Shown here: piece by piece, positions 1-32,486 of the stretch
Layout of the letters: each line of letters starts with the position of its first letter
How positions within the stretch are numbered: position 1 is the stretch's first letter
DNA from: an uncultured Clostridia bacterium
Lineage (GTDB): Bacteria > Bacillota > Clostridia > Oscillospirales > JAAYOS01
Assembly: GCA_947630675.1 (NCBI GenBank)
Contig: CANRIN010000018.1
Location: 1-32,486, forward strand
DNA: 32,486 nucleotides
Direction of reading: 5' to 3'
Notes under the pieces: generated by a model
Told to the model about the DNA's origin: nothing
The model's database searches: none
Seen by the model: only the letters and a program-made list of their open reading frames with translations
Position numbers and translations under genes: made by a program

Positions 1-333
1 GGCGCGGCCTCCGCGAACGCCATGGAGTCGGCGGCGGAGAACCCGTCCGGCGCGGTGAACGGCTTCGTCGGCATGGGAATGGTGCGGAACAGTGCTCCGA
101 TAGATGTCGCCGAGCTGATGCGGGACGTCCCCTCGGAGCCGGCTCCGCAGAAGCCGGAGGGTCCGCAGGGAAGCTGGACCTGCGTCTGCGGCATGGTCAA
201 CACCATGTCCTTCTGCCCCAACTGCGGCAGGAAGCGTCCCGAGCCGAAGAAGTGTCCATCCTGCGGCTTCGTCTTCCCACCGGAGCTCGCGGGGATGAAG
301 TTCTGCCCGAACTGCGGGACAAAGGTAGACTAG
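1..333 (+). CDS. SPFH-domain/zinc-ribbon protein, C-terminal part only
   Basis: The reading frame is open from the first base of the window, so this is the 3' end of a longer gene. The visible part has a Gly/Met/Ala-rich linker (NGFVGMGM), then two zinc-ribbon modules with CxCG...CPNCG and CPSCG...CPNCG spacing, ending in a short CGTKVD tail. This layout is typical of bacterial SPFH/'virion core' proteins, which carry a band-7-like domain, a Gly/Met-rich linker and C-terminal double zinc ribbons; their role is poorly known and they are thought to be membrane-associated scaffolds. The SPFH domain itself lies outside the window, so the family call is inference from the tail. The TAG stop lies inside a perfect 9-bp inverted repeat (328-349). 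Confidence 0.7.
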   Translation, partial: GAASANAMESAAENPSGAVNGFVGMGMVRNSAPIDVAELMRDVPSEPAPQKPEGPQGSWTCVCGMVNTMSFCPNCGRKRPEPKKCPSCGFVFPPELAGMKFCPNCGTKVD

Positions 334-853
334 CCCTTACGGGCTAGTCGGCGCGAAATGTGCTCGGGCAATGAATTGCCCTGCGCACCCTTTCGCGCCG
401 AGACTTTCACTTGAAATTGCGCAGGCGCAATTTCAAGTGAAGCTGTCGGATAGGGCGAAGCCCTACCGACAGCATGCGCTCCGCTACGCGCCGAGTTTTC
501 CGCCTTCGGCGGAAAATCGACGCAATTCCCAAACGGTCAGTAGACCGTTTGGGAGCCCTTCCGATTGAAATGCTCGGGGCAAACACGAGGGCGCCCACCA
601 ATTCTTCATCGGAACATATTCAGCCCTCGTGAGCTTTACCCGCTTCGCGGGCAAAGCCGGACTCTGTGCAGAATTGCCTGCGCGAAGTTAGCGGCTCTGC
701 CGCTAACTTCAACCGCTGCGAACCGCGAGGGCGCGAGCCAATTCCTTATCCAACATTTAACAGCTCTCGCTCGCAATATTCGCTTTGCGAATATTGCCCG
801 ATATTGAACTAATTAGAATGCGGGAGCGCCTGCGGCGGCGAACTCTGCGAGGC
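328..853. repeat. Palindrome-rich intergenic locus A
   Basis: This spacer of over 500 bp between two convergent genes has no convincing gene and is built of consecutive hairpins. They include GACTAGCCC/GGGCTAGTC (328-349), CGGCGCGAAA/TTTCGCGCCG enclosing GGGCAAT/ATTGCCC (349-400), a perfect 17-bp-arm palindrome with a 2-nt loop (406-441), a stem at 442-473 around GAA, TTTTCCGCC/GGCGGAAAA near 495-515, CCCAAACGGTC/GACCGTTTGGG near 524-550, GAAGTTAGCGGC/GCCGCTAACTTC near 687-712, and CAATATTCGC/GCGAATATTG near 774-797. It ends in the motif GAACTCTGCGAGGC (840-853), which recurs in loci B, C and E. The same modules appear with altered but still complementary arms at the other loci. Short ORFs here look like by-products of the repeats. 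Confidence 0.85.
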
Positions 854-856
854 AGC

Positions 857-885
857 AAAAGGCCGCCACGGGAACCGTGGCGGCC
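857..885 (-). terminator. Intrinsic terminator of the PocR-AraC gene
   Basis: A perfect 11-bp stem, GGCCGCCACGG/CCGTGGCGGCC, with a GAA loop on the + strand (861-885) is followed on the minus strand by TTTT (857-860). It begins 4 bp past the minus-strand stop codon at 890-892. Confidence 0.8.
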
Positions 886-889
886 TTGT

Positions 890-1714
890 TTATTCTCCTT
901 TGCCTTCGCGGTATTCGCCGGGGGTGACGCCGCAGTGGCGTTTGAACACCTTCGCGAAGTAGCCTCTGTCCGAAAATCCGCAGAGGTTCGCGACGTCGTC
1001 AAACGGGAGCGTGGTCTCGCGCAGGAGCTCCTTTGCCTTGGACACGCGCACCTTGACGAGGTATTCGCCTATCGAGCAGCCGTGCGCCGCGCGGAAGGCG
1101 CTCGTGATGGTGGCGCGGCTGCAGTACAGGGTCTCGCACAGGCGCTCGAGGGTTATCTTTGAGGCGTAGTGCTCGTCAAGATACTGGCGCGCCTGCGTCG
1201 CGAGGTCGCGCGTGTCGGTGCGGAGCTGGTTTGTGAGGGTTATGTAGGAGGCGCATATACTCATTATCTTTATCGCGCTGCGTATCTGGTCGTCGCTGCG
1301 GACGGGGACGAGATTCAACACCTCATTCAGCACCTTCTCGTCCTTTATCAGCTCGAGCGCCGCCGCGCGGCAGCGTTCGCGGCTGAGGGGAGAAGGGTCT
1401 ATCGTCTGCCCCATCATCATGTAGCCGGAAAGTATGCCGAAACTGTATATCGGCACGACCGCCTCGAGAAGCCCCATGTGGCAGCGGTAGACGCACGCCT
1501 GTCCGGTCTTTCGAACCTTCTCGAAGGAAGCTACGTCGCACGCTTTGCACCGGCGGTGCGCCTCCGGATTTTCGCGCATGAGCCGGCAGAAGGGCAGCGG
1601 CTCCTGCGGATACGCATAGATCTCCTTGAAATCTATGTCGTGTATCGTTATTCTGAAACCGGATATGTTGTGCAGCTCGCGCATCACGTCCAACAGCTCA
1701 TGGTATTCGTTCAT
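890..1714 (-). CDS. PocR-type sensory domain, AraC-family transcriptional regulator
   Basis: This 274-residue DNA-binding regulator has an N-terminal PocR-like ligand domain (about residues 5-165) with the cysteine set usual for that family: C43, C56 and C59 (CKAC), C74 and C78. The GLLEAVVPI and GILSGYMMMGQ segments also match it. An AraC double helix-turn-helix fills residues 175-272, with the second recognition helix in FDDVANLCGFSDRGYFAKVF and the classic end RHCGVTPGEYR. PocR domains sense small hydrocarbon derivatives or use bound metal/thiols; the ligand here is unknown. The start is preceded on the minus strand by GGAGG 11 nt upstream, and an AT-rich sigma-A-type promoter lies about 100 nt further up. 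No obvious target gene adjoins it, as the next minus-strand gene lies upstream with its own spacer. Confidence 0.88.
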   Translation of the reverse strand: MNEYHELLDVMRELHNISGFRITIHDIDFKEIYAYPQEPLPFCRLMRENPEAHRRCKACDVASFEKVRKTGQACVYRCHMGLLEAVVPIYSFGILSGYMMMGQTIDPSPLSRERCRAAALELIKDEKVLNEVLNLVPVRSDDQIRSAIKIMSICASYITLTNQLRTDTRDLATQARQYLDEHYASKITLERLCETLYCSRATITSAFRAAHGCSIGEYLVKVRVSKAKELLRETTLPFDDVANLCGFSDRGYFAKVFKRHCGVTPGEYREGKGE

Positions 1715-1815
1715 TGCTTAAATTTCCTCCGATGCCCCTCTGTGGGGCAGGCAAGCGGGCGGACGGTGAACCGGCGCGGGCGGAAGTCAATGCAGACTTA
1801 CCAACCTGTATATCT

Positions 1816-1843
1816 ATTATAGCACAATTTTTAAAATAATCAA
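1816..1843 (-). promoter_or_regulatory. Promoter for the PocR-AraC gene
   Basis: The minus strand reads TTGATT (1843-1838), a 16-bp spacer, then TATAAT (1821-1816), inside a markedly AT-rich patch of an otherwise GC-rich region. Confidence 0.6.
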
Positions 1844-1863
1844 ATGTTTATTTTGCAATTTGA

Positions 1864-2652
1864 TTAAATGAATTTATTCAATTCGTCAAGAGAGTAGGAG
1901 ACGTCCGGCCAGCAAAGGAATGCTTCGCGGAAGCCGCACCCCCGCGCTATCGTGAGCTTGCGGAGCATGGAGCGCTCGTCGTCAAAGAGCGCGAAGCGGC
2001 TTTCGCCAGAGGATGTGCGGTAGGTGAAGTAGTTTGCTGAGAGCTCGTGGGAGAAGTATACCATCGACCCGTGTTCCGAACGGATCTCTTCGAGGCGCTG
2101 CGGTGTGACGAAGTCCTCCGCTCCGCGCGGGGAGGGCATGGCGAAGTCGACGCACACCGGCTCGAAGAGCAGCGCCGCGCGTCCCGGGCCGTATCGGAAC
2201 ACGGCGCGGCGGACGGACTCCTCGTAGGACCCGCCGAGGGCAGCGCCGGATATGAGCAGCGTCGCACCGGGCGCGGAGCCCGCGAACGCCTCCGGCAGAC
2301 AGAAACGCATCCTAAGCGAGGAGAAGTACAGCGCCGCCTCGTAGGCAAAGCGCGAGGTGAATGCGTTCGGCGGCTGTTCAAAGTCGCACAGCACGCCGTC
2401 AAAGCCGCGCGCGTCGCACTCACGCCGTATGTCGCGAAGAAGGTCCGAGGGGTAGGGAGTGGAGTCGGAGACTCCGCGGTCGCTCACTCCGAGCAGTCCG
2501 CCCCTTACGCCTACGCCGAGGTCGCCCCGACACAGTCTGCCGTCCTCGCCGAAGCCGTAGGCGAGGTGACAGAGTGGAAAGCCGCGCCCTTCCGCCGCGC
2601 GGACGTCGGAGGGGAGAACGCATATCGTGATTTTGAAGCCGTCAGACGGCAT
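1864..2652 (-). CDS. Orphan protein with GH18-like TIM-barrel signature
   Basis: This 262-residue protein lacks a signal peptide. I chose the ATG at 2652 because GGAGG lies 8 nt upstream; the in-frame GTG at 2661 overlaps that ribosome binding site. The best functional hint is D85-G-V-L-C-D90-F-E92, which fits the GH18 chitinase-type DxxDxDxE signature at three of its four acidic positions (the second Asp is Leu). It is preceded by a helix (LLRDIRRECDARGF) as expected before that strand, and a late FLCWPD segment could be the barrel's final-strand Trp. Relatives of this fold include spore cortex hydrolases such as SleL/YaaH, but no LysM domain is seen. It could equally be a catalytically dead or unrelated barrel. 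The function is unassigned; the GH18 link is inference. Confidence 0.55.
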   Translation of the reverse strand: MPSDGFKITICVLPSDVRAAEGRGFPLCHLAYGFGEDGRLCRGDLGVGVRGGLLGVSDRGVSDSTPYPSDLLRDIRRECDARGFDGVLCDFEQPPNAFTSRFAYEAALYFSSLRMRFCLPEAFAGSAPGATLLISGAALGGSYEESVRRAVFRYGPGRAALLFEPVCVDFAMPSPRGAEDFVTPQRLEEIRSEHGSMVYFSHELSANYFTYRTSSGESRFALFDDERSMLRKLTIARGCGFREAFLCWPDVSYSLDELNKFI

Positions 2653-2698
2653 AAAAAACACCTCCGCTGTAAAAACAGCCGCCTATGCAAAAAAAGAT

Positions 2699-2727
2699 TT
2701 GTGTATTGCGGCGGCATTTGGTATAAT
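2699..2727 (+). promoter_or_regulatory. Promoter upstream of structured element B
   Basis: TTGTGT (2699-2704), a 17-bp spacer and a perfect TATAAT (2722-2727) on the plus strand. The first hairpin of element B starts at the very next base. Transcription from here would run through the element into the yqeG-nfo genes, giving a leader of roughly 430 nt. Confidence 0.6.
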
Positions 2728-3075
2728 ATAGTCGCAAAGCGACTATCGCGGGAAATCGCGCTCGCTGCGCTCGCTTACCAATTTCCCGCGAGAAGTTCAC
2801 TTGGAATTGCGTTTGCGCAATTCCAAGTGAAGCTGTCGGACAAGGCAAAGCCTTGCCGACAGCAAGCGCTCCGCTTCGCGCCTCGACGGCTTCGCCGTCT
2901 TCGACGCGCACTACGCGAGAAGTATTTTCGGCGACGTACACGCCGCCGCCGAAAATGATTTGACTTTATTTCGCCGCTAAAGCGGCGAAACTCTGCGAGG
3001 CGTCAGTAGGGACGTCGGCGCTCTGCGCCGTCCGCCTTACAATGCACTCGAGGTCGGGCAATATTCGCAAAGCGG
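2728..3075 (+). repeat. Structured leader element B (composite palindromes)
   Basis: An uninterrupted series of hairpins follows the promoter: ATAGTCGC/GCGACTAT (2728-2746), CGCGGGAAAT/ATTTCCCGCG (2747-2756 with 2781-2790), a 16-bp stem at 2796-2831, GCTGTCGG-A-CAAGGC/GCCTTG-C-CGACAGC (2832-2863), GACGGC/GCCGTC (2885-2899), a TATTTTCGGCG/CGCCGAAAAT-type stem around 2932-2957, and TTTCGCCGC(T)/(A)GCGGCGAAA (2969-2990) ending in ACTCTGCGAGGC. Element D, on the opposite strand at 13196-13381, has the same module order with compensatory arm changes, but lacks the 2796-2831 stem and the ACTCTGCGAGGC end. A shorter stem of the GACGTCGGCGC type follows at 3011-3031, then a CAATATTCGC remnant also present in A. 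Confidence 0.8.
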
Positions 3076-3161
3076 GCAAAGCTCACAAGCGCTGAATGTG
3101 TGCCGATGAAAAAGGATGGGCGCTCTATAAAAACTATGCCCGTAATGACGGAGGTATGAGA

Positions 3162-3683
3162 GTGTTTTTGCGGCTGAGAGCGGACGCGGAGTTTTATGAC
3201 GTTTGCGACATATCGCCTCGGTGGCTGCGCGCACACGGCGTCCGCGCGGTGGCGCTCGACATGGACAACACCATAGCGAAATACTCCGAGAATGAGCCGG
3301 ACGGGCAGGTCAAGGCGTGGCTGCATTCGCTTGAGGATGCGGGCATCCGCGCGGCTATCGTCTCAAACACGCGGCGCGAGGCGCGCGTGAGCGGCGTTGC
3401 GGGCGCGCTCGGGATACCCTACCGCCTCGGCTGCCGCAAGCCGGGTAGAAAGGGCTTTCTGTGGGCGGCGGAGACTCTCGGCGTTCGCCCGGACGAGCTT
3501 ATGTCGATAGGCGACCAGATATTCACAGACGTGTGGGGCGCGAAACGCGCCGGCTGTAAGGCGGCGATAGTCTATCCGCGCGGGATGGACGAGAACCCGC
3601 TTTTTCGGCTGCGGCGCCTCGCGGAGAGACCGTTTATCGCGCTCGCACGCGAGAGATACGGAAGGAAGGTAAAGAATGGCTAA
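3162..3683 (+). CDS. YqeG-family HAD-IIIA phosphatase
   Basis: A small haloacid-dehalogenase-fold hydrolase. The nucleophile motif is ALDMDNTIAKY (DxDxT type), the second motif is AAIVSNTR (the Ser/Thr motif), the conserved lysine lies in CRKPGRKGF, and the acidic motif is SIGDQIFTDVWGAKRAG. This matches the YqeG subfamily (about 170 residues, often annotated as phosphatidylglycerophosphatase-like). An ORF is open further upstream, but I place the start at GTG 3162, seven bases after GGAGG (3150-3154), giving 173 residues; ATG 3156 is only one base from that site. The gene overlaps nfo by 8 nt, so the two are probably translationally coupled. The likely transcript begins near 2735 and carries element B in its leader. 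The substrate is not evident from sequence. Confidence 0.85.
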   Translation: MFLRLRADAEFYDVCDISPRWLRAHGVRAVALDMDNTIAKYSENEPDGQVKAWLHSLEDAGIRAAIVSNTRREARVSGVAGALGIPYRLGCRKPGRKGFLWAAETLGVRPDELMSIGDQIFTDVWGAKRAGCKAAIVYPRGMDENPLFRLRRLAERPFIALARERYGRKVKNG

Positions 3684-4542
3684 GAAACTTGCGCTCTTCG
3701 GCGCGGCGGGAAATTCCGACAGCTTCTCTGCCGTAAGCAAGAGCTCGCTCGACGCGCCGAAGTGGCTGCATGAGACGATGGGTATAGACGCGTATGAGTA
3801 CCAGTGCGGCAACGGCGTCCGCATAAGCGGAGAGACCGCCGTCAAGCTCGGCGCAAACGCCCGGGAGAATTCGATAGCGCTCTCGGTCCACTCGCCGTAC
3901 TTCATAAGCCTCACGAACCTCGCGAACATGGAAAAGAATATAGGCTACGTTCTGCAGTCCTGCGCCGCTGCGAAAGCCATGGGCGCGGACCGCATAGTCA
4001 TACACTCCGGCTCGACGACCGGCCGCGCGCGCGAGGAAGCGCTGGCGGACGCGAGGACGACGCTTCTCGAATGTCTGCGAGCGGCGGACGCGGAGGGCTA
4101 CGGAGACATCACGCTCTGTCCAGAGACGATGGGCAAGATAAACCAGCTCGGCGATTTCGACGAGGTGACGGAGCTCTGCCTTGCGGACGACCGTCTCCTA
4201 CCGTGCGTCGACTTCGGACACCTCTATGCCCGCACGCTGGGAGCCCTCGAGGGGAGAGAAGCCACGGCGGAGCTCCTTGACAAGCTCGAAAGTAAGCTCG
4301 GGCGCGAGCGCGCGGAGAGCTTCCACATACACTTCTCACACATCGAGTTCTCAAAGGGCGGGGAGAAGAAGCACCTCATCCTCTCGGACGGGTCGTTCGG
4401 GCCGGACTTCCGGCCGCTCGCACGGCTCCTTGCGGAGCGTGGGCTTGCGCCGCGCGTTATATGCGAGAGCGCGGGGACGCAGGCGGAGGACGCCGCCGAG
4501 ATGAAGAGGATATATTTCGAGGAGCTTGAAAGGCTCGGATAG
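3676..4542 (+). CDS. nfo: Endonuclease IV (AP endonuclease)
   Basis: A 288-residue TIM-barrel protein of the endonuclease IV/xylose-isomerase-like fold, the family that cleaves DNA 5' to abasic sites in base excision repair using three zinc ions. The metal ligands are visible: H72 (SVHSPYF), H110 (IVIHSG), E150 (LCPETMGK), D179 and H182 (VDFGH), H219 (FHIHFSH) and E264 (ICESAG). The length equals that of typical bacterial Nfo proteins (about 280). The ATG lies inside the end of the yqeG-like gene, with GGAAGG about 7 nt upstream. No terminator separates it from the next gene, although a separate -10 box is present in the gap. Confidence 0.92.
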   Translation: MAKKLALFGAAGNSDSFSAVSKSSLDAPKWLHETMGIDAYEYQCGNGVRISGETAVKLGANARENSIALSVHSPYFISLTNLANMEKNIGYVLQSCAAAKAMGADRIVIHSGSTTGRAREEALADARTTLLECLRAADAEGYGDITLCPETMGKINQLGDFDEVTELCLADDRLLPCVDFGHLYARTLGALEGREATAELLDKLESKLGRERAESFHIHFSHIEFSKGGEKKHLILSDGSFGPDFRPLARLLAERGLAPRVICESAGTQAEDAAEMKRIYFEELERLG

Positions 4543-4570
4543 GCAGATACGCGCACGGCGCGCCTATAAT
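4542..4570 (+). promoter_or_regulatory. Possible promoter for the M24 peptidase gene
   Basis: A perfect TATAAT (4565-4570) lies 29 bp before the start codon, but the expected -35 position (GGCAGA, 4542-4547) is poor. This may be a weak or activator-dependent internal promoter. Confidence 0.35.
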
Positions 4571-4599
4571 ATGCAAGTAATTCACAGGAGGTAGATATT

Positions 4600-5670
4600 A
4601 TGTCCAATGTAGAAAAGATACGTTCGATCCTCTCCGAGGTCGGCACGGATGCGATGCTCATAACCTCGGGCGTGAACCGCAGAGCCGCCACCGGGTTCCC
4701 GTCGAGCGCGGGCGCGGCGGTCGTGACTGCGGACGGAGCGTGGTTCTTCACCGATTCCCGCTATATCGAGGCGGCTACGGCGAGGATAGACGGCTACACC
4801 GTCCTCCCCGTGGGGCGTGCCCGCCAATATCAGGCGCTCATAAGCGAGGTGCTCGGGAAGGCCGGCGCAAAGACCGTCGCCTTTGAGGATGCCCGCATGA
4901 CGATAGGCGAGTACAACGTCTGGAAGAGCGGCCTCGGGGGTTACGAGCTCGTTCCGCTGGGCTCGAAGCTCGAGCTTGCGCGCGGCTCTAAGACCGACGA
5001 GGAGATAGAGCTGATGATAAAGTCTCAGCGCATAAGCGAAAAGGCGCTCGAGGAGGTCCTGCCGAAGATAAAGCCCGGCGTCACCGAGAAGGAAATAGCG
5101 GCGGAGCTCGTATACCGTCAGCTCCTGAACGGCGCGGAGAACGTCAGCTTTGACCCGATAGTCGTGAGCGGCAAGAACTCGTCCATGCCTCACGGCGTTC
5201 CGTCCGACAAGAAGATAGAGGACGGCGACTTTATCACCATGGACTTCGGCAGCAAGTATCACGGCTACTGCTCGGACATGACCCGCACCGTCGCCGTCGG
5301 CCATGTCACGCCCGAGATGGAGAAGGTCTACAACATCGTCCTCGAGGCACAGCTCGCCGGCATCGCCGCGAGCAGAGCGGGCGTTCCCGGTGAGGATATA
5401 GACGCCGCCGCGAGAAAGGTAATAGAGAACGCCGGCTACGGCGAGTATTTCGGCCACAGCTACGGCCACAGCCTCGGCCTCGAGATACACGAGGGTCCGA
5501 ACGCCGCGCCGGGAGTGAAGACCCCCATGCCGCTCAACGCCGTCGTCTCCGCAGAGCCGGGCATCTACATACCCGGACAGTTCGGAGTGCGCATCGAGGA
5601 CGTCGTCATCATGCGCGAGAACTGCGGCGAGGACATCATGAAAGCGCCCAAGGAGCTCATAATTCTTTGA
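4600..5670 (+). CDS. M24 family Xaa-Pro aminopeptidase
   Basis: A 356-residue cytosolic metallopeptidase with a creatinase-type N-terminal domain (about 1-125) and a pita-bread catalytic domain (about 130-356). The dinuclear metal site is complete: D215 (MDFG), D226 (CSDMTR), H290 (GHSLGLEIHEGP), E319 (SAEPGIY) and E333 (RIEDV); H198 (MPHG) is the usual catalytic histidine. The family removes N-terminal residues before proline (PepP/PepQ-like). An AGGAGG site lies about 9 nt before ATG. It sits just upstream of efp, an order common in Clostridia and Bacilli; the link between a proline peptidase and a polyproline translation factor is suggestive but not proof of a shared function. Confidence 0.93.
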   Translation: MSNVEKIRSILSEVGTDAMLITSGVNRRAATGFPSSAGAAVVTADGAWFFTDSRYIEAATARIDGYTVLPVGRARQYQALISEVLGKAGAKTVAFEDARMTIGEYNVWKSGLGGYELVPLGSKLELARGSKTDEEIELMIKSQRISEKALEEVLPKIKPGVTEKEIAAELVYRQLLNGAENVSFDPIVVSGKNSSMPHGVPSDKKIEDGDFITMDFGSKYHGYCSDMTRTVAVGHVTPEMEKVYNIVLEAQLAGIAASRAGVPGEDIDAAARKVIENAGYGEYFGHSYGHSLGLEIHEGPNAAPGVKTPMPLNAVVSAEPGIYIPGQFGVRIEDVVIMRENCGEDIMKAPKELIIL

Positions 5671-5687
5671 GCTTCGGAAAAAAGGTA

Positions 5688-5716
5688 TTGCAAAAACGCG
5701 TGATGTAGTGTAAAAT
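5688..5716 (+). promoter_or_regulatory. Promoter for efp
   Basis: TTGCAA (5688-5693), a 17-bp spacer, then TAAAAT (5711-5716), in the short AT-rich gap between the M24 peptidase and efp. It lets efp and the gene behind it be expressed independently of the upstream operon. Confidence 0.7.
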
Positions 5717-5762
5717 AACTTAGTTAGACTGTGCATAACAGGTTTCATGGAGGTTTTGAAAT

Positions 5763-6323
5763 ATGATTTCTGCCGGTGATTTCCGTAACGGAGTAACATT
5801 TGAGCTGGACGGCCAGGTAATGCAGGTCATAGAGTTCCAGCATGTCAAGCCGGGCAAGGGCGCGGCGTTCGTCCGCACTAAGATGCGCAACGTCATCAAC
5901 GGCGGCGTCGTCGACCGCAGCTTCAGCCCGACCGAGCGTTTCCCGACCGCGTTCATTGAGCGCAGGGATATGCAGTACCTTTACAACGAGGACGATCTCT
6001 ACTACTTCATGGATAACGAGACCTACGACCAGATCCCGATAAGCAAGGACAAGCTCGACGACAACTTCAAGTTCGTCAAGGAGAATGAGAATGTCAAGGT
6101 CCTCAGCTACAAGGGCAACATCTTCGGCATCGAGCCGCCGACGTTCGTCGTGCTCGAGATAACCGACTGTGAGCCGGGCGTCAAGGGCGATACCGCCACT
6201 AACGTCATGAAGCAGGCGACCCTCGAGACCGGCGCGACCATCAAGGTCCCGCTCTTTGTCAACGTGGGCGAGTTCATACGCATAGATACCCGCACCGGCG
6301 AGTACCTCGAGCGTGCGAAGTAA
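5763..6323 (+). CDS. efp: Elongation factor P
   Basis: A full-length EF-P of 186 residues that enters the ribosomal E site to relieve stalling at polyproline stretches. Three domains are readable: the KOW-like domain I with the P-site-reaching loop KPGKGAAF (loop tip at K32), domain II (about 66-128), and domain III ending in [18 protein letters not shown]. Lysine at the loop tip is the state modified in many bacteria; no modification enzyme (EpmA/B, EarP, YmfI) is in the window. GGAGG is 6-10 nt upstream of the start, and it has its own promoter. Its Ile codons are more often ATC than in neighbouring genes, in line with high expression. Confidence 0.97.
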
Positions 6324-6333
6324 GGCGGGCAGT

Positions 6334-6900
6334 ATGGAGCTGAAAAAGCAGATATCCTACGTCAAGGGGCTTGTCGAGGGCATGACTCTCGACGCCGATA
6401 CTCCGGAGCACAAGCTGATAGCCGCGCTTATCGACGTTGTCGGCGGGCTCGAGGAGCAGATGGAGACCCTTGAGGAGCGCGTGAAGGCGCTCCAGGACAC
6501 CGTCGACCTGATGGACGAGTCGGTAGACGACATCTTTGAGATACTGGCGGACGACGACGAGGACGAAGAGGACGACGGATGCGGCTGCGGTCACTGCCAT
6601 CACCATCACGACGGCGATGAGGACGAGGATGGCGAGGATGAGTGCGGCTGCGGCCATTGCCACCATCACCATCACGGCGATGAAGAGGATGACGACGAAC
6701 TGCCCGAGCTCGGGCTTGAGCTTGCCTGCCCGGTCTGCGGCGAGAAGATAGAGCTTACAGAGGAGATGTGGCGCGACCGCGTCTTTGAGTGCCCGCACTG
6801 CGGCGACCGGCTTGAGCTCGACTTCGGCGAGGACGACCATCACCATCATCATCACCACGACGAGGACGCCGAGGGTGAGGATACCCACGAGGAAGAGTAA
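6334..6900 (+). CDS. CD1247-type protein with His-rich clusters and zinc ribbon
   Basis: A 188-residue protein beginning at ATG 6334; the earlier GTG at 6313 overlaps efp, and no better ribosome site supports it. Residues 1-70 resemble the CD1247 N-terminal domain of Clostridia (a short helical segment, then a coiled coil with ETLEERVKALQDTVD). Residues 72-122 are an acidic linker holding two near-identical metal-binding-like blocks, CGCGHCHHHH (83-92) and CGCGHCHHHHH (104-114). A zinc ribbon CPVC...CPHC (C132, C135, C153, C156) follows, then seven consecutive His (169-175). The gap to efp is 10 nt, so the pair is probably cotranscribed. The function is unknown; zinc, nickel or copper buffering is inference from composition alone. 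Confidence 0.8.
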   Translation: MELKKQISYVKGLVEGMTLDADTPEHKLIAALIDVVGGLEEQMETLEERVKALQDTVDLMDESVDDIFEILADDDEDEEDDGCGCGHCHHHHDGDEDEDGEDECGCGHCHHHHHGDEEDDDELPELGLELACPVCGEKIELTEEMWRDRVFECPHCGDRLELDFGEDDHHHHHHHDEDAEGEDTHEEE

Positions 6901-6914
6901 TAGAATAACACCGG

Positions 6915-6945
6915 AGCGGCACTCTTGTGCCGCTTCGTCCTTTTG
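6915..6945 (+). terminator. Weak terminator-like hairpin after the His-rich gene
   Basis: AGCGGCAC/GTGCCGCT with a TCTT loop (6915-6934), then a mixed pyrimidine tract ending in TTTT. The tract is interrupted, so termination may be partial and the GH43 gene could be reached by readthrough. Confidence 0.45.
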
Positions 6946-6958
6946 AAGGGAGAAAAAC

Positions 6959-8554
6959 ATGATACATAACCCGATAATACCCGGCTTCAACCCGGACCCG
7001 TCGATAGTCCGCGTGGGGGATGACTTCTATCTCGCGACCTCGTCCTTCTCCTACTTCCCGGGCATACCGCTTTACCACAGCCGCGACCTTGTGCACTGGG
7101 AGCTCATAAACTACGCGTTTACGAATCCGGACTATCTGCCTCTCGCGCCGGACGGCATCTCGGGCGGCCTGTTCGCCCCTACGCTTCGTTATCACGACGG
7201 GAAGTTCTATCTGATAGTCGTCAATATGAGTGTCCTCACCACCTACATCGTCACGGCAGACGACCCGCGCGGGGAGTGGAGCGAGCCGCACAAATTCCCG
7301 ATGCTCTTCGACCCCGACATCTTCTGGGACGACGACGGCTCCTGCTTCATAACCTACGCCGGCTCGATGATGCCCGGCGGGAACGACAAATACCGCATAG
7401 TCCACCGCGAGCTCGACCTTGAGAAGTGGGAGCTCGTAGGGGAGGAGTACGGGCTTTGGACGAGCGCCCTTGTGGATGCGTCCGCGCCGGAGGCACCGCA
7501 CATATATCACGTCGGCGACTGGTACTACCTCATGATAGCGGAGGGCGGAACCGAACACTACCACGCCGTGACGATAGCGCGCAGCCGCACTTTGCACGGC
7601 CCATACGAGGGATACCGCGGCAATCCGATACTCACGCACCGCCATCTCTCGAACATGCACCCGATATGCAACGTTGGCCATGCCGACCTCGTCGGACTGA
7701 AGGACGGGTCGTGGTACGCGGTCTTCCTCGGCAGCCGCATCTACGGCGGCTACCACAAGAACATGGGCCGTGAGACATTCATCGCCCCGGTCATTTGGGA
7801 GGACGGCTGGCCGGTCATATCGCCCGAGACCGGAAAGTGCGAGTTCATCTACCCGTCGCCGGATCTCCCGGAGCATCCGTTCCCGGAGAAACCCGCGCGG
7901 GACGATTTCGACGGAGAAAAGCTCTCTCTCGAGTGGAACTGGCTCGGCACGCCCGCGAATGTGCCGACACGCCTTGAGGACGGAAAGCTCGTCATACGCG
8001 CGGAGGGGACGATACGTCCCGAGTTTGTAAAGCCGGATATCGAGATGATAAGGCAGGGCGGCATGAAATTCACGCCGCACGCGCTCGGCTTCCTCGGGCG
8101 GCGCCAGCAGCACATGAGCTTCGAGGCAAAGACGCATATGGAGTTCACGCCGAACGCCGGAAGCTTCGCGGGCCTTGCGATGATCCAGAACAACTACGCG
8201 GGAATGAGCATCGAGCTCGCGGAAAAGGACGGACGCCGCGTCCTCCGCGCAGTGAAGCACGCCGCGTGGCAGGAGGGCGAGAGCTTCACGGATATGCAGA
8301 TAAAGAGCGAGACCGAGGTGCTTCGTGAGGTAGAGTGGGAGCACGACAGCGCCGTCCTCGAGATAAAGGCGGAGGGGCAGAGTCACAGCTTCCTCTACGG
8401 AGAGGACGAGGAGCATCTGCGCCCGCTGTATGAGGGCCTTGACGGCGGATACATCGGCAGCGAGACCGCCGGAGGCTTCGTCGGTGCGTTCATAGGGATG
8501 TTCGCCTCGGGAGACGGCGGCGAGGCGAAGTTCGATTGGTTCGAGTACAAATAA
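6959..8554 (+). CDS. Glycoside hydrolase family 43 (beta-xylosidase/arabinofuranosidase)
   Basis: A 531-residue cytosolic glycosidase without a signal peptide, expected to trim imported xylo- or arabino-oligosaccharides. The five-bladed propeller (about 1-310) opens with NPIIPGFNPDPS, where D13 is the catalytic base; D118 in LFDPDIFWDDDG is the pKa-modulating Asp and E178 in APEAPHIY the general acid. Residues 310-531 form a C-terminal concanavalin-like beta-sandwich (FLGRRQQH, FAGLAMIQNNYAGMS), as in XynB-type enzymes, and the length fits them (about 530-550). AAGGGAG precedes ATG. No transporter or second carbohydrate gene is adjacent, so it looks like a stand-alone hydrolase. Whether xylose or arabinose is preferred cannot be told by eye. 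Confidence 0.93.
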   Translation: MIHNPIIPGFNPDPSIVRVGDDFYLATSSFSYFPGIPLYHSRDLVHWELINYAFTNPDYLPLAPDGISGGLFAPTLRYHDGKFYLIVVNMSVLTTYIVTADDPRGEWSEPHKFPMLFDPDIFWDDDGSCFITYAGSMMPGGNDKYRIVHRELDLEKWELVGEEYGLWTSALVDASAPEAPHIYHVGDWYYLMIAEGGTEHYHAVTIARSRTLHGPYEGYRGNPILTHRHLSNMHPICNVGHADLVGLKDGSWYAVFLGSRIYGGYHKNMGRETFIAPVIWEDGWPVISPETGKCEFIYPSPDLPEHPFPEKPARDDFDGEKLSLEWNWLGTPANVPTRLEDGKLVIRAEGTIRPEFVKPDIEMIRQGGMKFTPHALGFLGRRQQHMSFEAKTHMEFTPNAGSFAGLAMIQNNYAGMSIELAEKDGRRVLRAVKHAAWQEGESFTDMQIKSETEVLREVEWEHDSAVLEIKAEGQSHSFLYGEDEEHLRPLYEGLDGGYIGSETAGGFVGAFIGMFASGDGGEAKFDWFEYK

Positions 8555-8555
8555 A

Positions 8556-9005
8556 AATTCGGCGCGAAATGTGCTCGGGCAATAAATTGCCCTGCGCACC
8601 CTTTCGCAATTCCCAAACGCTCCGATGGAGCGTTTGGGAGCCCTTCCGATTGAAATGCTCGCCCCGAATGAATCGGGGCTCCGCAAATTCGGCGCTTTGC
8701 GCCGAATTTGACCGCGCGAACCGGCGCGGAACCGCCTTCGGCGGAAAATCGACGCACGTTCCGCGATAGGTGTAAATTTCGCCGCTCTCCGGTGCGTATA
8801 AAGTCGGGACGTCGGCGCGAAGCGCCGAGGTCTGATGCGCCCGGTAGAAAGTTACGGTGCGTAACAAGTCGGCGGGCGCATTGACGCCGGAAAAAACGGA
8901 TTTGACTCTATTTCGCGCCAAAGGCGCGAAACTCTGCGAGGCGGTCGGCGCGAAATGTGCTCGCTTCGCTGCGCACCCTTTCGCGCCGAGGCCGTCGGCA
9001 GAGTT
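8556..9005. repeat. Palindrome-rich intergenic locus C
   Basis: A stretch between the convergent GH43 and BlaR1-like genes with no credible gene. It contains two copies of the GGCGCGAAATGTGCTCG module (near 8560 and 8945), CCCAAACGCTCC/GGAGCGTTTGGG (near 8614-8640) followed by TTCCGATTGAAATGCTCG as in locus A, GCCCCGA/TCGGGGC (near 8662-8682), AAATTCGGCGC/GCGCCGAATTT (8685-8710), CCGCC/GGCGG followed by AAAATCGACGCA as in A, a roughly 90-bp module at 8801-8892 shared with locus E, and TTTCGCGCC/GGCGCGAAA (8911-8931) with the ACTCTGCGAGGC tail (8931-8942). GGTGTAAATTTCGCCG near 8769 is found inverted in element D. Confidence 0.85.
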
Positions 9006-9039
9006 CTACTCTGTCCGGCGACTTACTTTTTGCGAAATT

Positions 9040-10911
9040 TTACCAATCGACCGTGAACGCGTACTCCGCGCGGCAGGTCGCGCCGCCGCAGTCGAGCTCG
9101 ACCTTCACCGTGTACACGGCGGCGAAGTCCGCCGGGTCGACGGCAAACACATCACCATCGGGACGTGCCTCCGCACGGACGGTTTTGCCGCCCGCCGCGG
9201 GGCAGTATTCGACCTCGACCTCCGAGACGGCCGGCATAGAGAACGAGAGCTGCATCCCGTCCGGCTGCATCCCGTAGATGCCGCTCACGTCGCTCACGCT
9301 CCGCGCGCGGTCGCAGACCGTCCGCTCGCTCCCGTCCGCGTCGATGAAGGTGAGAACATCCGGCGTGACTTCCAACGAGTGACCGGTCACGCTGTTACTG
9401 CCGCTGGAGAGCAGGACTTTGAGCTCGGGTATCTCCGGCGCAATATGCCGGAGAAGGTCCTCGTCCGCGCCGCCCCGGATAAAATAGTTCGAGGTTCGGA
9501 GCTGAAGATGGCTGTCGTACTTTTTGACTGTGAGGTAGTTTTCGTATATGTCAAGATAGAGAGACGAACCGTCGGCCCGCTTGTACACCGCTTCCATCAG
9601 TCTGTCCTCATCGGGCGGGTCAAGAAGGAATGAGGACATATTTTCAAGCTCCAGCCCGGAGAGATATTCGGAAAGCGCGTCCGCGTCTATGTTGTCCGGC
9701 GTATCCCCGGTGAGGTCGTAGCTGCCGCCGGTGAAGTAAGCCCTGCCATCGTCTCTTCGGACGGAGGTGAGGGTGTACTCGTCGGCGCCGAATATTGCGT
9801 CGCTTCCCGAGACTTCTCCGTATACGAGCGCGACGCTGCCGGTGCATATCAGCAGCAGAAACAGCAGGACACCCGCGATTATCGCGCCCGCTTTCCGCGC
9901 CTTGGGACGCATGACCGCGCCGAGACGGTAGCGCACCGACGCGGCGGAGGAGGAGAGGCAGGTCGAAAACCCACTGTCGTCCCCCGCGGTATTCAGTATC
10001 AGCTCGGCGTAGAGACGCTTTGTCTCGGAACCGCAGCCGAGAAGGACCGTCTCGTCACAGCTGAGCTCGAGGTCCTCCGCGTTCTTTCTCGACGCTATCC
10101 AGATAAGCGGATCAAACCAGCAGACCGCCGAGCAGAAGACCATGAAGAACTTGCACCATACGTCCTCGCGCTCGATGTGGACCACCTCGTGGCGGAAAAT
10201 GAGGCACAGCTCCTCCGGCGTGTACTTTCTCTCCGGCAGGACTATCCTCGTCGTAAAGCGGAAGAGACCTATCGAGAGCGGAGAGCGGACCGCGTCCGAG
10301 ACGACGGGGCGGTACAGCGAGCGCTGCTTACGCTTGCCGGGACGGTACCTCCACGCCTCCTCGAGCAGTATCGTGACGGCTTCGGGATCGTCAAGCGGCC
10401 TTGCGTTCTTGAGTATCCTGTGCCGGAAGACGAGGTGCGAGATTATTTTCCACAGGAAGACTACTATAAATCCCGCGCCCCAGATCCCTATGAGCCACCA
10501 TATATTTATCCTGCGAAGATGAAGGACGAACACCGGCATATCGAAGCCGCGGTATACGTTGCTCCAGGCGAAGGTGAAAAAGAGAAAGTCGGGGAGCATC
10601 CAGATAAGCGCCACGGTCCGTGCGCAGATGTGCCGCCGCAGCACCGGCAGAAGCGGGAGAAGCAGGGCGTAGTAGACGCAAATCTCCGCAAATATCGGGA
10701 AAAACACCGCAAACAGCTCGGGAAGCGACCCCGCGCCGTATTTGTATACACAGACGCCGCAGATGAGGAGAACGTAAAGCGGCAGAATTACCGAGTAGCT
10801 GAAAAGGCGGTGACTGCCTTTTTCGCTCTCCTCGCCCTCCTCCAGGTCAAACCACATCAGGACGGCGAAGGCGAATATCGCGCTTATGAGCGCCGAGAAG
10901 AAAATGCCCAT
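9040..10911 (-). CDS. BlaR1-like M56 membrane metallopeptidase with non-PBP ectodomain
   Basis: A 623-residue membrane protein, the likely sensor-protease partner of the BlaI-like repressor just upstream. The N-terminal half has several membrane segments (about 1-20, 38-58, 64-90, 100-118, 138-160). A cytosolic M56 zinc-protease domain follows, with RHEVVH (H241/H245) and the third ligand in LELSCDE (E282). A final membrane span (about 342-365) precedes a 255-residue outer domain. That outer domain lacks the penicillin-binding motifs (SxxK, SxN, KTG) of true BlaR1, so it is probably not a beta-lactam sensor. I use ATG 10911 (TGATG overlap with the repressor gene); GTG 10914 is an alternative. 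No beta-lactamase gene is in the window. The gene ends just before locus C. Confidence 0.85.
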   Translation of the reverse strand: MGIFFSALISAIFAFAVLMWFDLEEGEESEKGSHRLFSYSVILPLYVLLICGVCVYKYGAGSLPELFAVFFPIFAEICVYYALLLPLLPVLRRHICARTVALIWMLPDFLFFTFAWSNVYRGFDMPVFVLHLRRINIWWLIGIWGAGFIVVFLWKIISHLVFRHRILKNARPLDDPEAVTILLEEAWRYRPGKRKQRSLYRPVVSDAVRSPLSIGLFRFTTRIVLPERKYTPEELCLIFRHEVVHIEREDVWCKFFMVFCSAVCWFDPLIWIASRKNAEDLELSCDETVLLGCGSETKRLYAELILNTAGDDSGFSTCLSSSAASVRYRLGAVMRPKARKAGAIIAGVLLFLLLICTGSVALVYGEVSGSDAIFGADEYTLTSVRRDDGRAYFTGGSYDLTGDTPDNIDADALSEYLSGLELENMSSFLLDPPDEDRLMEAVYKRADGSSLYLDIYENYLTVKKYDSHLQLRTSNYFIRGGADEDLLRHIAPEIPELKVLLSSGSNSVTGHSLEVTPDVLTFIDADGSERTVCDRARSVSDVSGIYGMQPDGMQLSFSMPAVSEVEVEYCPAAGGKTVRAEARPDGDVFAVDPADFAAVYTVKVELDCGGATCRAEYAFTVDW

Positions 10912-11288
10912 CACAGCGCCCCCTCGTCAAGGAGCCGCCGAAGCTCGGCTATCTCCTCCTTCGTGAGCCCTCCGTCGCAGAGCGCGGACGCGAACGCCGA
11001 CACGCTCCCACCGCACAGCTTGTCAAAGAACCGGCGGCTCTGCGAGGCGAGGTAGTCCTGCTTCACGACGAGCGGAACGTACTCCGAGCGCCGCCCGTTC
11101 TTTTCTATCGATATAAAGCCCTTCTCCGCGAGGCGGGTGAGCAGGGTGAGGAGCGTTGTCTGCGCCATTGGGTGGGTCTTATGAAGTATTTCGTCTATGC
11201 CTGCGCGCGTGACGGGCGGGGTACAGTCCCAGACGGCCTGCATGACCTCGAGCTCCGCGTCCGGCAGGCGTCGGAAGGTGCCGTTCAT
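10911..11288 (-). CDS. BlaI/MecI/CopY-family transcriptional repressor
   Basis: A 125-residue winged-helix repressor. The start, FRRLPDAELEVMQAVWDC, is the standard BlaI N-terminus, followed by the DNA-binding wing around TTLLTLLTRLAEKGFI and a C-terminal helical dimerisation part ending in LTKEEIAELRRLLDEG. Family members bind TACA...TGTA dyads as dimers and are inactivated when the M56 partner causes their cleavage. Two perfect dyads lie directly upstream in its own promoter, so autorepression is strongly suggested. AAGGAGG precedes ATG. It forms a two-gene operon with the BlaR1-like gene (overlapping stop and start). Confidence 0.93.
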   Translation of the reverse strand: MNGTFRRLPDAELEVMQAVWDCTPPVTRAGIDEILHKTHPMAQTTLLTLLTRLAEKGFISIEKNGRRSEYVPLVVKQDYLASQSRRFFDKLCGGSVSAFASALCDGGLTKEEIAELRRLLDEGAL

Positions 11289-11304
11289 AGAGATGCCTCC
11301 TTTA

Positions 11305-11346
11305 TTCTACAAATGTAGAAACTATTATAATTCTACATTTGTAGAA
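11305..11346. promoter_or_regulatory. Double operator for the BlaI-like repressor
   Basis: Two 16-bp dyads with identical 6-bp arms: TTCTACAAATGTAGAA (11305-11320) and TTCTACATTTGTAGAA (11331-11346). The second is the exact reverse complement of the first; their centres are 26 bp apart. The TACA...TGTA core matches the known BlaI/MecI operator consensus. The distal dyad covers the -10 box and part of the spacer of the promoter; the other lies just past it, before the start codon. Confidence 0.85.
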
Positions 11347-11358
11347 TATGTTTGTCAA
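11330..11358 (-). promoter_or_regulatory. Promoter of the BlaI/BlaR1-like operon
   Basis: Minus strand: a perfect TTGACA (11358-11353), a 17-bp spacer, then TAGAAT (11335-11330). The -10 and half the spacer lie within the second operator, so bound repressor would block polymerase. Confidence 0.7.
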
Positions 11359-11393
11359 GCCCCTCCGCGAAAATTCGGCTAAATTTTAGGCAC

Positions 11394-11424
11394 GAAAAAA
11401 CGGACGGCGCGATGCCGTCCGTTT
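11394..11424 (-). terminator. Intrinsic terminator of the mannosyltransferase operon
   Basis: An 11-bp stem, AAACGGACGGC/GCCGTCCGTTT (11398-11424), with a 5-nt loop; on the minus strand the stem runs into TTTTTT. It starts 15 bp after the stop codon and insulates the downstream BlaI-like operon. Confidence 0.8.
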
Positions 11425-11439
11425 CGTTCGTGTATTGAA

Positions 11440-12780
11440 CTAAGTTTCGCTCTCGGTCTCGGAGCCGCCGGTGCGCCTGCCGAAGAGGCGCATCACGACC
11501 GTCGCCGTGACGACGGTGAGCGCCGCCGCCATCAGCATCGCCGCGAGTGAGTGCCGGAAGCGGTAGAAGCCGTTGAGGTACGCGTCATAGCATATCATGC
11601 TCGCCGCCTGTACGAGCACCGGCGCGGTGAAGTGTACCGCGCCCGCGCAGGCGCATACGACGCTCAGCACCTCCGCGATATAGAAGTACCGCTCGTGCAT
11701 GTACGGCAGAAAGAAGGGGATGCCGATGCACATAGCGAGCGTGAGGAGCATTATCCCGCGGTCGTCGAGGCTCTCCCGGCGGAGAAACGCCGCGGCGAGC
11801 AGAGCAGCAAGGAACAGGAACGCCAGCACGACGAGCAGAAGTGCGTAGGGCTGCGGGTTTGCCGCGTCCTTGAACAGGACGGCAAAGTTCGGCGCGTTCA
11901 GGGTTATGCGTGAGGAGTACTCTCCCGCCTGATGGACGTATATCAGTATCGCGTCGAGCGGGGGACGGCCCGCGATAATCGCGGGCAGCGCCATCACGGC
12001 ATAGAAGGCGGGAAAGAGCGGGACATGCCGCCACTTTATATGCCCGAGCATGAGAAACACCGCGAACACCGGCAGAAGGAATACCGCCTGGAGCTTGAAC
12101 GCGAAGGACACCGCGCCGAAGAGCATCGCGAGCACCGGACGGCGCTCGAACGCAAAGTAGAGCGCGCCGAGCGCGAACGCGGTGTAGATGCTGTCGCACT
12201 GGGCCCAGAGGGCGCTGTTGAGAAACACCGTCGGCAGCAGCAGGACCGCAAAGTACGCCGTGAGGCGCGCCGAGAGGCTTTCGGTAAGCCGCGATGTGAG
12301 CCGCAGAGCGAAGAACGCCGCGAGCACGTCGAACGCGACCGACGACAGCTTTATCAGATAGAGGTCGTCTATCGGAATGTAGGAGAAGAAGGCAAGCAGG
12401 TAGAGATAGGGGAGGTTGTAGTCTCCCACCGGAACGTCCAGCGCGGCAAAGCCGCCGTTCTCGCGGTAGAACTGCACCCAGTTCACAAGGAACGAGTTGT
12501 AGTCGCCGGAGCGATAGTCGATGAAGCATATCCGTAGGGCAAATGCCGCCGCTGCCGCCGCTATCGAGATGGCGAGGACGCCGCCGTGTTCGAGATATCC
12601 GTCCCGCCACAGAAAAAAGAGCGAGAGGAACATCAGCACGCCGAAGAGCAGATAGACCGCAATTTCATTCTGCGCCCGGTAGGAACCGTAGTTTGCCATG
12701 AGAGCAAAGGCCAGTGACGCCGCGCCGCAGACTGCAAGGGTCAAAGGGGCGCGGCGGCATGGAGCCTTGTCCGTTGCCAT
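11440..12780 (-). CDS. Gpi18-like membrane mannosyltransferase (GT-C fold)
   Basis: A 446-residue polytopic membrane protein with roughly ten to twelve hydrophobic segments. The first extracytoplasmic loop holds FIDYRSGDYNSFLVNW, then GDYNLPYLYLLA, as in the COG5542 group (related to eukaryotic Gpi18) of lipid-linked-sugar-dependent glycosyltransferases; acidic residues in this loop are typical of GT-C enzymes. Later segments MLFGAVSFAFKLQAVFLLPV and FFLPYMHERYFYIAE (an HERYFY signature) fit the same family. Such enzymes transfer a sugar, often mannose, from a polyprenyl donor to cell-surface glycans outside the membrane. The ATG follows the stop of the VOC gene with no gap, so the two form an operon. 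The acceptor is unknown. Confidence 0.8.
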   Translation of the reverse strand: MATDKAPCRRAPLTLAVCGAASLAFALMANYGSYRAQNEIAVYLLFGVLMFLSLFFLWRDGYLEHGGVLAISIAAAAAAFALRICFIDYRSGDYNSFLVNWVQFYRENGGFAALDVPVGDYNLPYLYLLAFFSYIPIDDLYLIKLSSVAFDVLAAFFALRLTSRLTESLSARLTAYFAVLLLPTVFLNSALWAQCDSIYTAFALGALYFAFERRPVLAMLFGAVSFAFKLQAVFLLPVFAVFLMLGHIKWRHVPLFPAFYAVMALPAIIAGRPPLDAILIYVHQAGEYSSRITLNAPNFAVLFKDAANPQPYALLLVVLAFLFLAALLAAAFLRRESLDDRGIMLLTLAMCIGIPFFLPYMHERYFYIAEVLSVVCACAGAVHFTAPVLVQAASMICYDAYLNGFYRFRHSLAAMLMAAALTVVTATVVMRLFGRRTGGSETESET

Positions 12781-13155
12781 TTACTCCACCTCGAAGAATT
12801 CTATCGACTCGCCGTCCGGCCCGAGCACGAACGCGTTCGTCATCGGCGCGCTGCCGCCGAGATTGCCGTCGCGCGGCTCGCTCTTGACCGTGGCGCCGTT
12901 CGCGACGGCGCGGTCGAATGCCTCGCGCGCGTTGTCGGTGTGCAGGGCGATGTGCGCCCAGGGCTGATTCTCGCTGCCGGTGGCGTGCGGGATGAGCTCG
13001 ACCGTCGCGCCGGGCGCGAGCTCGACCATGTAGATTTTGTGGTCGTCCGGGCCGAAGCTCATGGTCACCTTGCCGCCGAGCGCCTCGGTGTAGAACTTCA
13101 GGCTGCGGGCCGTGTCGTTTACGTAGAGTCCGATGTGATGATAACCTTTGATCAT
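12781..13155 (-). CDS. VOC (glyoxalase/bleomycin-resistance fold) protein
   Basis: A 124-residue single VOC protein of two beta-alpha-beta-beta-beta modules. Putative metal ligands are H7 (YHHIGLYV), E53 (VELIPH), H68 (WAHIALH) and E119 (SIEFFEV), the H-E-H-E pattern of glyoxalase I-like enzymes; the ending LGPDGESIEFFE is classic. The open frame extends far upstream into element D, but the ATG at 13155 is chosen because GGAGG sits 9 nt upstream and VOC homology begins exactly there. Its likely promoter lies beyond element D (13382-13410), giving a leader of about 220 nt. Glyoxalase activity or another small-molecule role cannot be separated by sequence alone. Confidence 0.88.
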   Translation of the reverse strand: MIKGYHHIGLYVNDTARSLKFYTEALGGKVTMSFGPDDHKIYMVELAPGATVELIPHATGSENQPWAHIALHTDNAREAFDRAVANGATVKSEPRDGNLGGSAPMTNAFVLGPDGESIEFFEVE

Positions 13156-13195
13156 TTTGAGTACCTCCAATTCGATATTTGCAAAGAGCGGAAAA

Positions 13196-13381
13196 ATTCT
13201 AATCGGTAAATTTCGGCGGCAAGTACGGCGAAATTTACACCTCTCGCGTAGCGCGCGTCGAAAGCGGCAAAGCCGCTGAGGCGCGAAGCGGAGCGTTGCC
13301 GTCGGCAGGGCTTCGCCCTGTACGACGGCCTCGCGGCAAATGGGTAAGCGAGCGAAGCGAGCGCGATTTGCCGCGACTATT
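13196..13381 (-). repeat. Structured leader element D (inverted partner of B)
   Basis: Read on the minus strand, this begins one base after the TATAAT box, with AATAGTCGCGGCAAAT, and follows the module order of element B. The stems are CGCGGCAAAT/ATTTGCCGCG (13332-13341 with 13366-13375) enclosing a CGCTCGCTTCGCTCGC spacer, GCCGTCG-GCAGGGC type (13298-13329), AGCGGC/GCCGCT (13263-13277), and GTAAATTTCG/CGAAATTTAC (13206-13238). The 16-bp-arm stem of B is absent. Arm differences from B are compensated in the opposite arm: GGGAAAT/ATTTCCC becomes GGCAAAT/ATTTGCC, and GACGGC/GCCGTC becomes AGCGGC/GCCGCT. It fills most of the leader of the VOC-mannosyltransferase operon. Confidence 0.8.
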
Positions 13382-13410
13382 ATTATACTACATATCGTCC
13401 TGCATAACAA
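13382..13410 (-). promoter_or_regulatory. Promoter upstream of element D
   Basis: Minus strand: TTGTTA (13410-13405), a 17-bp spacer, then a perfect TATAAT (13387-13382), immediately followed by element D, exactly as at locus B. Confidence 0.65.
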
Positions 13411-13446
13411 GGCATAAAATGTTTGTAAAAAATTATCGTCATACCC

Positions 13447-13475
13447 TTTCATACACGGTCGAAACGTGCTATAAT
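13447..13475 (+). promoter_or_regulatory. Promoter for rlmB
   Basis: TTTCAT (13447-13452), a 17-bp spacer and TATAAT (13470-13475). It is divergent from the element D promoter; the -35 is only moderate. Confidence 0.5.
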
Positions 13476-13539
13476 ATCAAACAGGTATATCCCGAAATAT
13501 GTCTTCGGATATACTCGAGACCAGTTGTGGAGGGCGAGC

Positions 13540-14322
13540 ATGAGAGACGAGCGCGAGAGAGAGCGGGACACAGCCTCCGAGGACCTCGTAGAGGGCAGAA
13601 ACCCGGTGCTTGAGGCACTTGAGGCCGGCAAGATGATAGACAAGCTCTATATCGCGCGCGACCCGGACGGGGCGCTCCGCCGCATTGCGGCCATAGCCCG
13701 CGAGAAGGGCGCGGCGGTGGTCGAGGTCGACCGCCGCAAGCTCGATGCGATGAGCCGCACGCGTTCGCACCAGGGAGTGATAGGCAGGATGCCTGCGAGG
13801 GAATATGCCGAGCTTGACGACATCCTCGCGGCCTGCGCGGCAAAGCCGAAGGACACGCCGCCCCTGCTCGTCATATGCGACGGGGTGACCGACCCCAATA
13901 ACCTCGGCGCCATAATCCGCTCTGCGGAGGCTGCCGGGGCAGACGGCGTGATAACCCGTGAGCGACGTGCGGCGGGCCTCACCGCAATGGTGAGCAAGGC
14001 GTCCGCCGGCGCTCTAGAGCATATACCGGTGGCACGCGTCGCAAATATCACTTCGCTTATAGAACGGCTGAAAAAGGAAGGCTTCTGGATATTCGGAACG
14101 GCCGGAGGCGGCAGCACGTCGCTCTACGAAACCGACTTCAACACGTCCGCCGCGATAGTCGTCGGGGCTGAGGGAGACGGAGTGAGCCGGCTCGTGCTCG
14201 AACGGTGCGACTATACCGTGTCGATACCGATGCTCGGAAGGATGAGCTCGCTCAATGCGAGCGCGGCGGCGGCCGTCGTGCTGTTCGAGGCGGTCCGCCA
14301 ACGCATGAAGAAGCAAGACTGA
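13540..14322 (+). CDS. rlmB: TrmH-family 23S rRNA 2'-O-methyltransferase (RlmB-type)
   Basis: A 260-residue SPOUT methyltransferase that most likely methylates the ribose of a 23S rRNA guanosine (G2251 in E. coli numbering). The N-terminal L30e-like domain starts with VEGRNPVLEAL. The trefoil-knot domain has all three motifs: GVTDPNNLGAIIRSAEAAG (N121 and R127), IVVGAEGDGVS (E211), and IPMLGRMSSLNASAAAA (N239). ATG 13540 is preferred over the in-frame TTG at 13525 because GGAGGG lies 5 nt before it; the first 13 residues are charged and probably disordered. Eighteen nucleotides separate it from the next gene, so the two are probably cotranscribed. A related tRNA methyltransferase function cannot be fully excluded. 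Confidence 0.92.
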   Translation: MRDERERERDTASEDLVEGRNPVLEALEAGKMIDKLYIARDPDGALRRIAAIAREKGAAVVEVDRRKLDAMSRTRSHQGVIGRMPAREYAELDDILAACAAKPKDTPPLLVICDGVTDPNNLGAIIRSAEAAGADGVITRERRAAGLTAMVSKASAGALEHIPVARVANITSLIERLKKEGFWIFGTAGGGSTSLYETDFNTSAAIVVGAEGDGVSRLVLERCDYTVSIPMLGRMSSLNASAAAAVVLFEAVRQRMKKQD

Positions 14323-14340
14323 TTAGGACGGTGAGTTTAC

Positions 14341-16791
14341 ATGGATGACAATCGCAGAGACGCGGAACGGGATCCGTCCTCCCCGGCGGAGAGACGGCCG
14401 AGCGATCCCGCGAGCACTGCGGAGATACTTGCGGATATAGACAAGAGCGTGGAGGAGTACAGCTTCTCCATAGACGATATACTTGCGGAGTTCGGCGTGG
14501 AGCGTACGGCGGAGCCGGAGCCCGAACCGGAGCCGGAGCCGCCGCAGGTGCCGGCACACGAAATGACAAGCGAGGAGCTCACCGATAAGCTCGGCGAGGT
14601 CGCGGAGAGGATGCAGGAGGAGCGCGAGGAGCACAGGCTGCGCGAGACTGAGGAGCAGATCCGCACCGAACAGGAGGAGAAGGAGCGCCTTGAGGCCGAA
14701 CGCGAGCGGGAGAGACACGAGAGAGAGCTCGAGCTTGAGATAACGCGGCAGGTGGAGCTTGCCGCCGACCACGTCACCGAGGAGCAGAACGAGTACCCTG
14801 CGGGGCCCGACCAGCGGGACGAAATGGGCAGGATACACATCTTCGAGGAGGAGAAGGCCCCGGAGACGGGGAAGCGCCGCCGCTTCGGAGCAAAGAAGAA
14901 CGAGGACGAGGAGCCCGGCGAGCGCCGCACCGTGATGAAAGAGGCCAAAGCCGAGGAAGGGAAGAAGGTCTTCGGAGGTAAGCTCGACGGTATCTTCGGC
15001 CACGATGCCGAGTTCCAGCCGCAGATCCAGGGCGGCGACGTGAGCGAGGAGACCTTCAATCAGGAGCACGAGGAGAAGCTCCGCAGGCACCGCAGGAAAC
15101 GTCCCGCGCCGGAGGCGGCGGAGGAGCAGTCCGAGCCGGAGATAGAACCCGAGGAGGAAGTGAGCCTTCTCGTGAAGGAACTCGGGCGGGGACGCCTTCG
15201 CCTCACGGCGGCGGCGCTTCTGACGGCGCTGTTGGCGTTTATCGGATTTGCACCGTATATCGGGATCGATCTTCCCGCGATATTCACATACATCGAGAAG
15301 CCGTATATCTACATATTCTTCAACGTGCTGCTTCAGGTGGGCGTCATGGCGCTCTGCTTTGAGACGACGGCGGCGGGGATACGCGACATAGCGACCTTCA
15401 GACCCAATATGGAGAGCGTCGTCGTCTTCGCGAACTTCACGTCGCTTATCCACCTGTTCTTTGTCGCGATAAAGCCGGAGTGGGGCGGATACTATGGGTT
15501 CTCGACGGTCGGCGCGGCGTCGATGCTCGCCGCGGCGTACTACTCGAGAAAGCTCGTACTCGCGAAGCTCAAGAGCTGCCGTGCGGCTGCGGGGATGAGC
15601 CGGCCGTACATAATAGCGGCGGAGCCGGAGCTTTACGACGGAGAGAACACCGCGGTCAAGTACCGTGCGCAGAAGCCGCTGGGATTTGTAAGCCGGCTGA
15701 ACAGCCCGGACCACGCGCGGAAGGTGTGGCGCGTGACCGCACCGATAGTCATAATAGCCTCGGTGGTACTCGCGGCGGTGGCAAGCTTCGGGACCGGCGG
15801 CGGGACGAGGTTTGTATGGTGCCTTGCGGCGATATCCGCCGCGGGCGCGCCGCTGTCGCTGATGATGCCGTTCTGCCTCGCGTTCTCGCGCGCGGCAAAG
15901 CACCTCTACGGACTTGGCGAGGCCATAACAGGCTGGGCGGCGGCGGAGAGCCTGAGTGACATAACGAACGTAGTCGTTACCGACCTTGACGTATTCCCGC
16001 CCGGAAACACTGCCCTGAACGGCCTCAAGGTGTACCGGGGATATCCCAAGGACAAGGTCATAACCTACGCCGCGAGCCTGATAAACGCCTCCGGCGCGGC
16101 GATATCCCGTCCGTTTGCCGAGCAGCACAGCAATCAGACGACCGAGCCGCTCATGAAGGTCCAGAATTTCAAGTTCTACGAGAACGGCGGCATAAGCGGC
16201 GAGATAGAGGGAAACATGGTCCTCGCCGGCAGCGCGGCGTTTATGGTCCGGAACAACATCAGCATCCCGAAGGACGTCGGGGGAAGGACGACCGTGTTTA
16301 TTGCCGTCAACCTGGAGCTCGTTGGCGTGTTCGCCGTGAGCTACAACGCTTCCGCCGCCGTAAAGCGCGGACTTGCGATGCTTACGCGGCAGCACCTTAT
16401 GCCGGTATTTGCGACGCGGGATTTCAACATCTTCCCGTCTATGATAGAATCGAAGTTCAGCGTATCGACCGACACGATAGACTTTCCCAAGGAGTCAGAG
16501 CGTATAGCGCTCTCCGACCCGGACAGGCTGTTTGTCGGTAAGATATCGGCCGTCGTCAGCCGCGAGGGACTGAAGCACTACGCCGAGTGTATCGCCTGCG
16601 CGCGTAACCTCAAAAGAGCCGTGCGCATATCCACGGCGCTCACGCTCGTGTCGGTGGCGCTTGGGATGCTCATAATGTTCTACCTCTGCTTCACTCAGAC
16701 CCCGACGGTCGCGACGCCGCTTAACCTCTTGCTCTATTCGATACTCTGGCTTATCCCGGGATCAATCACGTCTAGGTGGGTCAGCGCATAA
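14341..16791 (+). CDS. P-type-ATPase-like membrane protein lacking the DKTGT site
   Basis: 816 residues. Positions 1-275 are an acidic, charged extension: SFSIDDILAEFG (41-52), an EPEPEP tract, and a long coiled coil (about 75-140). Positions 285-816 follow the plan of a heavy-metal P-type ATPase: membrane pairs near 286-308 and 322-342, 358-377 and 386-402, 465-483 and 490-516, and 762-782 and 794-809, with an A-domain-like loop between. After AAAESLSDITNVVV, where the family has its DKTGT phosphorylation site, this protein reads TDLDVFPPG (547-555). The N-domain/hinge part keeps a GRTTVFIAVNLELVGVFAV echo (648-666), TGD is ATRD (691-694), and GDGxND is missing. It is therefore probably an inactive pump homologue with a cytosolic signalling or scaffold extension. 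Function unknown; cotranscribed with rlmB. Confidence 0.75.
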   Translation: MDDNRRDAERDPSSPAERRPSDPASTAEILADIDKSVEEYSFSIDDILAEFGVERTAEPEPEPEPEPPQVPAHEMTSEELTDKLGEVAERMQEEREEHRLRETEEQIRTEQEEKERLEAERERERHERELELEITRQVELAADHVTEEQNEYPAGPDQRDEMGRIHIFEEEKAPETGKRRRFGAKKNEDEEPGERRTVMKEAKAEEGKKVFGGKLDGIFGHDAEFQPQIQGGDVSEETFNQEHEEKLRRHRRKRPAPEAAEEQSEPEIEPEEEVSLLVKELGRGRLRLTAAALLTALLAFIGFAPYIGIDLPAIFTYIEKPYIYIFFNVLLQVGVMALCFETTAAGIRDIATFRPNMESVVVFANFTSLIHLFFVAIKPEWGGYYGFSTVGAASMLAAAYYSRKLVLAKLKSCRAAAGMSRPYIIAAEPELYDGENTAVKYRAQKPLGFVSRLNSPDHARKVWRVTAPIVIIASVVLAAVASFGTGGGTRFVWCLAAISAAGAPLSLMMPFCLAFSRAAKHLYGLGEAITGWAAAESLSDITNVVVTDLDVFPPGNTALNGLKVYRGYPKDKVITYAASLINASGAAISRPFAEQHSNQTTEPLMKVQNFKFYENGGISGEIEGNMVLAGSAAFMVRNNISIPKDVGGRTTVFIAVNLELVGVFAVSYNASAAVKRGLAMLTRQHLMPVFATRDFNIFPSMIESKFSVSTDTIDFPKESERIALSDPDRLFVGKISAVVSREGLKHYAECIACARNLKRAVRISTALTLVSVALGMLIMFYLCFTQTPTVATPLNLLLYSILWLIPGSITSRWVSA

Positions 16792-16809
16792 AATTTCTTA
16801 AAAGGACAA

Positions 16810-16846
16810 AAATCGGCGGGATGCAACGCATCCCGCCGATTTTATT
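16810..16846. terminator. Bidirectional terminator between convergent genes
   Basis: A perfect 15-bp stem, AAATCGGCGGGATGC/GCATCCCGCCGATTT (16810-16842), with an AAC loop. T-rich sequence follows on the plus strand and A-rich sequence precedes it, so it can serve both the ATPase-like gene and the sensor-like gene. Confidence 0.85.
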
Positions 16847-16859
16847 TATATGCTGCGGA

Positions 16860-17939
16860 CTAGCTGATGAGCTCCGAATACTCTACTACGAGCTGGGGGA
16901 AGGCGGTGTCTGCGGCAAGCGTCTCCTGCGCGAGTCGCGGCGTGTAGCCGGTGTTCTCGGGAGAGATGACGGCGGTGAGAACGCCGCGGCCGTCCTCCCG
17001 CATGAAGCGCAGGTATCCGGATGAGCGGGCGGCAAGCTCGCTTGCAAGCCGCAGCTCAAGCCCGCTGCCGACGGCGATGAACCTCCCGAGCGACTCGGGC
17101 AGCTCCAGCGCCTGTGTGAAGGCATCCTCATTGAACAGCTCGGAGTCGCTTGACGCCTGTATCCGCACCGTGCCGCCGAGGCTGGAGACCGTGAAGCGAA
17201 GAGGCGCGCCGGCGCTGAGTGTGAGAGCGCCGGTGAGGAGACACGCGAGCATCCTCTCCACCTCGCGCTCGCAGAAGAAAGCGGTCGACCGGAGAAAACC
17301 CCCGTCCGCCATGGAGAGCTGCCGGACTCCGGAGCCGGACATTATCCCACGGCTCTCTTCGAAGAACCTGCGGCAGAACTCACCGATGTCGCCGCTCGTG
17401 ACATCCTTTGCGGGCTCGCGGCGGAGACACTCGGAGAGCATGGTTATCTGCGTCCTGCGGCGGAGGAGCCGGAGTATGGTGAGGTCAAGCCCCGTGAGAA
17501 GGGCGGGATCCTTCAGGCGCGCGTAATTTTCAACGCGCTCGCCTATGCCGAAGCACTGCTCGAGCATCGAGCCGATGTCCCGGTCGAGCTGTGCGCCGTA
17601 GCTCGAGAGCTCATCCATCAGCGCTTTTTCACGGGTGCCGAGGCCGCTGCGGAACACGACCGTCGTGGCGGGGCCGGGGTAAATGTCGAGCCGTCCGCGC
17701 TCGTCTCCGAGGGCAAAATTCGTGAGGTGGACCGACGTTCCTGAGGCGAGACTGAGGTCGGCGGCGGAGATGAGATCCTCGCCGATGATGTGCTCCACGC
17801 CGTAGCCGCTGAGGTCGAGCCCGTCGGTAAACTCCCGGCAGGCGGGGTTCATGTATACAATGTGTCCCGCATAGAAGGAAAAGACGGGGTAAGGCTTGCC
17901 GTCGAACTCCTTTGCGAGGTCTCTCGGGGAAAATGCCAT
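16860..17939 (-). CDS. PAS-domain sensor protein with degenerate histidine-kinase core
   Basis: A 359-residue soluble protein. ATG 17939 is chosen because AAGGAG lies 7 nt before it, although the frame is open further upstream. Residues 10-95 look like a PAS domain (KPYPVFSFYAGHIVYMNPAC, a strand-helix PAS start). Residues 100-175 are helical, where a kinase dimerisation domain would be, but there is no H-box histidine. Residues 220-330 resemble a HATPase domain: a degenerate N-box (MLACLLTGAL), no DxGxG, and a G2-like GSGLELRLASELAARSSGYL (291-310). There are no membrane spans and no adjacent response regulator. It may be a pseudokinase or a signalling ATP-binding protein. It is divergent from gapA; a metabolic link is conceivable but not shown. 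Confidence 0.65.
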   Translation of the reverse strand: MAFSPRDLAKEFDGKPYPVFSFYAGHIVYMNPACREFTDGLDLSGYGVEHIIGEDLISAADLSLASGTSVHLTNFALGDERGRLDIYPGPATTVVFRSGLGTREKALMDELSSYGAQLDRDIGSMLEQCFGIGERVENYARLKDPALLTGLDLTILRLLRRRTQITMLSECLRREPAKDVTSGDIGEFCRRFFEESRGIMSGSGVRQLSMADGGFLRSTAFFCEREVERMLACLLTGALTLSAGAPLRFTVSSLGGTVRIQASSDSELFNEDAFTQALELPESLGRFIAVGSGLELRLASELAARSSGYLRFMREDGRGVLTAVISPENTGYTPRLAQETLAADTAFPQLVVEYSELIS

Positions 17940-17981
17940 ACGACCACTCCTTACTTTCCCGCAGAAGCTTGTTTTTAATAT

Positions 17982-18009
17982 AGTATAGCGCAAACAAGGA
18001 AAATTTCAA
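17982..18009 (-). promoter_or_regulatory. Promoter for the PAS sensor-like gene
   Basis: Minus strand: TTGAAA (18009-18004), a 16-bp spacer, TATACT (17987-17982), about 43 bp before the start codon. Confidence 0.5.
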
Positions 18010-18058
18010 GAGCGGCGTTGTGCGGCGCAAAAAAGAAGTATCTTTAAAAGCAAGATAA

Positions 18059-19180
<1,122 letters not shown>

Positions 19181-19195
19181 GCCTTACTCAGAACA

Positions 19196-19230
19196 AAAAG
19201 AGCCGCCCGTACGGGCGGCTCTTTTATTTG
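19196..19230 (+). terminator. Intrinsic terminator of gapA
   Basis: A perfect palindrome, AAAAGAGCCGCCCGT/ACGGGCGGCTCTTTT (19196-19225), followed by ATTT, 15 bp after the stop codon. The gap from here to tmk (about 225 bp) holds the tmk promoter and nothing else recognisable. Confidence 0.9.
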
Positions 19231-19388
19231 GCTTGCGCGGAAATATCAGCCACGGTTTTGAGTGTGCGAAATAGGGAGTTCCGAAAGAAGCGTAAAGGAG
19301 AATAGCTTGTCAACACGCGGTCAAATGACAAGCCAAATACTTTACGATTTCTCACAGAGAACAAAGTCCGCCAGACGCCGATATCGCA

Positions 19389-19417
19389 TTGAAAACCGCA
19401 TGGGAAAATGGTATAAT
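19389..19417 (+). promoter_or_regulatory. Promoter for tmk
   Basis: TTGAAA (19389-19394), a 17-bp spacer and a perfect TATAAT (19412-19417), about 35 bp before the start. Confidence 0.75.
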
Positions 19418-19452
19418 GGCTCCATAAGCGAAACGCTCGGGAGGAAGAGAAA

Positions 19453-20067
19453 ATGCGCGGAAAATTCATAGTCTTTGAGGGGCCGGACGGTTCCGGCAAG
19501 ACGACGCAGCTGCGTCTGCTCGCGGAACGGCTGGCATCGGAAGGCACTGCCGCCGCGACGGAGCGCGAGCCCACCGGCAGCGCTCTGGGAACGCTCGTAC
19601 GGGAGGTGCTTTCGGGCAGGCGGGTCTGCGCGCCGCAGACGCTCGCGCTGCTGTTTTCGGCGGACCGATCGGAACACATCCGAGACATGGAGCGGCTTCT
19701 CGGAGAGGGAAAGCATGTGCTCTGCGATAGGTATGTCTTTTCGAGCATAGCGTATCAGGGCCTCGACCTGCCGACCGAGTGGGTGGCGGAGATAAACCGT
19801 CCGAACACCGAACGTCTCATGCCGGACGCCGTGGTATACATCGACCTGGACGAGCGCGACTGCATGGAGCACATCACGCGCGGGCGAGACGCCGTCGAGG
19901 AGATATTCGAGACGCGGGAGAAGATAAAGCGGGTGCGTGAGAACTACGAGTATGCTTTTTCCCGCCTGTCGCCGGAGAGACTTTTCCGCATAGACGGAGC
20001 ACGGACGCCGGAGGAGGTAGCGCGCGACATATACGCCTGTGTGCGTCCGCTCATTTCGGAGGGCTGA
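19453..20067 (+). CDS. tmk: Thymidylate kinase
   Basis: A 204-residue P-loop kinase that phosphorylates dTMP to dTDP. The P-loop is FEGPDGSGKTTQ, the TMP-binding region contains REPTGSALGTLVREVL, and the DR(Y/H) motif is CDRYVFSSIAYQG. The lid region DERDCMEHITRGRD carries the arginines typical of Gram-positive-type enzymes that have a basic lid. The length is standard. GGGAGGA lies 8 nt before ATG. In many Bacillota tmk precedes holB and cyanobacteria-type small genes; here it is followed by a terminator, so it is monocistronic. Confidence 0.96.
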   Translation: MRGKFIVFEGPDGSGKTTQLRLLAERLASEGTAAATEREPTGSALGTLVREVLSGRRVCAPQTLALLFSADRSEHIRDMERLLGEGKHVLCDRYVFSSIAYQGLDLPTEWVAEINRPNTERLMPDAVVYIDLDERDCMEHITRGRDAVEEIFETREKIKRVRENYEYAFSRLSPERLFRIDGARTPEEVARDIYACVRPLISEG

Positions 20068-20106
20068 TATTTCCCGGGAAAGCGAGCTTATTTCTAACTG
20101 ACAGAG

Positions 20107-20130
20107 GGCCGGCATTCCGCCGGCCTTTTC
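20107..20130 (+). terminator. Intrinsic terminator of tmk
   Basis: GGCCGGC/GCCGGCC with loop ATTCC (20107-20125), followed by TTTTC, 40 bp beyond the stop. Confidence 0.75.
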
Positions 20131-20198
20131 GCTGCCGGTGAGTGAGAAAGAGGCGTGCGGAGCCGTCCGCGCGTCGGATAAAATCAAGTCCCGAAATA

Positions 20199-20226
20199 TT
20201 GATTTTTCTGTCTTGAGGTGTATAAT
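20199..20226 (+). promoter_or_regulatory. Promoter for the zinc-ribbon membrane protein
   Basis: TTGATT (20199-20204), a 16-bp spacer and a perfect TATAAT (20221-20226). Confidence 0.6.
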
Positions 20227-20312
20227 TAAACTAGGACGGAATATGTGCCGGCGGCGGTATCGTTTTCGGCGCCGGATGGAATAAATGCCGAACACGGGAG
20301 GATATGTGACCT

Positions 20313-22145
20313 ATGAAGTGTGAACAGTGCGGGGCTGAGATAAAGAACGGCGAGATTTTTTGCAGAGTGTGCGGCGCGAGAGTTACCGCGTCCCCGGCGG
20401 ACAGAGAAGCGTCGGTCATCCCGGAGATAACGAAAAGCGAGCCGTCTGCCGCGCCCGCATCGGATAAGGAGCGTCCGCGCGGAGAGGACCGGAGGCGCTC
20501 CGGGAGCAGACGCGTGGAGAGAAAGCCGGAGAAGAGCTCCGGGAAGAAGAGCGAAAACAAGGGGAAAAAGAAGCTGATTGTCATAGGCGCAGCGGCCGTC
20601 GCCGTCGTCTTTATCGCGGTAGTAGTGCTGGTACTGATATTCGGCGGAAAGCACGGCTCGGCGATGCGCCTTGACCCCGAGCGGCCGTTTGCAGTGATGT
20701 ACGACAACACAGCCATCGTGTATGATGCGGACGGCGGAGCCCTCCTTGACGTCGAGCACAGCGTAGACGGAGTCGTCACGAGCGTGTGGAACGGCACGAT
20801 AGTCCTCGACCGCGACAGGGCAAACGCATGGAATGCCGGCGGAGATACGGCCTACCGGGACGGAGAACACCTGAACGCGAGCGCCGTAGTCATAAGCGCG
20901 AACGGAGAGATACTGGAGTTCACCGACTTGAACGACGGCGAAAACGAGGGAATGGTGAGATTTGCGGGCGACGCTGCCGACAAGCTCGGCGACCTCCGGG
21001 TCGTGGACGAAACGGTCGTAATGAGCCCGGACGGCAGCCGTATAGCCTACAACTTGTTTGACACGGCGTCCGATGCGGAACACTCGATGATGGGCGCCAC
21101 GGGCGACAAGGGCGAGCGTCTGCTCGACTGCGAGAGGATATACGCCCTCTCGAACGACGGCGTGTATGTTTATTTTGAGAACAACGGCAGATTTTATGTG
21201 GAGAAGAACGGCGAGCGCACCCGCCTCTGCGAGCTCACCGACCTCAGACTGCCGATAGTTATGAACGCCTCCGGGGGCGAGATCATTTTTGCCACCTATT
21301 CGGATGGGGTACACTATGTCCACGGCGGAGTAAACGACAAGATATCCGGCGTCGGAGACGTCGAGGTGTACGGTCCGGTGCAGTTCGCCTCCGAGCTGCG
21401 CGCGGAGGACACCGTCTCTATCGCCCGCACGGAGACTTTTGCCGGCTCGGTGCTCATGCTCGGCGATATGCTCTACGGCGTAGAGCCGGAGACCTTCAAG
21501 ACTACGATGATAGACTACTGCCTCTCTGCTGTTGCCACCGAGGACGGCAAGCGCCTCACCTATGTGGACGTAAACGGCAAGCTGCACCTTGTCACCGACC
21601 CCTGCGGCGAGCGGAAGGAAGCCGTGGTAACGCCGGACGAGCGCGCGACCGCCGTATATGCCAACAGCGACCTCAGCGAGATATACTTCACAAACGTCCG
21701 CGACGAGCTGTGGCGGCTCAGCGGCGAGCGCCCGGAGATGGTCTCCGCCGACGTCGGGAGCCTGTGCCTGAGCGGCGGGGGAGAGCTGTACTTCCTGTAT
21801 GACGGAGCGGTGCTCTGCCGCGCGGACGGATCGGACCGCGTTTCCCTCGAGAGGGCGGACGGATTCGTGAGTATCGAGAGCGTACCGCAGGGCGTCGTCA
21901 TTCACCTCGCGGGCGACACGGCGAGGTATTTCCGCGACAGCGCGTCAGAGGGCAAGACCCTCGCAAAGCGCGGCCCGGCGGCGGGCGCGGGAAGCGTTGC
22001 GAGCAATGAACCCTCTGCGCCGGCGTCCGCGGCGAGCACGGGCAGCGGGCTGCCGGCCGAAGGAAGCACGGAGCCCACGGCGCCGGCATCTGCCGACGTC
22101 AGCACAGAGCCGTCCGCAGAGAGCGGCGGTGGAACCGAGAGATAA
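20313..22145 (+). CDS. Zinc-ribbon, single-span membrane protein with propeller-like ectodomain
   Basis: A 610-residue protein. Residues 1-25 are a zinc ribbon (MKCEQCGAEIKNGEIFCRVCG), residues 30-88 a basic disordered linker, and residues 89-110 one membrane span (LIVIGAAAVAVVFIAVVVLV), placing the ribbon in the cytosol. The outer part (about 120-550) has repeated short segments such as FAVMYDNTAIVYDADGGALL, VVMSPDGSRIAYN, IYALSNDGVYVYFENNGRFY and LYFLYDGAVLCRADGSDRV, which read like beta-propeller blades (DUF5050/TolB-like). The last 60 residues are Ala/Ser/Pro/Thr/Glu low complexity. GGGAGG is 11 nt before ATG. Zinc-ribbon single-span proteins of this build are common in Clostridia and mostly uncharacterised. 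A surface sensor or structural role is inference. Confidence 0.75.
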   Translation: MKCEQCGAEIKNGEIFCRVCGARVTASPADREASVIPEITKSEPSAAPASDKERPRGEDRRRSGSRRVERKPEKSSGKKSENKGKKKLIVIGAAAVAVVFIAVVVLVLIFGGKHGSAMRLDPERPFAVMYDNTAIVYDADGGALLDVEHSVDGVVTSVWNGTIVLDRDRANAWNAGGDTAYRDGEHLNASAVVISANGEILEFTDLNDGENEGMVRFAGDAADKLGDLRVVDETVVMSPDGSRIAYNLFDTASDAEHSMMGATGDKGERLLDCERIYALSNDGVYVYFENNGRFYVEKNGERTRLCELTDLRLPIVMNASGGEIIFATYSDGVHYVHGGVNDKISGVGDVEVYGPVQFASELRAEDTVSIARTETFAGSVLMLGDMLYGVEPETFKTTMIDYCLSAVATEDGKRLTYVDVNGKLHLVTDPCGERKEAVVTPDERATAVYANSDLSEIYFTNVRDELWRLSGERPEMVSADVGSLCLSGGGELYFLYDGAVLCRADGSDRVSLERADGFVSIESVPQGVVIHLAGDTARYFRDSASEGKTLAKRGPAAGAGSVASNEPSAPASAASTGSGLPAEGSTEPTAPASADVSTEPSAESGGGTER

Positions 22146-22195
22146 GACAACATATCATATCAACGGACTTATTCGGAAAAGGAGGAGAGGACACG

Positions 22196-23119
22196 GTGAA
22201 GGTCGAGTACGGATCGTTCATATCGCCGGCGGACAGCATAGTTATTGCGACCCTGACGGTACTGCCGGACGGGGAACCGAAGGGTGTCGTACAGCTCGCG
22301 CACGGCATGGCGGAGCATAAGGAGCGCTATCTGCCGTTTATGAAGTATCTCGCGGGGAAAGGCTACCTCTGCGGGATAAACGACCATCGGGGCCACGGAA
22401 AGAGCATCCACGCCGAGCCGGGCTACTTCGGCGAGAACGGCGGTCCAGCGCTCGTCGAGGACATGCACAAGCTCACCTCGATACTGAAGCGGGGGCATGA
22501 GGACCTGCCGTTCTTCCTCTTCGGACACAGCATGGGGTCGCTTGCGGTGAGAGCTTATACAAAGAAGTACGACTATGAGCTCGACGGGCTCGTCGTCTGC
22601 GGATGTCCCTCCGGCAACCCGGCGGCAAACGCCGGCCTGAAGCTTGTAAGAACGATATCGAAGGTCAAAGGCGGCCGTGCCTACAGCGGGTTTGTGAGAA
22701 ACCTCGCGGGCGGCGGCTTCAACAAGCGCTTCGAGAACGAGGGGAGCTCCGCCGCATGGCTGAGCGCGAACGTCGAAAACCAGAAGGCGTTCGAGGCCGA
22801 CCCACTCTGCGGCTTTGAATTTACTCTCAACGGCTACGAGGCGCTGATGTGGCTGATGTGCGAGACCTATTCAAAGAAGGGATGGGCGATGAAGAACGCC
22901 GGCCTGCCGATACTCTTCATCTCCGGTGCGGACGATCCGTGTGGCATTAGCCCCGAGAAGATAAAAGAGGCGGCGGCGCACATGGCGTCTCTCGGGTACA
23001 AGATGCCCACCGTGAAGCTCTGGGACGGAATGCGCCACGAGATACTGAACGAGACCGACCGCGAGCAGGTGTACGAGTACGTCTGCGGCACCTTCGATGT
23101 CTGGGCCGGAAAGAAGTAA
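22196..23119 (+). CDS. Alpha/beta hydrolase, monoacylglycerol-lipase/lysophospholipase type
   Basis: A 307-residue cytosolic serine hydrolase of the S33/Hydrolase_4 group. The oxyanion region is VVQLAHGMAEHKERY, followed by DHRGHGKS; the nucleophile is S112 in FGHSMGS, the acid D247 in SGADDPCG, and the histidine H281 in MRHEILNE. That HGMAEH start and the GMRHE end are characteristic of bacterial monoglyceride lipase-like proteins (PldB-like). The start is GTG 22196, 10 nt after GGAGG. It follows the zinc-ribbon gene by 50 nt without a visible terminator, so cotranscription is likely. It ends before a strong hairpin. The natural ester is unknown. Confidence 0.9.
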   Translation: MKVEYGSFISPADSIVIATLTVLPDGEPKGVVQLAHGMAEHKERYLPFMKYLAGKGYLCGINDHRGHGKSIHAEPGYFGENGGPALVEDMHKLTSILKRGHEDLPFFLFGHSMGSLAVRAYTKKYDYELDGLVVCGCPSGNPAANAGLKLVRTISKVKGGRAYSGFVRNLAGGGFNKRFENEGSSAAWLSANVENQKAFEADPLCGFEFTLNGYEALMWLMCETYSKKGWAMKNAGLPILFISGADDPCGISPEKIKEAAAHMASLGYKMPTVKLWDGMRHEILNETDREQVYEYVCGTFDVWAGKK

Positions 23120-23137
23120 CACAAGTCGAAACGAAAG

Positions 23138-23190
23138 AATATCCTGCCATAGACGGCGCTTTGCCGTCCGCGGCAGGATATTTGTCTTGA
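23138..23190 (+). terminator. Terminator-like hairpin after the alpha/beta hydrolase
   Basis: AATATCCTGCC (23138-23148) pairs with GGCAGGATATT (23172-23182), with an inner GACGGC/GCCGTC stem; a short T-containing tail follows. Confidence 0.65.
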
Positions 23191-23297
23191 GGGCGTGGCA
23201 CAATACCGGGAGAAAGACGCGCTCCGCGCCGTCTGTCCCGGCCGCCTTCTGCGCTCCGGGGCCGTGCGGAGCCGCAGAAAATCGGGAGAGGAAAACT

Positions 23298-23726
23298 ATG
23301 CGCGTCGCGGTAGAGGGCGAAGGGAAAGACCGGTTCATAGAGGAGGCCCGCCGCAGGCTCGGTCTGAGGGATGTCGAGTTCTGCGGCGGGCAGGACAGTC
23401 CGGATGCGCTGCTGCTTCTCGGCAGCGGCGCAGAAGCGGCGTGCGCCGCGGAGGTGGCGGTGCTCCCCGGCGATGCCGCGCCGGTGAAGGCGCGCTGCGC
23501 CGTGAGCTACGGCATGAGTCCGAAGGACACCGTGACCGTCTCGAGCGTGGGGGACCGGCAGCTCCTTCTTTCGGTGCAGCGGGAGTTTGAAACTCTCGGC
23601 GGCCGGCGGGTGCTGATACAGGAATTCCCGCTCGACTGGGAGATGTCGCCGCACAGCGCGCTGCCTATCGCGGCGCTCGGCCTCATAACGGGAGAGCTCA
23701 GAGAGGCGGCTTACGCCGCGCCGTAG
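23298..23726 (+). CDS. Conserved-looking small protein of unknown function
   Basis: 142 residues from ATG 23298, which has GGGAGAGG about 7 nt upstream; the frame is open further upstream but that part covers the preceding terminator. The sequence alternates strand and helix: MRVAVEGEG, a basic helix (FIEEARRRLG), DALLLLGSG, VAVLPGD, CAVSYGMSPKDTVTVSSV, LLLSVQREF, RVLIQEFPLDW, and a C-terminal Ala/Leu helix. This suggests a compact alpha/beta fold. The VSYGMSPKDTVTVSS segment looks like a family core but I cannot name the family. There are no membrane spans, signal peptide or metal motifs. Its 3' end overlaps the convergent next gene by 16 nt. Confidence 0.7.
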   Translation: MRVAVEGEGKDRFIEEARRRLGLRDVEFCGGQDSPDALLLLGSGAEAACAAEVAVLPGDAAPVKARCAVSYGMSPKDTVTVSSVGDRQLLLSVQREFETLGGRRVLIQEFPLDWEMSPHSALPIAALGLITGELREAAYAAP

Positions 23727-24034
23727 AGTACTTCCTCGGCAGACTCCTCGCACTCGCGGCGGGTGTCGCCGCTGCATACAAAGCGTCCGCGCAGATATGC
23801 CTCGTAGTGACCGTTCACGTTCCTGATGCTTATTACTTCCGCCATCTTTCTTATCTCCTTTCCGAGGCGCATGCGCCTGATACCGATTGCAATCTGATAT
23901 GCCGCCATGGGCAGCGCGATGAAGAGAAGCGTCATGTCGATGTGTCCGTCCGAGCCGCCCGCAGCTATCGTCGCCAATATCGAGACCGCGAGGATGGCAA
24001 GCCCGAGAGCCAGATCGTTTTTTGCCTGTTTCAT
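23711..24034 (-). CDS. Small two-span membrane protein, unknown
   Basis: 107 residues from ATG 24034, supported by GGAGG 8 nt upstream; the longer frame extends into noncoding AT-rich DNA. There are two hydrophobic spans (about 8-26, LALGLAILAVSILATIAAG, and 33-52, MTLLFIALPMAAYQIAIGI), then a basic stretch (RRMRLGKEIRKM), and a cytosolic tail with a strand-rich VISIRNVNGHYEAYLRGRFVCSGD and a terminal helix (ECEESAEEVLYG). I do not recognise the family. Its stop codon lies within the last codons of the convergent 142-residue gene. Confidence 0.65.
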   Translation of the reverse strand: MKQAKNDLALGLAILAVSILATIAAGGSDGHIDMTLLFIALPMAAYQIAIGIRRMRLGKEIRKMAEVISIRNVNGHYEAYLRGRFVCSGDTRRECEESAEEVLYGAA

Positions 24035-24175
24035 TCTTTCGACCTCCTTTGTGACTCTATCATAGCAGAGCGTATGTCCTAAAAAACGGACTTTCAAAAA
24101 ACTTTTCCGAAAAATCCGAAAAAATTTCCGATACATAAGAACTGCCGTTTCGGCGGCGCGCCGGCGCGGATAATA

Positions 24176-24204
24176 TTGACTGCGCAGGGGTTAAGTGGTA
24201 AAAT
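24176..24204 (+). promoter_or_regulatory. Promoter of the MBL-hydrolase-MurF-Ddl operon
   Basis: TTGACT (24176-24181), a 17-bp spacer and TAAAAT (24199-24204), about 40 bp before the first start codon. The stretch before it (24060-24175) is A-rich with no gene. Confidence 0.75.
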
Positions 24205-24246
24205 AACTAGAGCGATACGTTCGGATATTCGATTCGGAGGTGTGAC

Positions 24247-25098
24247 ATGGCTGACGCGAAAAAGTATCTCACGGCGGAGTATGCCGAAAAGACATGGGTG
24301 ATATGCGAGTCGTTCCTTGACGACATGTTTCTTCTGGAGGGAGAGGACTCTGCGCTCCTTATCGACACCGGCACCGGCATCGGCGACCTCAGGGGATACG
24401 TCGAAACTCTTACCGATAAACCGGTGACTGTCGTGCTCACCCACGGACACGTCGACCACGCGGGCGGCGTGCGGCAGTTCGAGAAGGTGTGGGTCCACCC
24501 GGACGACTTCGAGGCGGTGCGTACGCTTACCGTCGAGGCGCGGCGAGGCTACGCGTCGAACTTCCTCGCGTCGCTCCGCGAGCGCGGCGGGGAGCCGCCG
24601 TTTGAGCTTGAGGACATAACCGATTACTCGCGGGACCTTCCCGAGCTGCTCCCGCTTGAGGACGGACACATCTTCGACCTCGGCGGACGAAGGGTTGAGG
24701 TCATACACACCCCCGGCCACACTCCGGGCGAGGTGGTGCTTATCGACCACGGGGCGCGTATACTCTTTTCGGGGGACGCCGCAAACCCAAACCTCCTGAT
24801 GAACTTCCCGAACTGCCCGCCGATAGAGACGGCGCTTCATGCGCTTCTCAGGGTACAGGCGAGGGAGAGCGAGTTTGACGCGAACTTCAACGGCCACATC
24901 CCCGTCATAGACGGGAAGACGTGGCCTCTTCCCGAAGGCGTCCTCGGCGACTGCATAGAGTGCATGAAGGGCATCATGGACGGCTCGGTTCCGCCCGAGA
25001 CCGCGCCGGGGATGTTCGGACGCGCTCCGCGCACCGTCGCGAAATACGGCAAGGTCATGATAAGCTACGACCCGAACAATATCTATATAAAGGACTAG
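24247..25098 (+). CDS. MBL-fold metallohydrolase
   Basis: A 283-residue metallo-beta-lactamase-fold protein. The signature THGHVDHAGG gives H66, H68, D70 and H71; the next ligand is in HTPGHTPGEV and the bridging Asp in LFSGDAA, so the metal site is complete. It has no signal peptide and is a general cytosolic hydrolase of the glyoxalase II/RNase Z-like superfamily rather than a drug-resistance lactamase. GGAGG is 6 nt before ATG. It is the first gene of a tight four-gene run; the next gene starts 5 nt after its stop. The substrate is unknown; hydrolysis of thioesters or lactones is inference. Confidence 0.9.
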   Translation: MADAKKYLTAEYAEKTWVICESFLDDMFLLEGEDSALLIDTGTGIGDLRGYVETLTDKPVTVVLTHGHVDHAGGVRQFEKVWVHPDDFEAVRTLTVEARRGYASNFLASLRERGGEPPFELEDITDYSRDLPELLPLEDGHIFDLGGRRVEVIHTPGHTPGEVVLIDHGARILFSGDAANPNLLMNFPNCPPIETALHALLRVQARESEFDANFNGHIPVIDGKTWPLPEGVLGDCIECMKGIMDGSVPPETAPGMFGRAPRTVAKYGKVMISYDPNNIYIKD

Positions 25099-25103
25099 AC
25101 TGT

Positions 25104-25883
25104 ATGCAGGCTGTTGTCGGTGGCATAAATACGAATTACGAACTTGCGGGCGAGGGAGAACCGCTCGTGCTCCTGCTGCACGGATGGGGCTCGAGCCTCG
25201 AGCCGTACCGCCCGACGATGGCAGTGACGGGCGAGAAGTTCCGTACGGCGGCGCCCGATTTCCCCGGCTTCGGAGGCACGTCCGAGCCGCCGGAGGAGTG
25301 GGGCGTGGACGACTACGCGGACTGGACGGAGAAGTTCGTCGCGTTCCTCGGCGCGGAGCGGGTCATAATTTTCGGACACAGCTTCGGAGGAAGGGTCGCG
25401 ATAAAGCTCGCGAGCAGAGACCGGCTTCCGTTCACGCTCGAGAGGCTGGTGCTTATCGATAGCGCCGGGATAATCCCCGAAAAGAGCGCCGGAGATAAGC
25501 TGAAGGCCAAAATGTACAAGGCGGGGCGCTTGGTGATGACCTCCTCGCCGATGAAGAAGCTCTTTCCGGGCGCGGTGGAGAGCATGAGGCGGCGCGTCGG
25601 CTCCGCCGACTACAACGCGGCCTCTCCGCTGATGCGGCGGGTGCTCGTGAACACCGTAAACGAGGACCTCGAGCCGCTGCTTCCGAGAATAAAGGTCCCG
25701 ACGCTCCTGATATGGGGCGAGAACGACACCGCGACGCCGCTCTCGGACGGGAAAACGATGGAACGCCTCATCCCGAACGCGGGGCTCGTCACGCTGAAGG
25801 GCGCGGGGCACTACTCGTTCCTCGACGACAGGTACACATACGAGAGGGTCATAAGATCCTTTCTGAAGATAGGGATGGCATAG
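25104..25883 (+). CDS. Alpha/beta hydrolase
   Basis: A 259-residue alpha/beta hydrolase with the full triad: S93 in IFGHSFGG, D208 in GENDTATP and H236 in GAGHYSFL. The oxyanion motif is LLHGWGSS and the early PDFPGFGGTS loop is typical. ATG 25104 follows AAGGA located in the end of the previous gene; the longer upstream frame overlaps that gene and is discarded. The stop TAG abuts the MurF start with no gap, which argues for coupled translation. In Clostridia a hydrolase of this group often precedes a MurF-Ddl pair; a role in cell-wall precursor recycling is possible but unproven. Confidence 0.9.
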   Translation: MQAVVGGINTNYELAGEGEPLVLLLHGWGSSLEPYRPTMAVTGEKFRTAAPDFPGFGGTSEPPEEWGVDDYADWTEKFVAFLGAERVIIFGHSFGGRVAIKLASRDRLPFTLERLVLIDSAGIIPEKSAGDKLKAKMYKAGRLVMTSSPMKKLFPGAVESMRRRVGSADYNAASPLMRRVLVNTVNEDLEPLLPRIKVPTLLIWGENDTATPLSDGKTMERLIPNAGLVTLKGAGHYSFLDDRYTYERVIRSFLKIGMA

Positions 25884-27464
25884 ATGGTTTTGACGGTTTA
25901 TATCCTCGCGGCCGTTATCTGGGCGATAACGGCGTATGAGACGCTCCGGCACGAGCTTCACATGTTCCAGCAGAGCGGCTACAAGATAAAGACATACTTT
26001 TTACGGACGTTCGAGAAGCCGAAGGCTTTCCTTCCGTATCCGCTGCTTGTGGCGGCAAACCTCGCGGCGCTCGTGGTATACCGCTATGGATACGGCGTTT
26101 TCGGCGTCATGGCCTCGGCGCTCGCGTGCGGGATATTCGCGTTCTTTATGATGCCGAAGCCCGCAAAGAAGCCGCTCGTGTGGACGGCGCGCGTGAAGCG
26201 CCTCGCCGCGGTCTGCGGCGTGCTGCTGCTTGCATCGGCGCTGCTGCCGGCGTTCCTCCTGCCGAGATACGCGGGCGAGCTGTGGAGCGGGCGCGCGCAC
26301 TTTATATGTGCGTTTGTGACGGCGCTCACGCCGTGCGTCGTCTCGCTTGCGTGCGTCATCAACTCTCCGATGGAGAAGGCTATAAACAATAAGTACATCA
26401 ACGAGGCGCGGCGTATCCTCGCGGACATGCCGAACCTCACCGTCGTCGGCGTCACCGGCAGCTACGGAAAGACAAGCGTGAAGAACTACCTCGCGGCGCT
26501 CCTCTCCGCAAAGTACAACACCCTCGCGACGCCGGAGAACTACAACACTACGCTCGGAGTCGTCCGCACCGTCCGCGAGAGGCTGAAGCCGACGCACGAG
26601 GTTTTCGTCTGCGAGATGGGCGCGCGGCATGTAGGGGACATCAAGGAGATATGCGAGCTCGTGCATCCAGACTGCGGCATCATCACCGCCGTCGGCGAAC
26701 AGCACCTCGAGACCTTCGGCTCCCGTGAGAACATCCGAAGGACGAAGTACGAGCTTGCGGACGCAATACCGCCCGAGGGCGGGCTCTTTGTCAACATAGA
26801 CAGCGACGGCATATCCGCCGAACCTCCGAGACACGGACACTTCACCTACGGCCTCGGCGAGGGTGCGGAGTGGCGCGGAGAGGTCATATCCGTCTCTCGG
26901 AAGGGGAGCGCGTTCCGCGTGACCTCGCCGGACGGGGAAACTGCGGAGTTCGAGACGCCGCTCATTGGCGCGCACAACGTCCAGAACCTTGTGGGCGCCA
27001 TAGCGTGCGCGCACTCGCTCGGCGTACCGCTCGAGGATATGCGCCGCCCGCTCCGGCGGCTCGAAGCGGTCGAGCACAGGATGCAGCTCATACCTCGCGG
27101 AGACGTCACCGTCATAGACGATGCGTACAACTCCAACCCAGCCGGCGCCGCCGTGGCGCTAGAAACTCTGGGCCTCTTTGAGGCGCAGAGGATACTCGTC
27201 ACGCCGGGCATGGTCGAGCTCGGCGAGCGCGAGAAGGAGCTCAACCGCGAGCTCGGTGAGCGCGCCGCCGCGCACTGCGACGCGGTAGCGCTCGTCGGCG
27301 CGAACCGCGCGGCGCCGATAAAGGAAGGACTGCTCGCCGCGGGCTTCGACGAGGGGAAGATATATGTCGCGCCCTCGCTTGACGACGCGATGAAGTGGGT
27401 CTACGCCCTTCCGGGCGCGGAGAAGGTCATACTTCTCGAGAACGACCTGCCGGACAACTACTGA
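25884..27464 (+). CDS. murF: MurF-type Mur ligase with N-terminal membrane domain
   Basis: 526 residues. The first 165 hold about five hydrophobic segments (1-18, 50-66, 70-90, 106-126, 139-160), an anchor not found in the standard soluble MurF of about 450 residues. The Mur ligase core follows: P-loop GVTGSYGKTS (189-198), the ATP/substrate region ATPENYNTTLGV, GVHEVFVCEMGARHVGDI-like strand, AVGEQHLETFGS, and the C-terminal ligase domain with IDDAYNSNPAGA. This core adds D-Ala-D-Ala to UDP-MurNAc-tripeptide. Placement directly before ddl, which makes D-Ala-D-Ala, strongly supports the assignment. There is no gap from the preceding hydrolase. A related amide ligase (MurT-like) is less likely because of the DAYNSNP motif. 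Confidence 0.9.
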   Translation: MVLTVYILAAVIWAITAYETLRHELHMFQQSGYKIKTYFLRTFEKPKAFLPYPLLVAANLAALVVYRYGYGVFGVMASALACGIFAFFMMPKPAKKPLVWTARVKRLAAVCGVLLLASALLPAFLLPRYAGELWSGRAHFICAFVTALTPCVVSLACVINSPMEKAINNKYINEARRILADMPNLTVVGVTGSYGKTSVKNYLAALLSAKYNTLATPENYNTTLGVVRTVRERLKPTHEVFVCEMGARHVGDIKEICELVHPDCGIITAVGEQHLETFGSRENIRRTKYELADAIPPEGGLFVNIDSDGISAEPPRHGHFTYGLGEGAEWRGEVISVSRKGSAFRVTSPDGETAEFETPLIGAHNVQNLVGAIACAHSLGVPLEDMRRPLRRLEAVEHRMQLIPRGDVTVIDDAYNSNPAGAAVALETLGLFEAQRILVTPGMVELGEREKELNRELGERAAAHCDAVALVGANRAAPIKEGLLAAGFDEGKIYVAPSLDDAMKWVYALPGAEKVILLENDLPDNY

Positions 27465-27477
27465 TGAGAGGTGCAGC

Positions 27478-28662
27478 ATGAACATACGAGTCGGACTTTT
27501 TTTCGGCGGAAAGAGCGTCGAGCATGAGGTGTCGGTCATAACCGGCCTTCAGGCGGCACAGAACATAGACCGCTCGCGCTTCGACGTGATACCGATATAC
27601 ATCACAAAGCAGGGGGAGTTCTACACCGGCGACGAGGTGGGGAGAATAGAGAGCTACCGCGATATTCCGACGCTGCTCCGCCGTTCGACGAGGATAAACC
27701 TCGTAAACGACAACGGACGCGTCTGGATGGTGCGCTATCCCGCAAAGCGCTTCGGGTCGAGCATCGTTGGAGAGCTCGACGTCGCCCTGCCCGCCGTTCA
27801 CGGCACGAACGGAGAGGACGGGACGCTTCAGGGTTTCTTCAACCTCATAGGGCTGCCTTACGCCGGATGTGACATACTTTCAAGCGCCGTCGGAATGGAC
27901 AAATTCGTGCAGAAGTGCGTCCTGAAGGAGTGCGGGATCCCGGTCCTTGACGCTCTGCGGCTCCGCTCCGGCGACAAGGCGGCCGCGGAGAAGATAGAGG
28001 AGAAGTTCGGATACCCCGTCATAGTCAAGCCGATAAACCTCGGCTCGTCGGTGGGAATAAGCGTAGCGCACGACCGCACGGAACTCGAGGACGCGCTTGA
28101 GCTTGCGGAGACCTTCTCGGAGCATCTGCTTGTCGAGCCCGCCATAGAGGAGCTTGTCGAGATAAACTGCGCCGTCCTCGGCGACGGGAACGGCGCTGTC
28201 GCGAGCGAGTGCGAGCGCCCGCTCGGCACGGACGAGATACTGTCCTATGAGGACAAGTATGTCGGCGGAGGGAAGAAGACCTCCGGCGCGTCGAAGGGAA
28301 TGGCGACGCTCGGCCGCGAGCTCCCCGCGAAGATATCCGACACCATGCGCGACGAGATACGCTCGCTTGCGCTCCGCGCATTTGAGGCGCTGGGGTGCAG
28401 CGGCGTCGCGCGAATAGACTTCCTGCTCGACGGCAGGGAGAAGAAGATATACCTCAACGAATTCAACACGATACCCGGCTCGCTCGCGTTCTACCTCTTT
28501 GAGGCGGCCGGGATGAGCTATCGGGATATGCTGACGCGGCTTATCGGAATAGCGCTCGACCGCGCCCGCCGCGAGCAGAACATCACATATTCGTTTGACT
28601 CGAATATTCTCGCGTCCGCAAGTCTGGGCGGCGCAAAGGGGAGCAAGGGAGCAAAGCGCTGA
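27478..28662 (+). CDS. ddl: D-alanine--D-alanine ligase
   Basis: A 394-residue ATP-grasp enzyme joining two D-Ala. The N-terminal motif is FGGKSVEHEVSVITG, then AVHGTNGEDGTLQG; ATP-binding has VIVKPINLGSSVGIS (182-196); metal ligands are in ARIDF (D314) and LNEFNTIPG (E328, N330). Before the omega loop it reads SYEDKY (K260, Y261), and the Tyr is the marker of D-Ala-D-Ala specificity rather than D-Ala-D-Lac (VanA-type) enzymes. At 394 residues it is a little longer than most Ddl (about 305-370), with a basic Gly/Lys-rich tail. It follows murF by 13 nt. Beyond it come locus E and a terminator, so it is the last gene in the run. Confidence 0.96.
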   Translation: MNIRVGLFFGGKSVEHEVSVITGLQAAQNIDRSRFDVIPIYITKQGEFYTGDEVGRIESYRDIPTLLRRSTRINLVNDNGRVWMVRYPAKRFGSSIVGELDVALPAVHGTNGEDGTLQGFFNLIGLPYAGCDILSSAVGMDKFVQKCVLKECGIPVLDALRLRSGDKAAAEKIEEKFGYPVIVKPINLGSSVGISVAHDRTELEDALELAETFSEHLLVEPAIEELVEINCAVLGDGNGAVASECERPLGTDEILSYEDKYVGGGKKTSGASKGMATLGRELPAKISDTMRDEIRSLALRAFEALGCSGVARIDFLLDGREKKIYLNEFNTIPGSLAFYLFEAAGMSYRDMLTRLIGIALDRARREQNITYSFDSNILASASLGGAKGSKGAKR

Positions 28663-28668
28663 CGCTTT

Positions 28669-28928
28669 TCGCGGGAAATCGCGCTCGCTTCGCAATTCCC
28701 AAACAGTCAGTAGACCGTTTGGGATTCTGATGCGCCCGGTAGAGGGTCGGATGCGGTATAGGTTCGAGGACCCCAGGATCAGCAGAAAGTCGGTACGTCG
28801 GCGCTTTGCGCCGAGGTCTTATGCGCCCGGTAGGGGTTAAGCGCGGTATATGTCGGCGGGCGCATTGTCGCCGGAAATTTACCGATTGGACTTATTTCGC
28901 CGCCTTCGGCGGCGAAACTCTGCGAGGC
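28669..28928. repeat. Palindrome-rich intergenic locus E
   Basis: The 3' spacer of ddl. It starts with the CGCGGGAAATCGCGCTCGCT block also found in B and D, then CCCAAACAGTC/GACCGTTTGGG (near 28697-28722, one arm mismatch), a TCTGATGCGCCCGGTAG block, a roughly 90-bp module (28786-28876) also in C with ACGTCGGCGC/GCGCCGAGGT and long-range ATGCGCCC/GGGCGCAT pairing, and TTTCGCCGCC/GGCGGCGAAA (28895-28917) with the ACTCTGCGAGGC tail. No gene is seen in it. Confidence 0.85.
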
Positions 28929-28937
28929 ATGAACGAT

Positions 28938-28979
28938 AAAAGCACACCGCGAAACGAGAGTTTTGCGGTGTGCTTTTTG
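28938..28979. terminator. Bidirectional terminator after ddl
   Basis: A long stem, AAAAGCACACCGCGAAAC/GTTTTGCGGTGTGCTTTT, with GAGA loop (one G-T pair), followed by TT on the plus strand and A-rich on the other side. It can close both the ddl operon and the minus-strand MerR operon. Confidence 0.85.
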
Positions 28980-29065
28980 TTGAAAGATGTGTCTTAAATT
29001 CTCGACCTTGCCTTATGCTCTTGGTCAAAGGCACCGTTTGCTTATTGAGGTGTTGTCCCGCAAAG

Positions 29066-29446
29066 TCAGCACGGGGGAAGGTCGTTCTCGGCGGGGCGGA
29101 GCTCGAGGTCGTAGCGCTCTATCTTGTGGTTGAGCCGTTCAAGCGCCTCCTGCATATCGGCTATCCGCTCCATAAGTTTCGTTCGCTGTTCAACGAGTAT
29201 GTCGCGCCTCTCGCCCGCGGTGTGTTCACCCTCGCGGAAAAGAGCGACGTAGCGGACGAGAGCCTCGATCTGCACTCCCGCGCCGCGCATACACTTCGCA
29301 AGCTCTATCCAACGGCAGTCCGCTTCGCTGTAATCCCGTATGCCGCCGGAGGTGCGGTGCACCTCCGGGATGAGGCCGACCCGCTCGTAGTAGCGGAGGG
29401 TGTCTGGCGAAAGACCGTACTTTTTGGATACTTCCGCAATAGTCAT
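29066..29446 (-). CDS. MerR-family transcriptional regulator (AdhR/NmlR-like)
   Basis: 126 residues. The N-terminal MerR helix-turn-helix reads MTIAEVSKKYGLSPDTLRYY then ERVGLIPEVHRTSGGIRDYS, and a C-terminal coiled coil (about 75-115) mediates dimerisation. It lacks the metal-binding Cys tail of MerR/CueR. Cys44 and Cys52 are present; Cys52 lies where the aldehyde-sensing Bacillus AdhR is reported to have its key thiol, so sensing of reactive carbonyls is a sensible inference. It starts 5 nt after the upstream reductase stop and is the last gene of the operon. The probable target is the 19-bp-spacer promoter at 31839-31869, which heads the same operon, giving autoregulation. Confidence 0.9.
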   Translation of the reverse strand: MTIAEVSKKYGLSPDTLRYYERVGLIPEVHRTSGGIRDYSEADCRWIELAKCMRGAGVQIEALVRYVALFREGEHTAGERRDILVEQRTKLMERIADMQEALERLNHKIERYDLELRPAENDLPPC

Positions 29447-29451
29447 TGATA

Positions 29452-30624
29452 TTACCTCTTTGAAAGAATATCTGCAAATTTAGTCATTATATCGGGGATA
29501 GCGATACCCTGCGGACAGATGGACATGCAGGACCCGCAGCCGATGCAGGCGGAGGGCAGCTCGTCCGGTCCCATCGCCTGAAGCATGAAGCTGAGTGCCG
29601 CGCCGCCGCCGTTGGATGCCTCGTTGTACATCGAAATGAGCTTGGGAATGTTGAGCGACTGCGGGCAGCCCTCGGTGCAGTAGCTGCATCCGGTGCAGGG
29701 GACGAGGGTGAGCTTCTTTGCTATGACCGCGTCGAGGACTGCGGCCTCCTCGGGAGAGAGGGGCGAGGGGGCAGAGAACGTCTTGACGTTGTCCGCAAGC
29801 TGCTCCGGCTTTGTCATGCCGCTGAGACAGACCTTGACGTTTTCGAGCGACGCGACGAAGCGGAACGCCCAGGACGCTATGCTGTCGTCCGGACGGAGCG
29901 CCTTCATCGCGGCCTCGTCCTCCTCGTCGAGCTTTGCGAGGCTGCCGCCCCGGCAGGGCTCCATGACTATGACCGGTATCCCACGGCTTGTCAGCAGCTC
30001 ATACGCGCCCTTCGCGTCCTGGAGCCGCCAGTCGAGGTAATTGAGCTGCATCTGTACAAACTCAAAGGTTCCGGCAGGGAAGAGGTCGAGGAACTTTTCG
30101 AGCGTGTCCTTGCGGGCATGGGTGGAGAAGCCGAGGTGGCGTATCCGACCGAGACGCTTCTGCTCGAGCAGGTAGGGCACGACGCCAAGCTCGCCGTTCG
30201 TGTAGAAGCCGAACGAGCTGTCGCAGACGTTGTGCATAAGATAGAAGTCGAAGTAGTCGACGCGGCAGCGCTGAAGCTGGCTCTCGAATATCTCCGATAT
30301 CGAGCCTATCGTCTCTCCCGCGAGGTAGCCCTGGAATCCGAGCTTGCCGTCCTTATAGTTCATCATGTGGCCGGGCAGCTTTGTCGCCAGATAGAAGCTG
30401 TCGCGCGGAAGCTCGCTCAGCACCTCGCCGACGAGAGGTTCGCTCTCGCCGTTGTGGTAGCGGAAGGCGGTATCGAAGTAGTTGACTCCCGCCGCATACG
30501 CGTCAAGGATCATCTTTCTTGCGGCCTCGCGGTCGATGGGACCGCGCTCGGCGGTGGTGGGGAGGCGCATATTGCCCATGCCTAGACGGGAGACCCTTTT
30601 GCCGCAGAATTCGTTATAGATCAT
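29452..30624 (-). CDS. Aldo/keto reductase with ferredoxin-type Fe-S domain
   Basis: 390 residues. The aldo/keto reductase barrel (about 1-290) has the full catalytic tetrad: D51 and Y56 (FDTAFRYHNGES), K82 (ATKLPG) and H131 (YLMHNV). The C-terminal part carries two Cys clusters of 4Fe-4S type, C310/C313/C316/C320 (CTGCSYCTEGCP) and C360/C363/C366/C370 (CIGCGSCMSICP), as in the Clostridial Fe-S aldo/keto reductases that probably couple carbonyl reduction to ferredoxin. GGAGG is 9 nt before ATG. It lies between a second Fe-S reductase upstream and MerR downstream on the same strand. The substrate is unknown; an aldehyde or sugar-derived ketone is likely from the family and the regulator. Confidence 0.92.
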   Translation of the reverse strand: MIYNEFCGKRVSRLGMGNMRLPTTAERGPIDREAARKMILDAYAAGVNYFDTAFRYHNGESEPLVGEVLSELPRDSFYLATKLPGHMMNYKDGKLGFQGYLAGETIGSISEIFESQLQRCRVDYFDFYLMHNVCDSSFGFYTNGELGVVPYLLEQKRLGRIRHLGFSTHARKDTLEKFLDLFPAGTFEFVQMQLNYLDWRLQDAKGAYELLTSRGIPVIVMEPCRGGSLAKLDEEDEAAMKALRPDDSIASWAFRFVASLENVKVCLSGMTKPEQLADNVKTFSAPSPLSPEEAAVLDAVIAKKLTLVPCTGCSYCTEGCPQSLNIPKLISMYNEASNGGGAALSFMLQAMGPDELPSACIGCGSCMSICPQGIAIPDIMTKFADILSKR

Positions 30625-30680
30625 GTGAGTACCTCCGTTTTATGTATATTTAAACTTGTCGGGCTTGTTGGGAACACTGT

Positions 30681-31802
30681 TCACTCGCCGAAGAGCGCTG
30701 CGGCGGCGCGCATGTTTTCGCGCACCGAGACGCCGAAGGGGCACCGCTCTTCGCAGGAGCCGCACTTGACGCACTCGCCTGCCTTGTGGTCGAGCAGCGC
30801 GTAGTGGCCGCGCACCGACGGCTCGTCGCTCTGCCGCGCGAGGTCGTAGTACTTCGTCACCATGGCGACGTCGATGCCGACGGGGCAGGGCGCGCAGTGC
30901 GTGCAGTAGAGGCACCGCCCCTGCCAGTTCACGCGCGGGAAGCCGGATAGGGCGGCGGCGTAGTCGCGCTCCGCGTCCGGCGTTACTTCGTATGCAAACG
31001 AATCGGCGAGCTGCTCCGCATCCGCCGCGCCGGAAAGGATGCACGCGACCGCCGGACGAGTCAGCGCATAGTGGATGCACTGCACGACGGTGAGCGGAGT
31101 GCCGGCGGGGGAGTCGTTCCCGAGAAGGAGACCGCCCGCGAACGGCTTCATCACCGTCACGCCGACGCCGAGACGCTCGCACTCATGGTACAGCTCGGCG
31201 CGCTTCGGCTCGAGAGCCATCGACTCCTTGTCGAACTTGTAGTCCCACACCACTTCGCCGGAGGGGACGAGGTCGTAGGCCGGGTTCACCGAGAACATCA
31301 GCACGTCGATAAGCCCGCTTCTCACGGCGGCAAGAGAGGTGTCCGGGTCGTGGCTGCTCATGCCTATCGCGCGCACCTTTCCCTCGCTCTTGAGCTTGAG
31401 GAGGTACTGTGGCATTCCGTGCTCGAGGACGGAGGACCAGTCCTCGAGGTCGTCGACGAAGTGTATCATCGCGACGTCTATGTACCCAAACTTCCGGAGC
31501 AGGTCGTCGAATGCGGGGACAGCCTCGCTAAGCTCGCGCGTGCGCTTGTACTGTCCGTCGAGCCACGCAGAGCCGAAGTGCCCCTGAATGACGAACTTTT
31601 CGCGCCGTCCCTTCAGTGCAGACGCGAGCCGCTCACGCGCGCCGGGGTCGGGGGTGAACAGGTCTATGTAATTGGCGCCGTTCTGCTCCGCGAGGTCTAT
31701 CATGGCCCCCACGCCCGCCTCATCCTGATGGACGAACGCCTCACAGCCGAGACCTATTTCGCCGACGGATATGCCGGTCCTTCCGAGTTTTCTTGTGTTC
31801 AT
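30681..31802 (-). CDS. Aldo/keto reductase-like Fe-S protein with altered active site
   Basis: 373 residues with the same layout as the next gene. It has a barrel (about 1-280) and two Cys clusters, C297/C300/C303/C306 (CLYCTHCAPCP) and C344/C347/C350/C354 (CVKCGSCEERCP). Of the tetrad, D47 (YIDLFTPDPG) and H114 (AMIHFVDD) are present, but the Tyr position reads PDPG and the Lys position VIQGH, so standard hydride-transfer catalysis is doubtful. The same IDLFTP...VIQGH pattern is, as I recall, common in a Clostridial subfamily. GGAGG is 7 nt before ATG. It is the first gene of the three-gene operon and follows the MerR-type promoter. It may bind a different substrate or act in electron transfer. 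Confidence 0.85.
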   Translation of the reverse strand: MNTRKLGRTGISVGEIGLGCEAFVHQDEAGVGAMIDLAEQNGANYIDLFTPDPGARERLASALKGRREKFVIQGHFGSAWLDGQYKRTRELSEAVPAFDDLLRKFGYIDVAMIHFVDDLEDWSSVLEHGMPQYLLKLKSEGKVRAIGMSSHDPDTSLAAVRSGLIDVLMFSVNPAYDLVPSGEVVWDYKFDKESMALEPKRAELYHECERLGVGVTVMKPFAGGLLLGNDSPAGTPLTVVQCIHYALTRPAVACILSGAADAEQLADSFAYEVTPDAERDYAAALSGFPRVNWQGRCLYCTHCAPCPVGIDVAMVTKYYDLARQSDEPSVRGHYALLDHKAGECVKCGSCEERCPFGVSVRENMRAAAALFGE

Positions 31803-31838
31803 ATCGTTACCTCCGTATATGTTTCAGCCTGTGACACA

Positions 31839-31869
31839 AGTATATACCTTGGAGCGGACTCTAAGTCAA
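31839..31869 (-). promoter_or_regulatory. MerR-type promoter of the aldo/keto reductase operon
   Basis: Minus strand: TTGACT (31869-31864), a 19-bp spacer, then TATACT (31844-31839). The spacer carries the imperfect dyad CTTAGAG-TCCG-CTCCAAG (31865-31848, one mismatch). A 19-bp spacer with a central dyad is the hallmark of MerR-family promoters, where bound regulator untwists DNA. A TATATA at 31846-31841 would give 17 bp and could permit basal activity. The regulator is presumably encoded at 29066-29446. Confidence 0.7.
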
Positions 31870-31935
31870 GCGATATTTGCATCGCTGAGGAAAAATGCGG
31901 CATAAGCTGTCGCAGGCCGCCGTTTTTTGACAGAA

Positions 31936-31970
31936 TCGAGCGGCGCGGGCATATAGCCCGCGCCGCTCGA
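31936..31970 (-). terminator. Hairpin after the truncated XRE-type gene
   Basis: A perfect 15-bp stem, TCGAGCGGCGCGGGC/GCCCGCGCCGCTCGA, with a 5-nt loop, 43 bp after the minus-strand stop. The T tract after it is poor (TTCTGTC), so termination may be inefficient. Confidence 0.55.
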
Positions 31971-32012
31971 TGTTATGGGAAACGTATATCGGAAGTTAGC
32001 TGAAAAAACGTT

Positions 32013-32423
32013 CTATGCCCGTTCCTTGCCGTGCAGCCTCCGCATGAGCCGCGCGGCGGCGTCTCCGTCAAGAAAGCGCATAAGCGCCGAGGCACTTTCC
32101 CGAGTGAACGCGCCATGCGGGACGCGCTCCGCGAGGCGCAGAAGCGCCGCGTCGCCGAGAAACGGCGCGAGCGCGAGGACGTCGTCGGGCGTGACAGCGC
32201 CGGAGACACTTCCCGCGAGGCGGTCCGCCTGCTCCGCGCGGAGAAGCGGCGCGATCTCGGTGAGCTCCCGCATGTCGAGCGCCGGAGTGCGTCCCGCCTC
32301 GGCGTCCGATATTATCTCCGCCGCGCGGCGGCAGCCGAGGATATATTCTGTCGATGTTCCGAGCAGCGCCGCGAGCGCGCCGAGCGCCGACGCGTCGGGA
32401 CTGCTCAGACCCGTTTCCCTTAA
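32013..32423 (-). pseudogene. XRE-family regulator lacking its N-terminal HTH (remnant)
   Basis: The frame is open from 32423 to a TAG at 32013. It opens with LRETGLSSPDASALGALA then ALLGTSTEYILG, which matches the second half of a helix-turn-helix_3 domain (normally ...WETG.SSPD...LA..L..S..YLLG). The rest repeats an IAPLL/LALAPFL pattern (LTEIAPLL, DDVLALAPFLGDAALLRLA, SALMRFL), as in C-terminal regions of related Clostridial XRE regulators. The expected upstream half (QxxLA...S...SKW) is missing: a TAA stop lies just before LRETG, and AT-rich noncoding DNA follows. No ATG lies in the homologous part before 32273. An alternative is a short ORF of 86 residues starting at that ATG. Confidence 0.65.
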
Positions 32424-32454
32424 TTAAAGATATTGTTGGGTAAAAAAAGAAAGG

Positions 32455-32486
32455 TCAGTCGATTTTGCCGATGAAGCGGTAGTAGA
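32455..32486 (-). CDS. 3' end of a further minus-strand gene (window edge)
   Basis: Nine codons (YYRFIGKID) then TGA on the minus strand. The short length allows only a tentative call; the next gene's body lies outside the window. Confidence 0.25.
   Translation of the reverse strand, partial: YYRFIGKID

What the first reader, a model, noticed from the sequence alone, without database searches (positions are those of the whole stretch)
2722..3001. Covarying structured leader element directly behind a promoter, shared with 13196-13387
Elements B (+) and D (-) each start within a base or so of a TATAAT -10 box and run about 190-280 nt through the leaders of two unrelated operons. The module order is the same. 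Arms differ in compensating ways: GGGAAAT/ATTTCCC versus GGCAAAT/ATTTGCC, GACGGC/GCCGTC versus AGCGGC/GCCGCT, and CAAGGC/GCCTTG versus CAGGGC/GCCCTG. Some unpaired or loop-flanking sequences are conserved (CGCGCTCGCT, CTCCGCTTCGCGCC). Such covariation points to selection on RNA or cruciform structure, not just on sequence. It could be an undescribed cis-regulatory or mobile structured RNA carrying its own promoter.
Basis: partly seen in the sequence, partly recalled or inferred. Interest (0 to 1): 0.75.

Follow-up and report, generated by a model that had tools for sequence, protein, structure and literature searches.

The report
Mosaic hairpin repeat, not regulatory leader
The two "leader elements" are copies of a high-copy family of mobile, hairpin-built repeats scattered between genes of certain gut Clostridia; two of them landed just behind promoters that were already there, so they are unlikely to be a dedicated RNA switch, although the family itself appears to be undescribed.

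Summary
B (2746-3001 +) and D (about 13376-13190 -) share modules, and their stems covary strongly. The interpretation mostly fails. B and D are two of at least 130 copies in this rabbit-gut Clostridia genome. Similar numbers occur in three of four sampled congeners, and related copies in other families of the order, one represented by Vescimonas (Oscillospiraceae), but in no sampled genome of other orders. The -10 boxes belong to the host: at the D site three relatives keep the promoter and lack the element. Repeats avoid divergent intergenic regions and hug gene 3' ends. Stems vary as whole hairpin "cassettes", strictly Watson-Crick, with no G.U excess (15 G.T, 17 A.C; tRNA control 23 to 0). 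Cassettes in neighbouring hairpins assort independently. Best reading: a new family of interspersed mosaic palindromic DNA repeats, like BIME/BOX in style, whose hairpins are exchanged between copies and kept palindromic by DNA-level processes such as template switching. No REP-type (Y1) transposase was found in this genus. The route of spread is unknown; RNA effects at gene 3' ends are not excluded.

The parts
2722..2727 (+). host -10 box (TATAAT); not part of the element
   Evidence: conserved in G001, G003 and G004 in front of different modules
2729..2745 (+). small hairpin TAGTCGC-AAA-GCGACTA: inverted copy of the promoter-proximal sequence, absent in G004
   Evidence: G004 reads TATAATATAG|TCGCGGG; same arrangement at an unrelated promoter in G001 (L114:12162)
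2746..2792 (+). module M1: outer palindrome TCGCGGGAAAT/ATTTCCCGCGA with an exchangeable inner hairpin
   Evidence: inner hairpin replaced in orthologous copies
2796..2831 (+). module M2: hairpin TTCACTTGGAATTGCG/CGCAATTCCAAGTGAA
   Evidence: self-palindrome; absent from D
2832..2863 (+). module M3: hairpin GCTGTCGG-a-CAAGGC/GCCTTG-CCGACAGC with conserved bulged A
   Evidence: 8 of its 14 pairs change on both sides
2866..2911 (+). module M4: conserved linker GCGCTCCGCTTCGCGCC plus hairpin cassette
   Evidence: alignment A1, pair counts
2912..2956 (+). module M5: linker (consensus CGCTCCGCGAGAGGT) plus 12-pair hairpin with conserved loop; conserved in other families of the order
2957..3001 (+). 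module M6: linker GATTTGACTTTA, hairpin TTTCGCCGC/GCGGCGAAA and end box ACTCTGCGAGGC
   Evidence: commonest right-hand end of alignments to B; conserved in other families
   Evidence: matches at 8802-8827, 28788-28813, 781-823 and in many other loci
13190..13376 (-). element D: M1, M3, M4, M5 and a cut-off M6
   Evidence: missing in three relatives that keep the flanks
13382..13387 (-). host -10 box upstream of D; not part of the element
   Evidence: present in element-free G001, G003 and G004
347..850 (.). mosaic of the same system between convergent genes
   Evidence: different modules at the orthologous place in G001 and G003
8558..8990 (.). mosaic of the same system between convergent genes
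28667..28930 (.). mosaic of the same system between convergent genes; most of it absent from G001

Best explanation
B and D are copies of a high-copy, non-coding, interspersed mosaic palindromic repeat. SHOWN: each copy is a string of hairpin cassettes joined by conserved linkers; copies lie almost only between genes, mostly at gene 3' ends; module content turns over at orthologous sites; D is an insertion just downstream of a promoter that was already there. INFERRED: hairpin cassettes are swapped between copies by recombination or gene conversion at the linkers. INFERRED: each hairpin stays perfectly palindromic through DNA-level copying of one arm from the other (replication template switching) and/or a need for the hairpin in single-stranded DNA. 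INFERRED: in B and D the element is simply transcribed as a long structured 5' leader, with any effect on the downstream genes (HAD phosphatase; glyoxalase-like protein) incidental.
For: At least 130, 105, 129 and 130 copies in four congeners, none in the fifth. About 27% (own, a sample chosen around hits) and 12% (G001) of the intergenic DNA examined is repeat, against about 1 bp per kb of gene. D site empty in G001/G003/G004 with promoter and both flanks kept. B site carries different modules in G001/G003. Convergent against divergent intergenic regions with repeats: 20/50 vs 5/54 and 19/79 vs 7/82, pooled p = 1e-5. Block edge within 30 bp of a gene 3' end in 69 of 156 cases, of a 5' end in 5 of 94. 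Watson-Crick 1942, G.T 15, A.C 17 in A1; across families 711, 9, 15; tRNA control 275, 23, 0. Paired changes between orthologues: 20 of 415 pairs in repeat hairpins against 2 of 626 in other hairpins at similar flank divergence, clustered as whole-stem swaps. Alleles of different hairpins show no linkage (p 0.07-0.93) except within one hairpin (p 0.001). Template switching is published as a source of one-step compensatory changes (PMC8794818).
Against: Element orientation in tandem intergenic regions is biased towards the direction of transcription, 40 to 14, p = 0.0005; this could mean an RNA-level role or a biased mode of insertion. Linkers and the M5 loop are conserved across families, so something more than palindromicity is selected or copied. 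No enzyme of mobility was identified. Template switching was not observed directly; most paired changes seen between orthologues come from only five hairpins. Paralogous copies are not independent, so covariation cells count sequences rather than events.
Confidence: 0.78

Rival explanations
1. A structured cis-regulatory RNA leader (or mobile regulatory RNA) that brings its own promoter.
For: Strong covariation and stable folding; B and D directly follow -10 boxes; exact TATAAT within 25 bp pointing into a repeat block 8 times, outward 0 times, though 4 of the 8 are the one B site in four species.
Against: Promoter is native and present without the element. With one mismatch allowed the promoter signal vanishes, 23 to 20. 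Only a minority of copies are in leaders. G.U is not enriched. The two genes downstream are unrelated and nothing ties the family to a pathway.
Confidence: 0.07
2. A REP/REPIN-like non-autonomous transposon whose hairpins are recognised as single-stranded DNA by a transposase; stem conservation reflects that recognition.
For: High copy number, extragenic, imperfect hairpins with a conserved bulged A and conserved linkers; new insertion D; strand bias.
Against: No Y1 transposase in any of the four element-rich congeners, and in only 8 of 18 element-bearing genomes of other families. No short conserved end tag or clear target duplication at the few empty sites seen. Another, unsearched transposase class is possible.
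Confidence: 0.25
3. The family acts in RNA at gene 3' ends, as a transcript-stabilising or terminating structure, and is maintained for that; B and D are misplaced copies.
For: Location within 30 bp of 3' ends; orientation with transcription 40 to 14; very stable hairpins; many blocks abut terminators.
Against: No T-runs: the terminator scan of B finds three sites, all on the opposite strand, and host terminators are often already present beside the element. Many 3' ends lack it, and G002 lacks it wholly. G.U is nearly absent.
Confidence: 0.2

Closest known systems
BOX elements of Streptococcus pneumoniae (PMC3049150)
   Same: Modular, variable length, strong secondary structure, favour regions downstream of genes, slow current insertion, can be co-transcribed with neighbours.
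   Different: No sequence relation tested or expected; here several different hairpin cassettes with conserved linkers instead of boxA-(boxB)n-boxC; GC-rich host; cassettes vary as covarying alleles.
REP/BIME and REPINs with RAYT transposases (PMC2817692, PMC3116915, PMC3733652)
   Same: High-copy extragenic palindromes in mosaic arrangements; imperfect hairpins.
   Different: No RAYT (Y1) gene in the genus; unit is about 190-260 nt with up to six hairpins; no GTAG tag was noticed, but tags were not searched systematically.
Mobile double-hairpin / repetitive hairpin-forming elements of mitochondrial DNA (PMC2800124, citing Paquin et al. 2000)
   Same: Mobile hairpin elements in intergenic DNA, patchy among close relatives, mechanism unsettled, no clear target duplication.
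   Different: Organellar, shorter, unrelated sequence.
Palindromic candidate structured RNAs of human microbiomes (PMC8040213)
   Same: Palindromic motifs detected as structured RNA by comparative genomics; that paper itself suggests some are terminators or REP.
   Different: The motifs shown as examples are mostly from Bacteroidetes; the supplementary motif list could not be checked, so an overlap with this family is possible.

Membership tests
Interspersed mosaic palindromic repeat (general kind) | many dispersed extragenic copies | tested here: met
   at least 130 copies; nearly all repeat bases lie outside genes
Interspersed mosaic palindromic repeat (general kind) | modules combined in different orders and subsets | tested here: met
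Interspersed mosaic palindromic repeat (general kind) | presence/absence difference at an orthologous site | tested here: met
   D site; also window 28663-29065 and 16792-16859
REP/REPIN with RAYT | RAYT (IS200/IS605-type Y1) gene in the genome | tested here: not met
   none in G000, G001, G003, G004
REP/REPIN with RAYT | 20-40 bp palindrome tagged with GTAG or CGTC at one end | not tested
   no tag noticed at the edges of the modules listed here; not searched for systematically
BOX | boxA-(boxB)n-boxC organisation | not tested
   module order M1 to M6 described; no comparison with BOX sequences was run
Cis-regulatory structured RNA (riboswitch/leader) | lies in 5' leaders, mainly of functionally related genes | tested here: not met
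   12 of 118 placed copies in divergent regions; genes behind B and D unrelated
Cis-regulatory structured RNA (riboswitch/leader) | covarying stems with tolerated G.U pairs | tested here: inconclusive
   covariation met; G.U not above A.C
Any Rfam family | match above gathering score | tested here: not met
MITE | terminal inverted repeats and fixed target-site duplication | tested here: inconclusive
   too few clean empty sites; D shows none; one copy in G003 is flanked by a 20-bp direct repeat of the promoter
Mobile or regulatory RNA | transcription of B and D from the -10 box | not testable with these tools
   no RNA-seq available

The most novel reading that the evidence does not exclude
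A transposase-independent mobile DNA family that spreads and diversifies by replication template switching: hairpin cassettes jump between copies, arms are re-copied from each other, and host DNA next to the insertion point is turned into an inverted duplication (for example hairpins centred on stop codons, or TAGTCGC-AAA-GCGACTA behind promoters). If so, covariation of the kind used to prove RNA structure would here be produced by the mutation process itself.
Probability: 0.22. Interest if true: 0.8.

Novelty: new variant of a known kind. Interest (0 to 1): 0.5.

Why it matters
It is a clear natural example of highly significant stem covariation that should not be read as a regulatory RNA, because whole palindromic cassettes are exchanged at DNA level. 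The family appears undescribed, makes up a notable share of intergenic DNA in one rabbit-gut genus, and recurs patchily in other families of its order, so it matters for annotation, for RNA-motif screens, and as a system for testing how palindromic repeats spread without an obvious transposase.

Tried and rejected
Own promoter: rejected, native. RAYT mobilisation in this genus: no Y1 gene; mixed in other families. Known RNA family: none. Terminator role of B: no T-tracts on its strand. Phage carriage: only two exact viral-contig matches and weak phage hits. Plasmid search: no useful match beyond Vescimonas fastidiosa. Palindrome at block edges as a hallmark of insertion: enriched (40 of 250 edges against 49 of 1185 random places), but many are ordinary intrinsic terminators and orthologues often share them, so kept only as a lead. 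Strand against GC skew: element on the G-rich strand 69 to 40, but gene strand explains it equally well, 72 to 37. A systematic screen for clean empty sites gave few (3) because most sites are shared and modules differ. The held paper library gave no description of the family; not exhaustive.

Full report
What was checked. B and D were read on both strands. Rfam has no match above threshold.

Two of many. A search of the window's own genome gave 61 matches to B and 43 to D. A covariance model built from 48 copies found 130 copies in this genome and 105, 129 and 130 in three congeners (at most 150 candidates were scored per genome, so these are minima), and none in a fourth congener. In the order, 32 of 295 sampled genomes have matches, concentrated in two other families and often at high copy. 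A shorter model of the conserved end (R2) matched only genomes of the same order in samples of 341 (class) and 348 (phylum) genomes. One named carrier is Vescimonas fastidiosa (Oscillospiraceae), with 22 places on one replicon; the best of these is annotated with no feature.

Anatomy. The units are hairpins M1 to M6 joined by conserved linkers. In the alignment of 48 copies the linkers are nearly invariant while stems occur as a few discrete alleles, for example four for M5. M1 is itself a palindrome with an exchangeable inner hairpin. The last two hairpins and their linkers, ending in ACTCTGCGAGG, are recognisable in other families of the order.

Covariation. It is real and very strong in the genus and across families. 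It is also unusual for RNA. Pairs are Watson-Crick almost without exception: 1942 WC, 15 G.T and 17 A.C in the genus, 711, 9 and 15 across families. In tRNAs from the same loci the figures are 275, 23 and 0 (14 tRNAs only). The antisense strand folds better than the sense strand. Alleles of different hairpins assort independently, while outer and inner parts of one hairpin do not. Between orthologous sites, paired changes affect 20 of 415 stem pairs in repeats and 2 of 626 in other hairpins, at similar flank divergence, and arrive as whole-stem swaps into alleles seen elsewhere in the genome. That is the mark of cassette exchange. The perfect pairing of each allele still needs a cause; template switching between arms is a published one (PMC8794818), selection on single-stranded DNA another.

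Place in the genome. Repeats are almost confined to intergenic DNA. They are commonest between convergent genes and rarest between divergent ones (pooled odds ratio 4.5, p = 1e-5). Their edges lie within 30 bp of a gene 3' end in 69 of 156 cases but of a 5' end in only 5 of 94. In tandem regions, 40 copies point with transcription and 14 against, and 42 of 54 lie nearer to the upstream stop codon. The sample of own-genome loci was chosen around B-like hits, so its absolute densities are biased; G001, taken mostly as continuous stretches, shows the same ordering.

B and D at promoters. At the D site three relatives have the same promoter and the same flanks but only a few bases in place of the element. 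At the B site all four species have the promoter; G004 has the same M1, while G001 and G003 have another module family there. TATAATAGYCGC also occurs as a native promoter start without any element, which gives the M1 end (TCGCGG) a short stretch of matching sequence. Promoter-adjacent copies exist at a handful of sites, so B and D are not unique, but this is a minority setting. B precedes a gene for a HAD-family hydrolase, D a glyoxalase-family protein, with no common theme.

Spread. New insertions are rare and most sites are shared: of 17 own repeat-bearing regions with a G001 orthologue, 13 also have repeats there. Module content changes faster. No Y1 transposase is present in the element-rich congeners, and presence is mixed elsewhere. 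One G003 copy is flanked by two copies of a 20-bp promoter stretch, and several copies sit beside inverted duplications of host sequence, some centred on stop codons. These fit replication template switching, but this is inference.

Verdict. Observation confirmed. The promoter-bearing regulatory RNA is not supported. The element is best described as a new family of mosaic palindromic DNA repeats of an otherwise known kind, with unusual cassette-like covariation. Its route of spread and any 3'-end RNA effect remain open.

Noticed in passing
L082:18452-18743: In G003 an element is flanked on both sides by the same 20-bp promoter stretch TGCTATAATAGCCGCAGAGC, and the second copy is preceded by a new hairpin TAGCATATCGC-GGA-GCGATATGCTA; it looks like a duplication made on insertion.
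   Followed up: partly
window 334-360; L028:7110-7130; L017:11229-11240; L126:1388-1400: Elements directly after a stop codon with the last bases of the gene repeated in inverted form, so that the stop codon lies within or beside the loop of a small palindrome.
   Followed up: partly
L023:16520-17458: A separate, longer repeat family (about 0.9 kb, arrays of GCGGGGAAGCCCCGC-type hairpins), absent from the orthologous 72-bp spacer in G001; related blocks in L095 and L123.
   Followed up: no
L017:17368-18044: A 226-bp insertion right after an intrinsic terminator, absent in G001, starting TGTGTCGCATGATCC; no Rfam family above threshold.
   Followed up: partly
window 16792-16859: The orthologous spacer in G003 carries a 207-bp insertion of other mosaic modules; the window, G001 and G004 are empty there.
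   Followed up: partly
window 6549-6881: Tandem 63-nt repeats inside a gene (6334-6900) encoding a His/Asp/Glu-rich, Cys-containing stretch, possibly metal binding.
   Followed up: no
L015:8684-10105: A gene whose 3' end runs into an element copy (93 bp of repeat inside the predicted reading frame).
   Followed up: no
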